From Pseudomonas mohnii (lineage in GTDB: Bacteria > Pseudomonadota > Gammaproteobacteria > Pseudomonadales > Pseudomonadaceae), in assembly GCF_900105115.1 (NCBI RefSeq), contig NZ_FNRV01000001.1, forward strand, positions 4,820,501-4,884,500: a stretch of DNA of 64,000 bases. Direction: 5' to 3'. The number at the start of each line of letters is the position of its first letter. Positions within the stretch are counted from its first letter, which is position 1. A program made the translations under genes and the position numbers. Below the pieces are notes generated by a model. That model was not told the origin of the DNA. It saw only the letters and a list, made by a program, of their open reading frames with translations, and did not search any database. This document shows, one piece after another, positions 1-64,000 of this stretch.

Positions 1-9
1 ACACCCGCC

Positions 10-576
10 ATGAGCATCAAATCGGACAAGTGGATTCGCCGCATGGCGCAAGAGCACGGCATGATCGAGCCCTTCGTGGAGCGTCAGGTGCGCGGCAGCG
101 ACGATAGCCGTGTGATCTCCTATGGCGTGTCCAGCTACGGCTACGATGTGCGTTGCACCAATCATTTCAAGGTCTTCACCAACATCAATTCGGCTATCGT
201 CGACCCGAAAAACTTCGATGCTGGCAGCTTCGTCGACATCCACAGCGACGTATGCATCATTCCACCGAACTCCTTCGCCCTGGCCAGCACCGTCGAATAC
301 TTCCGCATTCCACGTAATGTGCTGACCATTTGCCTGGGTAAAAGTACCTACGCGCGTTGCGGCATCATCGTCAACGTCACGCCGCTCGAGCCTGAGTGGG
401 AAGGTCACGTGACCCTGGAATTTTCCAACACCACCAACCTGCCGGCGAAAATCTACGCCAATGAAGGCGTGGCACAGATGCTGTTCCTTGAGTCTGACGA
501 AGAGTGTGAAGTGTCTTACAAGGACCGTGGCGGCAAGTATCAGGGCCAGCGTGGCGTGACCCTGCCGCGGACCTGA
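10..576 (+). CDS. dcd: dCTP deaminase
   Basis: The 188-residue product converts dCTP to dUTP and ammonia, feeding dUMP and then thymidylate synthesis in the cytoplasm. Length and sequence match bacterial Dcd. The trimeric dUTPase-like fold is visible as the [12 protein letters not shown] segment near residue 37, the nucleotide-binding GKSTYARCG loop near residue 110 and the catalytic-Glu segment [14 protein letters not shown] near residue 125. The C-terminus ends in the usual [10 protein letters not shown]. Only nine bases precede the start, so its promoter and upstream neighbour are outside the window. A hairpin at 616-635 follows it. Confidence 0.97.
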
Positions 577-615
577 GTCAGCCGTCTGACGAACCGTGGG
601 AATTCCTGGGCGAGC

Positions 616-635
616 GTACACTCTATGGAGTGTAC
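616..635. promoter_or_regulatory. Perfect 8-bp inverted repeat between dcd and a small gene
   Basis: GTACACTC and GAGTGTAC flank a 4-base TATG loop, giving a perfect palindromic hairpin 40 bases after dcd and about 50 bases before the next start codon. No T-tract follows, so it looks more like an operator or an RNA structure in the leader of the small gene than an intrinsic terminator. Confidence 0.4.
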
Positions 636-683
636 TGCTCTGATTCGCGCAACGCGGACCGGACCATCGCTCAGGAGTGCTTT

Positions 684-893
684 ATGAAGATCGACCCGCG
701 AATAAGTGCCGAACTGGCAAGTCTTGAGCCCAATCAGGTTGGCGTCTTGGCCTGGTCCTTGTTGGCACACCCTCCGATCAGCATGGCAGGAGGCATCCCC
801 GGCCAACCTGATCCCGATACCCCCAACGAACAGCCCACCGAGCCCGGTGAGCCTACCCTGCCGGATGAGCCGCCTCCCGCCCCTGTGGCCTGA
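684..893 (+). CDS. Small proline-rich protein of unknown function
   Basis: A 69-codon gene with an AGGAG ribosome site at 673-677 placed correctly before ATG 684. The N-terminal half (residues 1-38) is mixed and mildly hydrophobic with no clear signal peptide. The C-terminal half is dominated by Pro, Glu, Asp and Thr (PDTPNEQPTEPGEP and similar) and ends in PPPAPVA. I do not recognise it. A strong hairpin at 914-959 ends the transcript just after the stop. The ribosome site and the dedicated hairpin favour a real gene. Confidence 0.55.
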   Translation: MKIDPRISAELASLEPNQVGVLAWSLLAHPPISMAGGIPGQPDPDTPNEQPTEPGEPTLPDEPPPAPVA

Positions 894-913
894 CCGCCTG
901 CGCAGAAAAATGA

Positions 914-959
914 ATGGTCAGTCAGCTGAGGTCTGTGAAGACTTCAGCTGACTGACCAT
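914..959 (+). terminator. Long hairpin terminator after the proline-rich gene
   Basis: Arms 914-934 and 939-959 are 21 bases each and pair throughout, with one G-T wobble and a 4-base loop. A run of five A precedes the stem (906-910) and a modest T-rich stretch follows. It is unusually long for an intrinsic terminator but well placed 20 bases after the stop codon. Confidence 0.6.
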
Positions 960-1230
960 ATTTCGTTGTCGCCGATGACAAAGATCCTACAGTTGTTGTC
1001 CCGGCGGACTTCATGGTCACCAGCCAACGCATCGAAAGCGCTGCTGCTTGTGCGTCGGTGCGGGCGAAGTTCGCTTCAGTGTTGATCGACTCATATCCGG
1101 CAATAACTGTAATCGCCGTTGAAACCTATTTCCGATCCGGCCGTGTTTTTATTCCGGCGTTGCTCGTTCTGCGACTTTTTGGAAAAGGTCGGCGGCGGGC
1201 AGTTATTCCGCCTATGAAAAGGACATTCAG
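960..1230. other. Intergenic stretch without a recognisable gene
   Basis: Between the hairpin and the start of the next gene no frame has a convincing ribosome site plus coding character. The only reading frame, 1013-1234, is Arg/Ser-rich with scattered hydrophobics and resembles non-coding translation. It probably holds the promoter of the 1231 gene. Confidence 0.5.
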
Positions 1231-1611
1231 ATGAGTACAAATCGATCGGGGCATTTAAGTGCCGATGTGAGCACGGCCGGCGATCCCCTACCGTTTCGCG
1301 TGACGCACGGACTCTACTTCCATGATCGGCCAGGCATCCACTGTATCGAGGCTGATAACGGGAAGGGGACAGCGTTTTATGTCTATCTGCCGGTTGGAAT
1401 CCAGAGTGGCAGCTTCAGTCTGGGGCTTAGTGAGCGGTCCCCCATGGTTATCCATGTGACGGGCAACTCCGAAGCCGAGTTGTATCGAGGCGCACTTGAT
1501 TTGACCGTGGGTGGAGATGCGCTGTTTGCCGGAAGCTTCAGTGGGATAGATGCAGACGGTCTGGAAGTGACCAATGGCCGTTTCAGGCTTGAGCACGATG
1601 CGAGTGCTTGA
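1231..1611 (+). CDS. Hypothetical protein, 126 residues
   Basis: ATG 1231 follows an AAGGAC ribosome site at about 1217-1222. The product is soluble, with no signal peptide or membrane segment. It alternates beta-like hydrophobic stretches (HGLYFHDRPGIHCIE, GTAFYVYLPVGIQ) and glycine turns, suggesting a small beta-rich domain. I do not recognise the family. It is a single-gene unit closed by a strong terminator at 1622-1652 shared with the convergent transport operon. Confidence 0.6.
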   Translation: MSTNRSGHLSADVSTAGDPLPFRVTHGLYFHDRPGIHCIEADNGKGTAFYVYLPVGIQSGSFSLGLSERSPMVIHVTGNSEAELYRGALDLTVGGDALFAGSFSGIDADGLEVTNGRFRLEHDASA

Positions 1612-1621
1612 TGTTTGAGTG

Positions 1622-1652
1622 AGGGGAGCCGGGAATGCGGCTCCCCTTTTTT
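1622..1652. terminator. Intrinsic terminator, probably bidirectional
   Basis: Stem AGGGGAGCCG (1622-1631) pairs with CGGCTCCCCT (1638-1647) around a 6-base loop, followed by a T-run to 1652. It lies between the convergent hypothetical gene (stop 1611) and the ATPase gene (stop 1665), so it can serve both. Confidence 0.85.
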
Positions 1653-1664
1653 CGTTTTCGGCGT

Positions 1665-2429
1665 TTATTTCAGGTTACCGCTGAGGAATTGCTTCAATCG
1701 CTCACTCTTCGGATTGCCCAGCACGTCTTCCGGCGCGCCTTCCTCTTCCACCAGGCCCTGATGCAGGAACAGCACCTGGCTCGAGACCTTGCGGGCGAAG
1801 CTCATTTCGTGGGTCACCATGATCATGGTCCGGCCCTCTTCGGCCAGGCCCTGGATTACGCGTAGCACCTCACCCACCAGCTCCGGGTCGAGCGCCGAAG
1901 TCGGCTCATCGAACAGCATGACCTCCGGCTCCATGGCCAGCGCCCTGGCAATGGCCACCCGCTGTTGCTGGCCGCCGGAGAGGAATGCCGGATACTGGTC
2001 CGCCACCCGCGCTGCCAGGCCAACCTTGTCCAGATAGCGTCGTGCGCGGTCTTCGGCTTCCTGCTTGCTGCACCCCAGCACCCGGCGCGGGGCCATGGTG
2101 ATGTTTTCCAGCACGGTCATGTGGCTCCACAGGTTGAAGTGCTGGAACACCATGGCCAGGCGGGTACGGATCCGTTGCAGCTCATCGGGGTCGGCGACAT
2201 GCATGCCGTGCCGATCCTTGATCATGCGGATCGCCTGGCCGTCGAGGCTCATGGCGCCGTCGTTGGGTTGTTCGAGAAAGTTGATGCAGCGCAGAAAGGT
2301 ACTTTTACCCGAGCCGCTGGCGCCGATCAGGCTGATGACGTCGCCGGTGTTGGCCTTGAGCGAAACGCCTTTGAGCACCTGATGATCGCCGTAGCTTTTA
2401 TGCAGGCCTTCGATGGTCAGTTTGTACAT
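1665..2429 (-). CDS. aotP: Basic amino acid ABC transporter, ATP-binding protein
   Basis: A 254-residue ATPase of the HisP/AotP polar amino acid uptake class that powers import of arginine, ornithine, lysine or histidine. Visible motifs: Walker [10 protein letters not shown] near residue 38, Q-loop region [11 protein letters not shown], signature LSGGQQQRV, Walker [14 protein letters not shown] and switch His in MVTHEM. ATG 2429 ([14 protein letters not shown]) is chosen because the open frame upstream reads into the preceding gene with no family similarity. It is the last gene of the aotJ-aotQ-aotM-desuccinylase-aotP order known from P. aeruginosa, but argR does not follow here. Substrate is inferred from operon order. 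Confidence 0.9.
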
Positions 2430-2442
2430 GGAACAGGCATCC

Positions 2443-3561
2443 TCAAGGCGAAAGTAGGTAGCCGCTGCGATAGGCTTCGGTGCCCGCGACATGGGCGATA
2501 ACCATGCCGGCAGTGGCCATGCGGCGCAGCGAGCGGGCGTACATCAACCCGGCGGCGGTGCAATGAACGGGGGTGACGCGATCCGCGATCGGGTCAATGA
2601 TTTCAGCGATCAATTGCCCGGCTTCCAGGTATTCCCCTGGCAGCGCAGTGAACACCAGCAAGCCGCCGACGGGCGTGGCCACGGGTTCGACAGCAGCCAG
2701 CGGTGTGGCCGGGTAGGGCAGCTCGGGCATGGGCGCCGGCTCACCGGTGATCGCGCCGAAATGAATCAGGTAATCGATCAGCGCCTGACTGTCCAGGCTG
2801 GCCAGCGGGTGGTTGACGTCACCCTGGCCGCGCAGTTCGACGGTCACCGAAAAGCTGCCGGCCGGAATGTCGAAATGTTCGCCGAAGCGCTCTTTCAACT
2901 GCCACCAGAGCAAGGTGAAGCATTCGTCGAACGACTGCCCGCCTGAGTCAGTGGCCAACAGGCTGGCCTCGGCACCGATGTAGCGGGCCAGAGGCTCGAC
3001 CTGGGGCCATGCATCCGGTGTGGTGTACAGGTGCGCGACGGCTTCGAAATCGCAATGCAGGTCCAGCACCATGTCTGCATCGCAGGCCAGCCGCTGCAGG
3101 GTCAGGCGCTGGCATTGCAACTGGGTGCTGGCCGTCTGCCGGGCAAGTGCATTACGCAAACTGTCACGAATAAGTTCGAGGTTGTGCTGCGGGTCATCGC
3201 CCAGTCGGCCCTCGATCTCGTTGCCGACCTCTTCGCTCAGATCGACGAACCAGCGGTTAAAGTTCTGACCGCTTTCCAGTTCGTAGCGGCCCAGCGGTAC
3301 ATCCATCAGCACTTGCTCCAGGCCGACCGGATTGGCCACCGGAACCAGAACGATTTCGCTGCGCAGGCGGCCGGCGGCTTCCAGCTCCGCCAGGCGTTGC
3401 TTGAGGTGCCAGGCCACCAGCATGCCGGGCATTTCATCGGCGTGAAGGGAGGACTGGATGTAGATCTTGCCGTTGGCCGGTTGCGGCCCGAAGTGAAAAC
3501 TGTGGATCTGTCGTGCGGTCCCCGGCAGCGGGGACAGCAAGTCATGTATCTGGTGGCGCAT
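2443..3561 (-). CDS. Succinylglutamate desuccinylase/aspartoacylase family protein
   Basis: A 372-residue zinc carboxypeptidase-like protein (M14 / AstE-AspA family). Zinc-site features are visible: [14 protein letters not shown] (His and Glu ligands, near residue 41) and MVLDLHCD (later His). The C-terminal part (ITGEPAPMP to the end) has the biotinyl-lipoyl-like domain typical of this subfamily. It sits inside the transporter operon, 12 bases from aotM and 13 bases before aotP, as PA0891 does in P. aeruginosa. It probably deacylates an imported N-acyl or amide derivative, but the substrate is unknown. Confidence 0.88.
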
Positions 3562-3573
3562 GTGCGAGAAGTC

Positions 3574-4284
3574 CTAGTGGGTCGGCCCGAGGAAGGCCAG
3601 CCATCGGCGTTCGGCGAGACGGAACAGGCCGACCAGCGCAAAGGTGACGGTCAGGTAGATCAGGGCGGCGATGCCGAACGACTGGAAGGTCAGGAAGGTC
3701 GCCGAGTTGGCGTCCCGAGCGACTTTCAGGATGTCCGGGATGGTCGCGGTGAACGCCACGGTGGTCGAGTGCAGCATCAGAATCACTTCGTTGCTGTAGT
3801 AGGGCAACGAGCGACGCAGGGCCGAAGGCATGATCACGTAGGCATACAGCTTCCAGCCTGTCAGGCCGTAAGCCTTGGCGGCTTCGACTTCACCGTGGTT
3901 CATGCTGCGAATCGCCCCGGCGAAAATCTCCGTGGTATAGGCGCAAGTATTCAGGGCGAAAGCCAGGATGGTGCAGTTCATTGCGTCGCGGAAAAAACTG
4001 TCCAGCAGCGGTTGCGCACGCACGGCGGCCAGGCTGTAGATACCGGTGTAGCAGATCAGCAGCTGGATATAGAGTGGTGTGCCACGGAACAGGTAGGTGT
4101 AGAACTGCACCGGCCAGCGAATGTAGGAGTGCGGCGAGACCCGGGCGATGGACAATGGAATCGATACGATGAAACCGAAGAAGATCGATGCGCTGAGCAG
4201 CCAGAGGGTCATGGCCAGGCCGGTGATGTTCTGGCCGTCGGTGTAGAGAAAGGCTTTCCAGTATTCCTGAAGGAGTTCGATCAT
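3574..4284 (-). CDS. aotM: Basic amino acid ABC transporter permease
   Basis: A 236-residue inner-membrane permease of the HisM/AotM class with about five hydrophobic spans. The ATPase-coupling EAA loop is readable as EVEAAKAYGLTGWKLYAYV, and the early segment RGTPLYIQLL is typical of polar amino acid permeases. Its start overlaps the stop of aotQ by four bases (ATGA), indicating translational coupling. It forms the membrane channel with AotQ and is driven by AotP. Confidence 0.92.
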   Translation of the reverse strand: MIELLQEYWKAFLYTDGQNITGLAMTLWLLSASIFFGFIVSIPLSIARVSPHSYIRWPVQFYTYLFRGTPLYIQLLICYTGIYSLAAVRAQPLLDSFFRDAMNCTILAFALNTCAYTTEIFAGAIRSMNHGEVEAAKAYGLTGWKLYAYVIMPSALRRSLPYYSNEVILMLHSTTVAFTATIPDILKVARDANSATFLTFQSFGIAALIYLTVTFALVGLFRLAERRWLAFLGPTH

Positions 4285-5009
4285 CGCACGGCCTCCCGTG
4301 TACCCGCGGCGTAGCGGCGTTCCAGCCAGCGCAGAATGAAGTTGGAGGCACTGGTGATCGCCAGGTAGATCAGGGCGGCGAGTACCAGGAAATAGAACAG
4401 CTGGTAGCTGCTTTTACCGGCGTCCTGCGCGGCCTTGACCAGGTCGGCCAGGCCTATGATCGATACCAGCGCGGTGGCCTTGAGCATGACCATCCAGTTG
4501 TTGCCGATACCCGGCAGGGCGTAGCGCATCATCTGTGGGAACACCACGATGCGGAAACGCTGGCCGCGTTTGAGGCCGTAGGCGGTGGCGGCTTCAACCT
4601 GGCCGCGAGGCACGGCTAGGATCGCGCCGCGGAACGTTTCGGTGAAGTACGCGCCGTAAATGAAGCCCAGGGTCAAAACACCGGCGCTGAACGGGTTGAT
4701 CTCGATGTATTCCCATTCCATGTAGTCGGTGAACGATGTCAGCCAGGTTTGCAGGCTGTAGAAAATCAGGAGCATCAGCACCAGATCCGGCACCCCGCGA
4801 ATCAGCGTGGTGTAGCACTGGGCAGGCAAGCGCAGCAGTTTGACTTTTGACAGTTTGGCACTGGCGCCGAGCAGGCCGAGCAATACGGCCACCAGCAGCG
4901 ACATCGCCGATAATTTGATGGTCATCCAGGTGCCTTCCATCAGCAACGGACCGAAGCCCTTGAGGCTGAAGGCTGAGAGCCCCAGATTTTGTAGGAGGTT
5001 TTCAAACAT
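4281..5009 (-). CDS. aotQ: Basic amino acid ABC transporter permease
   Basis: A 242-residue permease of the HisQ/AotQ class. RGVPDLVLMLLIFY near residue 70 and the EAA loop QVEAATAYGLKRGQ match the family. It lies directly after the attenuator hairpin (5032-5059) that separates it from the binding-protein gene, so its transcript should be less abundant than that of aotJ. A GGAGG ribosome site (4994-4998 on the given strand, read as its complement) does not obviously precede the start; the leader is AT-rich. Confidence 0.92.
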   Translation of the reverse strand: MFENLLQNLGLSAFSLKGFGPLLMEGTWMTIKLSAMSLLVAVLLGLLGASAKLSKVKLLRLPAQCYTTLIRGVPDLVLMLLIFYSLQTWLTSFTDYMEWEYIEINPFSAGVLTLGFIYGAYFTETFRGAILAVPRGQVEAATAYGLKRGQRFRIVVFPQMMRYALPGIGNNWMVMLKATALVSIIGLADLVKAAQDAGKSSYQLFYFLVLAALIYLAITSASNFILRWLERRYAAGTREAVR

Positions 5010-5031
5010 AAATCAGCAACCTGATCGGAAG

Positions 5032-5059
5032 AAAAAAGCGCCCATCGCGAAATGGGCGC
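5032..5059 (-). terminator. Intrinsic attenuator between aotJ and aotQ
   Basis: On the minus strand an 8-bp perfect stem (GCGCCCAT/ATGGGCGC, 5038-5045 with 5052-5059) with a 6-base loop is followed by six T (5032-5037). This is a complete rho-independent signal inside the operon. Such signals usually raise the ratio of binding protein to membrane components. Confidence 0.8.
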
Positions 5060-5065
5060 CGGGCA

Positions 5066-5848
5066 TTATTTGCCGCTGTACAGATTCAGATCGCCAAAGT
5101 GTTTCTTCTGAATGGTGGCGTAGGTGCCATCATCGTGTAACGCTTTGATACCTTTATCCAAAAGGGCTTTCAGCTCGGTGTTACCTTTCTTAATACCGAC
5201 CGCTGTCTTGGCTGGCAGCAGTTCGCTGTCGACCGGCTTGCTGATTTCGTAATCGGCGCCGTTTGGCGACTTCAGGAAGCCCAGTTCGGCTTGCAGCATG
5301 TCCTGGATCCCGGCGTCGAGACGACCGGAAGTCAGGTCGGAGTACACCTGGTCCTGGTTCTGATAGGCCTGGGTTTTCACGCCAGCCTTGTCCAGAACGG
5401 CTTTGGCATAGGCTTCCTGAATGGTGCCTTGCTCGTAGCCGACGGTTTTGCCTTTGAGCGACGCGACGTCTGCCGTGATGCCAGAACCTTTCTTGGACAC
5501 GTAAGCGGTTGGGCCGGAGAACAGCTCGCTGGAGAAGTCGATGACTTTTTCGCGGGCCGGAGTGACGGTCATCGAAGAGATCACGCCGTCGAATTTATTG
5601 GCCTTTAGGCCAGGAATCATGCCGTCGAAATCGCTCTCGACCCATTTGCACTTGACCTTCAGCTCGGCGCAGATTGCGTTCCCCAGATCGATGTCGAAAC
5701 CGACCAGGCTGCCGTCGGCCGCTTTCGACTCGAACGGTGCGTAGGAAGGGTCAACGCCAAAACGCAATTCCTTGTATTCCTTTGCCAGCGCGGAGCCAGC
5801 GGCAACGCACAATGCCAGTGCAGAAAGGGTCAGCAATGCTTTTTTCAT
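5066..5848 (-). CDS. aotJ: Periplasmic basic amino acid binding protein
   Basis: A 260-residue solute-binding protein of family 3. The signal peptide is MKKALLTLSALALCVAAGSALA with cleavage before KEYKELRFG. The mature N-terminus LRFGVDPSYAPFESKAADGSLVGFDIDLGNAICAEL is diagnostic, continuing with CKWVESDFDGMIPGLKANKFD and the ligand-contact SSMTVTPAREK. Two cysteines (CAELKVKC) form the disulphide usual in LAO/HisJ proteins. It delivers ligand to AotQM. Arginine/ornithine preference is inferred from relatives and operon order. Confidence 0.93.
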   Translation of the reverse strand: MKKALLTLSALALCVAAGSALAKEYKELRFGVDPSYAPFESKAADGSLVGFDIDLGNAICAELKVKCKWVESDFDGMIPGLKANKFDGVISSMTVTPAREKVIDFSSELFSGPTAYVSKKGSGITADVASLKGKTVGYEQGTIQEAYAKAVLDKAGVKTQAYQNQDQVYSDLTSGRLDAGIQDMLQAELGFLKSPNGADYEISKPVDSELLPAKTAVGIKKGNTELKALLDKGIKALHDDGTYATIQKKHFGDLNLYSGK

Positions 5849-6199
5849 TATTCAATCCCTAAGAACCAATATGAGCGCTTGTGGCGCAGAATTATTGTTA
5901 CTGGTGAGCGTAAGACTTAATGAAAGTAGCAATTTCCGAACCAGAGTGCCGAACAAGCGTTTTAAAAGGTGTTCAGGAAATTGCCGCAAGGGATTAGTGC
6001 ACGAAATTGGGCGACGTGGGAAGCCTGCACTTTTTTAGGTCGAATGTGGCGAAGCCCTATGGCGAGAGCGCTTGCTGTCGCTCGACTGCACAGCAGCCGT
6101 AAACGCGACAGTGACGTTTGACTGATGGGCCGCGTGGACAGATTCAAGGGCCGTTTCGCAGCCCGGCGGGAGCAAGCTCCCTCGCCTCAGGGAATGTGT
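5849..6199. other. Intergenic region: aotJ promoter area
   Basis: About 350 bases separate the 5' end of aotJ from the 3' end of quiP, both on the minus strand. The part next to aotJ (5850-5960) is AT-rich and should hold its promoter. The part near quiP has a short degenerate palindromic repeat (GGGAGCAAGCTCCC, about 6169-6182). I find no gene and no clear sigma-54 site. Confidence 0.5.
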
Positions 6200-8650
6200 T
6201 TACTTGCCAGGTGTCAGGGTCAATCGCTTGGTCCCGTACACCTTGTCAAAGTTCTGCGGCTGCATCGGCAAGCTCTGATACTGACCTTTCAGCCACGGCT
6301 CGATGCTGTTCAGGTAATTCGGGCTGGCCGGGTTACCGGACTGGCCGGTGGCATTCTGGCCCATCAGAGGTTCAGCCTGGCCGAAGTCGACGATAAAGCG
6401 CATGGCAGGCGCCAGCGTGGTGTTGAAGTCCTGGCCCCAGGCGAACGCAGCCGTGTTGAGCGTGGTGTGATCGCCGCCGGCCGGCAATGGACCGCGCACG
6501 GTTTGGCCACTGGCATTCTTCCATTCGTAGCGGTGCAGTTTGCCCCACTGCCAGGCTTTGTGGTCGCCGCCCAGCTGGCTGTCCCCGGCGCTGATCGCCG
6601 CTGCCAGGCTGCGGGCCAAGATCGCCGGTTTGTCTTCTTTCTGCGCGGTGCGCACGTCATCCCAAAACGGGCTGTCTTCGCGGCCCAGCAGGTGATCGGC
6701 CTGCGCGGCATAGGACAACTTGCCGTTGGCGATAAAGGCCTTCCATGCCGGACTGCTTTCTGGCCCCAGTTCATCAAGGAAAATCTGCTTGGCGCTTTCC
6801 TGCAGGAACAGCTCGTAGATCGCCGCATCGGCGGAGGTCGGGCTGAGTTTGCCATCGAACGCCATCAAGCGGGTGAACGCTTCGCGTGCCTTGGCTCCAT
6901 CCGCTGCGGGCAAGGCCGCGATGGCTTGTTTGAGCGGTTGGGACATGCCCGGCGCTGCGAACATTTTCTTTAATTTGGCGGCGAAGGTGGTGGTCTGGTC
7001 GTACTGCATCGCGATCAGGCTGCGGGTGTCATGCTTGCCCACCCCGGCCAGCTCAGCCAGACGTTCGCCGCGTTCCGGCGCCGACCAGGAATTGGACAGC
7101 TGCATGCCGTAGCCATGGGGAATGACCCGTTGGTTCGCGGTGCCTAGCCAGCCTTGGGCCGGGTCCTGATCGTAGGGGTGCAACATCGGGTCGGCATAGC
7201 CATCCCAGTCGTAGCGACCTTCCCAGCCTGGCGAGGGCAACAGGCCTTCGCCTTCGCGACGGTTCGGGTAGCGACCGGTGACTTGCCAGCCGATGTTGCT
7301 GGCATCGGCAAACACCAGGTTCAGCGCAATGGCGCGGATCTCTCGGCTGGCGTCCGACGCCTTCTCGACATTCTGCGCGCGGGACAGGTCAAAAAACGCG
7401 TCCAGGGTTTTGTCATCGGTGAAGCTCGGCGTCTGCAAGGCCAGGCCGAACCCGCTGCCCTGGGCAAGCCCCTGAGCGCTGTTGAGCAGGGGGCCGTGGC
7501 GGGTTTCGTACACCGCTTCGCGAATCGGCCGCTGGCCTTTGACGAAATAGGTTTCGTTGCGCACCACCGCCGGCTGCCATTTGCCGCCGTTTTCGTAGAC
7601 CAGGCCATTGCCCTGGCGTTTGATTTTTTCCAGGAACAGGTCCTGGTTGTCACCCATGACGCTGGTCGTGCTCCACGCGACCTTGCCGTTGAACCCGCCG
7701 AGCACCATCGGCAACCCGGGGATGGTCACGCCGGATGCCTGGTATTTCGGTGCGCGAATCTGCACATAGCTGAACAACGATGGCACGCCCATCGGCCCAT
7801 GGCTGTCGCTGGCCAGCAGGCTCTTGCCGCTGCGGCTGCGTTGCGGGGCAATGGCCCAGTTGTTCGATGAAGTGGCGCCGAGCAGATTCAGCTCGGCGAG
7901 CTGGCTCGTGGCTTTGCTGATTTCAGCCAGTCCCGGTACTTGCCCGTTGAGTTTGATGCCTTGCAGCTTTTCGCTTTCGGCCACTGGCAATTGTTCATCG
8001 GGGGCGGAAGGGGTCAGCCATGGCAGTTTGTCGGTGGAGACCGTTTGGGCCAGCACCAGCGCGGAGATCTCTTCGGGCAGGTTGGCTGACTGACTGAAGT
8101 TGAGCAGGCAGAAAATCAGCGCCGAGTCTTCCGGTTGCCAGTATTCAGGTTTATAGCCGCTGGCGGCGAGGTCCGCCGGCAGCTTGTCGCGGTAGCGGAA
8201 CAGGTAAGCGTTAACCCCGCGGGCATAGACTTCGAAGAAGCGCTTGAGGCGTGGCGACGATGCCTTATAGAGCTCGCCGGCGCTTTTCTTCAGATTGACC
8301 GCGCGCATGTAGCGGTCGGCGTCCAGCAGGTCCGAACCGTGCATCTCGGCCAGACGACCCTGGGCCAGCAAGCGCAAGGTGACCATTTGCGTGATGCGGT
8401 CGCTGGCGTGCACATAGCCGAGGGTGAACAGTGCGTCGTGGAAGCTGCTGCTTTCGATCAGCGGCATGCCCATGGCATTGCGGCGTACCGAAACGTTCTG
8501 CGCCAGGCCTTTGAGCGGCTGTACGCCGGAGGTCGGCGGGACGGTGTCCTGTGCGTTGAAGCTCTGACAGCCGGTCAGGCTCAAAACACCTGCAACTGCT
8601 GCGGCAACGCCGAACCGGGGTAGAAAATGTGTAAGGGCTGGCGAGGCCAT
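6200..8650 (-). CDS. quiP: Acyl-homoserine lactone acylase / penicillin acylase family protein
   Basis: The 816-residue product is an Ntn-hydrolase of the penicillin acylase family. It has a signal sequence with a possible lipobox (LSLTGC), an alpha-chain segment, then the beta-chain nucleophile at S-S-N-N-W-A-I-A-P near residue 261, where autocleavage should create an N-terminal Ser. [13 protein letters not shown] and the C-terminal GGDHTTLN region are also family-like. ATG 8650 is chosen because CAGGAG lies 7-8 bases upstream. It probably hydrolyses long-chain AHL signals or other amides in the periplasm. The quiP name rests on gene order shared with PAO1 (downstream SEC-C, OmpA, dinG, pdxH). 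Confidence 0.85.
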
Positions 8651-8840
8651 GGCAAAGCTCCTGCGGGGCGGTAACGTCAGTAAAGGCGCTACGTTAGTGA
8701 GCAGGAGGTGGCCGCGCAAGCGGGCGGCAAGGTTATTTCAGGTTTTGTCCGAGATCCCGTTTGCATTCGATGGCTTGCCACTGGCCGGGGCCGATGTTGA
8801 AGTGCAGGAAATCAACTGACCTGGCGTGAGAAGAGCGAGC

Positions 8841-9398
8841 ATGGAGCTTGAGAAAAACGCGACACTGATCATCATCGATCAGCAAAAAGGCATCCTTCAC
8901 CCCAGACTCGGCCGGCGCAACAATCCTCAGGCCGAAGATCGCATGCTGGCGCTCTTGGGCCACTGGCGTCGCAGCGGGCGGCCGATCATTCATGTGCAAC
9001 ACCTGTCCCGCTCGGAGGACTCGGTGTTCTGGCCACAACAATCGGGCGTCGAATTTCAGGAGCGGTTTCAGCCATTGCCAAGCGAGCGACTGATTCAAAA
9101 ACAGGTGCCGGATGCGTTTTGCTCGACGGGGCTGGAGGCGTTTTTGCGAGAAACGGGAGTCGAACAATTGATCATCGTCGGCGTGGCGACCCACAACTCC
9201 GTGGAGTCCACGGCGCGTACCGCAGGCAATCTGGGGTTCGATACGTGGGTGGCGGAGGACGCGTGTTTTACCTTCGACAAGGTCGACTTTTTTGGGCATG
9301 CCCGTTCAGCCGAAGAGGTACACGGGATGTCGCTGGGGAATTTGCATGGCGAGTATGCGACGGTGGTCAATTCGGCGCAGATATTGATGGCCGATTGA
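8841..9398 (+). CDS. Isochorismatase-like hydrolase lacking the usual Cys
   Basis: A 185-residue cytoplasmic protein of the isochorismatase-like superfamily. The catalytic Asp is in LIIIDQQKG near residue 13 and the catalytic Lys in IQKQVPDAF. At the nucleophile position the sequence reads VGVATHNSVESTART, with Ser where the family normally has Cys. The codon is TCC, so this is not a misread. ATG 8841 is preferred to GTG 8826, though neither has a strong ribosome site. It stands alone, divergent from quiP, and its substrate is unknown. Confidence 0.85.
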   Translation: MELEKNATLIIIDQQKGILHPRLGRRNNPQAEDRMLALLGHWRRSGRPIIHVQHLSRSEDSVFWPQQSGVEFQERFQPLPSERLIQKQVPDAFCSTGLEAFLRETGVEQLIIVGVATHNSVESTARTAGNLGFDTWVAEDACFTFDKVDFFGHARSAEEVHGMSLGNLHGEYATVVNSAQILMAD

Positions 9399-9402
9399 AA
9401 AC

Positions 9403-9480
9403 CTGTAGGAGCTGGCTTGCCAGCGAAGCGGTGCGTTATGACAAAACGCGTCGCATTGATCGCCAGCAAGCCGACTCCTA
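9403..9480. repeat. REP-type inverted repeat pair
   Basis: TAGGAGCTGGCTTGCCAGCGA near 9405 and the complementary TCGCCAGCAAGCCGACTCCTA near 9459 face each other across about 30 bases. This is the GGAGCTGGCTTGCCAGCGA flavour of the Pseudomonas intergenic repeat. It lies between convergent genes. Confidence 0.7.
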
Positions 9481-9501
9481 AAGGGAAATGGGTCTAACCC
9501 A

Positions 9502-9702
9502 TCAAGCGCCGTGGCACTTCTTGAACTTCTTGCCATTGCCACACGGGCAAGGGTCATTGCGGCCAACGTCTTTCAGGGCGTTGCGCACCGGTTCCTGGTG
9601 GGCGTGGCCGCAGTTCGGGCCGTGGACATGGCCATGGTCGTGATCATGGTGGTCGTGATCGTGGTTGCAGTCTGGGCCATGTACATGGGGTTGCTGGGTC
9701 AT
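9502..9702 (-). CDS. SEC-C motif, His-rich small protein
   Basis: A 66-residue protein. Residues 6-37 are a metal-ligand-like run rich in His, Asp, Cys and Gly ([20 protein letters not shown]), and the C-terminus is a SEC-C zinc motif ([17 protein letters not shown]). The first part resembles metallochaperone or metal-storage tails; the second is the zinc knuckle seen in SecA and YchJ. An upstream GGAG supports ATG 9702. It is 5 bases after the LEA-type gene and therefore co-transcribed. A zinc or nickel binding role is inference. Confidence 0.88.
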
Positions 9703-9707
9703 CGGGG

Positions 9708-10193
9708 TTACTCCGGAATTAGATCGGCGGGGATTATCACGCCATTACGCGCCAGGTGCACGTAGTGGGCGATGAATAAACCGGTTTCCATTTCGCCTTC
9801 CAGTCGATAGGGGATGGGATGCTTGGGACTTTTCAGTTGTTTGACCAGATCCCTCACTTTCGGCCACAGGTTGGTGCGGATCGGTACCTTGTAAAAGCCG
9901 CTGCGTTTGGGGCCGACGGTGATCCAGTGTTCATGCTCGCCCTCGGCCAGCAGGATGTCGCCAAGGTGAATGCGGTATGCCAGGCCCCGGACCGTCAGGT
10001 CGCTGTCGTTGGGGTTGTCGATCCGGAAATGCAGCACAAAGCGTTGTTCCAACAGTTTGGCTCGCACGACTTCAACCCTGACCAGATGCACTTCGGGGTC
10101 CGGTTCGTCGTCGCTGAACCACGACGCGCAGCCGCCGAGCCCCAGAAACAACAGCAGGATGAGTGTTTGAAGTGTGCGTCGTCGACTGAGCAT
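9708..10193 (-). CDS. LEA type 2 family lipoprotein
   Basis: A 161-residue predicted lipoprotein: signal peptide followed by lipobox GLGGC near residue 22. The rest is one LEA-2/WHy beta-sandwich domain, visible as [37 protein letters not shown] and the terminal [14 protein letters not shown]. In plants and bacteria this domain is linked to water and desiccation stress, but its bacterial function is poorly defined. It precedes the SEC-C gene in the same operon. Confidence 0.85.
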
Positions 10194-10236
10194 GGTGGGA
10201 CTCCTTTGATGCCCAGTCTAGCTCCCTGGATTCACA

Positions 10237-10713
10237 TCAACGGCCGAAATAACCCGAACAGCACTTCTTGAACTTCTGCCCGCTGGCGCAGGGACAGGCG
10301 TCGTTACGCCCGACGACAAGGGGCACGGTCGGATCGATGAAATACCAGCGTTCGGCGTTCTGAACGAACGACGAACGCTCACGGTGACTGTGTTCACCGC
10401 TGCCGTCGTGCCAGCGCGCGGTGAAGGTCACGAAAGCGTGTTCGGGCTGACCGCCGAGGACTTCGGAGCTTTCCACCTCAAGACCCAGCCAGGTGCTTTG
10501 CGCGCTCCAGTCGCTGATCGATTGCCGATCAAGGCCGGCTTGCTGCGCGGGCAGGGTGGTGGCCACCAGATAATCGATCAGACCCAGCACGTAGGCACTG
10601 TAGCGCGAGCGCATCAGGGCTTCGGCGCATGGAGCCGGGTGGCCGGCATGGTAATGACCGCAGCAGGCATCGAGCAGGGTGCCGCTGCCGCAAGGGCAAA
10701 TGGATGTACTCAT
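10237..10713 (-). CDS. YchJ family protein with two SEC-C motifs
   Basis: A 158-residue protein beginning with one SEC-C zinc motif ([14 protein letters not shown]) and ending with another ([17 protein letters not shown]). A YchJ/UPF0225 NTF2-like core lies between them ([46 protein letters not shown]). ATG 10713 ([11 protein letters not shown]) is the conserved start; the longer open frame upstream overlaps the next gene. Length agrees with the family. Function is unknown. The start is four bases from the stop of the 10718 gene, so the two form an operon. Confidence 0.9.
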
Positions 10714-10717
10714 TGCA

Positions 10718-11215
10718 TTACCACCAATATTTCCCGAAGTTTTCCGGATTGGCCCAGAACCGCGAGTTGAGCCAGTCGGGGACTTGTTTGTAGTCAAGCA
10801 GATCATAGGTGAACAGCGTCAGCACTTGATCGTCACGCTGGAAGCGTTCGCTGGCCTGCAGCGCCAGGGAGAAAAAATCCGTTTCTTGCCAGCCGCTGGC
10901 GGGCAGGTCCGCCAGCACCGCAATGCGACTGGCATTGAGGTTGCGGATACCACCGAGCAACTTCAGGCCGTCACGCTTGGGCAGGTGCTCAAGGCAATCG
11001 ACCACCAGCGCCAGGTCAAACCGGCGCGCCGCCAGCTCGGCAGGCAACGGCCCAGGTGCCGCGTGCGCCACGCAGCTGTCCGGGTGCGCGAGCTTGAAAG
11101 CTTCCAGCGCGGGGAACTCACTGGCGCCGATCAGCAACAGGCGCGAAGGGGCGTAAAGATCCAGCAAAGCGGCCAGCGCCTGCTGCGGCGTGCGCGAAGA
11201 GTTACCTGCAATCAT
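10718..11215 (-). CDS. Conserved protein with Rossmann/methyltransferase-like fold
   Basis: A 165-residue protein of a family found in pseudomonads (I believe called DUF6231). [14 protein letters not shown] near residue 26 and [14 protein letters not shown] near residue 70 resemble the S-adenosylmethionine-binding strand and post-strand-4 segment of class I methyltransferases, but the glycine motif is degenerate. ATG 11215 is used; a TTG one codon earlier is possible. It is the first gene of a pair with the YchJ-like gene. Methyltransferase activity is unproven. Confidence 0.8.
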
Positions 11216-11352
11216 CAAAGATCCTCAATCAGATCTGCCAAGACTAGCTTGCCTGTGAGTCCGAGCCTAGAGCGGCTTTGACGCAAAACCGGCGATCAGT
11301 GCCGAACAGTGGAAAAAACAGCAATGGCCTATTGCTGGCGGAGATTAAAACT

Positions 11353-11366
11353 CCGGTCTTTACTCC
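11353..11366 (+). promoter_or_regulatory. Leader motif CCGGTCTTTACTCC (copy 1)
   Basis: The 14-base sequence occurs identically at 12137-12150, in both cases 40-55 bases before an OmpA-family start codon and just before an imperfect inverted repeat (here around ATCGG/CCGAT, 11371-11387) that ends at the ribosome site. Copying with the tandem gene duplication or a shared regulatory input would both explain it. Confidence 0.5.
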
Positions 11367-11405
11367 CTGAATCGGTTCTAAGCCGATCCTTCAGGAGAAA
11401 ACTAG

Positions 11406-12101
11406 ATGAGCATAGTTCGGACAGCATTACCCCTGGTTCTGCTAACCAGTGTGTTGACTGGTTGCGCAGGTTTGCAGAAAACCGACTGGCCGACCTGTGC
11501 GGCCGTCGGTGGTGTCGTGGGCGCGGGTCTCGGTGCAACCGAGAGCTCCTCCTGGGCCGGTTATGGCGCGCTGATTGTCGGTGGTACGGCAGCGGCCTAT
11601 TGCTGGGTTCACGGGGATGGCGACGAAGACGGCGATGGTGTGCCGGATAGCCGCGACAAGTGCCCGGGCACGCCTCGAGGCGTGAAAGTCGATGCCGATG
11701 GTTGCCCACCACCAGCACCAGCACCAGTGGTCGAAGAGGTCGTGGTGGTCAAGGAAGAAACGATTGTCATCCGCGATGTTCACTTCCAGTTCGACAAAGC
11801 GACACTTACTGCGTCTGACAAGCAGGTGCTCGACAAGATCGCCACTCGCTTGAAAGCGGAAGCCCCAACCGCACGGATGACCGTTACCGGTCATACTGAC
11901 AGCGTGGGCAGCGATAGCTACAACCAGAAACTGTCGGACAAACGCGCCCACTCGGTGGTTGAGTACCTCATCCAGCAAGGCGTGCCGCGGAGCAACTTCG
12001 TGTCTGTTTCCGGTGCCGGTGAAAGCCAGCCGGTTGCCGATAACAAAACCGCCGACGGCCGTGCACAGAACCGTCGCACGGAAATCAAAATCCAGCGCTA
12101 A
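11406..12101 (+). CDS. OmpA-family lipoprotein with calcium-type repeat
   Basis: A 231-residue outer-membrane lipoprotein. Signal peptide and lipobox VLTGC (Cys near residue 20), a glycine-rich membrane-interacting segment (CAAVGGVVGAGLGATESSSW), a thrombospondin-3-like Asp loop (DGDEDGDGVPDSRDKCPG, residues 75-92) and a C-terminal OmpA peptidoglycan-binding domain (VHFQFDKATL, TVTGHTDSVGSDSYNQKLS, QNRRTEI). An AGGAG at about 11393-11397 precedes ATG 11406. It probably links outer membrane and peptidoglycan. A close paralogue follows directly. Confidence 0.93.
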   Translation: MSIVRTALPLVLLTSVLTGCAGLQKTDWPTCAAVGGVVGAGLGATESSSWAGYGALIVGGTAAAYCWVHGDGDEDGDGVPDSRDKCPGTPRGVKVDADGCPPPAPAPVVEEVVVVKEETIVIRDVHFQFDKATLTASDKQVLDKIATRLKAEAPTARMTVTGHTDSVGSDSYNQKLSDKRAHSVVEYLIQQGVPRSNFVSVSGAGESQPVADNKTADGRAQNRRTEIKIQR

Positions 12102-12136
12102 GTCCCTCGCATCCGCGGCTTGTGCAGTCGCGGATG

Positions 12137-12150
12137 CCGGTCTTTACTCC
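12137..12150 (+). promoter_or_regulatory. Leader motif CCGGTCTTTACTCC (copy 2)
   Basis: This is an exact copy of the motif at 11353-11366. It overlaps the right arm of a 9-bp hairpin (12109-12117 with 12129-12137) that follows the first OmpA gene. After it, TGTGTAACCGG pairs with CCGGTGACACA (about 12151-12178), placing the AGGAG of the next gene at the edge of the stem. Confidence 0.5.
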
Positions 12151-12191
12151 TGTGTAACCGGCATTGACCGGTGACACAGGAGCTTCTCAAA

Positions 12192-12911
12192 ATGACCCAA
12201 TTCACACGGACCGTCTTGCCGGTTCTGCTACTTGGCAGCCTGTTGACCGGTTGCGCCACTCACAGTGATGGCACTGCTCCCCTCAATCAACGTACCTGGC
12301 CGATTTGCAGCGTCATTGGCGGACTGGTCGGCGGAGGCCTTGGCGCTGTCGAAAGTGGCGGATGGGCGGCCGGTGGAGCGGCGCTCGGTATTTTGACCGG
12401 TGGTTTGATTTGCTATGCCCAGGATGGCGACGAAGACGGCGATGGCGTTTTCGACCGCCGTGATCGCTGCCCTGATACACCGGCCAACACCCCTGTCGAT
12501 CATCGCGGTTGCCCGCTGCCCCAGTACCCGGTCAGTGTGAAGCCTGCCGAACCGGCGCAATCGGAGGTCATTACCCTGAGTGATGCCGGTGATGTGCTGT
12601 TCGCTTTTAACCAGTCCGAGCTGACACCCACCGCGAAGAGTCAGTTGGACTCGATCATGGGCAAGCTGGAAGACGCCGATGTGGTCAGCATCAAGGTGGT
12701 TGGCTTCACCGACAGCGTCGGATCGGATGCCTATAACCAGGCACTCTCGCAGCGGCGCGCCAGCAGTGTCGCCGAATACCTGCTGAGTCAGGGCGTGGCA
12801 CCGAACAAAATCACCAGCGAAGGCAAAGGCGAAAGCCAGCCTGTGGCCGATAACGAAACAGATGAAGGCCGCGCGAAAAACCGTCGCGTGGAGCTGCACA
12901 TCAATCGCTGA
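12192..12911 (+). CDS. OmpA-family lipoprotein, paralogue of the preceding gene
   Basis: A 239-residue lipoprotein with the same architecture as the gene ending at 12101. It has lipobox LLTGC, a glycine-rich segment (GGLVGGGLGAVESGGWAAGG), an Asp loop (DGDEDGDGVFDRRDRCPD) and an OmpA domain (VLFAFNQSELTP, VVGFTDSVGSDAYNQ, KNRRVELHI). ATG 12192 is chosen over GTG 12171 because AGGAG precedes it and it starts a normal signal peptide. The pair looks like a tandem duplication that carried its leader along. Confidence 0.93.
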   Translation: MTQFTRTVLPVLLLGSLLTGCATHSDGTAPLNQRTWPICSVIGGLVGGGLGAVESGGWAAGGAALGILTGGLICYAQDGDEDGDGVFDRRDRCPDTPANTPVDHRGCPLPQYPVSVKPAEPAQSEVITLSDAGDVLFAFNQSELTPTAKSQLDSIMGKLEDADVVSIKVVGFTDSVGSDAYNQALSQRRASSVAEYLLSQGVAPNKITSEGKGESQPVADNETDEGRAKNRRVELHINR

Positions 12912-13059
12912 ACCTCGAAATAGAGCTGTCGGGTGACTTTTCAGGTCGTCCCGACAGCCAGTCAGCGATCTTCATGAAGAATTTTTGGTTGCCCTCTGGC
13001 TTATCCCGCGTGGAAGCCGTTACTGTGCGTGCAAATAATAATTCTGTTCGGGGGAGCGT

Positions 13060-13338
13060 ATGAAGGTGTTCTGGGGGCTGGGGAAGCTGTTGACCCTGCT
13101 GTTCTGGTCGGTGGTGCTGGTCAATCTGCTCACGCCGTTCATCCATCCGCTTCACCTGCTGGTCAACCTGGCCGGCAGCCTGCTGGCAGGGCTCCACCTG
13201 CTGGAGATTGTCTTCTGCTTCCGCAGCCTCAGGGGGCGCTCCCATCCCTGGCGTGATCGCTTGAACATCCTCTTTTTCGGCGTTTTCCACCTGCAAACCA
13301 TTCCCGCTCCGACTGCACCGAAGGCTTCCCATGCGTAA
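13060..13338 (+). CDS. DUF1145 family membrane protein
   Basis: A 92-residue protein with two or three hydrophobic segments (LGKLLTLLFWSVVLVNLL, LHLLVNLAGSLLAGLHLLEIVF) and a basic loop FRSLRGRSHPWRDR, matching DUF1145 proteins of gammaproteobacteria. GGGGAG about 10 bases upstream supports ATG 13060. Its last codons overlap the start of the collagen-like gene by 8 bases, so the two are likely translated together. Function is unknown. Confidence 0.85.
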   Translation: MKVFWGLGKLLTLLFWSVVLVNLLTPFIHPLHLLVNLAGSLLAGLHLLEIVFCFRSLRGRSHPWRDRLNILFFGVFHLQTIPAPTAPKASHA

Positions 13339-14089
13339 ACTCTGTCTGCTCGCCGTACTCATCAGTCCACTGGCCTGCGCACAGGTGGTGAGTGTTGAAA
13401 CCAACTCGCTGATGCGCTTGCCCAACACCGCCAGCACCTTGCAGCTGGATCGCCTGGAAGTGGCTGATTACGGCACATTGCTCATCCCGTCGAATGTAAC
13501 CGAGGTCACTGTCGGCGAATTGCACCTGGGCCGTGATGCGCGGATCGCTATCGTGCCCAGTGAACAGGCGCTGGAGCTGAAAGTCAGTCGTGCCGAGTTG
13601 GCCGAGGGCAGCCAGATCACCGCTCGCGGCGCCCCCGGCACTTACCAGAAGGCGGCCCGCTCCGGGCGTAATCTGAATTTGCAGATCAAGGCACTGAAGG
13701 CGCCGCAATTGTTGGTGGATGCTCGCGGTGGTGCGGGAGCGCCGGGATTCGTCGGCCTCGACGGGGCCAACGGTCAGCCTCCAGGCTGCACCTGGGGGCA
13801 GGCGGGGCGCGGTGCCGATGGCAGCGATGGCAGTAATGGCCAGCCCGGGGCACCGGGGGCGTTGGTCAAGCTGGCAGTGCCGCGCGAATACCCCGCCGAA
13901 CAAATCAAGGTTCAGGTCGCTGGCGGAGCCGGTGGCTTGGCTGGCCCCGGCGGCAAGCCGGGAGCGGGCGGTAAGGCCAAGGGTTGCTTCATCTACAAGG
14001 CCGATGGCGGCAAAAGCGGCAAACCTGGCGCCGATGGCCAGCCGGGGCCTGCGGGGGCGGCGGGCTCGGTGACGGTTCAGCGGTTGTAA
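13331..14089 (+). CDS. Secreted collagen-like Gly-rich repeat protein
   Basis: A 252-residue exported protein. The signal peptide MRKLCLLAVLISPLACA is followed by a non-repetitive beta-rich region (residues 20-130) and two blocks of imperfect Gly-X-Y triplets: roughly residues 133-180 (GAGAPGFVGLDGANGQ, GADGSDGSNGQPGAPG) and 195-248 (GPGGKPGAGGKAKG, GKPGADGQPGPAG). Two Cys interrupt the blocks (PPGCTWG, KGCFIY). It could form a trimeric surface fibre. The periodicity is visible, but trimerisation and location are inference. It overlaps the DUF1145 gene. Confidence 0.8.
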   Translation: MRKLCLLAVLISPLACAQVVSVETNSLMRLPNTASTLQLDRLEVADYGTLLIPSNVTEVTVGELHLGRDARIAIVPSEQALELKVSRAELAEGSQITARGAPGTYQKAARSGRNLNLQIKALKAPQLLVDARGGAGAPGFVGLDGANGQPPGCTWGQAGRGADGSDGSNGQPGAPGALVKLAVPREYPAEQIKVQVAGGAGGLAGPGGKPGAGGKAKGCFIYKADGGKSGKPGADGQPGPAGAAGSVTVQRL

Positions 14090-14125
14090 GCAATTTCTGA
14101 AGTGTGTGTCGTCTGATCGATGGTC

Positions 14126-14187
14126 TTCGCGAGCAAGCTCGCTCCCACAGGATTGCTCCGTACCTGTGGGAGCGAGCTTGCTCGCGA
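14126..14187. repeat. REP-type palindrome pair
   Basis: TTCGCGAGCAAGCTCGCTCC at 14126 and its inverse GGAGCGAGCTTGCTCGCGA ending at 14187 face each other across about 13 bases, the standard paired REP arrangement of P. fluorescens relatives. It lies between the convergent collagen-like and CopD-like genes. Confidence 0.85.
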
Positions 14188-14192
14188 TGCTT

Positions 14193-14657
14193 TTAGAACA
14201 TCGGCCGCGCCGCAGCAATCGCCACCAGCACCAGCCCGACAATCAGATTGATCCCCACCAGGCGCCGAATCTTCCCGAGCACCGCAGCCCCCGCCGGCCA
14301 ATCCTGGGCAATGACCGCCGTACGCAACTCAGGCAGCATCAGCGCCTGAATCCGGATGAACAGCGCCGTCATCACCACATACAAGCCCATCATCACCTGC
14401 ACATAGCGCGGAGCGGTTTCAAATCCGTTGAAGTGCATATGCAGCATGCCCACACCGCTGACGGGCAGCAGTAAGACCGCGACCCAGACCCAGCGGAAAA
14501 AACCTTGAAACACTTCTACCCACAATTTCAGTCGGGCAGGGCCCTCCAGTGCGTTCACAGCCGCAGGGCGCAAGACCATCCAGGCGAAAAACATGCCGCC
14601 GACCCACACCAGTGCGGCGAGGACATGCAGGCTATAAACAAGGCTAAAAGCGGTCAT
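14193..14657 (-). CDS. CopD-like integral membrane protein
   Basis: A 154-residue four-helix membrane protein resembling the CopD family. LHVLAALVWVGGMFFAWMVLRP near residue 10 contains the conserved His and the W-V-G-G-M-F motif, and a second His-Met-His group (GMLHMHFNG) lies near residue 70. Such proteins are linked to copper or haem handling in the inner membrane. It is divergent from dinG with about 100 bases between starts. The role is not demonstrated. Confidence 0.8.
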   Translation of the reverse strand: MTAFSLVYSLHVLAALVWVGGMFFAWMVLRPAAVNALEGPARLKLWVEVFQGFFRWVWVAVLLLPVSGVGMLHMHFNGFETAPRYVQVMMGLYVVMTALFIRIQALMLPELRTAVIAQDWPAGAAVLGKIRRLVGINLIVGLVLVAIAAARPMF

Positions 14658-14756
14658 TGGGGTACTCCGTTCTGCGCGGGATTAATTAGCGGGGTATGAT
14701 AGCCGTCGTTCCGAACCACTGAAAATTTATCCAGCGTTTTTTGCGCCCGACAATCC

Positions 14757-16901
14757 ATGATCAGCACTGAACTCAAAACCACGATCCAGGGCGCCTATTC
14801 GCGTTTTCTCGAAGCCAAGAGCCTCAAGCCGCGCTACGGCCAACGCCTGATGATTGCCGAAGTGGCCAAGGTCCTCGGGGATATCGACACCGACGACGAA
14901 GGCCGGCGTAGCGGCGAGCCCGCGATTGTCGCGGTGGAAGCCGGCACCGGTACCGGCAAGACCGTCGCTTACAGCCTGGCCGCCATCCCGACGGCGAAAG
15001 CGGCCGGCAAGCGCCTGGTGATCGCCACGGCCACCGTCGCCCTGCAAGAGCAGATCGTCTACAAGGATTTGCCTGATCTGATGCGCAACAGCGGGCTGAA
15101 TTTCAGTTTCGCGCTGGCCAAGGGGCGCGGGCGCTATATGTGCCTGTCCAAGCTCGACATGTTGCTCCAGGAAGGCCACGCGCAAACCGCCACGGCGCAA
15201 TTGTTCGAAGAAGAAGGCTTCAAGATCGAGGTCGATGAGGCCAGTCAGAAGCTGTTTACCAGCATGATCGAAAAACTCGCCGGCAATAAATGGGACGGCG
15301 ATCGCGACAGCTGGTCCACCGCACTGGAAGACGCCGACTGGGCGCGCCTGACCACCGATCACAGCCAGTGCACCAACCGTCATTGCCCGAACTTCGGCCA
15401 GTGCGCCTTCTATAAGGCCCGCGAAGGCATGGGCAAGGTCGATGTGATTGTCACCAACCACGACATGGTCCTGGCCGACCTGGCCCTGGGCGGTGGCGCG
15501 GTGCTGCCCGACCCGCGAGACACCATTTACGTATTCGACGAAGGCCATCACCTGCCGGACAAGGCCATCGGCCACTTCGCCCACTACACGCGCCTGCGCT
15601 CGACCGCCGACTGGCTGGAAACCACCGCCAAGAATCTCACCAAGTTGCTCGCCCAACACCCGTTGCCCGGTGATCTGGGCAAGTTGATCGAACAGGTGCC
15701 GGAGCTGGCGCGGGAGATCAAGACCCAGCAGCAGTTCATGTTCACCGCCTGCGAGCAAGTCGCCGATTTCAAACCCGGCGAAGACGTTGAAGGTCGTGAA
15801 CGACCGCGTCACCGTTTCGTCGGCGGGGTGATTCCCGAACACATGCGCGAAATGGGCATCGAGCTGAAAAAAGGCTTCGCCCGCCTGACCGACCTGTTCA
15901 CCCGCCTGACCGATTTGCTCAAGGAGGGCATGGACGGCGAAGTCAACATCGGTATCGCCAGCAACCAGGCTGAAGAGTGGTATCCACTGTTCGGCAGCCT
16001 GTTGTCCCGTTCTTCGGGCAATTGGGAGTTGTGGACCGCCTTCACCGTTGAAGACCCGGAAGACAACCCACCGATGGCCCGATGGCTGACCCTGGCCGAA
16101 AGCGGCTCGCTGTTCGACATCGAAGTCAACGCCAGCCCGATCCTCGCGGCGGAAATGCTGCGACGCAACCTGTGGAACGTGGCCTACGGTGCGCTCGTGA
16201 CCTCGGCTACCTTGACCGCCCTCGGCACCTTCGATCGCTTTCGCATGCGCGCCGGCCTGCCGAAGAAAGCCGTGACTGCCGTGGTGCCCAGCCCGTTTCA
16301 TCACGCCGATGCCGGCGTGCTGCGGGTGCCGAATCTGAATGCCGACCCCCGTGATGCGGCGGCGCACACCGCCGCGATCATTCGCGATTTGCCTGATCTG
16401 GTCGAAGGTTCCCGCGGCACCCTGGTGCTGTTCTCATCGCGCAAGCAGATGCAGGACGTGTTCGACGGCCTGGACCGCGACTGGCGCAAGCAAGTGTTCA
16501 TTCAAGGCAACCTGTCGAAGCAGGAAACCCTGAACAAGCACAAGGCGCGGGTGGATGGCGGGGACTCCAGCGTGTTGTTCGGCCTGGCGAGTTTTGCCGA
16601 GGGGGTCGACCTGCCCGGCGCTTATTGCGAGCACGTGGTGATCGCCAAAATTCCGTTCTCGGTGCCGGATGACCCGGTCGAGGCGGCGTTGGCCGAATGG
16701 ATCGAAGCCCGTGGCGGCAATCCGTTCATGGAAATCTCCGTACCGGACGCCTCGCTGAAACTGGTCCAGGCCTGCGGTCGCCTGCTGCGCACCGAGGAAG
16801 ATCGCGGCACCATCACCCTGCTTGACCGGCGTCTGGTCACCCAGCGCTATGGCAAGGCGATCCTCAATGCGTTGCCGCCATTTCGTCGCGAAATTTCCTG
16901 A
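14757..16901 (+). CDS. dinG: ATP-dependent DNA helicase DinG
   Basis: A 714-residue XPD-like superfamily 2 helicase that unwinds D-loops, R-loops and G-quadruplexes during repair. Walker A EAGTGTGKTVAYSLA is near residue 62. Iron-sulphur cluster cysteines lie in MCLSKL, SQCTNRHCPNFGQCAF (residues 125-220). The DEAH variant VFDEGHHLPD is near residue 260, motif IV-V in FSSRKQMQDVF and FAEGVDLPG, and motif VI in QACGRLLRTEEDRG. A TATGAT box at 14694 is a candidate -10. No LexA-like site is visible upstream. Confidence 0.95.
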   Translation: MISTELKTTIQGAYSRFLEAKSLKPRYGQRLMIAEVAKVLGDIDTDDEGRRSGEPAIVAVEAGTGTGKTVAYSLAAIPTAKAAGKRLVIATATVALQEQIVYKDLPDLMRNSGLNFSFALAKGRGRYMCLSKLDMLLQEGHAQTATAQLFEEEGFKIEVDEASQKLFTSMIEKLAGNKWDGDRDSWSTALEDADWARLTTDHSQCTNRHCPNFGQCAFYKAREGMGKVDVIVTNHDMVLADLALGGGAVLPDPRDTIYVFDEGHHLPDKAIGHFAHYTRLRSTADWLETTAKNLTKLLAQHPLPGDLGKLIEQVPELAREIKTQQQFMFTACEQVADFKPGEDVEGRERPRHRFVGGVIPEHMREMGIELKKGFARLTDLFTRLTDLLKEGMDGEVNIGIASNQAEEWYPLFGSLLSRSSGNWELWTAFTVEDPEDNPPMARWLTLAESGSLFDIEVNASPILAAEMLRRNLWNVAYGALVTSATLTALGTFDRFRMRAGLPKKAVTAVVPSPFHHADAGVLRVPNLNADPRDAAAHTAAIIRDLPDLVEGSRGTLVLFSSRKQMQDVFDGLDRDWRKQVFIQGNLSKQETLNKHKARVDGGDSSVLFGLASFAEGVDLPGAYCEHVVIAKIPFSVPDDPVEAALAEWIEARGGNPFMEISVPDASLKLVQACGRLLRTEEDRGTITLLDRRLVTQRYGKAILNALPPFRREIS

Positions 16902-16996
16902 GACATCGGTGGGCAAATCTGCCCATCGTGTTGTCTATCTCTCTGTCATTGCTTTTCCACTGGCCCATCCGGGTCGTTAGGGAGAATTCCGTTCTC

Positions 16997-19510
16997 ATGA
17001 TTCGCCGTTCGCTGCGCCAATCGTTACCTGCCGTTTTTGCCCTGTTGTTTGCATCGCCCCTGCTGGCGGCACCCGCCACCCAGCAGACGCTGTTCAACTT
17101 TGTGCGCCCCGCCGATGTGGTACAGGTGACCACTCAGGACGCCAACCTGCCGCAATCCAACGCCGAGCAAACCGCCGAAGGTGAAGTGCTGAGGCGGGTG
17201 ACGTTCAATCCGGTCGCTCGCCCGACCTTGCGGTTGACCCCGCAGACGGGGGGCTGGGACTGGTCGCAGTCGGGTTTCATGAGCCTGCGGGTGCAGAACG
17301 CCATGAATTGGGCGCTGACCCTGTACGTGACCATCCAGAGCAACGATGGCAAGACGCTGGTCAGCCGTGTCGATCTGCCGGCCGGCCCGGCGCAGACCCT
17401 GTTGGTGCCGTTGCAGCCGACATCGCCGTTGAGCCTGGGCATGAAGGCCGGGCCGCCCATGCCGATGACGGTCGACGGTCAGCGCATCCTGCTGGCCAGC
17501 AGCGCTGGTGAGCTGGATCGTGGCCAGGTGGTGGCGGTGAGCGTGTCGATGGACCAGCCGAAAGTGGCCCAGAGCATTCTGCTTGAGCGCTTCGGTGTGC
17601 AGGACGCCGAGGCCGTGACCCAGACCGTGTATGGCGCCTTGGTGGATGCCTACGGTCAATCGACCCGGGCCAAATGGCCGGAAAAGGTCAGCAGCGATGA
17701 GCAACTCAAAGGCGCCGCGGCCAAGGAACAGCAACAACTGAAAACCTGGCTGGCGGAACGTGAGAAGTCGCCCCTGGATAAATTCGGAGGTTGGACCAAC
17801 GGTCCGGCCTTCAAGGCCAGCGGTTTCTTCCGCACGGAGAAACGCGACGGTCGCTGGTACCTGGTGACCCCGGAAGGGCATCCGTTCTATTCGCTGGGGG
17901 TCAACACGGTTACCCCGGACGTCAATCAGACTTATATCGCCGGTCGTGAATGGATGTTCCAGTCACTGCCCAAGGCCGGAGAGCCCCTGGCCAGTCACTT
18001 CGGTGAAGGTGACACCCGTGGCGGCAACGGCGTTGATCAGGGCCGGGGCTTCAACGTCGGGCGCTGGTACGACTTTTATGGTGCCAATTTACAGCGCCTG
18101 TATGGCGACCCTTGTGCTCTGGGTAGCGATACCAAGGCCGGCGTCGCCGCAGCGGCCAAGGCTTATGCGGCAGAGGCCACGGCGGAGAAGGCCGCCGAGT
18201 CACCGGTTGTTCCTTCGACGGCCGAATCCGGGATTGCCGAAGCGGCCAAGACCGACGCCGCAGACGCGACAGTCGCGAACGCGGCTGAGCAAAAACCTGC
18301 CGAGCCCTGCAAAGCGACCTTCGATGAAAAGCGCTGGGCCGGTCATACCCTCGACCGTCTGCAAGCCTGGGGCTTCAACACCATTGGCAACTGGAGTGCG
18401 CCGGCACTGGGCAACGCCGATCGTGTGCCTTACACCTTGCCGCTATCGATCGTCGGCGATTATGCGAGCATCAGCACGGGAACGGACTGGTGGGGCGGTA
18501 TGCCCGATCCGTTCGACCCGCGTTTCGCCATGGCCACCGAGCGCGCCGTGGCCATCGCCGCTCGCGATCACCGCGACGATCCTTGGCTGATCGGCTTCTA
18601 CGCCGACAATGAAATGGCCTGGGCCGGCCCCGGCGACGATCCGAAGGCCCGCTACGCCCTGGCCTACGGTACGTTGAAAATGACCACCGACGTGCCGGCC
18701 AAACGCGCGTTTCTCAAGCAGCTGCGCGATAAATACCGCAACCAGGAAGGCCTGTCGAAAGCCTGGGGCATTGATTTGCCGGCATGGGAACTGATGGAAG
18801 ACCCCGGTTTCGAGCCGCCGCTGCCAAGCGCCGACCATCCGGAAATCGAGGCCGACTTCAAATACTTCCAGAAGGTCTTCGCCGACACCTACTTCAAGAC
18901 GATCTCTGATTCGCTCAAATGGCACGCGCCGAACCAGATGCTGCTCGGTGGCCGCTTTGCCATCAGCACACCAGAAGCCGTGGAGTCCTGCGCTCAATAC
19001 TGCGATGTGCTGAGCTTCAACATGTACACCCTGAAACCCCAGGACGGTTATGACTTCGCGCAACTGAACAGCCTCGACAAGCCAGTGCTGATTACCGAAT
19101 TCAACTTCGGTTCGACGGACCGTGGCCCGTTCTGGGGCGGCGTAACGCAACTGGCGAAGGAAGAGGACCGGGGCCCGGCCTACGCGAACTTCCTCAAGCA
19201 GGCGCTGAGCGAGCCGTCGATCGTCGGTGTGCACTGGTTCCAATACCTCGACCAACCCGTGACCGGGCGTCTGTTGGATGGCGAAAACGGTCATTTCGGT
19301 CTGGTGGGGATTACCGACCTGCCATTTCAGGGCTTTGTCGACAGCGTGCGCAAGAGCAACCTGGCGGCCGTCGATCAATTAGGCAAAGAGGCTGAAAAGG
19401 CCGGCGCCGAGGCCGATAAACAGAAACACGACGCCGAAGGCGGACGCAAGGCCGAGGCCGGCAAAGGGCCGGGCAAGGCTGCCGGCGGGCATTCTGGCAA
19501 GGGGCACTGA
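16997..19510 (+). CDS. Secreted GH50-like glycoside hydrolase (agarase-type)
   Basis: An 837-residue exported enzyme. Signal peptide MIRRSLRQSL...LLAAP, a beta-rich domain (residues 30-270), then a TIM barrel beginning GFFRTEKRDGRWYLVTPEGH at about residue 275, as in GH50/GH42-clan beta-agarases and beta-galactosidases. Candidate acid/base Glu is in GFYADNEMAW (about 538) and nucleophile Glu in LITEFNFGS (about 700). An Ala/Glu/Lys-rich low-complexity insertion occupies residues 376-435 inside the barrel, and the last 45 residues are Lys/Gly/Ala-rich. ATG 16997 begins the signal peptide; the longer frame from 16928 is unlikely. True substrate is unknown. Confidence 0.8.
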   Translation: MIRRSLRQSLPAVFALLFASPLLAAPATQQTLFNFVRPADVVQVTTQDANLPQSNAEQTAEGEVLRRVTFNPVARPTLRLTPQTGGWDWSQSGFMSLRVQNAMNWALTLYVTIQSNDGKTLVSRVDLPAGPAQTLLVPLQPTSPLSLGMKAGPPMPMTVDGQRILLASSAGELDRGQVVAVSVSMDQPKVAQSILLERFGVQDAEAVTQTVYGALVDAYGQSTRAKWPEKVSSDEQLKGAAAKEQQQLKTWLAEREKSPLDKFGGWTNGPAFKASGFFRTEKRDGRWYLVTPEGHPFYSLGVNTVTPDVNQTYIAGREWMFQSLPKAGEPLASHFGEGDTRGGNGVDQGRGFNVGRWYDFYGANLQRLYGDPCALGSDTKAGVAAAAKAYAAEATAEKAAESPVVPSTAESGIAEAAKTDAADATVANAAEQKPAEPCKATFDEKRWAGHTLDRLQAWGFNTIGNWSAPALGNADRVPYTLPLSIVGDYASISTGTDWWGGMPDPFDPRFAMATERAVAIAARDHRDDPWLIGFYADNEMAWAGPGDDPKARYALAYGTLKMTTDVPAKRAFLKQLRDKYRNQEGLSKAWGIDLPAWELMEDPGFEPPLPSADHPEIEADFKYFQKVFADTYFKTISDSLKWHAPNQMLLGGRFAISTPEAVESCAQYCDVLSFNMYTLKPQDGYDFAQLNSLDKPVLITEFNFGSTDRGPFWGGVTQLAKEEDRGPAYANFLKQALSEPSIVGVHWFQYLDQPVTGRLLDGENGHFGLVGITDLPFQGFVDSVRKSNLAAVDQLGKEAEKAGAEADKQKHDAEGGRKAEAGKGPGKAAGGHSGKGH

Positions 19511-19534
19511 GTCCTGACACACCGCGTCATCGTT

Positions 19535-19609
19535 CATCGCGAGCAGGCTCGCCCCACATTGGATCTCAATCGTTTCATAGGTCCCTGTGGGAGCGAGCCT
19601 GCTCGCGAT
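19535..19609. repeat. REP-type palindrome pair
   Basis: ATCGCGAGCAGGCTCGCCCC near 19536 and GGGAGCGAGCCTGCTCGCGA near 19589 are inverted copies of the common REP, separated by about 27 bases, just after the glycosidase stop. Confidence 0.85.
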
Positions 19610-19746
19610 GGCGTCTGTAAGGACGCCGGAAAAATCTGATCACTTCCAGGGGCGATTGACCGCCCGGCCCGACCCTGTTCCCAAATCCCTCAAGGGCTGG
19701 AACAATGCGGGCCACTTTGTAGAACGCTTGTCCGGGGGAGTTGCGG

Positions 19747-20892
19747 GTGCAGATTCAGGGTTATTACGAGCTCAAGTTCGAAGCGGTACGCGAGGCCTTC
19801 GCGGCATTGTTCGACGATCCGCAGGAGCGTGGCGCAGCGCTGTGCATCCAGATCGGCGGCGAAACCGTCGTCGACCTCTGGGCCGGCACCAGCGACAAGG
19901 ACGGCGCGCAAGCCTGGCACGGCGACACCATCGCCAACCTGTTTTCCTGCACTAAAACCTTTACTGCCGTCACTGCCCTGCAACTGGTCGCCGAAGGCAA
20001 GCTGCAACTGGATGCGCCGGTTGCGCGTTATTGGCCCGAGTTTGCCGCCACCGGCAAAGCGTCCGTGACGTTGCGCCAACTGCTCTGCCACCAGGCCGGT
20101 CTGCCGGCGCTACGGGAATTGCTGGCACCCGAAGCCCTTTACGACTGGCAAACCATGGTCGACGCCCTGGCTGCTGAAACACCGTGGTGGACGCCGGGAC
20201 AGGGGCATGGGTATGCGGCGATCACTTATGGCTGGCTGGTCGGTGAATTGTTGCGCCGTGCCGATGGGCGCGGGCCGGGTGAATCCATCGTGGCGCGGGT
20301 AGCCAAGCCTTTGGGGCTGGATTTCCACGTCGGTCTGGCCGACGAAGAGTTTCATCGCGTGGCGCATATCGCCCGTGGCAAGGGCAATGTCGGCGATGCC
20401 GCTGCCCAGCGCCTTCTGCAAGTGACCATGCGCGATCCCACGGCCATGACCACCCGGGCGTTTACCAACCCGCCTTCGATCATGACCAGCACCAACAAGC
20501 CGGAATGGCGGCGCATGCAACAACCCGCTGCCAATGGTCACGGCAATGCCCGTAGCCTGGCCGGGTTCTATGCCGGTCTGCTCGATGGCAGCTTGCTGGA
20601 AGGCGAAATGCTCGACGAACTGACCCGCGAGCACAGCCTTGGCGAGGACAAGACATTACTGACCCAGACCCGTTTCGGTCTGGGGTGCATGCTCGATCAA
20701 CCGGACGTGCCCAACGCGACGTTCGGCCTCGGCCCGCGAGCGTTCGGTCATCCGGGCGCGGGCGGTTCCATCGGTTTTGCTGACCCGGAGCACGATGTTG
20801 CCTTCGGTTTTGTGACAAATACATTGGGGCCGTACGTCTTGATGGATCCGCGCGCACAAAAGCTTGTGCGGGTACTGGCCACTTGTCTGTAA
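19747..20892 (+). CDS. Beta-lactamase family serine hydrolase (EstB-type esterase)
   Basis: A 381-residue class C beta-lactamase-fold hydrolase without a signal peptide, hence probably a cytoplasmic esterase or transesterase like EstB. The S-x-x-K nucleophile motif is SCTK near residue 68 (NLFSCTKTF), the Tyr motif is in GHGYAAITYGWLVG, and HPGAGGSIGFADP replaces the KTG box. GTG 19747 (MQIQGYYELKF) is chosen because GGGGGAG ends 6 bases upstream; the in-frame TTG 19741 would touch the ribosome site. Substrate is unknown. Confidence 0.87.
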   Translation: MQIQGYYELKFEAVREAFAALFDDPQERGAALCIQIGGETVVDLWAGTSDKDGAQAWHGDTIANLFSCTKTFTAVTALQLVAEGKLQLDAPVARYWPEFAATGKASVTLRQLLCHQAGLPALRELLAPEALYDWQTMVDALAAETPWWTPGQGHGYAAITYGWLVGELLRRADGRGPGESIVARVAKPLGLDFHVGLADEEFHRVAHIARGKGNVGDAAAQRLLQVTMRDPTAMTTRAFTNPPSIMTSTNKPEWRRMQQPAANGHGNARSLAGFYAGLLDGSLLEGEMLDELTREHSLGEDKTLLTQTRFGLGCMLDQPDVPNATFGLGPRAFGHPGAGGSIGFADPEHDVAFGFVTNTLGPYVLMDPRAQKLVRVLATCL

Positions 20893-21005
20893 ATCACGCC
20901 CAAGGGTTCCGGAGTTGGAACCCGAAAGCCTTTTCAGTTTCGAATCGTCTGTTTATGCGGGCCAATCCGGCCTGATTTTTATGACTTCATTTTTGTGGAT
21001 ATCCA

Positions 21006-22097
21006 ATGTCATCCAAACCAACTCTCGCTTTGGCACTGTGCTTCGCTATAACCGGTTGTGCACAGACACCTAAAAATGATGCAGACGGCGGTAGCTGGTG
21101 GCCGTTTGGTTCCTCCGACAAAGTCGCAGCCAAAGAGCCTGCTCCGGCGCCCCTCAAGCCTGCCGTCAGCGCTCCGGTGGCCAAGACTGAAAGCAGCAGC
21201 CATTGGTACTGGCCGTTTGGTTCCGATGACAGCAGTGACAAATCTGCAGCCAAACCGGAAGTAAAACCTGAAGCCAAGCCTGTCGCCGTGGCCAAGGCTG
21301 ACGCCGATTCCGGTGGCAAGTGGTGGTGGCCGTTCGGTGGCAAGGACCAGAGCACCGCCAAAGTCGTGCCGATGCCGGACCCGAAAGTGACCCAGGCCTG
21401 GCTCGATGACTACGAACCGCGCCTGCGCGAAGCGATCAAGGGCAGTAACCTGCAACTTGAACGTCGTGAAAACGTGCTGGTGGTGACAGCGCCGGTCGAA
21501 GGCTCGTTCAACCCGGATCGCCCGGCGATGCTGCTGCCAGTGACCCTTGGTCCTTTCACCCGCGTGGCGAAAATCCTTGAAGTCGATTCGAAGACTGCCG
21601 TACTGGTGCTAGGCCACAGTGACACCTCGGGTGCCGCACCGGCCAACGTGAAGTTGAGTCAGGAGCGAGCACAGGCCGTGGCTGCGATCTTCCGTCTCAG
21701 TGGTCTGCAGCGTGATCGCCTGATGCTGCGTGGCATGGGTGGTGAAGCCCCGCGTGCCGCCAATGACAGCGTTGAAGGTCGCGCCTTGAACCGTCGCGTA
21801 GAGCTGCTGGTCACTCCGCAGAACACCATGGTTGCATTGCTGAGCAAGTACAACATGCCGGCCCCTGCGCCAGTGACGATGGTTGCCGCGCAAGATGTCA
21901 AGCCAGTTGCCAAGCCAGTGACCCCGGCACCTGCGGCCAAGAAAGCTGCGGTTCCAGCGACGAAAAAAGCGCCGGCCAAGAAAGCCGCCGCCAAGAAGAC
22001 GCCGGCTAAAACAGCGACTCCAGCGAAAAAGACTGCACCGGCCAAAGCCGCTGCCGACACGAAAAAAGTCGCTGACGCCGATACCACAAAGAAGTGA
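21006..22097 (+). CDS. OmpA-family lipoprotein with WPFG repeats and Lys-rich tail
   Basis: A 363-residue predicted lipoprotein (lipobox ITGC, Cys 18). Residues 20-120 hold three similar units each carrying a tryptophan-rich core: WWPFG (31-35), WYWPFG (67-72), WWWPFG (106-111), each followed by acidic/Ser residues and KxAAK. The OmpA peptidoglycan-binding domain spans about residues 165-275 (VLVLGHSDTSGAAPANVKLSQ, LNRRVELLV). The last 75 residues are a repetitive Ala/Lys/Pro tail (KKAPAKKAAAKKTPAKT) like histone H1 or AlgP. It lies 24 bases upstream of pdxH, as PA1048-PA1049 do. Confidence 0.9.
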   Translation: MSSKPTLALALCFAITGCAQTPKNDADGGSWWPFGSSDKVAAKEPAPAPLKPAVSAPVAKTESSSHWYWPFGSDDSSDKSAAKPEVKPEAKPVAVAKADADSGGKWWWPFGGKDQSTAKVVPMPDPKVTQAWLDDYEPRLREAIKGSNLQLERRENVLVVTAPVEGSFNPDRPAMLLPVTLGPFTRVAKILEVDSKTAVLVLGHSDTSGAAPANVKLSQERAQAVAAIFRLSGLQRDRLMLRGMGGEAPRAANDSVEGRALNRRVELLVTPQNTMVALLSKYNMPAPAPVTMVAAQDVKPVAKPVTPAPAAKKAAVPATKKAPAKKAAAKKTPAKTATPAKKTAPAKAAADTKKVADADTTKK

Positions 22098-22121
22098 TTC
22101 GTTAACCAAAAGGAAAACGCC

Positions 22122-22769
22122 ATGACCAAGGCTCTGGCTGATATGCGTCGCGACTACACCCGTGATGGCCTGACCGAGGCGCAAGCTCCGGCCGAGCCGT
22201 TTGCGCTGTTCCACCAGTGGTTCGCTGATGCGGTGAAAACCGAACAGGCACCGGTGGAGGCAAACGCCATGACCTTGGCCACTGTCGATCAGGACGGCCG
22301 ACCGCATTGCCGTATCCTGTTGCTCAAGGGCCTGGACGCCCAGGGCTTCACCTTCTTCACCAATTACGACAGTGCAAAGGGTCAGCACCTGGCCGAGAAC
22401 CCATTCGCGGCCATGACTTTTTTCTGGCCAACCCTGGAGCGTCAGGTGCGCATCGAGGGGCGGGTGGAGAAGGTCACGCCTGAAGAGTCCGACGCTTACT
22501 ATCAGGTTCGCCCATTGGGCAGCCGCCTCGGTGCCTGGGCGTCGCCCCAAAGCCGGGTGATTGCCGATCGCGCGGAGCTGGAAGCGCTGCTCAAAGATAC
22601 CGAGCAACGATTCAGCGACACCCAGCCGCATTGCCCGGAACATTGGGGCGGCTACCGTCTGGTGCCGCAGCGCATCGAGTTCTGGCAAGGCCGCCCAAGC
22701 CGCCTGCACGACCGCCTCAACTATCGCCTGCAGGGTGCCGACTGGCTTCTTGAGCGTCTGGCACCTTAA
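22122..22769 (+). CDS. pdxH: Pyridoxamine 5'-phosphate oxidase
   Basis: The 215-residue FMN enzyme oxidises pyridoxine or pyridoxamine 5'-phosphate to pyridoxal 5'-phosphate, the final step of vitamin B6 synthesis and salvage. Family segments are all present: [20 protein letters not shown] at the N-terminus, FMN-binding [39 protein letters not shown], and the C-terminal [20 protein letters not shown] plus LHDRLNY. Length is normal. AAAAGGA precedes ATG 22122. Confidence 0.97.
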
Positions 22770-22773
22770 GCGC

Positions 22774-23010
22774 CTACTGGTCGGGATAGCCTGCCGCGGC
22801 GGCCTCCAGCCATTGCGGCAGGTCTCGGCGTTTGATCTTTTGCGCGTGAGCGCTCGCCAGTTGCTGGAGCATGAACGCCTTTTTCCGCTCGTCCTTGCCA
22901 GCCAGTGCCAGCGCCAGATCGCGGTCCATCCAGCGTTTGATCCTTACGTACAGCCACCAGTGGAAATACAGACCGGCAACCGTAGTGACGACAATGATAA
23001 AGTAATCCAT
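22774..23010 (-). CDS. Small single-pass membrane protein, unknown
   Basis: A 78-residue protein with one N-terminal hydrophobic span (YFIIVVTTVAGLYFHWWLYV) followed by a charged cytoplasmic tail (RIKRWMDRDLALALAGKDERKK, LASAHAQKIKRRDLPQWLEAA). It is convergent with pdxH, five bases apart. The family is conserved near pdxH in pseudomonads as far as I recall, with no known function. Confidence 0.7.
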   Translation of the reverse strand: MDYFIIVVTTVAGLYFHWWLYVRIKRWMDRDLALALAGKDERKKAFMLQQLASAHAQKIKRRDLPQWLEAAAAGYPDQ

Positions 23011-23177
23011 GAAAATCCTGGTTCAGTCGCGCAGATCGAGAAATTTGCCACTACCGTGTGATTAATTCGTGAGAATGCCTGTACAAGGCCTGAATCAGAA
23101 CATTTTTATCCGGGCGATGCCGTGACAGGTGTCAAGCTGCGGAGTTAAATGATTACCCGTCCTTTGGAGTTGATGCT

Positions 23178-23642
23178 ATGCGTAAGTCTGTTCTGCTGGT
23201 TGCTTCCTTTTCCACGATGGCGATGTTGCTCACCGGCTGCCAATCGAGCCTGACCGGTGACTCCTACTCCCGTGACGAAGCACGTCGCGTGCAGACCGTC
23301 CGCATGGGCACCATCGAATCCCTGCGTCCGGTGAAAATCGAAGGCACCAAGACCCCGATCGGCGGCCTCGCCGGTGCAGCTGTCGGCGGCGTTGGCGGCA
23401 GCGCCATCGGTGGCGGCAAGGGCAGCATCGTCGCTGCAGTCATCGGCGCAGTCGCCGGCGGCCTGGTGGGTTCGGCAGCCGAAGAAGGCCTGACGCGTAC
23501 CCAGGGTGTCGAGATCACCGTGCGCGAAGACGACGGCAGCATGCGCGCCTACGTCCAGGAAGTTCAGCCAAACGAAGTGTTCCGTGTGGGTGAGCGTGTT
23601 CGCATTTCCACCGTTGGCGGGACCAGCCGCGTTTCGCACTAA
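23178..23642 (+). CDS. Glycine-zipper outer-membrane lipoprotein (SlyB/Pcp type)
   Basis: A 154-residue lipoprotein: signal peptide MRKSVLLVASFSTMAMLLTGC with lipobox LTGC, then a glycine-zipper double-helix segment (GGLAGAAVGGVGGSAIGGGKGS, IGAVAGGLVGSAAEEGL) and a small C-terminal beta domain (VEITVREDDGSMRAYVQEV). This is the 2TM glycine-zipper architecture of SlyB/PAL-cross-reacting lipoproteins that stabilise the envelope. It has its own terminator at 23664-23697. Confidence 0.92.
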   Translation: MRKSVLLVASFSTMAMLLTGCQSSLTGDSYSRDEARRVQTVRMGTIESLRPVKIEGTKTPIGGLAGAAVGGVGGSAIGGGKGSIVAAVIGAVAGGLVGSAAEEGLTRTQGVEITVREDDGSMRAYVQEVQPNEVFRVGERVRISTVGGTSRVSH

Positions 23643-23663
23643 GCCGGAATAAGGTCAAAAGAA

Positions 23664-23697
23664 AACCCCGATCAGGTGAGCTGGTCGGGGTTTTTTG
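23664..23697 (+). terminator. Intrinsic terminator
   Basis: AAACCCCGATCAG (23664-23676) pairs with CTGGTCGGGG (23682-23691) across a 5-base loop with one wobble pair, followed by a six-T run. It starts 21 bases after the lipoprotein stop. Confidence 0.9.
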
Positions 23698-23786
23698 TTG
23701 CGCAAGCAATTACGGATGACACTTGGCCGGGACAGGTTGTGGCTTCAGGGCCACGCTTTGACGGCCTGGAAAGTGGCCTCTGATGT

Positions 23787-24974
23787 TCAGGAAGGCAACG
23801 TAGCGTGCTTGCGACTCGCCATGGCCGTCACCGCATAACCGATCAACGCCGCCAATATCGAACCGGTCAAAATCCCCATTCGATCCATGCCCGCATAGTC
23901 GCTGGCGCCCGGTTCGAAGGCCAGGGAGCCGACGAACAGGCTCATGGTGAAACCGATGCCACAGAGAATTGCCACACCCAGCACCTGACCCCAATTGGCG
24001 CCCTGGGGCAGGGCGGCGATGCCTGTTTTCACTGCCAGCCAGGTCAAGCCGAACACACCGAGGGTTTTGCCGAGCAGCAGGCCGACCGCAATGCCCATCG
24101 GCACGTCGTGGGTGAAGCTGTCGACGGTGACGCCGCTCAGGGACAGGCCGGCGTTGGCAAAGGCGAACAGCGGCAGGATGCCGTACGCTACCCACGGATG
24201 CAGCGCGTGCTCCAGGGTCAGCAGCGGCGAGGGTTCGGCATTTTTCGTGCGCAGTGGGATGCAGAACGCCAGAGTCACGCCGGCCAGCGTGGCGTGCACG
24301 CCGCTCTTGAGCACACAGACCCAAAGGATCAGGCCGATGATCATGTACGGCCCGAGCTTGACCACGCCGAGTCGGTTCATCGCGATCAACGCCGCAATAC
24401 AGGCGGCGGCCAGTGCCAGGGACAGGGTCGACAGCGCACCGGAGTAGAAAATGGCAATGATGATGATCGCGCCGAGGTCGTCGATGATCGCCAGGGTCAT
24501 GAGGAACAGTTTCAACGAGACCGGGACGCGTTTGCCCAACAGTGCCAGTACGCCCAGCGCGAAGGCGATATCGGTGGCAGTCGGGATCGCCCAGCCGTTC
24601 AAGGCCGGTGGATTGTCACGGTTGAGGAACCAGTAGATCAGCGCCGGCACGACCATGCCGCCAATGGCGGCCGCACCGGGCAGGACGATCTGTGAGGGTT
24701 TGGACAATTGCCCGTCGAGTACTTCGCGCTTCACTTCCAGACCGATCAGCAGGAAGAACAGCGCCATCAGGCCGTCATTGATCCAAAGCAGCAGCGGCTT
24801 GGCGATTTTCAAGGCACCGACCTGGGCAACCACGGGGGTGTCCAGCAGGCCGTTGTACAGCCACGACAGCGGGGAGTTGTTGATGACTAAAGCGAGGACA
24901 GCCGCAGCGATCAGTAACAGACCGCTGGCAGCTTCCAACTGAAAGAAACGCGTGAAAGTGCTACGCAGAGGCAA
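23787..24974 (-). CDS. nhaA: Na+/H+ antiporter NhaA
   Basis: A 395-residue inner-membrane antiporter exporting Na+ in exchange for protons. The essential aspartate pair is visible in [16 protein letters not shown], with [17 protein letters not shown] and [20 protein letters not shown] also diagnostic. The start is a TTG at 24974 (translated [14 protein letters not shown]); GGAGAG lies 5 bases upstream on the minus strand and no in-frame ATG is near, so the TTG is well supported. No nhaR neighbour is present. Confidence 0.94.
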
Positions 24975-25224
24975 GGTCGCTCTCCATCGGTGAATTCAAA
25001 AGGTGGGACACCCTAACCCGTACGGTTAGTTGTTAAAACAAAAGTTATATTCTTTTTTGTTATATGTCGTTACAACACGATTGTCCCGCAAGAACTTGAG
25101 CCTAGCAGTTGCCGGGCGTATTGAAGCTCAGCTGTACCTGTGCGTGATGTAGGATTTTTCCTAAGCTTGATGGCTGAGGCTTGTGACATGGCCGACTCCT
25201 GCCCGATTCCACGAGAAAACCACC
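24975..25224. promoter_or_regulatory. Divergent promoter region, nhaA / PLP enzyme
   Basis: The 250 bases include an inverted repeat CTAACC-N5-GGTTAG (25013-25029) and an AT-rich block (about 25030-25075) with a TTGTTAAAACAA palindrome and two GTTATAT copies. No gene is visible. These are candidate operator and promoter elements; no regulator is identified. Confidence 0.4.
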
Positions 25225-26319
25225 ATGAGCGACAACCGACAGTGGGCCCGCGAAGCCATCCGGATCATTGAAGCCGACTTCCAGCGCAGCGCCGACACCC
25301 ACCTGATCCCTTTGCCGCTGCCGGGGTTTCCGGGCATCGAGTTGTACTTCAAGGACGAATCCAGTCATCCCACTGGCAGCCTCAAACACCGCTTGGCTCG
25401 TTCTCTGTTCCTCTATGCGTTGTGTAATGGCTGGCTCAAGCCCGGCGCGCCGGTGATCGAGGCGTCCAGCGGCTCGACGGCGATTTCCGAGGCATACTTC
25501 GCCCGCATGCTGGGTTTGCCGTTCATTGCGGTGATGCCGGCGACCACCTCCAGGGAAAAAATCGCACAGATCGCGTTCTACGGTGGCCAGAGCCATCTGG
25601 TGGATGATCCGACGCAGATCTATGCCGAGTCCGAACGCCTGGCCCGTGAGCACGATGGGCACTTCATCGATCAGTTCACTTACGCCGAGCGCGCCACCGA
25701 CTGGCGGGCGAACAACAACATCGCCGAGTCGATTTTCCAGCAGATGCGTTTCGAGCAGCACCCGGAGCCGAGCTGGCTGATTTCCAGCCCCGGCACCGGT
25801 GGCACCACGGCGACCTTGGGGCGTTACGTGCGTTATCGCCAGCATTGCACCCGCGTGCTGTGTGCCGATGCCGAGCGCTCGGTGTTTTTCGATTACTACC
25901 AGAGCGGCGATGCCAGCCTGAGTCTTGACCATGGCTCGCGGATAGAAGGAATTGGCCGGCCACGGGTGGAGGCGTCGTTCCTGCCCAAGGTGATCGATGC
26001 GATGGTCAAGGTTCCGGATGCGCTGTCGCTGGCCGCCATGCATTACCTGGCCGAGCGTTTGGGGCGTCATGTGGGCGGATCGAGCGGGACCAACCTGATT
26101 GGCGCCTTGATGGCAGCGCAGCAGATGACGGTGGCGGGGGAGGCGGGGTCAATCGTGGCGATATTGTGTGATGGCGGAGAACGCTACGCCACGACTTACT
26201 ACAATCAAGCCTGGCTCAAGGCCCAGGGGTATGAGCTGACCGGTTTGATCGCGGCGGTTGCGGCGACGGTCGAGCGGGGTGAGCCGTTGCCGGCCAGCAT
26301 TCTGCGCGCCAATATCTGA
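25225..26319 (+). CDS. PLP-dependent cysteine synthase-like enzyme
   Basis: A 364-residue fold-type II PLP enzyme. The PLP Lys is in HPTGSLKHRLARSLF near residue 60, with the substrate loop EASSGSTAISEAYFA, and the phosphate-binding segment SSPGTGGTTATLG near residue 195. It resembles the cysteine synthase / L-cysteine desulfhydrase (Cds1-like) subfamily rather than CysK or CysM, because of the long N-terminal section and SSGSTAI in place of TSGNTG. ATG 25225 (MSDNRQWAREAI) is chosen over an upstream frame extension. Reaction direction is uncertain. Confidence 0.85.
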   Translation: MSDNRQWAREAIRIIEADFQRSADTHLIPLPLPGFPGIELYFKDESSHPTGSLKHRLARSLFLYALCNGWLKPGAPVIEASSGSTAISEAYFARMLGLPFIAVMPATTSREKIAQIAFYGGQSHLVDDPTQIYAESERLAREHDGHFIDQFTYAERATDWRANNNIAESIFQQMRFEQHPEPSWLISSPGTGGTTATLGRYVRYRQHCTRVLCADAERSVFFDYYQSGDASLSLDHGSRIEGIGRPRVEASFLPKVIDAMVKVPDALSLAAMHYLAERLGRHVGGSSGTNLIGALMAAQQMTVAGEAGSIVAILCDGGERYATTYYNQAWLKAQGYELTGLIAAVAATVERGEPLPASILRANI

Positions 26320-26339
26320 GGTCTTTCAAATATCCCAAG

Positions 26340-26369
26340 CACCCTGTGGGAGCGAGCTCCCACAGGGTG
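26340..26369. terminator. Perfect 13-bp inverted repeat between convergent genes (REP-like)
   Basis: CACCCTGTGGGAG (26340-26352) and CTCCCACAGGGTG (26357-26369) surround CGAG. It is made of the outer part of the common REP and may act as a bidirectional transcript end between the PLP-enzyme and flavoprotein genes. Only short T-rich tails follow. Confidence 0.6.
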
Positions 26370-26374
26370 TTGTT

Positions 26375-27988
26375 CTAGGCTTGCAGGCCGAGAATATCCC
26401 GCGCCACGGCTTCGGCGATGCGAATGCCATCGACACCCGCCGACAGAATCCCCCCCGCATACCCTGCACCTTCACCGGCCGGGAACAAGCCCTTCACGTT
26501 CAGGCTCTGCATCGACTCGTTACGGGTAATGCGTAGCGGCGACGAAGTACGGGTTTCGATCCCGGTCAACACCGCGTCATGCAGCGAGTAACCACGGATC
26601 TGCTTCTCGAACGCCGGCAAGGCTTCGCGAATCGCTTCGATGGCGAATTCCGGCAGGGCCAGGGCCAGGTCGCCCAAGGCAACGCCCGGCTTGTAGGACG
26701 GCTCGACAGTGCCCAGCGCGGTGGACGGCTTGCCGGCAATGAAGTCGCCGACCAGTTGCGCCGGGGCCTCGTAGTTGCTGCCGCCCAGCACAAAAGCGTG
26801 GGACTCCAGGCGCTCCTGCAACTCGATACCCGCCAGCGGGCCGCCCGGATAATCGACTTCCGGGGTGATGCCGACGACGATCCCGGAGTTGGCGTTGCGC
26901 TCGTTGCGCGAGTATTGGCTCATGCCATTGGTGACGACGCGATTCGGCTCGGATGTCGCCGCCACTACCGTTCCGCCTGGGCACATGCAGAAACTGTAGA
27001 CCGAGCGGCCGTTCTTGGCGTGGTGCACCAGTTTGTAATCGGCGGCGCCGAGTTTCGGGTGGCCGGCGTACTTGCCAAGGCGTGCGCGATCGATCAGCGA
27101 TTGCGGGTGCTCGATACGGAAGCCCACCGAGAACGGTTTGGCTTCCATGAACACGCCGCGGCCGTGCAGCATGCGGAAGGTGTCGCGGGCACTGTGGCCG
27201 AGGGCCAGAATCACGTGCCTGGAGTGGATTTGCTCGCCACCATTGAGTTCGACGCCAACCAGTTGGCCGTCGTCGATCAGCACGTCGGTGACCCGTTGCT
27301 GGAAGCGTACTTCGCCACCCAGGGCGCGAATCTGCTCACGCATGTTTTCCACAACGCCTGTCAGACGGAACGTACCGATGTGCGGTTTGCTGACGTAGAG
27401 GATTTCTTCCGGTGCACCGGCCTTGACGAATTCGTGCAGGACCTTGCGACCGAGGAATTTCGGGTCCTTGATCTGGCTGTAGAGCTTGCCGTCGGAGAAC
27501 GTTCCCGCACCGCCTTCACCGAACTGCACGTTGGATTCGGGGTTGAGCACGTTTTTACGCCACAGGCCCCAAGTGTCCTTGGTGCGCTGGCGCACTTCGG
27601 TACCGCGTTCGAGGATGATCGGCTTGAAACCCATCTGTGCCAGCAGCAGCCCGGCAAAAATCCCGCAGGGGCCGAAGCCGACGACGATCGGGCGTGCGCT
27701 CAGATCAGCCGGCGCCTGGCCGACCATTTTGTAACTGACATCCGGTGCCACGTTGACGTTACGGTCATCGGCGAACTTGTGCAGAACCGAGGCCTCATCG
27801 CGCAACGTGAGGTCGATGGTGTAGATGAAGCACAGCTCGGAAGATTTTTTGCGCGCATCGTAGCTGCGCTTGAACAAGGTGAAGTCGAGCAGGTCATCGC
27901 TGGCGATGCCCAAGCGCTGCACAATGGCAGGGCGCAGGTCTTCATCGGGATGGTCGATCGGCAACTTGAGTTCGGTGATTCGTAACAT
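26375..27988 (-). CDS. NAD(P)/FAD-dependent oxidoreductase
   Basis: A 537-residue flavoprotein of the family annotated as FAD-dependent dehydrogenase in many bacteria. After an N-terminal domain (MLRITELKLPIDHPDEDLRP), an FAD Rossmann motif appears as VVGFGPCGIFAGLLLAQMG near residue 105, with ILERG as its acidic strand end. RNVQFGEGGAGTFSDGKLYS and the C-terminal PAGEGAGYAGGILSAGVDGIRIAEA complete the pattern. ATG 27988 is used because everything before it lacks homology and overlaps the next gene's promoter. Substrate and electron partner are unknown. Confidence 0.9.
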   Translation of the reverse strand: MLRITELKLPIDHPDEDLRPAIVQRLGIASDDLLDFTLFKRSYDARKKSSELCFIYTIDLTLRDEASVLHKFADDRNVNVAPDVSYKMVGQAPADLSARPIVVGFGPCGIFAGLLLAQMGFKPIILERGTEVRQRTKDTWGLWRKNVLNPESNVQFGEGGAGTFSDGKLYSQIKDPKFLGRKVLHEFVKAGAPEEILYVSKPHIGTFRLTGVVENMREQIRALGGEVRFQQRVTDVLIDDGQLVGVELNGGEQIHSRHVILALGHSARDTFRMLHGRGVFMEAKPFSVGFRIEHPQSLIDRARLGKYAGHPKLGAADYKLVHHAKNGRSVYSFCMCPGGTVVAATSEPNRVVTNGMSQYSRNERNANSGIVVGITPEVDYPGGPLAGIELQERLESHAFVLGGSNYEAPAQLVGDFIAGKPSTALGTVEPSYKPGVALGDLALALPEFAIEAIREALPAFEKQIRGYSLHDAVLTGIETRTSSPLRITRNESMQSLNVKGLFPAGEGAGYAGGILSAGVDGIRIAEAVARDILGLQA

Positions 27989-28083
27989 GACGGGATCCGG
28001 TTCGCGGGGCGCACAACTGCGCCAGGGCGTTTGAAGCGGGCGATTATAAGCCTCAAACGCCCGGTCCCGTGAGGCAAAAACGA

Positions 28084-28749
28084 TCAGTCGTTGCGCGATC
28101 CGCCGAAATACCCGCAACCACGCTGAACCTGCCCGTCGATGCGCAACTCGGCACTCATGGGCTGAATACTGCCGGTGCTGGCGTCGACGCAGCGTTGTGG
28201 CGCGACCCACAGTTCGATGTGCTGATTGTTGGCTTCGGTGCTGAGGTTGAAGCGGCCATCGCCCAGTTGTTCTTCTACGTAGGGGACGGCGAGGGGAGGC
28301 TGGCCTGCACGGCCGATGACCATGCCCTTGCCGCTGACGTTGACGTTCCACTCCGGAGAATGGCCGGCCGCGCGCAGGATCAGCCGTTTGAAGTTGGGGT
28401 CGTCACAGGCGTTGCCCGAACGCTCGACGCGGTACAGCGTTTCCAGGTCGAACTGACCGTCGCCGCTGCCGGGAACGATTCGCCCGCGCACGTCGGCGAA
28501 CAGCTTGCCCTGGGCGTCGGCCAGGCTGGCAGCCTGTTGCAGGACGCTGGTGCCGCCCGTGTCGTTGACTACATAACGACGCTGTTCGCCGCAAGGCTGG
28601 AACAACAGCTTGCCATCGGCTGCGCTCAACTGGCCCTGCAGGCGGGTCTGGCCGACATGGGAGGCGCTTTCACGCGAGCCATCGAGTAACTGGCACGCGG
28701 CGAACAGCGGAAGCAAGGCAACGAGGACGAGGGAACGGGCAACACGCAT
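28084..28749 (-). CDS. Conserved lipoprotein
   Basis: A 221-residue exported lipoprotein: signal peptide MRVARSLVLVALLPLFAAC with lipobox FAAC, then two beta-rich repeats, each containing a strand-rich sensing-like segment (QGQLSAADGKLLFQPCGEQRRYVV; RRLILRAAGHSPEWNVNVSGKGM is shorter in the protein itself). Five Cys remain in the mature chain. It resembles the COG3650-type periplasmic proteins; no function can be given. It is separated from the flavoprotein by about 95 bases. Confidence 0.75.
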   Translation of the reverse strand: MRVARSLVLVALLPLFAACQLLDGSRESASHVGQTRLQGQLSAADGKLLFQPCGEQRRYVVNDTGGTSVLQQAASLADAQGKLFADVRGRIVPGSGDGQFDLETLYRVERSGNACDDPNFKRLILRAAGHSPEWNVNVSGKGMVIGRAGQPPLAVPYVEEQLGDGRFNLSTEANNQHIELWVAPQRCVDASTGSIQPMSAELRIDGQVQRGCGYFGGSRND

Positions 28750-28808
28750 CTTGGGGTCTCCTGACAAGTGCCGCCACGTTACTCAGCCTGACCGTTCATC
28801 ACAAGGCT

Positions 28809-29408
28809 TTAGCCCACGTGAATGGTCTGGCCTGTCTGCAGGCCTTCCACGCTCTTCGCGTAGGCCAGTGCGACATCCGCCGCGGGAACCGGTTTGAAGC
28901 CACGGAAGTACGGCGCGTATTTGCCCATGGCTTCGACGAGCACGTTCGGGCTGATCGAATTCACTCGCAGGCCGCGTGGCAGTTCGATGGCAGCGGCGCG
29001 GACGAAACTGTCCAGTGCACCGTTGACCAGCGCTGCCGACGCGCCGCTACGTATCGGGTCGTGGCTGAGCACGCCAGTGGTGAAGGTGAACGAGGCGCCG
29101 TCATTGGCGTACTCGCGACCGATCAACAGCAGATTGACCTGACCCATCAGTTTGTCTTTGAGGCCGAGGGCGAAACTCTCTTCCGTCATATCGGCCAGCG
29201 GTGCGAAGGTCACGTTACCGGCGGCGCAGATCAGCGCGTCGAATTTTCCGGTCTGCTCGAACAGTTTGCGAATCGACGCGCTGTCGCTGATGTCCACCTG
29301 AAAATCACCGCTCTTGCGGCCGATACGAACGATCTCATGGCGTTGAGACAGTTCCTTGTCGACCGCTGAACCGATGGTGCCGCCTGCGCCGATCAAAAGA
29401 ATTTTCAT
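28809..29408 (-). CDS. Atypical short-chain dehydrogenase (no YxxxK)
   Basis: A 199-residue Rossmann protein with the short-chain dehydrogenase glycine motif GAGGTIGSA near residue 7, DVSDS-like DISDSAS, and CAAGNVTFAPL (the NNAG equivalent). The usual catalytic Tyr-x-x-x-Lys is replaced by SGASAALVNGAL, so a standard SDR mechanism is doubtful. It is divergent from a LysR regulator 105 bases away, the usual layout for a regulator and its target. Substrate is unknown. Confidence 0.87.
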   Translation of the reverse strand: MKILLIGAGGTIGSAVDKELSQRHEIVRIGRKSGDFQVDISDSASIRKLFEQTGKFDALICAAGNVTFAPLADMTEESFALGLKDKLMGQVNLLLIGREYANDGASFTFTTGVLSHDPIRSGASAALVNGALDSFVRAAAIELPRGLRVNSISPNVLVEAMGKYAPYFRGFKPVPAADVALAYAKSVEGLQTGQTIHVG

Positions 29409-29513
29409 GGTGCTAATCCTCGATTGGGTTGAATGAGACCTCAGTTTAGAGTGGTTTTTTACGTTGATAAGCGCGCTAATAGGCAACCTTTGGTTTTCAA
29501 ATGGAAACAATCC

Positions 29514-30422
29514 ATGAGTGAAATGGATGATCTCGCGGCGTTCGCGGTACTGGTCGAGGCGGGGAGCTTTACCTTGGCGGCGCAACAATTGGGTTGCAGC
29601 AAGGGGCAATTGTCCAAGCGTATCAGTCAGCTGGAAGCGCAGTTTTCCGTGGTCTTGCTGCAGCGCACCACACGGCGCTTGAGCCTGACGGCTGCGGGCG
29701 CTGCCTTGCTGCCGCAGGCGCAGGCGCTGGTGGTGCAGGTCGAGCGGGCGCGTCAGGCATTGGCGCGACTGAAGGACGACATGGCCGGGCCGGTGCGCAT
29801 GACGGTTCCGGTTTCCCTCGGGGAAACCTTCTTCGATGGCCTGTTGCTGGAGTTCTCCAGCCAGTACCCAGAAGTGCAGATCGAGTTGGACCTGAGCAAC
29901 AACTATCGCGATTTATCTCGTGATGGCTATGACCTCGCGGTTCGCTCGGAGGTGGCTAACGATCAGCGTCTGGTGGCACGCCCGCTGTTGGCGTGGCACG
30001 AGATGACCTGCGCCAGCCCTGCGTATCTCGAACAATATGGCGAGCCGCTGACGCCTCAGGCATTGGCCGATCATCGTTGCCTGCTCAACAGCCACTACAG
30101 CGGTCGCGAAGAATGGCTGTATCACCAGCAACACGAATTGTTGCGGGTACGTGTGTCCGGGCCGTTTGCCAGCAACCATTACAACTTGTTGAAGAAGGCC
30201 GCCCTGGCCGGGGCGGGTATCGCGCGTTTGCCGTCCTACTTGCTGCCGGCGGAGTTGGCTGACGGACGTTTGCGCTGGCTCCTGCGCGATTACCAGACCC
30301 GGAGCATGCCGATGTACCTGGTGCATCCGTATCAGGGTGGGCTGCCCAAGCGTACGCAAGTGTTGTCGGATTATCTGATTGGCTGGTTCAAACGCAGTGG
30401 GGAGGCGTTGGATCGACTGTAG
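29514..30422 (+). CDS. LysR-family transcriptional regulator
   Basis: A 302-residue regulator. The winged helix-turn-helix spans residues 1-60 (FAVLVEAGSFTLAAQQLGCSKGQLSKRISQLE) and is followed by the linker helix and a periplasmic-binding-like effector domain (MTVPVSLGETFFDGLLLEF, AVRSEVANDQRL). ATG 29514 is chosen over the in-frame 29433. It probably controls the divergent SDR gene. An imperfect dyad GTTTTC-AAAT-GGAAAC (about 29492-29507) just before the start is a candidate binding site. Confidence 0.92.
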   Translation: MSEMDDLAAFAVLVEAGSFTLAAQQLGCSKGQLSKRISQLEAQFSVVLLQRTTRRLSLTAAGAALLPQAQALVVQVERARQALARLKDDMAGPVRMTVPVSLGETFFDGLLLEFSSQYPEVQIELDLSNNYRDLSRDGYDLAVRSEVANDQRLVARPLLAWHEMTCASPAYLEQYGEPLTPQALADHRCLLNSHYSGREEWLYHQQHELLRVRVSGPFASNHYNLLKKAALAGAGIARLPSYLLPAELADGRLRWLLRDYQTRSMPMYLVHPYQGGLPKRTQVLSDYLIGWFKRSGEALDRL

Positions 30423-30424
30423 GC

Positions 30425-30533
30425 GCGAGCTTGTTTCGGGCGGTGTTCCGACGATGGTCGTCAACCATGACGAGGAATGTTTCGATGAGCGCTGCGCTCT
30501 CAGGTTCTTCGCGAGCAAGCTCGCTCCTACAGT
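30425..30533. repeat. REP-like elements after the LysR gene
   Basis: A partial element GCGAGCTTG at 30425 runs into GGTGTTCCGACGATGG (30443-30458), and an inverted full arm TTCGCGAGCAAGCTCGCTCC follows at 30508. The CGGGCG..GTTCCGACGATGG block recurs at 61787-61807 next to another REP, so it is a repeat unit of its own. Confidence 0.65.
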
Positions 30534-30566
30534 GGATTTTCATGGTTCTAGAGGTTGGCAGGCATA

Positions 30567-30592
30567 AAAAAACGGCCCGCAAAGGCCGTTTT
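30567..30592 (-). terminator. Intrinsic terminator of the bra operon
   Basis: AAAACGGCC (30567-30575) and GGCCGTTTT (30584-30592) form a stem with flanking A and T runs, so it works on the minus strand after braG and possibly in both directions. Confidence 0.85.
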
Positions 30593-30609
30593 CTGATTAC
30601 CGCAATCGC

Positions 30610-31311
30610 TTAGCCGCCGAGGTACGCTTCGCGCACTTTCGGGTCGGTCAGCAAGGCTTCACCGGTGCCTTGCATCACGACCCGGCCGTTTTCCAGCACG
30701 TAGGCACGGTCAGCGATTTTCAGCGCCTGGTTGGCGTTTTGCTCGACCAGGAACACCGTCACACCGTCCTTGCGCAACTGTTCGATGATGTCGAAGATCT
30801 GCTGGATGATGATCGGTGCCAGGCCCAACGATGGCTCGTCGAGCAGCAGCAGCTTGGGTTTGCTCATCAGCGCACGGCCGATGGCAAGCATTTGCTGTTC
30901 GCCGCCGGACATGGTGCCGCCGCGTTGGCTAAAGCGCTCTTTCAGGCGTGGGAAAAGTCCGAGGACCTTGTCCATTTGTTCCTGATAATCGCCCTTCGCG
31001 GTAAAGAAACCACCCATGGAGAGGTTTTCTTCCACGGTCAGGCGCGAGAACACCCGGCGACCTTCCGGCACCACGGCGATGCTCTTGCGCATGATCTGCG
31101 CCGAGGTTTGCCCCACGAGCTCTTCACCCAGGTAACGGATGCTGCCGCTGTGGGCTTGCGGCGAGCCGCAGAGGGTCATCAGCAGGGTGGATTTGCCCGC
31201 GCCGTTGGCGCCGATCAGCGTGACGATTTCGCCCTGACGGATTTCCACGTTGACGCTGTGCAGGGCCTGGATCTTGCCATAGAAGGTGGAAACGTTTTCG
31301 AACTGCAGCAT
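30610..31311 (-). CDS. braG: Branched-chain amino acid ABC transporter ATPase
   Basis: A 233-residue LivF/BraG ATPase. Walker A LIGANGAGKSTLL near residue 34, EGRRVFSRLTVEENL, signature MSGGEQQMLAIGRALM, Walker B LLLLDEPSLGLAP, and switch His replaced by the usual VEQN typical of this subfamily. It starts one base after the braF stop. With BraF it energises high-affinity uptake of Leu, Ile, Val (and Ala/Thr) in pseudomonads. Confidence 0.96.
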   Translation of the reverse strand: MLQFENVSTFYGKIQALHSVNVEIRQGEIVTLIGANGAGKSTLLMTLCGSPQAHSGSIRYLGEELVGQTSAQIMRKSIAVVPEGRRVFSRLTVEENLSMGGFFTAKGDYQEQMDKVLGLFPRLKERFSQRGGTMSGGEQQMLAIGRALMSKPKLLLLDEPSLGLAPIIIQQIFDIIEQLRKDGVTVFLVEQNANQALKIADRAYVLENGRVVMQGTGEALLTDPKVREAYLGG

Positions 31312-32079
31312 TTACGCTTCCCCCAGGTAGGCTTTGATCACTTCAGGATTGTCGCGGATCTGTTCCGGCGTGCCGTCGGCCAGAGGCGTGCCCTGGTTGA
31401 TCACGACGATGTGGTCGGAAATGCTCATGACCAGTTTCATGTCATGTTCGATCAGCAGCACGGTGACGTTGTGCTCTTCACGCAGCACGCTGATCAGCGC
31501 CTTGAGGTCTTCGGTTTCCTTCGGGTTCAGGCCGGCTGCGGGCTCGTCGAGCATGAGGATCCGCGGGCGGGTCATCATGCAGCGAGCGATTTCCAGGCGA
31601 CGTTGCTGACCGTAGGCCAGGGTGCCGGCCGGACGGTTGGCGAACTCCTTGAGATGAACTTTTTCCAGCCAGTATTCGGCGAAATCCATGGCCTCGCGTT
31701 CGCTTTTGCGGAACGACGGGGTCTTGAACAGGCCGGACAGGAAGTTGGTGTTCAGGTGACGATGCTGGGCGATCAAGAGGTTCTCGACCGCAGTCATGTC
31801 CTTGAACAACCGCACGTTCTGGAAGGTACGCACCACGCCTTTGAGGGCGATCTTGTGGCCCGGCAGGCCCTCGATCGGCTCGCCGTCCAGCAGGATGCTG
31901 CCGCCGCTTGGCTTGTAGAAGCCGGTCAGGCAGTTGAACACGGTGGTCTTGCCGGCGCCGTTGGGGCCGATCAGGGCGACCACTTGTTTCTCTTTCACGC
32001 TCAAGGCTACGCCGTTGACCGCCAGCAAGCCGCCGAAGCGCATGCTCAGGTTTTCTACTTTCAGGATCTCGCGGCTCAT
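31312..32079 (-). CDS. braF: Branched-chain amino acid ABC transporter ATPase
   Basis: A 255-residue LivG/BraF ATPase: Walker [21 protein letters not shown] near residue 36, [19 protein letters not shown], signature [13 protein letters not shown], Walker [14 protein letters not shown], and [10 protein letters not shown]. It overlaps the braE stop by four bases. It pairs with BraG. Confidence 0.96.
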
Positions 32080-33332
32080 TTGCGCAGCTCCATGTGAGGA
32101 CGTTGCATGGGCAGCAGACCCTGAGGGCGCCAGATCATCATCAGTACCATCAAGGCACCGAACATCAACATGCGGTACTCACTGAACTCACGCATCATTT
32201 CCGGCAACAGGATCATGACCACCGCCGCGAGGATCACGCCCAGCTGCGAGCCCATGCCACCCAGCACGACGATGGCGAGAATGATCGCCGACTCGATGAA
32301 GGTGAAGGATTCCGGCGTTACCAGGCCCTGACGGGCAGCGAAGAAGCTGCCGGCAAAACCGGCGAAGCTGGCGCCCAGGGTAAAGGCTGAAAGCTTGATC
32401 ACGGTCGGGTTGAGGCCCAGTGCTCGGCAGGCGATTTCGTCTTCACGCAAGGCTTCCCACGCGCGGCCCAGCGGCATGCGCAGCAAGCGGTTGATGACGA
32501 ACAGCGCACCCAAAGCCAGGAGCAACGCAACCAGGTAAAGGAAGATCACCTTGTTGATCGAGTTGTATTCCAGGCCGAAGTACTCGTGGAAGGTCTGCAT
32601 CCCTTCGGCGGCTTTACGTTCGAAGGTCAGGCCGAAGAACGTCGGTTTCTCGATGTTGCTGATGCCGTTCGGACCGCCAGTGAGGCCGGTCAGGTTACGC
32701 AGGAACAGACGGATGATTTCACCAAAGCCCAGGGTCACGATCGCCAGGTAGTCACCGCGCAGACGCAGTACCGGGAAACCGAGCAGGAAGCCGAAGGTGG
32801 CAGCCATCAGGCCGGCGATTGGCAGGCAGATCCAGAAGCTCAGGCCGTAGTAGTGCGACAGCAGCGCATAGCTGTAGGCACCGACGGCGTAGAAGCCGAC
32901 GTAACCGAGGTCGAGCAGGCCGGCCAGGCCGACCACGATGTTCAGGCCGAGGCCGAGCATCACGTAGATCAGCACCAGGGTCGCGATGTCCACCGCGCCG
33001 CGAGAGCCGAAGAACGGCCAGACCAGCGCACCGGCGATCAGCGCAATGATGATCCAGCGCTGGGTGGTCGGCAGGGTCAGGAAATTGCTTGCCTTGGCCG
33101 GAATCAGCGGCACGCCGGGCGAGGAACGCCAGGCCGAGCTGATCTCCCGGTCGAAGATCACGCGCAGGAACATCAGCACCGAGCACACGGCGATGGTGAT
33201 CAGCGTGGCGTTGCTGGTGCCATGGACTTCGAGGTTGATGCCAACGATGGTCAGCTTCAGACCGAGTACCGGGTAGGCCACGGCCCACACCAGCAAGGCG
33301 CTGAACAACGCCTGTTTAAGATTCCTAGTCAT
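32076..33332 (-). CDS. braE: Branched-chain amino acid ABC transporter permease
   Basis: A 418-residue LivM/BraE permease with roughly ten hydrophobic spans. [37 protein letters not shown] is family-typical when read in parts ([20 protein letters not shown]), and the ATPase-coupling loop is [18 protein letters not shown]. It overlaps braD by four bases, so the four transport genes are translationally coupled. Confidence 0.96.
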
Positions 33333-34252
33333 ACTTTCTCAACCTCCGGACGGCCCAGCAGGCCGGTTGGCCGGAACAACAACACCAGAACCAATAGGCC
33401 GAACGCCACGACGTCCTTGTACTGGTCGCCGAAGATATCGGCACCGAAGGCTTCCGCCACGCCCAGGACCAGCCCGCCGAGCATGGCGCCCGGAATGCTG
33501 CCGATACCGCCCAATACCGCAGCGGTGAAGGCCTTGAGGCCGACCAGGAAACCGGCGTTCGGGTTGATCACGCCGTATTGCATGCTCAGCAGCACGGCCG
33601 CGACGGCCGCCAGTGCGGCACCGATGACGAAGGTCAGGGCGATGATGTTGTTGGTGTTGATACCCAGCAGGTTGGCCATCTTGATGTCTTCGGCGCAGGC
33701 ACGGCAGGCGCGACCCAGGCGAGAGCGGGAGATGAACAGCGTCAGGCCGAGCATGGCGACCAGGGTCACCACGAACACCACGATTTGCATGTAGGAAATC
33801 AGCACTTCATGTGCGCCACCTGGCCCGATGGAGAAGTTGCCCGGAATCAGGTTGGGAATGGATTTGTCCTTGGAGTCTTGCGCCAACAGAACCGTGTTCT
33901 GCAGGAAGATCGACATGCCGATGGCGGAAATCAGCGGGATCAGACGGTTGCTGCCGCGAAGTGGGCGGTAAGCGATCCGTTCGATGCTGTAACCGTAGGC
34001 ACTGGTCACGACAATGGTCGCGAGGAAAGCGGCGGTCATCAACAGTGGAACACTGTCGAGTCCCAGCATGGTCAGTCCGGCGATGGCGATGAACGCCACG
34101 TAGGAACCGATCATGTACACCTCGCCGTGGGCGAAGTTGATCATTCCAATGATGCCGTAAACCATCGTATAGCCGATGGCGATCAGGGCATACGTGCTGC
34201 CAATGGTCAGACCATTAACCAGCTGTTGGAAGAAGTGATAGATGTCAGGCAT
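33329..34252 (-). CDS. braD: Branched-chain amino acid ABC transporter permease
   Basis: A 307-residue LivH/BraD permease: [20 protein letters not shown] at the N-terminus, [13 protein letters not shown] near residue 36, and coupling loop [18 protein letters not shown]. It is the first gene after the braC-braD attenuator. Forms the inner-membrane channel with BraE. Confidence 0.96.
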
Positions 34253-34432
34253 TACAGCGCTCCTAAAAACCTGATACGCATTTCACTGGTGGAGTCATTT
34301 TCCCGCTCGAGCCCCATGGATCTGCATCCACTTCGAATTCGAGGTTTGCCAGCGAACCGCTGATGACGGTTTTGAGATTTTCAGGTGGGGAGACTAGCGG
34401 ATCACGCCAGCACGGCCCAATACGTTCGTAAA

Positions 34433-34462
34433 ACAAAGCCCACGGCACGCCGTGGGCTTTGT
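34433..34462 (-). terminator. Intrinsic attenuator between braC and braD
   Basis: A perfect 14-bp stem ACAAAGCCCACGGC / GCCGTGGGCTTTGT with a 2-base loop; the minus-strand transcript continues with a T-rich stretch. It lies 22 bases after the braC stop and 180 bases before braD, favouring excess binding protein over membrane components. Confidence 0.85.
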
Positions 34463-34484
34463 TGGCAGTCAGTCAGGCAAGGCC

Positions 34485-35612
34485 TTACTGAGGCGAAACT
34501 TCAGTTTTAGGTTTACCGAAGTGCCACTCGTAAACCACGAACTTGAAGTCTTTCAGGTCGCCCTTGGCGTCGAAGCTCAGGTCGCCAGTTGGAGTCTTGA
34601 AAGAGCCTGCGTGGATGGCAGCAGCCACTTTGGCAGTGTCTTCGCTCTTGGCGGCAGCGATACCACCGGCAATGACTTCAACAGCCGAGTAGGCCGGGAA
34701 CACGAACGGACCGCTTGGATCTTCTTTCTTGGCCTTGAACGCATCAGCCAGGGCAACGTTGGCCGGGTCCTGGTCGAAGGATTTAGGCAGGGTCACCAGC
34801 AGGCCTTCGGAAGCGTCCTTGGCGATCTGCGAAATGGAGTCGTTACCCACGCCTTCCGGACCCATGAACTTGGCCTTCAGGCCTTTTTCCTGGGATTGAC
34901 GCAGGATCAGACCCAGCTCCGGGTGGTAGCCGCCGTAGTAGACGAAGTCGACGTTGGCTTGCTTGAGCTTGGAGATCATCGAAGAGAAGTCTTTGTCGCC
35001 CGCGTTGATGCCTTCGAATACGGCAACCTTGACGCCTTTCTTCTCGAGGGTCTGTTTCACGGCGGTGGCGATGCCTTCACCGTATTGCTGTTTGTCGTGC
35101 AGCACAGCAACGATTTTCGGTTTTACGTGATCGGCAATGTAGTTACCGGCGGCAGGGCCCTGGGCGCTGTCCAGACCGATGGTGCGGAACACCATTTTGT
35201 AACCACGGGCGGTGATGTCCGGGCTGGTGGCAGCCGGGGTGATCATGATCACGCCTTCGTCTTCGTAGATGTCCGAAGCCGGTTGAGTGGAGCTGGAGCA
35301 CAGGTGGCCAACCACGAACTTCACGCCGTCGTTGACGACTTTGTTCGCGACCGCGACCGCTTGTTTTGGATCACAGGCGTCATCGTATTCAACGGCTTCG
35401 AGTTTCTTGCCGTCGACGCCGCCCTTGGCGTTGATTTGCTCGATGGCCATTTTGGCGCCACTGAACTGCATGTCGCCGTATTGGGCTACAGGGCCGGTTT
35501 TAGGGCCGGCGATGCCGATCTTGATGGTGTCAGCTGCGAACGAATGGCTGGCAACCCCGGCCAGAACCATAGCGGCAAACAGTTTGGAAATCTGCTTAGT
35601 AGCCTTAGTCAT
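34485..35612 (-). CDS. braC: Leu/Ile/Val/Ala/Thr-binding periplasmic protein
   Basis: A 375-residue solute-binding protein of the Leu/Ile/Val family. Signal peptide ends SHSFA before ADTIKIGIAGPKTGPVAQYG. Type I fold features: GAKMAIEQINAKGG, EYDDACDPKQAVAVANKVV with a Cys that pairs with the later CSSSTQPAS, and YYGGYHPELGLILRQ. GGAG is placed 5-8 bases before ATG 35612. Highly expressed relative to braDEFG through the attenuator. It is the periplasmic receptor of the system. Confidence 0.97.
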   Translation of the reverse strand: MTKATKQISKLFAAMVLAGVASHSFAADTIKIGIAGPKTGPVAQYGDMQFSGAKMAIEQINAKGGVDGKKLEAVEYDDACDPKQAVAVANKVVNDGVKFVVGHLCSSSTQPASDIYEDEGVIMITPAATSPDITARGYKMVFRTIGLDSAQGPAAGNYIADHVKPKIVAVLHDKQQYGEGIATAVKQTLEKKGVKVAVFEGINAGDKDFSSMISKLKQANVDFVYYGGYHPELGLILRQSQEKGLKAKFMGPEGVGNDSISQIAKDASEGLLVTLPKSFDQDPANVALADAFKAKKEDPSGPFVFPAYSAVEVIAGGIAAAKSEDTAKVAAAIHAGSFKTPTGDLSFDAKGDLKDFKFVVYEWHFGKPKTEVSPQ

Positions 35613-35964
35613 AGTGCTCCACTCTTACTGTTGTATTTTTTATAGTCCTGGCGCCTTGGGCGGCAGAACCGGGTCAGATATCCACGACATCCCCCGGAAA
35701 ATGCCCCTCGGCAACTGTACCGGTACAGTGTAGAGCGCCGATTGTCAGCCTGGGAAGCTGGCGGCGGGGGGCAAAACTTTGGGGTGTCGCTTTTTTGAAA
35801 GAAAAAGACAGAATTGCGGCGGGACTTTGGAGTGCTTATAGCCAGATTCCGTTCATTCCTTGGCGTTCCTGCTCTTTTCATTCGGTGACTCAATGTGCAA
35901 CTGGGTTTTTCTATCAGGATCACCGACGTTATCATTGCGTCGATTTCTTATCCGGACAGGACCC
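35613..35964. promoter_or_regulatory. braC upstream region with a perfect palindrome
   Basis: About 350 bases separate braC from the divergent DUF2288-type gene. At 35714-35729 it holds ACTGTACCGGTACAGT, a perfect 16-base palindrome about 100 bases before braC. The rest is without recognisable gene; it carries the promoters of both neighbours. Operators of this shape are bound by dimeric regulators, possibly of the GntR/MocR type, but the cognate protein is not identified. Confidence 0.55.
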
Positions 35965-36270
35965 ATGACTCAAGAACCTAGCACCCTCTATGCCAAGCTG
36001 CTTGGTGAAACTGCATCTATTACCTGGAAGGAGTTGGAGCCGTTCTTTGCCAAGGGTGCCCTATTGTGGGTCGACCCCGGTCTGGATTTGATCGCCGCCG
36101 CCGAAGCCGTGGCCACCGATGAGGGGGAGAAAGTGGCTGCCTGGCTGGCTGCCGATCAGCTCGCCAAGCTGTCTGAAACGCGGGCGCTGGATCTGTTTGA
36201 ACGTGATCCCGAGTTGTGGGCGGTGGTCGTTTCGCCGTGGATAATGATCCAGGAAAGGGCAAAGCCATAA
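35965..36270 (+). CDS. DUF2288-type small protein
   Basis: A 101-residue soluble protein: TLYAKLLGETASITWKELEPFFAKG, DLIAAAEAVATDEGEKVAAWLA and ELWAVVVSPWIMIQE match the DUF2288 family as I remember it, found in proteobacteria and cyanobacteria with no assigned role. ATG 35965 is used; GGACAGGA provides a ribosome site about 5 bases upstream. It lies next to bra as in PAO1. Confidence 0.82.
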   Translation: MTQEPSTLYAKLLGETASITWKELEPFFAKGALLWVDPGLDLIAAAEAVATDEGEKVAAWLAADQLAKLSETRALDLFERDPELWAVVVSPWIMIQERAKP

Positions 36271-36460
36271 ATGCCTGCACTTGTTTGGTGCGTGGCGGTG
36301 TCGGTTAAAAGTGTGTAGGCGAGTAGCGTGATGGCACGTTGCCGTAGAGAAAGGCCACAGCCTCACGGTGACGTAAACGTAACGGGAACAGTTAAGTGAG
36401 CAGCCGAATGGCTGCTCAATTGTTTCTGGATGTTGAGATTTGTGTGGCGTGCAATGCCGT

Positions 36461-36530
36461 CATCGCGAGCAGGCTCGCTCCCACAGGTTTCCGTTGGCTC
36501 GGATACTGTGGCAGCGAGCCTGCTCGCGAT
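36461..36530. repeat. REP-type palindrome pair
   Basis: CATCGCGAGCAGGCTCGCTCC (less its last base) near 36461 and the inverse GCAGCGAGCCTGCTCGCGAT ending at 36530 face each other about 20 bases apart, between convergent genes and just before the tubulin-like gene's 3' end. Confidence 0.8.
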
Positions 36531-36556
36531 TGGCCACGACGCGGTTTGCGCCGGTC

Positions 36557-38761
36557 TTAGTAAGTGGTTTTACCCGTGTGGTTATTCAGCGAAATGACCT
36601 TGGTCTTGCCGATGCGGTGGCGGTAGATCTCGCGCAGGTATTTGATGGCTTTTTTCACGCAATCCCGGGACAGGCGAATGTCGTTGATCGAGACGAACTT
36701 GTCCTTGTCGTTGATCAGTTCACGATACTTTTTCTCATACATCGGCTTGATCGCGTACCAGTTGGTATCAAGGATCTTGGCCGGGTTCTCGAACTCGTTG
36801 AGCAGGTCGTCGATCAAGCCTTCGTCGAAGTGATCATGGATGATGAAGTCCAGTATCGAGTTGTCGAGGGTCTCATCGAAGCGGTACGGGTTTTTTGCAA
36901 AGCAACGCTTGATGAATGCAACGATCAGCGTCAGGAAGTCGTCCGACAGGCATGGGCTCTTGGCGATCAGCGTGGTCAGGGACAGGTTGGCCGAGGCGCC
37001 GATCACCAGTGCATAGCGCTTGAGCGTGGTGTTGGGGAACAGGCTGTTGAGGTGGGTCTTCAACCGGTTCAGGTCCATGTAGGACAGCTTGTAGTCCTTC
37101 GGCAGGGAAACGATCGACACCACCGACGAGCAATTCTTGAAGAAGTGCAGGTCGTGCAGCGCGGCCGCGTCATACCCCGAGTTCTTGTACTGCTCCAGCG
37201 ATGCCCGATAGCGCTTGGACTCAATGGGCAACAGGCTGATGCCTTCGATGGCCTGTGTGACCTTGTTGAAGTGTGGCAGGTCGATGGAGCGGAAGAACAG
37301 GTCGTCGATGTTCAGGCGCTGCGGCTCTTTCTCGAACACCTTGAATTTGTCGCTGGTCGGCGGCGGGGATTCCGGCACCACGGATTCGGCGTAGGCGATG
37401 GCCACCGGGCCGGCCAGGCTCATGAACAGGTCGTTGGCATCGAGGCGAATGGTCTCGCCGATGTCGATGCCGGCACGACGGAAATAGTTCTGGTCGTAGT
37501 CGGTCGTTACCGCTTGTGCCGTCAGAATGTTGAAAATCTGTTGTGAGATGTATTGGTTGGCGTGCTTTTCCATGGCATTGACATCAATGTTCTGGATATT
37601 GCCGTCATCGCTCTCTTCGGCGTAACGCATGATGTCGTTGGAGATCAGCATCATGGCATTCCATGGGCGGATACGGCCCATGACGCTGGCTTCGCTGCTG
37701 TCCTCGTTGGCGAAGTTGTAGGAGAAGTCCCACTCTTCCGACAGGTATTTGCACAACAGGCGACCGGCGTTGATATGCAAGGCTTCAGACATTTCGCTGC
37801 GATGATCGGAAATGTTCGGCAACACGCAGATGCCGCTGGTGAAAATCGGTTCGAAGACGAAGGAATGACCACTCTTGCCGTCGTGCTCGTCCATCGGCTT
37901 GGTGTCGAACGTCTTGTTCATGTACGAGTGCTGCTGGGCCAGGCCGAACTCCGAAGCCATGCCCGAACCGGTACCGCCGCCGGCACTGAAAATCGAGAAA
38001 TACAGGCGCGACTGGTTGGCCTTGATGCCACAGCTGTCGATCAGGTACGAGTGAATCATTTTCCAGTCCGGGCTGGAGAAACGCTGGGTGTCCTTGTTGA
38101 GGATGATCTTGGCCAGGTACTGACCGAGGATCGGCGCGTTACCAGCGCCACCGGCGTGGACTTCCGACAAGTCCATGATTTTCATTTTGCTGTAGTCGCG
38201 CAGAAACCCGCTTTTTTCGCCCTTGCGCGAGAAACGGATACGGCCGGCGATGTCTTTGTCCAGGTCGCCGAGCATGACCAGTGGTTCTACCAGGAACACC
38301 GGTTTGGTGGCCTTGTTCGGCCCCAGGCGCAGGTTGTTGCGAATCCATTGGGCCGGGCTGTAGCCCTTTTCGGCAAAGCGCTTGTCCGGCGACAGGCGAT
38401 CTTCGTTGTTGAATTCGTTGAGATAGAACTTGCGGGCGTTGTACACCAGCTCCGCGACATCCAGCGCGATGTTCGAGCCGCAACGACCCAGGCCGATCAG
38501 GCATACCGACGGGAATTCCTGATCGTTGTGCTGTTCGTTATCGCCTTCCAGATGCGACGGGCGCGGGAACACCATGTCGCGCAGGCCATCGAGGTTGTCG
38601 AGGATACGGTCAGTATTGGTTTCGGTGAAATACAGGTATTGCTGGGTCGCCAGCGGGCGGGACGGGAGCAATGGCTTCGACGGCATTGGGGCGGGGCTGT
38701 TCGCCGCAGGGCTCAACGTCAGGTCGGATACCACAGGGGCCGGATTGTTTTTAGAAGTCAT
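36557..38761 (-). CDS. Tubulin/FtsZ-superfamily GTPase, divergent
   Basis: A 734-residue protein with the hallmark loops of tubulins. A glycine loop T1 at VCLIGLGRCGSNIALD (residues 90-97), a T3-like segment VHAGGAGNAPILGQYL (201-215), the T4 signature SAGGGTGSGMAS (259-270), an S6/H7 junction MLISNDIMRY (371-380, compare FtsZ PND), a long H7-like helix AMEKHANQYISQQIF, and a T7-like loop RLDANDLFMSLAG (D441, D444). The N-terminal 80 residues are Pro/Ser-rich; about 280 residues follow T7, longer than in FtsZ. ATG 38761 has no strong ribosome site. No adjacent partner gene. It is not FtsZ (which lies in the dcw cluster) and not phage-type by context. GTPase and polymer formation are inferred. 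Confidence 0.85.
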   Translation of the reverse strand: MTSKNNPAPVVSDLTLSPAANSPAPMPSKPLLPSRPLATQQYLYFTETNTDRILDNLDGLRDMVFPRPSHLEGDNEQHNDQEFPSVCLIGLGRCGSNIALDVAELVYNARKFYLNEFNNEDRLSPDKRFAEKGYSPAQWIRNNLRLGPNKATKPVFLVEPLVMLGDLDKDIAGRIRFSRKGEKSGFLRDYSKMKIMDLSEVHAGGAGNAPILGQYLAKIILNKDTQRFSSPDWKMIHSYLIDSCGIKANQSRLYFSIFSAGGGTGSGMASEFGLAQQHSYMNKTFDTKPMDEHDGKSGHSFVFEPIFTSGICVLPNISDHRSEMSEALHINAGRLLCKYLSEEWDFSYNFANEDSSEASVMGRIRPWNAMMLISNDIMRYAEESDDGNIQNIDVNAMEKHANQYISQQIFNILTAQAVTTDYDQNYFRRAGIDIGETIRLDANDLFMSLAGPVAIAYAESVVPESPPPTSDKFKVFEKEPQRLNIDDLFFRSIDLPHFNKVTQAIEGISLLPIESKRYRASLEQYKNSGYDAAALHDLHFFKNCSSVVSIVSLPKDYKLSYMDLNRLKTHLNSLFPNTTLKRYALVIGASANLSLTTLIAKSPCLSDDFLTLIVAFIKRCFAKNPYRFDETLDNSILDFIIHDHFDEGLIDDLLNEFENPAKILDTNWYAIKPMYEKKYRELINDKDKFVSINDIRLSRDCVKKAIKYLREIYRHRIGKTKVISLNNHTGKTTY

Positions 38762-38958
38762 TGTTCGCCATGTACCTGGGCTGGTGGTCGGGCGACTCGC
38801 TGTCGTCGAACCGTCACGGAATGAGAACTCGCGTCTTTTATCAGCGCGTATTTGTCCCAAGCTTCAGAGCCATGGCCTGAATGTCGCTCGGGGGAATCCT
38901 TTCCTAAGTCATGATGAATCGGCCAATATTCAACGTTCTTTAATCAAAAGGAGGCCAA

Positions 38959-39855
38959 ATGATGTCAACGCTACCTTCGTTGGGATTTGCCGGGGTCGGC
39001 CTGATGGGCCTGCCTATGTGCAAGCGCCTGCTTGCGGCGGGTTTTCCGCTGACGGTGTGGAACCGCAATCCGGCCAAGTGCGCGCCGCTGGTCCAGGCTG
39101 GGGCGCGCCAGGTCGCCACGCCTGCCGAGCTATGCCAACACGCTGATGTGGTGATGTTGTGCCTGGCCGATACCCCGGTCGTCCGTGAGGTGGTTTTCGG
39201 TGCGGCGGGGATTGTCGAAGGGGCGAAAAGCGGTCAGTTGCTGGTGGATTTTTCCAGCCTGGAACCGACTGCAACGCGGGAAATGGCCTCGGAGCTTGTC
39301 AGTAAAACCGGTATGGGTTGGCTGGATGCGCCGGTCTCCGGCGGCGTGGTCGGAGCCGAGTCCGGAAGCCTCGCGATCATGGTGGGCGGCGAGGCGGCGG
39401 CGCTTGATCGGGTCAAACCTGTCTTGTTGAGCCTTGGCCAGCGCGTGACGCACATGGGGGCCGTCGGGGCGGGGCAGGTGACCAAGGCCTGCAATCAAAT
39501 GATCGTGGCCTGCAACGCGCTGGTTATTGCTGAAGTGGTGGCGCTGGCGGAGCGCTCCGGTGTTGATGCGAGCCTGATCGCCGAGGCGCTGGCCGGTGGT
39601 TTTGCCGACTCAAAACCTTTGCAGATTCTCGGCCCGCAAATGGCCGACAGCCGTTTCGAACCGGTCAAATGGCACGTGCGAACCCTGCTCAAGGATCTGG
39701 ATACCGCGGTGAAGTTTTCCCGTGAGCAAGGCTCGGCAACGCCGATCAGCGGTCTGGCCGCGCAATTGATGCGATTGCATGGGAGCCAGGGCTTCCTGGA
39801 AAATGACCCGTCTACATTAGTGCAGTTGTACCGTGAACCAGACTCAACGGCGTAA
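38959..39855 (+). CDS. NAD(P)-dependent beta-hydroxyacid dehydrogenase
   Basis: A 298-residue enzyme of the 3-hydroxyisobutyrate dehydrogenase / tartronate semialdehyde reductase family. NAD motif LGFAGVGLMGLPMCKRL near residue 8, substrate site APVSGGVVGAESGSL near residue 119, catalytic Lys in AGQVTKACNQMIVA near residue 178. AAGGAGG lies 4 bases before ATG 38959 and 7 bases before ATG 38962, so the second is an equally good start. It is divergent from the tubulin-like gene. The exact substrate is unknown. Confidence 0.9.
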   Translation: MMSTLPSLGFAGVGLMGLPMCKRLLAAGFPLTVWNRNPAKCAPLVQAGARQVATPAELCQHADVVMLCLADTPVVREVVFGAAGIVEGAKSGQLLVDFSSLEPTATREMASELVSKTGMGWLDAPVSGGVVGAESGSLAIMVGGEAAALDRVKPVLLSLGQRVTHMGAVGAGQVTKACNQMIVACNALVIAEVVALAERSGVDASLIAEALAGGFADSKPLQILGPQMADSRFEPVKWHVRTLLKDLDTAVKFSREQGSATPISGLAAQLMRLHGSQGFLENDPSTLVQLYREPDSTA

Positions 39856-42028
39856 CGGTGTATGCGTGCTTGCGCTGGTTGATCTCGTCCAGCACCGGGC
39901 GTAAATCATTGAGGGGCACCGGGCGGCTTAGCAGGTACCCCTGAACAAAGTCACAGCCGTGGCGTTCGAGAAACTGGTATTGCTCGAACGTTTCGACGCC
40001 CTCGGTGACCACGTCCAGATGCAGTGTGTGGGCCATGACGATAATGGCCTGGACGATCTCCATGTCCTGGGCGGATTTGGGGATGTCGATAATGAATGAT
40101 CGATCGATCTTCAGCGTGTTGAGTGGCAAGCGTTTGAGGTAGGCCAGGGACGAGTAACCGGTGCCGAAGTCATCGATCGACAGCGACACGCCGAGGGCGC
40201 GAATCTGCTGCAGCAATACCAGCGTTTCGGTGATGTTGCCCATCAATGCATTTTCAGTCACCTCCAGTTCCAGCCGCCTTGGCGCCACTGCGGCGCTGCG
40301 CAAGGCCTGTTCGATTTCCCCGGCCAGTTCCTCGCGAACCAGGCTCAGGGGCGAGCAATTCACGGCAATCTTCAGTTCATCGCAGCCCTGTCGTGACAAT
40401 TCGCCGAGGTCCTGGCACGCCTTGCGCAGCACCCATTTGTCCAGTTCGGTGATCAGGCCATTGGACTCGGCGAGGGCAATGAAACGATCCGGTGCGAGGA
40501 AACCGTGGACGGGATGCTGCCAGCGAATCAACGCTTCCAGTTTGCTGGCTTGGCCGGTTTTCAGGTCGTAGATTGGCTGGTAATAGAGCATCAGGCCGGT
40601 GTCTTCGCGCAGGGCATGGCGCAGTTCTTCTTCCAGTTGCAGTTCCAGCGTGGCCCGGGCCTTGAGATTGGCGCTGAAAAAATTCAAGCCGTTGCGGCCG
40701 CTGCCCTTGGACTGATACAGCGCCAAATCGGCATTTTTCAGCAGTTCTTCGCAAGTTTTTCCATCCTCCGGAAACAGGCTGATACCGATGCTGGTCGTCA
40801 TGACCATGCGCCGCCCGGCCAGCTCGATGGGGTCCTTCATTTTCAGCATGATGCGTTGTGCCATTTGTCGGGCTTCGTCCCGATCGTGCAGATCGATGAG
40901 GATGCAGAATTCATCGCCACCGAATCTCGCCACGACATCTTCGTGGCTGCGCACCGAGGCCTTGATGTGGCTGGCCAGTACCTTGAGCAGTTCGTCGCCC
41001 GCATCATGGCCCAGGCTGTCGTTGATCCGCTTGAAATGGTCAATGTCGAGGAACAGGACGGCAAGCATGCCACCTTCATGGGTTTTCTCGATGAGCTTCT
41101 CGGCGAAGATCTGATTGAAACCGCGTCGGTTGATCAGGCTGGTCAAGGCGTCGTAGTGCGCGACCTGTTGCAGGGAAACGCGTGCCTGGTCGAGTTGGCT
41201 GAGCAGCGAGTTCACCCGTTGCAGGTCATGATCCTTTTTTTGCAGTTTCTTGTCCGCCAGGGCCGCGCTGATGCAGCTGCCAATGATGAGCAGCGTCATG
41301 ACTGCGACAGTCACCCCCAATTGCAGGTGGTTGTGTTCCCCTGGTTGCGGCAGGACGGTGCCGCCGGGTAGCAACAGATTGAAAGCCGCCATACCCGTAA
41401 AGTGCATGCTGATGATGCCGGCCCCTATAACCAGGCTCGCGCTGTATTTGAACAACTGATGAAACATCCCGGTGCCGTTGCGCAAATGGCTGGCCAGTAA
41501 CAGCGCCGCCAGGCTGGCGCCTATCGCGATCAGGATGGAGAGCCCAAACAACACCGGCTGGTAATAGACCTTCGCTTGCGACTGCATGGCGCCCATGCCC
41601 ACGTAATGCATGGTCGCGATGCCCATGCCGATCCAGACCGAGGCTTTCAGGCATTGCCAAAAGCTCAGGGAGGGGCGACTGAGGGTGTACATCACCAGCC
41701 AGGAGGTGAGCAGGGCGATCAACAGGGACAACAAGGTGACGGGCAGTTGGAAATGAACATCGACCGGCACCTGGAACGCCAGCATGCCGATAAAGTGCAT
41801 GGCCCATATTCCGCCGGCCAGGCAGCCGGCACCGACCCAGCGCCACAGTCGTTGGGAGGAGAGGTTTTCCGCGTGGGCAACCCGTTCGGCCATGTCCAGT
41901 GTGGCAAAACTGCCGGCACAGGCGACCAGATAAGCCAGTAACACCAGAAAGGGGTCATGCATGCAGTTAAGTATGACCTGCCCGTTCACTGGTAGCTCGG
42001 TAATGAAATGCAGACCAAGCCAGTCCAT
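39812..42028 (-). CDS. MHYT-GGDEF-EAL cyclic-di-GMP signalling protein
   Basis: A 738-residue inner-membrane protein. The N-terminal seven-helix MHYT sensor (residues 20-235) shows three copies of the motif: AMHFIGM, TMHYVGM, SMHFTGM, thought to bind a metal and sense NO or oxygen. A GGDEF domain (RFGGDEFCILID) is intact but has no upstream RxxD inhibitory site (SHED instead). An EAL domain carries EALIRWQHP and DDFGTGYSSLAYLKRLP. Gene order beside rapA suggests the NbdA orthologue. It overlaps the 3' end of the dehydrogenase gene by 44 bases, tail to tail. Confidence 0.93.
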   Translation of the reverse strand: MDWLGLHFITELPVNGQVILNCMHDPFLVLLAYLVACAGSFATLDMAERVAHAENLSSQRLWRWVGAGCLAGGIWAMHFIGMLAFQVPVDVHFQLPVTLLSLLIALLTSWLVMYTLSRPSLSFWQCLKASVWIGMGIATMHYVGMGAMQSQAKVYYQPVLFGLSILIAIGASLAALLLASHLRNGTGMFHQLFKYSASLVIGAGIISMHFTGMAAFNLLLPGGTVLPQPGEHNHLQLGVTVAVMTLLIIGSCISAALADKKLQKKDHDLQRVNSLLSQLDQARVSLQQVAHYDALTSLINRRGFNQIFAEKLIEKTHEGGMLAVLFLDIDHFKRINDSLGHDAGDELLKVLASHIKASVRSHEDVVARFGGDEFCILIDLHDRDEARQMAQRIMLKMKDPIELAGRRMVMTTSIGISLFPEDGKTCEELLKNADLALYQSKGSGRNGLNFFSANLKARATLELQLEEELRHALREDTGLMLYYQPIYDLKTGQASKLEALIRWQHPVHGFLAPDRFIALAESNGLITELDKWVLRKACQDLGELSRQGCDELKIAVNCSPLSLVREELAGEIEQALRSAAVAPRRLELEVTENALMGNITETLVLLQQIRALGVSLSIDDFGTGYSSLAYLKRLPLNTLKIDRSFIIDIPKSAQDMEIVQAIIVMAHTLHLDVVTEGVETFEQYQFLERHGCDFVQGYLLSRPVPLNDLRPVLDEINQRKHAYTVTPLSLVHGTTALM

Positions 42029-42320
42029 AGCATGCCCCGTCGTTAATCACCCTGGCCTGCGCAATCGACGCTGGCGAATGCACTGAAGTATAGAGGGCAT
42101 GCACGAAGCGCAAGCCATGGTGGCTAAATGAGCCCAACCTTTTTGGAATGGACTTTAGAGCGTTTGGAAATAAATTGTTGCATGGGCTGCGCCCGCCACC
42201 ATGGGTGGGTATCAGCCTTGCGAATAATGACAGACAGCATTCGCGGGCCTGACTAGATTGCAAGTTCCGGGCTCGGATGCGCTGGCAGTGAAGCCCCATA
42301 ACAATAAAAGAGACGGATCC

Positions 42321-43670
42321 ATGCAGAACTCGACCCAAGCGGCGAATGCCTGGCGCATTCTGTTCCTGCTGTTCCTGGCCAATCTGTTCAATTTTTTTGA
42401 CCGCACGATCCCGGCCATCATCATTGAGCCGATCCGCATGGAATGGCACCTCAGCGACTTTCAGCTGGGGATCATCGGCACCGCCTTCACCCTGGTCTAC
42501 GCGATAGCCGGCCTGCCACTGGGGCGGATGGCCGATACCGGTTCGCGCAGCAAGTTGATGGGCTGGGGGCTGGCCGTGTGGAGCGGGTTGACGGCGGTCA
42601 ACGGCATGGTAGGCAGTTTCTGGAGTTTCCTGGTCGTGCGCATGGGTATCGGCATCGGTGAGGCCAGTTACGCGCCCGCCGCCAACTCGTTGATCGGCGA
42701 TTTGTTTCCCGCTCACCGACGGGCGCGGGCCATGGGTATTTTCATGCTCGGCCTGCCTTTGGGCCTGTTACTGGCGTTCTTTACCATCGGGGCGATGGTC
42801 AAGGCGTTCGACAGCTGGCGGGCACCTTTCTTCATCGCTGCCGTACCGGGACTGATCCTGGCGGTGTTCATGTTTTTCATCAAGGAGCCGAACCGGGGGG
42901 CTGCCGAGAGCGTACAAGTCTCGCAAGAGCGCGTCGACCGACCTATCCGCCGGGTTTTGGCGGTGCCGACTTTTCTGTGGCTGGTGATGGCCGGGCTGTG
43001 TTTCAACTTCGCAACTTATGCCTGCAACTCGTTTCTGGTACCGATGCTTCAGCGTTACTTTCTGATGCCTTTGCAGGAGGCCGCCGTGGCGACCGGAGTG
43101 ATTGTCGGTGTGACCGGCCTGGTTGGCCTGACGCTGGGTGGCTGGGTCGCGGACAAGATCCATCAACGGGTCGCCAACGGACGTCTGCTGTTTGCCGCGA
43201 TCAGCCTGATCATATCGACCCTGTGCACGGCCTGGGCGCTGCATTCGGGACGGATCGAGATTGGCGTGTTCGTGGCGGTGTTCAGTCTGGGCTGGTTGTT
43301 CGCCTATAACTTTTATACCTGCGTGTACACGGCGATTCAGGACGTGGTCGAGCCGCGTCTGCGGGCGACGGCCATGGCGCTGTTCTTTGCCGGCTTGTAC
43401 CTGTTGGGCGGTGGACTGGGGCCGGTGGTGGTGGGCGCGTTGTCCGATCACTTCGCCCATACAGCGATGCTTGCCGCCGGTGCCGAACAGATGACCGAAG
43501 CGTTCAAGGCTGTCGGCCTGCATGATGCGATGTACCTGATCCCGGTAGCGCTGTTTTTCACCATGGTGTTTTTGTTCCTGGCTGCGCGGTGTTTTGTGCG
43601 CGATGCCAAGCGGATGAAGGAGGGGTTGATTGCTGTGGTGGAGCCAGATGGGGTTGCAGCGACTGCATAA
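42321..43670 (+). CDS. MFS transporter, spinster-like
   Basis: A 449-residue carrier with twelve predicted spans. NLFNFFDRTIPAIIIEPIR in helix 1 and the loop GLPLGRMADTGSRSKLM, as well as RMGIGIGEASYAPAANSLI in helix 4-5, are characteristic of the spinster-type MFS group, which moves organic anions or lipids. ATG 42321 is used, with GACGGA upstream. It ends at a strong terminator at 43791. The substrate is unknown. Confidence 0.87.
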   Translation: MQNSTQAANAWRILFLLFLANLFNFFDRTIPAIIIEPIRMEWHLSDFQLGIIGTAFTLVYAIAGLPLGRMADTGSRSKLMGWGLAVWSGLTAVNGMVGSFWSFLVVRMGIGIGEASYAPAANSLIGDLFPAHRRARAMGIFMLGLPLGLLLAFFTIGAMVKAFDSWRAPFFIAAVPGLILAVFMFFIKEPNRGAAESVQVSQERVDRPIRRVLAVPTFLWLVMAGLCFNFATYACNSFLVPMLQRYFLMPLQEAAVATGVIVGVTGLVGLTLGGWVADKIHQRVANGRLLFAAISLIISTLCTAWALHSGRIEIGVFVAVFSLGWLFAYNFYTCVYTAIQDVVEPRLRATAMALFFAGLYLLGGGLGPVVVGALSDHFAHTAMLAAGAEQMTEAFKAVGLHDAMYLIPVALFFTMVFLFLAARCFVRDAKRMKEGLIAVVEPDGVAATA

Positions 43671-43674
43671 TCGC

Positions 43675-43755
43675 TTTCGTGAGCAAGCTTCTGTGTTCGA
43701 GTCGAACACAGAACCTTTAAACAGCCCAAGCCTGTGGGCGCTTGCTCGCGAAGAG
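43675..43755. repeat. Degenerate REP-like pair
   Basis: GTGAGCAAGCTTCTGTG near 43680 and GTGGGCGCTTGCTCGCGAA near 43734 look like decayed inverted REP arms, separated by a stretch containing two GTTCGAGTCGAAC-like bits. Low conservation. Confidence 0.45.
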
Positions 43756-43790
43756 CCCATCAGCAGCAGCCGATTCATTACAGGAAATAA

Positions 43791-43818
43791 AAAAGGCCCG
43801 CATCGCTGCGGGCCTTTT
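43791..43818. terminator. Bidirectional intrinsic terminator
   Basis: AAAAGGCCCGCA (43791-43802) and TGCGGGCCTTTT (43807-43818) form a perfect 12-bp stem with a 4-base loop and A/T tails on both sides, between the MFS gene and rapA, which converge. Confidence 0.92.
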
Positions 43819-43843
43819 CATTTATAGCGGTGGAGCAGGGGGC

Positions 43844-46690
43844 TTAACCTGCCACCAACACCCGAATCGCTTCCAGTCGCAGCGCAGCCTTTTCGAGCAT
43901 GGCCAGGCCTTGCTCGCGTTGTTTGCGCAGGGCAACCAGTTCGCTGTCGCGTACGGTCGGATTGACCGCTTGCAAGGCGGTCAGGCGTGCCAGTTCTTCA
44001 TCGGTATCGGCCGCCAGACGACGTTGCGCCTCGGCTACACGTTCGGCGTGACGCGGGGTGATCTTTTCTTCGCCAGCGTTGATCCGTGGGGTCAGCTGAT
44101 CGCGCTGGGCCTGGATGAACTTGTTGGCGCTGGCGCGCGGTACGCTTTCCAGTTGATCGTTCAGCGTTTCGAACGACACCCGGGCCGACAGGTCGTTGCC
44201 GTTCGGGTCGAGCAGGCAACGCAGGGCGGCCGGCGGCAGGTAACGGCCCAGTTGCAGTGAGCGCGGGGCAACCACTTCACTGACATACAGCAGTTCCAGC
44301 AACACGGTGCCAGGCTTGAGTGCCTTGTTCTTGATCAGCGCCACGGCGGTATTGCCCATGGAGCCGGACAAAACCAGATCCATGCCGCCCTGCACCATCG
44401 GGTGCTCCCAGGTGATGAACTGCATGTCTTCGCGGGACAGCGCCTGGTTGCGGTCGTAGGTGATGGTCACGCCTTCGTCGTCGCCCAGCGGGAAGCTGGC
44501 GTCGAGCATTTTCTCGCTCGGCTTGAGGATCAGTGCGTTTTCCGAATGGTCTTCGCTGTCGATGCCGAATGCGTCGAACAGGGTTTCCATATAGATCGGC
44601 AGGGCGAACTGATCGTCTTGCTCAAGGATGGCTTCGACCAAGGCATCGCCTTCGCCGGCGCCGCCGGAATTGAGTTCCAGCAGGCGGTCGCGGCCAGTAT
44701 GCAGTTCGGCTTCCAGACGTTCGCGTTCGGTGCGGGCTTCGTCGATCAGCGCTTGCCACTCGCCATCATCGGCCTCTTCCAGCAAAGGCAGCAGGCGCGG
44801 GCCGAACTGATGTTGCAGGGCGTTGCCGGTCGGGCAGGTGTTGAGGAACGCGTTCAGCGCTTCGTGGTACCACTGAAACAGGCGCTCTTGCGGGCTGGTT
44901 TCCAGGTACGGCACGTGAAGCTCAATGACGTGTTTCTGACCGATCCGGTCCAGTCGGCCGATACGTTGTTCCAGCAGGTCCGGGTGGGACGGCAGATCGA
45001 ACAGCACCAGGTGATGGGAGAACTGGAAGTTGCGACCCTCACTGCCGATTTCCGAGCAGATCAGCACTTGCGCACCAAACTCTTCGTCGGCGAAGTAAGC
45101 GGCGGCGCGGTCACGCTCGAGGATGTTCATGCCCTCATGGAACACCGTGGCCGGGATGCCGGAGCGCACGCGCAGCGCGTCCTCCAGGTCCATGGCGGTT
45201 TCGGCGTGAGCACAGATCACCAGTACCTTGGTGCGTTTGAGCATCTTGAGGGTGTCGATCAACCATTCGACGCGGGGATCGAATTTCCACCAGCGATCTT
45301 CTTCGTTGGCGTCTGGCTGCGCCTGGAAGCTGACTTCCGGGTAGAGCTCGGCGTGATCGCCCAATGGCAACTCGAGGTACTCGTCCGGGCACGACAGCGG
45401 GTACGGGTGCAGTTTGCGTTCCGGGAAACCCTGTACGGCGGCGCGGGTGTTGCGGAATAGCACGCGGCCAGTGCCGTGGCGGTCGAGCAGTTCGCGCACG
45501 AGGCGGGCGCTGGCTTCGGTATCGCCATCGTTGACGGCTGTCAGCAGGGCTTCGCCTTCGTTGCCGAGGAACCCGTGGATGGTCTTGTGCGCTTCAGGCG
45601 ACAGACGCCCCTGGTCCAGCAATTCCTGAACGGCCTCGGCCACCGGGCGATAGTTTTCGCTCTCGGCGCGGAAGGCGTGCAGGTCATGGAAACGGTTCGG
45701 ATCGAGCAGGCGCAGACGGGCGAAGTGGCTGTCCTGGCCCAGTTGTTCCGGGGTCGCGGTCAGCAGCAGTACGCCAGGGATGGTTTCGGCCAGTTGCTCG
45801 ACCAGCGAATATTCAGGGCTGACCTGATCTTCGTGCCACACCAGGTGGTGCGCTTCGTCGACCACTAACAAATCCCAACCCGCTGCGAACAGTGCGTCCT
45901 GGGCTTTTTCATCCTCAACCAGCCATTCGAGTGCCACCAGTGCGAGCTGAGTGTCTTCGAACGGGTTGCTGGCATCGCTTTCGATGAAGCGTTCTTCGTC
46001 GAACAGCGCGACCTGCAGGTTGAAGCGACGACGCATTTCCACCAGCCACTGGTGCTGAAGGTTCTCCGGCACCAGGATCAGCACGCGATTGGCGCGACCC
46101 GACAGCAGTTGGCGATGGATCACCAGACCGGCTTCGATGGTCTTGCCCAGGCCCACTTCGTCGGCCAGCAGAACCCGTGGAGCGATACGGTCGGCGACTT
46201 CGCGGGCGATGTGCAACTGGTGTGCAATCGGTTGCGCACGCACGCCACCCAGGCCCCACAGCGCGGACTGCAACTGGCGGCTGGTGTGTTCCAGGGTGTG
46301 GTATCGCAGGGAAAACCAGGGCAGCGGGTCGATCTGCCCGGCGAACAGTCGGTCGCTGGCCAGACGGAACTGGATGAAGTTCGACAGCTGGGTTTCCGGC
46401 AGGGTGACCACTTCGTTCTGCGCGTTGAGGCCGTGGTAAACCAGCAGGCCATCGACATCGTCGACTTCGCGAACGGTCAGTTTCCAGCCTTCGAAGTGAG
46501 TGATGGTGTCACCCGGCGAGAACCGCACGCGGGTGAGGGGCGCATTCCGTAGCGCGTACTGGCGGGTGTCGCCAGTGGCCGGGTAGAGCACGGTCAACAA
46601 GCGGCCGTCCTGTGCCAGAACGGTGCCCAAACCCAGCTCGGCTTCGCTGTCACTGATCCAGCGTTGCCCCGGTTGATACTGCTGCGCCAT
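43844..46690 (-). CDS. rapA: RNA polymerase-associated ATPase RapA (HepA)
   Basis: A 948-residue Swi2/Snf2 ATPase that recycles RNA polymerase after transcription. The N-terminal Tudor-like pair ([22 protein letters not shown]) is present. Walker [17 protein letters not shown] is near residue 175, the DEAH motif [10 protein letters not shown] near residue 275, motif [18 protein letters not shown] and [15 protein letters not shown] near 570. The C-terminal RapA domain is complete. Length agrees with the family. Convergent with the MFS gene. Confidence 0.97.
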
Positions 46691-46920
46691 GCTGCCTGAC
46701 TCCCACCTTGAAAAAGCGGGCTATCTTAACGGAATGAGGGCTTGAGGGCCAAAAGAATAGGAGCGGCGGCAAGCTTTAAGCTCCAGGCCGCCAGTTGAAC
46801 CGGATGCATTTTTTGCGGGTGGTACGGCATTCACAAGTGCCAACTGAGTCACAGTTTGCGACCGATGGCTCAAGTCGCCACCCCCGCAGCCGACAGCCTG
46901 CTGACAGGAGACCACTAAAT

Positions 46921-47262
46921 ATGCTGCCACCGATGCTCCCCTTGAGTGCTGTGCCGATCACTTCACAGCATGACCCGGTCCGTCCACGCCCTGACATTGC
47001 ACCTGTGGTTCCTGCGCAGGAGAGCTCCAGCGACAGCACCATCGACCTGAAAAATCGCGACTCCGACGAAGCCACTTTGCTGTTGCGCGAGGAACAGCGG
47101 CGGCGGCAGGAGCGCGAACGACGCCGTCGTGAAGCCGATGATGACCCCGAGGCGCACCTGGCGATCCCGGGCGATGAATTGAACGCCGATAACACCGTGC
47201 CCGTGGCGCCGCTGATGGTGGATCAGCCACGTCAAGGTTTGTGGGTCGATATCGAGATTTGA
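46921..47262 (+). CDS. Small charged protein of unknown function
   Basis: A 113-residue protein with a Pro-rich N-terminus (MLPPMLPLSAVPITS) and a strongly charged helix-like section (LLLREEQRRRQERERRRREA, residues 50-72). CAGGAG is placed 10 bases before ATG 46921. No known domain. A gene of this kind sits next to rapA in other pseudomonads and I recall it being mislabelled as aspartate-semialdehyde dehydrogenase; nothing here supports that activity. Confidence 0.75.
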   Translation: MLPPMLPLSAVPITSQHDPVRPRPDIAPVVPAQESSSDSTIDLKNRDSDEATLLLREEQRRRQERERRRREADDDPEAHLAIPGDELNADNTVPVAPLMVDQPRQGLWVDIEI

Positions 47263-47362
47263 GTTCGCGACTGGTCAGCGAGGTCATCAGACCGCATTAT
47301 TGGCAAAACCCTGCCAATCGATACGGCAGCGCAATCTCAATTCAAGCGATGCACTTAACCCC

Positions 47363-47524
47363 ATGAGCCAAGACGACAAGCTGATCGACCTCAACGCCGA
47401 ACGCGCCAAGCGCATCCATGACCTCAACGACAAGCGCTTGAATGAAGTGCGCCAAGCGTTCGAGCAGGCCATGCCTTTGGGTAAAGCGAAGAAAAAGCCA
47501 AAAAACAAACCTAAAAAGCGCTAA
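47363..47524 (+). CDS. Small basic-tailed protein
   Basis: A 53-residue protein: MSQDDKLIDLNAERAKRIHDLNDKRL, an amphipathic helix-like stretch, then a Lys-rich tail (KAKKKPKNKPKK). ATG 47363 begins the conserved part; the upstream in-frame codons are less likely. The basic tail suggests nucleic acid contact. Gene order beside the PhrS-like locus as in PAO1 (PA3306). Confidence 0.6.
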   Translation: MSQDDKLIDLNAERAKRIHDLNDKRLNEVRQAFEQAMPLGKAKKKPKNKPKKR

Positions 47525-47598
47525 ACCCGCTGCATTAATTGATGCAGGTCAGTTTCCCCCTCCTTTACTCCCGGTCCAGCGCCCGTTATCGGGCGACA

Positions 47599-47612
47599 TT
47601 GATCCCGATCAA
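47599..47612 (+). promoter_or_regulatory. ANR/FNR box
   Basis: TTGATCCCGATCAA is a perfect match to the ANR consensus TTGAT-N4-ATCAA, with its centre at 47605.5. A -10 candidate (GATAACTT, about 47633-47640) follows at the spacing expected for a class II activator, predicting a start near 47647. It makes the following RNA oxygen-responsive. Confidence 0.85.
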
Positions 47613-47677
47613 TATTCTCTCCTGCCTGTTTGGATAACTTAATCCCATCGCAACAAGGCAACTGCAGGAGACGCGTC

Positions 47678-47794
47678 ATGTTTTTCGACAACGTGGTGAT
47701 CGCCGGAGTGCTGACCGTCAGCCTCATGTTGGTGTTCTTTGCAGGATTCGGATTTTTTATCTGGAAGGACTCGCACAAGCGGAAAAAACCGTAA
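47678..47794 (+). CDS. ccoM: cbb3-type cytochrome oxidase small subunit CcoM
   Basis: A 38-residue membrane peptide: MFFDNVVIAGVLTV, one hydrophobic helix to about residue 29, then WKDSHKRKKP. AGGAG at 47666-47670 precedes ATG 47678. Length, single helix and basic tail fit CcoM, the small subunit of Pseudomonas cbb3 oxidase that stabilises the complex in low oxygen. Control by the ANR box at 47599 agrees with that role. Identity is by recall of the family pattern. Confidence 0.8.
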   Translation: MFFDNVVIAGVLTVSLMLVFFAGFGFFIWKDSHKRKKP

Positions 47795-47829
47795 GTCTTT
47801 CTCGATGTAATGAGCACGCAAGGCATTTT

Positions 47830-47855
47830 GGGCAACTTCGGTTGCCCTTTTTTTT
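47830..47855 (+). terminator. Intrinsic terminator of the ccoM/PhrS RNA
   Basis: GGGCAAC-TTCG-GTTGCCC followed by eight T (47848-47855): a textbook rho-independent terminator with a UUCG-type tetraloop. Confidence 0.93.
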
Positions 47856-47932
47856 GTCTGCGAAAAACTGATCGACAATGCAGGGCTCGCTCCCACGGGA
47901 GGAGTGCTGTTTCTGCAGAATTGCATGTCAAT

Positions 47933-47964
47933 AAAAAAGGCGCGGTCCTTGCGGAGCGCGCCTT
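47933..47964 (-). terminator. Intrinsic terminator after the phosphate transporter
   Basis: AAGGCGCG (47937-47944) and CGCGCCTT (47957-47964) pair; on the minus strand the stem is followed by a T-run. It lies 18 bases after the transporter's stop. Confidence 0.8.
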
Positions 47965-47981
47965 GTTCGTTCGGCTGCGTA

Positions 47982-49457
47982 TCAGCTGCCGAGTGCCTTC
48001 GAGGCCAGCCAGAACAGCCCGGCCGACAGGCCCACCGTGGCTGGCAGGGTCAGAACCCAGGCCAGCAGGATGTTTCTGACGGTGCCGCCCTGGAGGCCGC
48101 TTTTGTTGGCGACCATGGTGCCGGCCACACCTGAAGACAGGACGTGAGTCGTGGACACCGGCAGGCTGAAGATGTTGGCCAGGCCGATCAGGCTCGCGGT
48201 GGTGATCTGTGCCGACATGCCCTGGGAGTAGGTCATGCCCTGCTTGCCGATCTTCTCGCCGATGGTCAGTACCACGCGTTTCCAGCCGATCATGGTACCC
48301 ATGCCGAGGGCCAGTGCGACCGCCAGAATCACCCAGAACGGGGCGTATTCGGTCGTGGTGGTCAGGTCTTTGCGCAGCTTGTCCAGGTCAGCTTTTTCAC
48401 GTGCCGCCAGGCCTGGCAACTTGCTGACTTTCTTCGCCGTGTCGTCCAGGCAGAGCAGGTAGCGACGTACTTCGATCCGCTGTTCCGATGTCAGCGAGTG
48501 ATAGTCGGCTACACCCTTGAGGGTGCCGAGCAGGGCGGCGATGGTCGGTTCGGTCTGTTGCGGGTTGCAACGGAATTTCTCCGGCAGATCACCTTCCACA
48601 CTTTTGCCCAGGGCCAGGAATTCACCCAGGGTTTCGTTATTGCGCTGGTAAAACTGGCTCAAGTGCAGGGTCGCGTCACGGGTCCGCTCGATCTGGTATG
48701 TGGTGCTGGTCAGGTCGAGTACGAACTGCGCCGGTACGATACCGATCAATACCAACATGATCAGACCAATACCTTTCTGGCCATCGTTGGAACCGTGCAC
48801 GAAGCTCACGGCCATCGCCGAAATCACCAGTACCAGGCGGTTCCAGAACGGCGGATGTTTCTTGTCGTCGATCTTGCGGCGCTGTTCCGGTGTCTTGTGC
48901 ATCTTCGACAGTGGGCGCCACCACTTGAGGCCGATCAGTATCAGCGCGGCGATCAGGAAACCCGCCATCGGCGAGAACACCAGCGATGCTGCGATATCGA
49001 TCGCTTTCTGCCAATTCACCCCGTCAGCCAGGGGGATATCGTTGATCAGTGCGTTGGCCAGGCCCACGCCGAGGATCGAGCCGATCAATGTGTGAGAGCT
49101 GGAAGCGGGGATGCCGAAGTACCAGGTGCCCAGGTTCCAGGTGATGGCGGCGGCGAGCAACGAGAACACCATTGCCAGGCCGTGGCCGGTGTTCACATTG
49201 ATCAGCAGTTCCACCGGAAGCAGGTGAACGATGGCATACGCCACGCCAACGCCGCCCAGCAGTACGCCGAGGAAATTGAACACACCGGAAAAGAACACTG
49301 CCAAGTGCGGCGGCATCGCTTTGGTGTAGATAACAGTGGCGACCGCGTTAGCGGTGTCATGAAATCCATTGATGAACTCGAAGGCGAGGACAAAAGCCAG
49401 GGCGAGCAAGAGGCTCACAAGCACCCAAGCATCCAGTCCGCTGAATAAATCGATCAT
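47982..49457 (-). CDS. Low-affinity inorganic phosphate transporter (Pit family)
   Basis: A 491-residue inner-membrane protein. The two family signatures are visible: FEFINGFHDTANAVATVI near residue 27 in the first half and FVHGSNDGQKGIGLIMLVL in the second, with GIPASSSHTLIGSILG and SLPVSTTHVLSSGVAGTM repeats. The long central loop is hydrophilic, as in PitA. It imports metal-phosphate with protons. ATG 49457 is used. Two similar genes exist in many pseudomonads, so the exact symbol is left open. Confidence 0.92.
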   Translation of the reverse strand: MIDLFSGLDAWVLVSLLLALAFVLAFEFINGFHDTANAVATVIYTKAMPPHLAVFFSGVFNFLGVLLGGVGVAYAIVHLLPVELLINVNTGHGLAMVFSLLAAAITWNLGTWYFGIPASSSHTLIGSILGVGLANALINDIPLADGVNWQKAIDIAASLVFSPMAGFLIAALILIGLKWWRPLSKMHKTPEQRRKIDDKKHPPFWNRLVLVISAMAVSFVHGSNDGQKGIGLIMLVLIGIVPAQFVLDLTSTTYQIERTRDATLHLSQFYQRNNETLGEFLALGKSVEGDLPEKFRCNPQQTEPTIAALLGTLKGVADYHSLTSEQRIEVRRYLLCLDDTAKKVSKLPGLAAREKADLDKLRKDLTTTTEYAPFWVILAVALALGMGTMIGWKRVVLTIGEKIGKQGMTYSQGMSAQITTASLIGLANIFSLPVSTTHVLSSGVAGTMVANKSGLQGGTVRNILLAWVLTLPATVGLSAGLFWLASKALGS

Positions 49458-49819
49458 GAAGGTTTTCTGACCCGGTCATAAGGGGGCGCGATTATGCCAG
49501 AAAAGACTGTGAATCGATGCACTAGCTGCTCATCGGTAACATTCTTCAACGATTTATTTTGCATCAGTACCCAAAAAATCCGTGATTTTTCAGGCCTTGC
49601 AAGTCATTGAATTTATTTGAAAAGCCTTGTGCTACAAGGGTTTCAGTTCCTGAGAGGAGACTGCTGAATGCTTGTATGAAATTTCTGAGAGGAGGGTCAG
49701 ATGTGAGCCTTTTACCTCGTCCGATGGTCAAGGTGGTCGCTGCCCGCTTGTAGCAGGCGCAAAAGGCAACATCAATACATCCCGCTTTTAACGGGTGTAA
49801 ATGCAGACCCTTGAAAGGA
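49458..49819. other. Intergenic stretch upstream of the phosphate transporter
   Basis: About 360 bases with lower GC content and no frame with coding character. The side next to 49457 should hold the transporter promoter. I see no binding motif that I can name, including no clear Pho box. Confidence 0.45.
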
Positions 49820-49854
49820 CTCAGGCCGAAGCAGTCATGGCTCTTCGGCCTTGA
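49820..49854 (-). terminator. Stem-loop across the end of the 49835 gene
   Basis: CTCAGGCCGAAG (49820-49831) pairs with CTTCGGCCTTGAG (49842-49854) with one bulge; the gene's stop codon lies in the loop. The 3' tail is only weakly T-rich, so termination efficiency is uncertain. Confidence 0.5.
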
Positions 49855-50104
49855 GTTCCTTTTCCATCTTCTGCAGTTCCTGGATGAATGCCTGATCCTG
49901 AACGGTGGCGCGTTTACGCCAGGGTTTGCGTTCCGGTTCGGGCTGGGCGGCGTAGGTGGTGACTTCCCCGCCGTACACTTCCTTGTAACGTTGTTCCTGG
50001 CGCTCAAGTTCCGCGCGCAGTTCGTCTTTCGTCACAGTGCTACCTGATTGAGTTGAGATAAATTCTGGTGAAAACGCGCTGCTCAATGTATTGACCACAC
50101 TCAT
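49835..50104 (-). CDS. Small charged hypothetical protein
   Basis: An 89-residue soluble protein: Ser/Thr-rich start ([17 protein letters not shown]), then a Glu/Arg/Gln-rich helix ([18 protein letters not shown]) and a second one at the C-terminus ([16 protein letters not shown]). ATG 50104 is the only reasonable start in this frame, although the ribosome site (AAGGGC 12 bases upstream) is weak. I do not recognise the family. Confidence 0.55.
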
Positions 50105-50606
50105 CGAAATGACGACGCCCTTGAAGGCATCGTTTACGGCAGTGGGATCTATACTTCCATGTTGCAGGCGGCCACGGCACCAGAGAAGAACGGCTGACGT
50201 AGCATCAGTTTCCTGTTCAGCGAGCGCGTTGGCGATGCAAATGCAGGCAGCGTCAGGCGCTTGCTGTGGGTGGCGGCGATGGAATATCGCGCCACCGCGT
50301 AGTCGGTTGGGCAAGTAAAAAACCGCTTGGCGACTGAATTGCATTATAGCGAGCGAATCACAGAACACTATCGCCAATGAGTTAAAAGTCGATCTTGATG
50401 TGTGATTGGTTTGTTACCCCTAACTTTCGGCTAACTAGATAGGTGTCTGATGCCACTTGGCTGCGATGTCTTTCTGACGCCATTAAGTCGAGCAACTTGG
50501 GTAACTACATCGAATCGTAAAGTCCGCACGGATTCCAGAGTAACAACATCTCAGGAAAACCGTGCCGCCCGGTCAGTGAGCGGCGGGATTGTGCACAGCG
50601 TCGATT
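50105..50606. other. Long gene-poor interval upstream of pcaR
   Basis: About 500 bases with no convincing coding frame. Its middle part (50340-50450) is noticeably more AT-rich than the surroundings. It contains the leader of the minus-strand hypothetical gene and ends at the PcaR-like operator. Confidence 0.45.
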
Positions 50607-50638
50607 GCGATTATCGGCCGATAGTTCGATAATCGCCC
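50607..50638. promoter_or_regulatory. PcaR-like operator upstream of pcaR
   Basis: GCGATTATCG (50607-50616) and CGATAATCGC (50627-50636) form a perfect 10-bp inverted repeat with centres 20 bases, two helical turns, apart. The right half sits in GTTCGATAATCGCCC, almost the 15-base PcaR site (GTTCGATAATCGCAC as I recall it for P. putida). It is 80 bases before pcaR, fitting autoregulation. Confidence 0.7.
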
Positions 50639-50717
50639 AATGTTGATGGGGTGGGCTGGTGCAGCAGGCCAGTAGCCGCTTGTAGTAGTCACCGATCCGT
50701 GTGGATAAGGACCTTAA

Positions 50718-51560
50718 ATGAACGATCAATTGCGCAACTCTTTCGCTTCAGTGGCTCCGCCGATTGTCGCTTCACCCGCCAAACGGATCCAGGCCCTGAC
50801 CGGCGACCCGGATTTCATGACGTCCCTGGCGCGTGGACTGGCCGTCGTGCAAGCGTTCCAGGAACGCAAGCGGCACCTGACCATCGCCCAGATCAGTCAT
50901 CGCACGGAAATTCCCCGCGCTGCCGTGCGCCGTTGCTTGCATACGCTGATCAAGCTCGGTTATGCCACCACCGATGGCCGGACTTATTCCCTGCTACCCA
51001 AAGTGCTGACCCTCGGGCATGCCTATGTTTCCTCCACGCCGCTGGCGGTCTCTGCCCAGCCGTATCTGGACCGCATGAGCGAGCAACTGCACGAAGCCTG
51101 CAACATGGCGACCCTGGAAGGCGACGACATCTTGTACATCGCCCGCTCGGCAACCACCCAGCGCCTGATTTCGGTTGACCTCTCGGTGGGCGGGCGCTTG
51201 CCGGCCTATTGCACGTCGATGGGCAGGATCCTGCTGGCCGCCCTGGATGATACGTCGCTGGGTGAGTACCTCGACCACGCGGAGCTGCAAGCCAAGACCA
51301 GTCGAACCATCCACACCCCCGAAGCACTGCTGGAGTGCTTGCAGGAAGTGCGGCAACAGGGTTGGTGCATCGTCGATCAGGAACTGGAGCAGGGCCTGCG
51401 CTCGATTGCCGTTCCGGTGTACGACGCGTCCGGTCAGGTCGTCGCGGCCCTGAACGTCAGCACCCACGCCGGACGGGTGAGTCGCAACGAACTGGAACAG
51501 CGCTTCCTGCCCGGCCTGTTGAGTGCCAGCCGCGACCTCAGTACCCAGCTGTTTAGCTAA
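50718..51560 (+). CDS. pcaR: IclR-family regulator of protocatechuate catabolism
   Basis: A 280-residue regulator. Winged helix at residues 33-95 (SLARGLAVVQAFQERKRHLT, IAQISHRTEIPRAAVRRCL, TLIKLGYATTDGRTY), then the IclR effector domain (CNMATLEGDDILYIARSATTQ, ACTSMGRILLAALDD-type YCTSMGRILLAAL, GLRSIAVPVYDASGQVVAALNVS). In P. putida it activates pca genes in response to beta-ketoadipate and represses itself. Neighbouring pcaK, pcaF and operator repeats support PcaR rather than PobR or CatR. AAGGA precedes ATG 50718. Confidence 0.93.
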   Translation: MNDQLRNSFASVAPPIVASPAKRIQALTGDPDFMTSLARGLAVVQAFQERKRHLTIAQISHRTEIPRAAVRRCLHTLIKLGYATTDGRTYSLLPKVLTLGHAYVSSTPLAVSAQPYLDRMSEQLHEACNMATLEGDDILYIARSATTQRLISVDLSVGGRLPAYCTSMGRILLAALDDTSLGEYLDHAELQAKTSRTIHTPEALLECLQEVRQQGWCIVDQELEQGLRSIAVPVYDASGQVVAALNVSTHAGRVSRNELEQRFLPGLLSASRDLSTQLFS

Positions 51561-51563
51561 GCT

Positions 51564-51578
51564 GTTCGATAAACGCAC
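51564..51578. promoter_or_regulatory. PcaR-like operator before pcaK
   Basis: GTTCGATAAACGCAC lies four bases after the pcaR stop and 270 bases before pcaK, differing from the remembered PcaR site at one base. A partial second half GCGTTCGGTGAA (51585-51596) follows one turn later. Confidence 0.65.
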
Positions 51579-51850
51579 AGAGTCGCGTTCGGTGAATTGA
51601 CGCTCTTTCCCTTGGCTCATTAATGTCGCGGCAGCGTCATCCGGCGCTGTCGGTACCGATTCGGCGCCGGACGACGACCCCATAATAATGAGAAGAGGCA
51701 CCCCTCATGCGCATGTTCCCTACCTGCAGCCGTTCCCACTGTTTTTCTTGTCAGGCCCGAATCGCCTGATCCCGACACCCCTTTTCCCTGTAACAGCGTC
51801 AGCCACGGCTGGCCCCTGTTCGACTGCGTTTTTTGCGTGGAATAAAAATA

Positions 51851-53197
51851 ATGAACCAGCCTCAGTCTGCTGTAGGTAACTGCCTCGACGTGCAGTCCTT
51901 CATCAACGCTCAACCCATTTCGCGCTATCAGTGGCGAGTGGTGATCCTGTGTTTTCTGATTGTCTTCCTCGATGGCCTCGACACGGCCGCCATGGGGTTC
52001 ATCGCGCCGGCCCTGTCTCAGGACTGGGGCATCGATCGCGCCAGTCTCGGCCCGGTGATGAGTGCGGCACTGATCGGCATGGTGTTCGGCGCGCTGGGCT
52101 CCGGCCCTTTGGCTGACCGCTTCGGGCGAAAAGTCGTACTGGTGGGGGCGGTGCTGTTGTTCGGTGCGTTCAGCCTGGCCTCGGCCTACAGCACCAATGT
52201 CGACCAGTTGCTCGTGTTGCGTTTCCTGACTGGCCTGGGATTGGGTGCGGGCATGCCCAACGCCACCACACTGCTGTCGGAATACACCCCGGAACGCAAG
52301 AAGTCCTTGCTGGTGACCAGCATGTTCTGTGGTTTCAACCTCGGCATGGCCGGTGGCGGATTCATTTCCGCCAAGTTGATCCCGACGTTCGGCTGGCACA
52401 GCTTGTTGCTGATCGGTGGGGTCCTGCCGTTGATCCTCGGCGTCGTGTTGCTGCTGTGGCTGCCGGAATCGGCGCGCTATCTCGTCGTGCGCAACCGTGG
52501 CACCGACAAAGTGCGCAAGGCGCTGGCGCCGATTGACCCGACAGTGGTGGCCCAGGCTTCCAGTTTCAGTGTGCCGGAACAGAAAACCGTGAAGGCGCGC
52601 AACGTGTTTGCGGTGATCTTCTCCGGCACCTACAGCGTCGGCACGCTGTTGTTGTGGCTGACCTACTTCATGGGCCTGGTGATCGTGTACTTGCTGACCA
52701 GTTGGCTGCCGACCCTGATGCGTGACAGTGGCGCCAGCATGGAGCAAGCGGCGTTCATCGGTGCGCTGTTCCAATTCGGTGGCGTATTGAGTGCCGTGGG
52801 CGTGGGTTGGGCGATGGACCGGTTCAATCCACACAAGGTCATCGGCACTTTCTACCTGTTGGCCGGGGTGTTTGCCTACGCGGTAGGGCAGAGCCTGGGC
52901 AACATCACGATATTGGCGACCCTGGTGCTGATCGCCGGGATGTGCGTCAACGGTGCGCAATCGGCAATGCCTTCGCTGGCGGCGCGGTTCTATCCGACCC
53001 AGGGACGTGCCACCGGCGTGTCGTGGATGCTCGGCATTGGCCGCTTCGGCGCCATCCTGGGGGCGTGGATGGGGGCAACGCTGTTGGGCCTGGGCTGGAA
53101 CTTCGAGCAAGTGCTGACCGCGCTGGTGATTCCGGCGGCGCTCGCCACGACGGCGGTGGTGATCAAGGGCCTGGTCAGTCATGCGGATGCAACCTGA
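51851..53197 (+). CDS. pcaK: 4-hydroxybenzoate/protocatechuate MFS transporter
   Basis: A 448-residue aromatic acid:H+ symporter. FLDGLDTAAMGFIAPALS contains the helix 1 DGxD motif required for aromatic acid uptake, and GPLADRFGRKVVLVG is the conserved loop 2-3. Twelve spans. The length equals P. putida PcaK. ATG 51851 is preferred over the in-frame codons from 51833. It also serves as chemoreceptor partner in P. putida. A terminator follows at 53299. Confidence 0.94.
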   Translation: MNQPQSAVGNCLDVQSFINAQPISRYQWRVVILCFLIVFLDGLDTAAMGFIAPALSQDWGIDRASLGPVMSAALIGMVFGALGSGPLADRFGRKVVLVGAVLLFGAFSLASAYSTNVDQLLVLRFLTGLGLGAGMPNATTLLSEYTPERKKSLLVTSMFCGFNLGMAGGGFISAKLIPTFGWHSLLLIGGVLPLILGVVLLLWLPESARYLVVRNRGTDKVRKALAPIDPTVVAQASSFSVPEQKTVKARNVFAVIFSGTYSVGTLLLWLTYFMGLVIVYLLTSWLPTLMRDSGASMEQAAFIGALFQFGGVLSAVGVGWAMDRFNPHKVIGTFYLLAGVFAYAVGQSLGNITILATLVLIAGMCVNGAQSAMPSLAARFYPTQGRATGVSWMLGIGRFGAILGAWMGATLLGLGWNFEQVLTALVIPAALATTAVVIKGLVSHADAT

Positions 53198-53225
53198 GCG
53201 ATGATCGGTAGTGAGATAACAATGT

Positions 53226-53257
53226 GTTCGATAGGCGAACGCTCATTCGATTATCGG
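53226..53257. promoter_or_regulatory. PcaR-like operator before the pcaF operon
   Basis: GTTCGATAGGCGAAC (53226-53240) and the nearby ATTCGATTATCGG (53245-53257) are two copies of the core spaced about 20 bases. They lie 220 bases before pcaF, too far for a normal pcaF promoter. This fits a promoter that once served genes now missing between them. Confidence 0.6.
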
Positions 53258-53298
53258 ATTGTTTGGCGTTTTTCAGAGGCTTAATCTTCAGTGATCCC

Positions 53299-53322
53299 GG
53301 CGCTGCGCATCGGCGCCTTTTT
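53299..53322 (+). terminator. Intrinsic terminator after pcaK
   Basis: GGCGC (53299-53303) pairs with GCGCC (53313-53317) with a 9-base loop, followed by five T to 53322. It is a short but recognisable terminator. Confidence 0.6.
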
Positions 53323-53338
53323 CACTGTCGGTCGATAA

Positions 53339-53479
53339 CAAACGGAAGCCCGCCCCAATGGCTGTTTTGCCGATCACATCGATAGCACTGCCGACCCGAC
53401 CGAAGTCGAACTGACGGCACTGCGTGACCTCGAAGCCCTTACTGCAGCGGCCCACGGCCAAGCCCCAGGAGAAGCATAA
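53339..53479 (+). pseudogene. 3' remnant of an upstream pca gene (CoA-transferase subunit?)
   Basis: A 46-codon open stretch, bounded upstream by a stop at 53336 and lacking any ATG, GTG or TTG start with a ribosome site, ends in TAATG overlapping the pcaF start. It reads NGCFADHIDSTADPTEVEL, ALRDLEALTAAAHGQAPGEA, with good codon bias. The C-terminal helix resembles tails of 3-oxoadipate CoA-transferase beta subunits, whose gene normally precedes pcaF. The interpretation as a deletion stump of pcaJ is inference. Confidence 0.4.
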
Positions 53480-54681
53480 TGCGTGACGTTTATATCTGCG
53501 ACGCGATTCGTACCCCCATCGGCCGTTTCGGCGGTGGTCTGTCGGCGGTTCGCGCCGACGACCTGGCCGCCGTGCCAATCAAGGCTTTGATGGAGCGTAA
53601 TCCGTCGGTGGACTGGAATGCGGTGGACGAGGTGTTCCTCGGCTGCGCCAACCAGGCCGGTGAAGACAACCGCAACGTGGCGCGCATGGCGCTGCTGCTG
53701 GCGGGGCTGCCGGAAACCATTCCGGGCGTGACCCTCAATCGCCTTTGCGCTTCGGGTATGGACGCCATTGGCACCGCATTCCGCGCCATTGCCAGCGGTG
53801 AAATGGAGCTGGCGATTGCTGGTGGCGTCGAGTCGATGTCCCGCGCGCCGTTCGTGATGGGCAAGGCCGATGCCGCGTTCTCGCGCAACATGAAGCTCGA
53901 AGACACCACCATTGGCTGGCGTTTCATCAACCCGTTGATGAAAGCCCAGTACGGTGTGGATGCGATGCCGCAGACCGCTGACAACGTGGCTGACGACTAC
54001 AAGGTCTCCCGCGCCGATCAGGACGCTTTCGCCCTGCGCAGCCAGCAACGCACCGCCGTGGCCCAGACCGCAGGCTTTTTCGCCGAAGAAATCGTCGAAG
54101 TGCGCATTGCCCACAAGAAGGGTGAAACCGTGGTCAGCCAGGACGAGCATCCTCGTGCCGACACCACCCTCGAAGCCCTGACCAAACTCAAACCGGTCAA
54201 CGGCCCCGACAAAACCGTGACCGCCGGCAACGCTTCGGGCGTGAACGACGGTGCGGCTGCGCTGATCCTGGCGTCGGCCGAAGCCGTGAAAAAACACGGC
54301 CTGACCGCTCGTGCCAAAGTGCTGGGCATGGCCAGTGCCGGTGTTGCGCCTCGGGTGATGGGCATCGGCCCGGTGCCGGCGGTACGCAAACTGACCGAAC
54401 GCCTGGGCGTGGCTGTCAGCGATTTCGATGTGATCGAACTCAACGAAGCCTTCGCCAGCCAGGGTTTGGCGGTGCTGCGCGAGTTGGGCATCGCGGACGA
54501 CGCACCTCAGGTCAACCCGAACGGTGGCGCCATTGCCTTGGGGCATCCGTTGGGCATGAGTGGAGCGCGCTTGGTCTTGACGGCTCTGCATCAACTGGAA
54601 AAAACCGGTGGCAAGAAAGGCCTGGCGACCATGTGCGTCGGCGTTGGCCAAGGGCTGGCGTTGGCAATCGAGCGCGTCTGA
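53479..54681 (+). CDS. pcaF: 3-oxoadipyl-CoA thiolase
   Basis: A 400-residue thiolase cleaving beta-ketoadipyl-CoA to succinyl-CoA and acetyl-CoA, the last pathway step. Acyl-accepting Cys in LNRLCASGMDAIG near residue 90, catalytic His in GHPLGMSGARLVL near residue 356, second Cys in MCVGVGQGLAL near residue 386. Sequence start MRDVYICDAIRTPIGRFGG is that of PcaF. AGGAG precedes the ATG, which overlaps the preceding TAA. Confidence 0.96.
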   Translation: MRDVYICDAIRTPIGRFGGGLSAVRADDLAAVPIKALMERNPSVDWNAVDEVFLGCANQAGEDNRNVARMALLLAGLPETIPGVTLNRLCASGMDAIGTAFRAIASGEMELAIAGGVESMSRAPFVMGKADAAFSRNMKLEDTTIGWRFINPLMKAQYGVDAMPQTADNVADDYKVSRADQDAFALRSQQRTAVAQTAGFFAEEIVEVRIAHKKGETVVSQDEHPRADTTLEALTKLKPVNGPDKTVTAGNASGVNDGAAALILASAEAVKKHGLTARAKVLGMASAGVAPRVMGIGPVPAVRKLTERLGVAVSDFDVIELNEAFASQGLAVLRELGIADDAPQVNPNGGAIALGHPLGMSGARLVLTALHQLEKTGGKKGLATMCVGVGQGLALAIERV

Positions 54682-54717
54682 CCCGCTTCGAAGACAAGAA
54701 CAACAGAGGAATGCTTC

Positions 54718-55422
54718 ATGACTGACAAGCCTGGTTACCGTCGCCCGCAGGAAGGCACTCAGCCGCCTTACCTGCACCCGACTTACCAATCCACCAACCT
54801 GCGCTCGCCGTCCAAGCCTCTGGTGTTCTTGCCTCATTCGCTGTCGGAAATCACCGGGCCGACCATTGGCGCCGAGCGCATCCACGAGCAGGACAATGAC
54901 CTGACGGCTCAGCATGAGGGCGAGCCGCTGGGTGAGCGCATCATCATCCACGGCCGCGTGCTGGACGAGAATGGTCTGCCGGTGCCGGGGATTCTGGTGG
55001 AAATCTGGCAGGCCAATGCTGCCGGTCGCTACAACCATGCCCGCGATCTGCACGACGCGCCGCTGGACCCGAACTTCACCGGCACCGGCCGCACCGTCAC
55101 CGACGCCGATGGCTGGTACCAGTTCCAGACCATCAAGCCTGGTGCCTATCCGTGGGGAAACCACCACAATGCCTGGCGCCCGGCGCACATCCATTTTTCG
55201 CTGTTCGGGCCGAGCATTCTGACGCGCCTGGTCACGCAAATGTATTTCCCGGGCGACCCGCTGCTGGCGTACGACCCGATCTACAACTGCGTGCCCGACA
55301 CCCGTGCCAAAGAACGCTTGATCGCCAGCTTCGACCTGGAAAAAACCATCCCTTCCTACGCCCTCGGTTATCGCTGGGACATCGTTTTGCGCGGCCGCGA
55401 TGCCACGCCGATGGAGAAATAA
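54718..55422 (+). CDS. pcaH: Protocatechuate 3,4-dioxygenase beta subunit
   Basis: A 234-residue subunit carrying the non-haem iron. Iron ligands in the family are visible as the Tyr in GRYNHARD and those in AYPWGNHHNAWRPAHIHFS (Tyr, His, His). The enzyme opens protocatechuate to 3-carboxy-cis,cis-muconate with O2 in the cytoplasm. N-terminal DKPGYRRPQEGTQPPYLHP is typical. It is directly followed by pcaG, two bases after the stop. Confidence 0.97.
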   Translation: MTDKPGYRRPQEGTQPPYLHPTYQSTNLRSPSKPLVFLPHSLSEITGPTIGAERIHEQDNDLTAQHEGEPLGERIIIHGRVLDENGLPVPGILVEIWQANAAGRYNHARDLHDAPLDPNFTGTGRTVTDADGWYQFQTIKPGAYPWGNHHNAWRPAHIHFSLFGPSILTRLVTQMYFPGDPLLAYDPIYNCVPDTRAKERLIASFDLEKTIPSYALGYRWDIVLRGRDATPMEK

Positions 55423-55423
55423 G

Positions 55424-55990
55424 ATGACGCTGACTGCGACCACGTCCCACACCGTCGGACCTTACTACCACATCGGCCTGACTTGGCTGAACCGTGAAAA
55501 CCTTACCGTCGAACAGACCCTGGGTGAGCGCGTGGCCATCACCGGGCAGGTGCTCGATGGCAATGGCGACGTTGTCAACGATGCGATGCTGGAAGTCTGG
55601 CAGGCCAACGCCGCCGGCAAATACGACCACCCGGAAGACGACCAGGACAAACCCCTGGACCCGAACTTCGAAGGTTTTGGCCGGATACCGGTGGATGCCG
55701 AAGGTCGGTTCCGTTTCACCACCATCAAACCGGGTACGGTGGAAGGCCTCAAGGGTACGACCCAGGCGCCACACCTGGTGGTGTTGGTGTTCGCACGCGG
55801 ACTGGTGAAGCACTTGCTGACGAGGATCTATTTCGACGGCGAACCGGCCAATGGGGCGGACCCGCTGCTCGAGTGCGTGCCGGTCGAACGCCGCGACACC
55901 TTGCTGGCGAAGCAGGATGCGACCGGTGTCTATCAGTGGAATGTGATTTTGCAAGGCACTGAGGCGGAGACGGTGTTCTTCGATTATTGA
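55424..55990 (+). CDS. pcaG: Protocatechuate 3,4-dioxygenase alpha subunit
   Basis: A 188-residue partner of PcaH that completes the active site and holds the substrate pocket (SHTVGPYYHIGLTWL near the start, VWQANAAGKYDHPED, VLVFARGLVKHLLTRIYF). It has no iron ligands of its own, as normal for alpha. ATG 55424 with AAATAAG upstream. Confidence 0.97.
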   Translation: MTLTATTSHTVGPYYHIGLTWLNRENLTVEQTLGERVAITGQVLDGNGDVVNDAMLEVWQANAAGKYDHPEDDQDKPLDPNFEGFGRIPVDAEGRFRFTTIKPGTVEGLKGTTQAPHLVVLVFARGLVKHLLTRIYFDGEPANGADPLLECVPVERRDTLLAKQDATGVYQWNVILQGTEAETVFFDY

Positions 55991-56092
55991 GAGCGCAGCA
56001 CGCTATAGGGATAGACGTCGCTAATGCTTCTGCGGAACGGGGCTGTTGCAAAGTGTGTCTAGACTCACACTGTCCCCATTGAGTGAAAAACA

Positions 56093-57397
56093 ATGACAAC
56101 GACTACTGTTTCAGAACCGCTATACACCGGCGAAGAGCGCAACAAGCGGATCTTCGCCATTGTCGGCGCCTCGTCCGGCAACCTGGTTGAATGGTTCGAC
56201 TTCTACGTCTACGCCTTCTGTGCGATCTATTTCGCGCCTGCCTTCTTTCCGTCCGATAACCCTACGGTGCAGTTGGTCAACACCGCCGGTGTGTTTGCCG
56301 CCGGGTTCCTGATGCGGCCGATAGGTGGGTGGATTTTTGGCCGGGTTGCGGACAAGCACGGGCGCAAGAATTCGATGCTGATCTCGATTCTGATGATGTG
56401 CTTCGGCTCATTGCTCATCGCTTGCCTGCCGACCTACAACAGCATCGGCGTCTGGGCACCGATCATGCTGCTGTTCGCCCGTCTGCTCCAGGGCCTGTCG
56501 GTGGGCGGCGAATACGGCACCACCGCCACCTACATGAGCGAAGTCGCGCTCAAGGGCCAACGTGGTTTCTTCGCTTCATTCCAGTACGTGACGCTGATTG
56601 GCGGGCAATTGCTGGCGGTGTCGCTGGTGGTGGTCCTGCAACAGTTCCTCACCGAAGATGACCTGCGTGCCTACGGCTGGCGGATCCCGTTCGTGGTCGG
56701 TGCGGTGGCCGCGCTGATTTCGTTGTTCCTGCGTCGTACGCTGAAAGAAACCACCAGCAAGGAAATGCGTGAAAACAAGGACGCCGGCAGCATCAGCGCG
56801 CTGTTCCGCGACCATAAAGCCGCGTTCATCACCGTGCTCGGCTACACCGCCGGTGGCTCGCTGATTTTCTACACCTTCACCACCTACATGCAGAAGTACC
56901 TGGTGAACACCGCCGGCATGCCGGCCAAGACCGCCAGCTACATCATGACGGGCGCACTGTTCCTTTATATGTGCATGCAGCCGCTGTTCGGCATGCTCGC
57001 CGACAAGATCGGCCGTCGTAACTCGATGCTCTGGTTCGGCGCCCTCGGTACGCTGTTCACCGTGCCGATCCTGCTGAGCCTGAAAAGCATCAGCAGTCCG
57101 TTCCTGGCCTTTGTGCTGATTACCGTGGCGCTGGCGATCGTCAGTTTCTACACCTCGATCAGCGGCCTGGTGAAAGCCGAGACGTTCCCGCCGGAAGTCC
57201 GGGCACTGGGCGTCGGCCTGGCGTATGCGGTGGCGAATGCGATCTTCGGCGGTTCGGCGGAATATGTGGCGTTGAGCCTTAAAGCGGGGGGCATGGAAAA
57301 CTCCTTCTACTGGTACGTGACCGTGATGATGGCGATCGCGCTCCTGTTCAGCCTGCGCCTGCCCAAGCAAGCGAAGTACCTGCATCATGACCTTTGA
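56093..57397 (+). CDS. pcaT: MFS transporter in the pca cluster (dicarboxylate type)
   Basis: A 434-residue carrier of the KgtP/ShiA metabolite:H+ symporter group: [19 protein letters not shown] in helix 1, [20 protein letters not shown] in loop 2-3, [19 protein letters not shown]. PcaT of P. putida transports beta-ketoadipate; here its position between pcaHG and pcaB supports the same. An inverted repeat AGTGTG-N8-CACACT (56053-56073) lies upstream and may be part of its own promoter. Confidence 0.88.
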
Positions 57398-57442
57398 TCC
57401 ATACCCGCGGGCCCGAGTGGCCCGCGCTTCCAAGGACTGTTT

Positions 57443-58807
57443 ATGAACGAGCGACCGGGCAATCAATTGTTCGATGCCTATTTCACTGCCCGCGAGATGC
57501 GTGAAGTGTTCTGCGATCAGGGCCGGGTTCAGGCCATGCTCGATTTTGAAGCGGCGCTGGCCAGGGCCGAAGCTCGGGTCGGTCTGATTCCGCACACGGC
57601 GGTGGCGCCGATCGAGGCAGCCTGCCAGGCCGGGCATTACGATTTTGCGGCTCTCGGCGAAGCCATTGCCACGGCGGGTAATTCGGCGATTCCGTTGGTC
57701 AAGGCCTTGGGCAAACAGATCGCGGCGAACGATGCCCAGGCCGAGCGCTATGTGCACTTGGGCGCCACCAGTCAGGACGTGATGGACAGCGGTCTGGTCC
57801 TGCAATTGCGTCGCGCACTGCAACTGATCGACAGCGATCTGGCGCAACTGGGCCAGACGCTCGCCACCCAGGCCCAACGATATGCGGCCACGCCACTGGC
57901 CGGGCGCACCTGGTTGCAACACGCAACGCCGGTCACCCTGGGCATGAAGATCGCCGGCTGGCTGGGTGCAGTCACCCGTAGTCGCCAGCGTTTGCTCGAA
58001 CTCAAACCGCGTTTGCTGGTGCTGCAATTCGGTGGCGCTTCGGGAACCCTCGCGGCACTCGGTGAGCAGGCGATGCCGATTGCCCAGGCCTTGGCCGAGG
58101 AACTGCGCCTGACCTTGCCCGATCAACCCTGGCACACCCAGCGTGATCGTCTGGTGGAGTTCGGTTCGGTGCTGGGATTGATCGCTGGCAGCCTCGGTAA
58201 GCTCGGGCGTGATATCAGCCTGTTGATGCAGACCGAAGCCGCCGAAGTGTTCGAGCCCTCGGCTCCCGGCAAGGGCGGTTCCTCGACCATGCCGCATAAG
58301 CGCAACCCCGTGGGCGCGGCGGTGCTGATCGGCGCCGCGACTCGCGTGCCGGGCCTGCTCTCGACGCTGTTCAGCGCCATGCCGCAGGAACACGAGCGCA
58401 GCCTGGGGCTGTGGCATGCCGAGTGGGAAACCCTGCCGGAGATTTGCTGCCTGGTGTCCGGCAGCCTGAAACAAGCGCTGTTGGTGACCCAGGGCCTGGA
58501 AGTGGACGCCGGGCGCATGGCCCGCAACCTCGACCTGACCCAGGGCCTGGTGCTTGCCGAAGCGGTGAGCATCGTCCTCGCACAACGGGTGGGGCGCGAT
58601 ACGGCGCATCATCTGTTGGAGCAATGCTGCAAACGCGCGGTGGCCGAACACCGGCACCTGCGCGCGGTGCTCGGCGACGAGCCGCAAGTGACCGCCGAGC
58701 TGTCGGCGGCTGAACTCGATCATCTGTTGGACCCCGCCCATTACCTCGGTCAGGCCCGTACCTGGGTCGAGCGAGCGGTGGCTGAACATTCTGCATTGAC
58801 TGCCTGA
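57443..58807 (+). CDS. pcaB: 3-carboxy-cis,cis-muconate cycloisomerase
   Basis: A 454-residue fumarase/aspartase-superfamily enzyme converting carboxymuconate to 4-carboxymuconolactone. The superfamily signature GKGGSSTMPHKRNP is near residue 275, and GATSQDVMDSGLVLQLR and TWLQHATPVTLGMKIAGWL mark the other conserved regions. It is the step after PcaHG and precedes PcaC chemically. AGGA precedes ATG 57443. Confidence 0.96.
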   Translation: MNERPGNQLFDAYFTAREMREVFCDQGRVQAMLDFEAALARAEARVGLIPHTAVAPIEAACQAGHYDFAALGEAIATAGNSAIPLVKALGKQIAANDAQAERYVHLGATSQDVMDSGLVLQLRRALQLIDSDLAQLGQTLATQAQRYAATPLAGRTWLQHATPVTLGMKIAGWLGAVTRSRQRLLELKPRLLVLQFGGASGTLAALGEQAMPIAQALAEELRLTLPDQPWHTQRDRLVEFGSVLGLIAGSLGKLGRDISLLMQTEAAEVFEPSAPGKGGSSTMPHKRNPVGAAVLIGAATRVPGLLSTLFSAMPQEHERSLGLWHAEWETLPEICCLVSGSLKQALLVTQGLEVDAGRMARNLDLTQGLVLAEAVSIVLAQRVGRDTAHHLLEQCCKRAVAEHRHLRAVLGDEPQVTAELSAAELDHLLDPAHYLGQARTWVERAVAEHSALTA

Positions 58808-58818
58808 AGGAGATTGCT

Positions 58819-59610
58819 GTGGCTTTCGTACAACTCGCCGAGGGCGAATTGCATTACCAACTCGACGGCCCGGCCAATGCGCCGGTGCTGGTGCTGTCCA
58901 ACTCCCTGGGTACCGACCTGCACATGTGGGACGCGCAAATGGCGGCCTTCACCGAGCATTTCCGCGTATTGCGTTTCGATACCCGTGGCCACGGCCAGTC
59001 GCTGGTGACGCCGGGCCCGTACAGCATCGAGCAACTGGGCCACGACGTGCTCGCGCTGCTTGATGCCTTGCACATCGAGCGTGCGCATTTCTGTGGCTTG
59101 TCCATGGGCGGCTTGATCGGCCAGTGGCTGGGGATCAATGCCGGCGAACGCTTGAATTCGCTAGTGGTGTGCAACACCTCGGCGAAAATCGGCGAACTGT
59201 CGGTGTGGAATCCGCGCATCGAAACCGTGCTGCGTGACGGTGCTGCGGCCATGGTTGCCCTGCGCGATGCGTCGATTGCTCGCTGGTTCACTCCGGACTT
59301 CTCCGCCGCCAACCCGACGGCGGCCAAGCAGATCACCGACATGCTGGCGGCCACTTCACCCGAAGGCTATGCAGCCAACTGCGCGGCGGTACGCGATGCC
59401 GATTTCCGCGATCAATTGGGCTCGATCAAGGTGCCACTGCTGGTGATCGCCGGCACCGAAGACGCGGTAACGCCGCCGTCCGGTGGGCACTTCATTCAGG
59501 AGCATGTGGCCGGCGCCGAGTACGCCGAGTTCTATGCCGCGCATTTGTCCAACGTTCAGGCCGGCGCCGCGTTCAGCGAGCGGGTTCTGGCGTTTTTGTT
59601 GGCTCATTAA
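58819..59610 (+). CDS. pcaD: 3-oxoadipate enol-lactonase
   Basis: A 263-residue alpha/beta hydrolase opening beta-ketoadipate enol-lactone. Nucleophile Ser in FCGLSMGGLIGQWLG near residue 94, oxyanion region VLSNSLGTDLHMWD, acid Asp in IAGTEDAVTPP near residue 215, His in YAAHLSNVQ near residue 240. The start codon is GTG 58819 with AAGGAGA 8-14 bases upstream. Confidence 0.96.
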   Translation: MAFVQLAEGELHYQLDGPANAPVLVLSNSLGTDLHMWDAQMAAFTEHFRVLRFDTRGHGQSLVTPGPYSIEQLGHDVLALLDALHIERAHFCGLSMGGLIGQWLGINAGERLNSLVVCNTSAKIGELSVWNPRIETVLRDGAAAMVALRDASIARWFTPDFSAANPTAAKQITDMLAATSPEGYAANCAAVRDADFRDQLGSIKVPLLVIAGTEDAVTPPSGGHFIQEHVAGAEYAEFYAAHLSNVQAGAAFSERVLAFLLAH

Positions 59611-59620
59611 GGGGACTGTC

Positions 59621-60013
59621 GTGGACGAAAAACAACGTTACGACGAGGGCATGAAAGTCCGTCGCGCGGTACTGGGCGACGCCCACGTCGACCGCAGCCT
59701 GACCGCGTTGACCGAGTTCAACTCGGAGTTTCAGGAAATGATCACCCGCCACGCCTGGGGTGACATCTGGACCCGCCCGGGCCTGCCGCGCCACACCCGC
59801 AGCCTGATCACCATCGCCATGCTGATTGGCATGAACCGTGAGGGTGAGCTCAAACTGCACCTGCGTGCCGCCGCCAACAATGGCGTGAGCCGTGGCGAGA
59901 TCAAGGAAGTGATCATGCAGAGCGCGATTTACTGCGGCATTCCGGCAGCCAATGCCACGTTCCACCTGGCCGAGTCGGTCTGGGATGAATTGGGGATTGA
60001 ATCGCGGGAGTGA
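59621..60013 (+). CDS. pcaC: 4-carboxymuconolactone decarboxylase
   Basis: A 130-residue AhpD-fold decarboxylase yielding beta-ketoadipate enol-lactone for PcaD. RRAVLGDAHVDRSLTAL, TRPGLPRHTRSLITIAMLI and YCGIPAANATFHLAESVWDE match PcaC. Start codon is GTG 59621, with AAGGGGA 6-12 bases upstream; it begins 10 bases after pcaD. Last gene of the operon on this strand. Confidence 0.96.
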   Translation: MDEKQRYDEGMKVRRAVLGDAHVDRSLTALTEFNSEFQEMITRHAWGDIWTRPGLPRHTRSLITIAMLIGMNREGELKLHLRAAANNGVSRGEIKEVIMQSAIYCGIPAANATFHLAESVWDELGIESRE

Positions 60014-60046
60014 TCCTGGTGGTTTTCGGTGCCTGAGCTGATGCTA

Positions 60047-60175
60047 TCGCTGCCAGGCCAGCTCCCACAGTGGTCCGATGTGAACGCCAATTCTGTGGTC
60101 ACTGAAGATCCCTGTGGGAGCTGGCCTGCCAGCGATGGCGTCGGTGAGATCGCCATCGCTGGCAAGCCATGCTCC
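60047..60175. repeat. REP-like cluster, three arms
   Basis: Three arms of the GGAGCTGGCCTGCCAGCGAT type (about 60049, 60115 inverted, 60151) lie between pcaC and the convergent porin gene. The third is partly diverged (CATGCTCCTAC). Such clusters often act as transcript ends. Confidence 0.75.
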
Positions 60176-61434
60176 TACAACAGGCTGATCGGATAGCTGA
60201 TGATCAGGCGGTTCTCATCGAACTCGTTGTTGCTGTAATCACGGCGCATGGTCGAGTTACGCCATTTCAGGTTCAGGTTCTTCAGCGCACCGCTCTGCAC
60301 GGTGTAGCCCAGTTCACTTTCACGTCCCCATTCCTTGCCGTCGGTGATGTTGCCGGTATGCACGTTATCGCCGCTGATGTAGCGGTTCATCAGGGTCAGG
60401 CCCGGCACGCCGAGGGCGACGAAGTTGTAGTCGTGACGCACTTGCCAGGATTTTTCCCGGGCGTTGTCATAGCTGGAGTTGTAACTGTCGTTGGCCAGGG
60501 TGCCACCGCTGGTGCCGTTGACCCGCATCCACGGACTGTCGCCGGTGAGTTTCTGCAGGCCGACGTAAAAGGTGTTGCCGCCGTACTTGGCCGAGAACAG
60601 GCCAAACAGGGTTTTGTTGTCCAGCTGGCCGGCGCGGGCGCTGCCGTCATCCTTGCCGTAGAAGAAACCGAGGTTGGCGCCCAGGGTCCAGTCACCCAAT
60701 GGCTGGCTGTGCACCAGGTTGATGAGTTGCTGGCTGTAGATGTCCTTGAGTTCAGCGTTCCACACACCGATCTGAGTGCGTTTTTCGTTGAACTGGTATT
60801 CGCCGCCCTGGAAGTTGAATCGATCAGAGGTGAACGCCGCTTTGCCGGTCATCGACATGTCGCTCATGCTGCTGTCGTCACGTGGGCTGTTCTGCCGGAA
60901 CTGGCCGCCGTAGAGCGTCAGGCCGTCGATTTCCTTCGAGGTGATCTGGCCGCCGCGGAAGGTTTGCGGCAGAGAGCGCCCGTCATCCGAACGCAGGATC
61001 GGCAGCACGGGCATCCAGTCGCCCACCTTAGCCTCGGTTTGCGACAGCTTGGCCTTGAACGCCACGTTGGTGCGACCGAAGTTGTCCGCCGGGCGACCAT
61101 CGTGGTCCAGCGGCAGCAACTGCGTGCCACCGGTGCCTTTGCCGCCGTCGAGTTTCACCGAGTACAGCCCCAGCACATCCATGCCGAAGCCGACGGTGCC
61201 TTGGGTGAACCCGGATTTGGCATCGAGGATGAAACTCTGCGTCCACTCCTCAGCCTTGCCTTGAGCCTTGGTCGGGTTGGTGAAGTTGCGGTTGATGTAG
61301 AAGTTGCGCAGGTTCAGGTTGACCTTGGCGCCTTCGACAAAGCCCGACTCTTCGGCCTGGGCAGGCAGGGTCGCGCTGGCCAGGGCGATGGCGATCAGGC
61401 TGGGTACGAAATACGGCGCGTTGGAAGGCGTCAT
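60175..61434 (-). CDS. OprD-family outer-membrane porin
   Basis: A 419-residue porin of the OprD/Opd group: signal peptide to LPAQAEE, then KVNLNLRNFYINRNFTNPT, EWTQSFILDAKSGFTQGTVGFG and a C-terminal beta barrel ending in SLL-Phe-free form. In other pseudomonads an OprD relative in this position (pcaP or OpdK-like) admits protocatechuate or related aromatics. Substrate is inferred from position. ATG 61434 begins a normal signal peptide; frames further up do not. Confidence 0.9.
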   Translation of the reverse strand: MTPSNAPYFVPSLIAIALASATLPAQAEESGFVEGAKVNLNLRNFYINRNFTNPTKAQGKAEEWTQSFILDAKSGFTQGTVGFGMDVLGLYSVKLDGGKGTGGTQLLPLDHDGRPADNFGRTNVAFKAKLSQTEAKVGDWMPVLPILRSDDGRSLPQTFRGGQITSKEIDGLTLYGGQFRQNSPRDDSSMSDMSMTGKAAFTSDRFNFQGGEYQFNEKRTQIGVWNAELKDIYSQQLINLVHSQPLGDWTLGANLGFFYGKDDGSARAGQLDNKTLFGLFSAKYGGNTFYVGLQKLTGDSPWMRVNGTSGGTLANDSYNSSYDNAREKSWQVRHDYNFVALGVPGLTLMNRYISGDNVHTGNITDGKEWGRESELGYTVQSGALKNLNLKWRNSTMRRDYSNNEFDENRLIISYPISLL

Positions 61435-61846
61435 GGGCTCGGGTCTCTCTAATTCTTGTGGATGAATGGGGGCGTGCCGCAACCCGCTGGGTGCAGACAA
61501 AAAAATCGGTCAATTCGGGGTGGAACCTGGGTATCAGCCGGACAGGGCAGGGCGCGGGGGCATGGTGTCGAACCTGTTGTTATTGGTTTTGTGGTTCGGA
61601 TGGTGCTTGGGATGTACTGGATGGTTCAATCTGTGAAAGCGGGTTTTGGGCGATAATCGAACGCAAGATTAAATATGGATATGCGGTGAGTGTGCTGGCC
61701 TCATCGCGGGCAAGCCCGCTCCCACAGGTTTAGCGTGAGCTCACAAAGTCGAGCTCCACAGAGACACTGTGGCAGTGAGCTTGCTCCGGGCGACGTTCCG
61801 ACGATGGGCACTGCCTAACGACAAAACTTTTCTCGCCGCCAACAAA
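61435..61846. other. Intergenic interval with repeats, porin upstream
   Basis: About 410 bases. The side near 61434 should hold the porin promoter and is moderately AT-rich (61640-61690). A REP-like pair follows at 61702-61807. I see no gene. No PcaR-like core is visible next to the porin. Confidence 0.5.
61702..61807. repeat. REP pair joined to a GTTCCGACGATGG unit
   Basis: ATCGCGGGCAAGCCCGCTCCC at 61703 (less one base) and an inverted, diverged arm GGCAGTGAGCTTGCTCCGGG at 61771 are followed by CGTTCCGACGATGG at 61794. The second block matches that at 30438-30458, including the adjacent GAGCTTG. Confidence 0.65.
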
Positions 61847-61868
61847 AAGCCCACCAAAAGGCGGGCTT
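61847..61868 (-). terminator. Intrinsic terminator of the RND efflux operon
   Basis: AAGCCCACC (61847-61855) pairs with GGCGGGCTT (61860-61868) with one mismatch; on the minus strand it is followed by a T-rich run. It ends 20 bases after the outer-membrane factor's stop. Confidence 0.8.
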
Positions 61869-61887
61869 CCTGTCATTCGGGGCGCTA

Positions 61888-63348
61888 TCAGAAATACTTC
61901 ATCTTCGGCGCTTCTTCCTTCAACGGCTCGTTCTTCGCCGTCTGTTCGTTCCAGCCACCACCCAGTGCCTTGTACAGATTGACCTGGCTGACCAGTTGCG
62001 CCAGACGATCGGTGACCAGCGCTTGTTGGGCGCTGAACAGCTGACGCTGGGCATCGAGGAAGGTCAGGTTGCTGTCGACACCGATGCGGTAGCGGCGCTC
62101 GGCCAGGCGGTAGTAGTCCTGGTTGGCACTGACGAAGTCTTGCTGTGCCTGCAACTGCTGAACATAGGTCTGGCGGGCGGCCAGGCCATCGGCGACTTCC
62201 TGGAAGGCCGTTTGAATGGACTTCTCGTAGTTCGCCACACCGATGTCTTTCTGGATCTTCGAGTAGTCCAGGCTGGCGCGCAGGCTGCCGGCGTTGAAGA
62301 TCGGCAGGTTGATCTGCGGCTGGAACAGCCAGGTGCCCGAACCGCCCTTGAACAGACCGGACAGGTCCGGGCTCAGGGTCCCGGCGTTGGCCGTCAGGCT
62401 GATGCTCGGGAAGAACGCGGCCCGTGCGGCGCCGATGTTGGCGTTGGCGGCCTTGAGGTTGTATTCGGCCTGAAGGATGTCCGGACGACGTTGCAGCAAG
62501 TCCGACGGCAGGCCCGGCGGTACGTCGGCCAGCAGCTTTTCGGACAACGGTCTGGCGGCGGGCAGGTTGGCCGGGATACCGGTGCCAAGCAGCAGCACCA
62601 GGCTGTTTTCATCCTGGGCGACCTGGCGGGTGTACTTGGCCAATTGCGCACGGGCGTTTTCCACCGAGGTGCGTGACTGCGCCAGGTCCAGGGCCGAAGC
62701 GACCCCCACTTCGTTGCTGCGCGCGGTGAGCTTGTAGCTCTCCTCAAACGCGCCGAGGGTGTCCTGGGTGACCTTCAGCAGTTCCTTGTCGGCCTGCCAG
62801 GTCAGGTAGGCGTTGGCCACGCTGGCCACCAGGCTGATCTGGGTGCTGCGGCGGCCTTCTTCGGTGGCGAAGTATCTCTGCAAGGCTTCTTCGCTCAGGC
62901 TGCGCACCCGACCGAACAGGTCGAGCTCATACGCGCTGATACCGACCGTTGCCGAGTAGGAGCTGTTGATGCCCGCCTGACCGGTTTGTGAGGAGTCGGC
63001 CGGAACGCGTTGGCGGCTGCCGCTGCCATTGGCTGAAACGGCCGGGAACAGGTCGGCGCGCTGGATGCGGTATTGAGCCGCGAAGGCGTCGATGTTCAGG
63101 GCCGCGACACGCAGGTCTCGGTTGTTTTCCAGGGCGACCTGGATCAACTGCTGCAGCGCCGGATCGTGGAAAAACTGCTTCCAGCCTTGTTCCGCGGCGG
63201 CCTGGGCAGGCGCCTGGGCTGGCGAATACGCCGGCCCCTGCGGGTATTGATCCGCCACTGGCGCTTGCGGCTGCTGATAATCAGGTATCAGCGAGCAGCC
63301 ACCCAGTACGAAGGCGGCGACTGCCAGGGAGAGTAGCGACTTGCTCAT
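61888..63348 (-). CDS. RND efflux outer-membrane factor (OprM/TtgC/EmhC type)
   Basis: A 486-residue outer-membrane channel lipoprotein. Lipobox LGGC (Cys 18), then two TolC-type repeats: [53 protein letters not shown] and the second half [34 protein letters not shown]. It works with the RND pump encoded immediately upstream, exporting antibiotics, solvents and aromatic compounds. The ATG overlaps the pump gene's stop by one base (TAATG). TtgABC, EmhABC and MexAB-OprM are possible names. Confidence 0.93.
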
Positions 63349-64000
63349 TAGCCAGCCTCTTTAGGAGTTTCAGTGGCGTCGTCCTGGTCGGCGTTTTTAC
63401 GCTGGCCTATGGACGACACGGTGACGAAGAACAGTGGGACCCAGAAGATCGCCAGCACAGTGGCCGTGATCATACCGCCAATCACCCCGGTACCGATTGC
63501 ATGCTGGCTACCGGAACCCGCACCCGTGGAAATAGCCAGTGGTACCACACCGAGAACGAAGGCGAGCGAGGTCATGATGATCGGTCGCAGACGCATGCGG
63601 CAGGCTTCGATCGCCGCATCGCGCAGGCTGCGTCCCTGTTCGTGGAGTTCCTTGGCGAATTCGACGATCAGAATGGCGTTTTTCGCCGCCAGACCGATGG
63701 TCGTCAGCAGACCCACCTGGAAGTACACGTCGTTGGACAGACCGCGCAGGCTGGTGGCCATCAGCGCACCGATGATCCCCAGCGGCACCACCAACATCAC
63801 CGCGATCGGAATCGACCAGCTTTCATACAACGCGGCCAGACACAGGAACACCATCAGCAGCGACAACGCGTACAGCGCTGGCGCTTGCGAACCGGACAAA
63901 CGTTCCTCGTAGGACAGGCCGGTCCAGGAGATACCGACACCCGCCGGTAGTTTCTGGGCTATGGCTTCGACTTCGGCCATGGCTTCACCGGTGGAATAAC
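63348..64000 (-). CDS. RND multidrug efflux pump, C-terminal part (cut by window end)
   Basis: The final 217 residues of an RND inner-membrane transporter (AcrB/MexB/TtgB family). The reading frame stays open to position 64000. [39 protein letters not shown] and [23 protein letters not shown] are characteristic of MexB-type pumps, as is [19 protein letters not shown] in the last helices. The first 800 or so residues and any adaptor gene lie outside the window. Confidence 0.94.

Follow-up and report, generated by a model that had tools for sequence, protein, structure and literature searches.

The window analysed here, a stretch of 64,000 nucleotides from the Pseudomonas mohnii genome, carries a gene for a probable bacterial relative of tubulin at positions 36557..38761 of the minus strand, as judged from the motifs of the encoded protein. 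The protein can be assigned with high confidence to FtsZl2, a family that was named in 2010 as a probable tubulin relative and is present in many Pseudomonas genomes; it is not a new discovery. FtsZl2 is dispensable yet under very strong selection where it is present, a combination that opens its function to simple experiment. Should the protein polymerise, the bacterial tubulins would include one more that is chromosomal and outside cell division, and tubulin evolution would have a diverged outgroup.

The gene consists of 734 codons and a stop codon and is defined by its open reading frame and by its homologues. The minus strand is open from 36557 to 38761 and the plus-strand reading of the same interval contains an internal stop, which confirms the 734-residue product predicted by the first-pass annotation. 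Translation from the ATG at 38761 yields these 734 residues and an in-frame TTG at 38860 would yield 767; across the homologue alignments there is almost no variation at M1 of the product that starts at the ATG. The conservation profile dips at residues 1-80, 451-485 and 631-665 and peaks at 541-630 and 666-720. The first of these regions is a variable N-terminal tail (38522..38761, minus strand), which had been described as an 80-residue Pro/Ser-rich extension. Its composition (11 prolines, 7 serines) upholds the proline-rich part of that description. Conservation is weak, but a conserved stretch does exist within it, as the consensus of the 62-sequence alignment introduced below retains YMYFTERD..RIL.NLD.LR..VFP at about residues 44-66. 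The second region is a variable linker (37307..37411, minus strand), after which the C-terminal region (residues 486-734; 36560..37306, minus strand) harbors the two strongly conserved blocks. A total of 290 residues was counted beyond the T7-like motif, close to the 280 or so reported earlier, and the predicted absence of a membrane segment was likewise supported, with a maximal 19-residue Kyte-Doolittle mean of 1.4. A REP-like palindrome (GCGAGCAGGCTCGC ... GCGAGCCTGCTCGCGA) is located at 36466-36535, directly beyond the stop codon.

Five short motifs of the tubulin superfamily were found exactly at the positions that the first-pass annotation had given, all encoded on the minus strand. The T1-like loop GLGRCGSN (residues 90-97; 38471..38494) was placed by motif position and by an alignment of 62 sequences, comprising the window protein and 61 others with 55-93% identity to it. 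The T3-like loop HAGGAGNAP (residues 202-210; 38132..38158) was set in register with GLGAGANP of FtsZ by eye, and hhalign also aligns it. The T4 loop GGGTGSG (residues 261-267; 37961..37981) is recognized by the 62-sequence alignment, by Pfam and by a census of DNA motifs, and the T6-like turn ISND (residues 373-376; 37634..37645) by the same alignment and by hhalign to Tubulin_2. The T7-like motif RLDAND (residues 439-444; 37430..37447) includes the LDAND at 440-444 noted before; it is seen in the 62-sequence alignment, and its register to FtsZ is a placement by hand that sets D441 and D444 on both Asp residues of NVDFAD in the host FtsZ and an Arg at the position of the FtsZ Asn. Residues G90, G92, R93-N97, H202-G205, G207-P210, G261-G267, I373-D376 and R439-D444 do not vary among the 62 sequences. 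In a larger set of 110 sequences R93 and G267 are merely nearly invariant, and both T7 aspartates are invariant in either set, so that the Gly and Asp residues of the loops are kept among orthologues. The motifs are spaced more widely than in the host FtsZ, with distances between motif starts of 112 versus 50 residues (T1-T3), 59 versus 38 (T3-T4), 112 versus 58 (T4-T6) and 67 versus 44 (T6-T7). Inserts between T1 and T4 are a trait of the FtsZl2 family and are present in the window protein.

As far as profile and alignment scores can tell, the link of FtsZl2 to tubulin is weak but consistent, and it appears weak outside the T4 loop. The Pfam Tubulin profile matched the window protein with E=0.0034 (18.1 bits) and 39 of the 62 members at E<=0.01 (best 3.1e-5), and all Pfam scores observed for the window protein and for ten members scanned singly lay under the curated cut-offs. 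Among these ten members, the best Tubulin stretch was T1 in four cases (profile from position 2) and T4 in six (profile about 109-151); the T1 and T4 pieces thus match the profile in the right order, in different members. Four of nine shuffles made, in which only the T4 loop with its five flanking residues at either end was left in place, served as controls. One of the four reached Tubulin (E=0.053, 14.2 bits), three remained unmatched, and two reached Tubulin_2 at E=0.06-0.07. As a shuffle that keeps the loop attained 14.2 bits, much of the 18.1 bits of the window protein may derive from this loop, whereas the top member scored 24.8 bits. A search of the same genome with PF00091 at E<=0.001 matched FtsZ alone. 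An HMM built from 31 FtsZ proteins failed to discriminate between FtsZl2 sequences and their reversed or shuffled versions; over 210 sequences the best score was -0.5 bits versus 0.6 for reversed and 3.5 for shuffled sequences. With hhalign, the family alignment scored 30.4 against the 31 FtsZ proteins and 31.1 against reversed FtsZ via the same glycine loop, and 26 of 27 other alignments formed a background of 12.5-25.5 (d19, with a score of 750, contains a fused FtsZl2 piece and was excluded). Three Tubulin_2 proteins gave 32.3 across just 22 columns, at the ISND turn, and comparison with a single FtsZ gave P=0.028, versus 0.31 for FtsA. No FtsZ or tubulin match was obtained in a sequence search of the PDB. 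Two AlphaFold2 models were unusable (pLDDT 44.1 and 45.0), and fold searches with these low-confidence models returned no significant PDB match. Given these controls and models, the tubulin assignment leans in part on the published HHpred result for FtsZl2 (E=0.0033; PMC2875224) and on the five ordered, invariant motifs.

Makarova and Koonin defined FtsZl2 in 2010 on PFL_1302 of Pseudomonas fluorescens Pf-5, as a family with a C-terminal region of about 300 aa, without a coiled coil and without associated genes, and distinguished it from FtsZl1, which has a coiled coil and vWA, GTPase and OmpA partners (PMC2875224). The window protein shares with the family, as it is described there, the GGGTGSG loop, the T1-, T6- and T7-like motifs, a T1-T4 spacing longer than that of FtsZ, about 290 residues past T7, coexistence with an ordinary FtsZ, occurrence in Proteobacteria with a P. 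fluorescens type member, and the absence of consistent partner genes; in this comparison by description no difference from the published family was found. The earlier suggestion of a previously undescribed system therefore does not hold. A census with a degenerate DNA pattern for GGGTG[ST]G revealed three sites in the genome, which belong to FtsZ, the window gene and a phage-tail-like protein. Because only these three encode the loop, a search of a close relative for this motif would be expected to return the window gene, which on this ground is almost certainly the PFL_1302 orthologue. The third site is unsurprising, since a backward-pattern control gave seven sites. It lies at G000:C1:5199469 (L261) in the gene of a long coiled-coil, Gly/Ala-rich protein that looks like a phage tail tape measure, and is probably located in a prophage.

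FtsZl1, equated with Tubulin_2 (PF13809) following the treatment in PMC9871819, is likewise a diverged superfamily member outside cell division. PF13809 matched 16 of the 62 FtsZl2 members weakly (best E=0.0012), but the window protein reached 16.5 bits against a cut-off of 27, and the ten members scanned reached at most 18.7. PMC9871819 takes up the 'FtsZ-like' group of Tubulin_2 but puts it to one side; the word Pseudomonas is absent from its text. Compared with the host FtsZ, the T1, T3, T4, T6 and T7 motifs follow in the same order, but FtsZl2 is about twice as long, has its loops 1.5 to 2.2 times further apart, lies outside the division cluster and is absent from many relatives. TubZ/RepX and the phage PhuZ tubulins are non-division bacterial tubulin relatives encoded by plasmid or phage genes. 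In contrast, FtsZl2 had no match in 72,556 plasmid records or 50,697 phage records, and no viral contig was confirmed in a close-relative scan; a plasmid or phage tubulin was rejected on these grounds, and the claim that the gene has no plasmid or phage setting was corroborated. The ordinary FtsZ of this genome is encoded at G000:C1:2389028 and FtsZl2 at 4857060, in agreement with a stand-alone chromosomal gene outside the cell-division cluster. In searches confined to open-access literature, no functional work on FtsZl2 or PFL_1302 came up.

Scoring of 7999 candidates yielded 669 homologues at E<=0.001. In the genus itself, 260 of the 398 genomes sampled had a match, broken copies counted. 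Within the order they were detected in 23 of 390 genomes (5 of 142 genera), within the class in 2 of 369 genomes including the genome of the window, and within the phylum in 5 of 299 genomes (2 of 153 genera). The family is thus patchy across Gammaproteobacteria. Among the best 120 matches per search, named holders include Cellvibrio, Rheinheimera, Arsukibacterium and Alkalimonas as well as Catenovulum, Echinimonas, Atopomonas and Ectopseudomonas, and the proposed restriction to pseudomonads had to be given up.

Selection on FtsZl2 is strongly purifying. Against four close relatives dN/dS was 0.016-0.033, and in each comparison FtsZl2 ranked lowest among eight measured genes of the locus; together with the number of homologues, this identifies the open reading frame as more than a chance occurrence. 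Against five deeper relatives the ratio was 0.060-0.067 (L184, L186, L191) and 0.107-0.109 (L179, L180), where RapA had the lower value. The gene is cleanly absent from a near relative (L200) whose livK and RapA are 97% identical to those of the window. The flanks of this empty site align to positions 35555-36436 and 38963-39839 of the window, with about 60 bases between them versus about 2.5 kb in the window. Broken or truncated copies were found in 5 of 30 re-examined carriers (G622, G436, G726, G754 and G637) and a gene in two overlapping pieces in another (G444); these carriers had been picked because their genomes were small or their scores odd, and are not a fair sample. At L194 (about 6001-9570), a broken FtsZl2 continues in frame after an MHYT-GGDEF-EAL gene to form one open reading frame of about 1190 amino acids, and its other half follows separately. 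A midpoint-rooted FastTree was built on livK and RapA, using the 24 loci (of 43) in which both genes are present. FtsZl2 holders, broken copies and non-holders (the last chosen as such) are intermixed in it, a pattern that, judged by inspection, is expected from repeated loss. Gene calls at the loci are rough, and FtsZl2 in L182 and a remnant in L195 escaped the caller and were recovered by tblastn.

The immediate neighbors of the gene are a convergent open reading frame of 101 amino acids (35965..36270, plus strand), which we take to be DUF2288 and which occupies the same site where FtsZl2 is lacking, and a divergent gene for a 3-hydroxyisobutyrate dehydrogenase-like protein (38959..39855, plus strand); neither is considered part of the system. 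An MHYT-GGDEF-EAL gene (39812..42028, minus strand), an MFS gene and RapA follow past the dehydrogenase, and livKHMGF lies on the other side. The livK-RapA gene order is old in the family: livK, the 101-aa ORF, (dehydrogenase, TIM barrel), GGDEF(-EAL), (MFS) and RapA are kept with or without FtsZl2 (L200-L219). No consistently associated gene was detected across 35 FtsZl2 loci, whose neighbors follow lineage. A GGDEF domain is encoded within 5 kb in 16 of these loci, in MHYT-GGDEF-EAL, NMT1-GGDEF, Amt-PAS-GGDEF-EAL or PAS-GGDEF-EAL architectures, and in none of the other 19. Among 20 FtsZl2-free loci (18 of the same genus, two of another), 14 have, between livK and RapA, an MHYT-GGDEF-EAL or NMT1-GGDEF gene of full length, another three have partial GGDEF matches only and three have none; the use of a c-di-GMP partner as main evidence was rejected because these 14 carry the same gene types. 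The MHYT-GGDEF-EAL gene of the window is thus a neighbor by locus heritage and a partnership is not supported. An Amt-PAS-GGDEF-EAL gene directly downstream of FtsZl2 in five of nine loci of another genus, and a PAS-GGDEF-EAL gene two genes away in L166, are left unexplained by locus heritage and may retain a trace of a c-di-GMP link. The ammonium-transporter-PAS-GGDEF-EAL fusion measures about 1020-1040 amino acids (L169 10914-14027, also L170, L172, L175 and L197). Both loci from the most distant lineage detected encode a protein of 461-479 amino acids divergently from FtsZl2 (L176 164-1549, L177 3311-4750); the one copy scanned has no Pfam match.

For the fold, GTP binding, polymerisation and role of the protein we infer the following scheme. 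FtsZl2 would belong to the tubulin/FtsZ superfamily and, encoded on the chromosome, operate beside the ordinary FtsZ. Its N-terminal half (about residues 80-450) is predicted to bind GTP via T1, T3 and T4, and in a head-to-tail stack D441 and D444 of T7 would complete GTP hydrolysis in the next subunit, so that stacking could yield protofilaments that are dynamic. Past the variable linker, the conserved C-terminal part, about 250 residues long, may present a surface for partners or neighboring protofilaments, and the variable N-terminal tail may act as a disordered tether. On this view one gene would supply the cytoskeletal element, its partners would be encoded at other loci, and the benefit would come under some conditions only. 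Taken as a whole, the reading to which we incline, with modest confidence, is a filament protein that is driven by GTP, independent of division and useful in some conditions only, and whose conserved C-terminal region binds partners.

The main rival to filament formation is a GTP switch without polymerisation, in which a protein with tubulin fold and GTP binding works as a monomer, dimer or scaffold and uses its C-terminal region as effector. Such a switch, which we hold possible but unlikely, would suit the wide loop spacing, the large C-terminal region with its invariant blocks and the Arg that replaces the T7 Asn. Nevertheless, T7 aspartates that show no variation in either alignment (62 and 110 sequences) would not obviously be needed by a protein that does not polymerise, and filaments were expected for the family by the authors of PMC2875224, since every superfamily member characterised up to that time had been seen to form them. 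That the glycine loops are coincidental and belong to an unrelated nucleotide-binding or scaffold protein appears improbable. The shuffle controls, in which the T4 loop alone can give weak Tubulin and Tubulin_2 scores, the failure of FtsZ profiles to separate the family from controls, and the absence of matches to solved structures by sequence or by predicted model would fit this explanation. It has to contend, however, with five invariant motifs in the right order, with a best member at 24.8 bits to Tubulin versus 14.2 for the single matching one of four controls, with T1 and T4 pieces that in different members fall on the profile in the right order, and with the published HHpred result. A role in c-di-GMP signalling, as effector or partner and linked to the neighboring GGDEF/EAL genes, would be in line with the 16 loci that have GGDEF in several architectures close by and with the adjoining fusions of the other genus and L166. 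It is very improbable in view of the 19 loci that have no such domain within 5 kb and the 14 FtsZl2-free loci with a full-length gene in the same livK-RapA interval; moreover, 15 same-genus genomes contained 29-66 GGDEF matches each, which makes chance neighbors likely. An accessory role in defence, such as against phages, would account for the patchy presence within the genus and class and for the clean empty site in a near relative. We consider it highly improbable, as there was no PADLOC match, the neighbors in the window are metabolic and core genes and not a defence island, the protein changes very slowly against close relatives, unlike arms-race genes, and the phage and plasmid records gave no match.

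Returning to the preferred division-independent filament, a more specific version of it is doubtful and is put forward tentatively: FtsZl2 could be a second polymer of free-living gammaproteobacteria with multiple contacts, forming bundles or tubes and not single protofilaments, whose loss is linked to niche. If this were true, loss of FtsZl2 would mark niches that do not need the polymer, and the near-frozen sequence and the invariant C-terminal blocks would reflect lateral plus longitudinal contacts. Against close relatives, the dN/dS of FtsZl2 lies below that of RapA.
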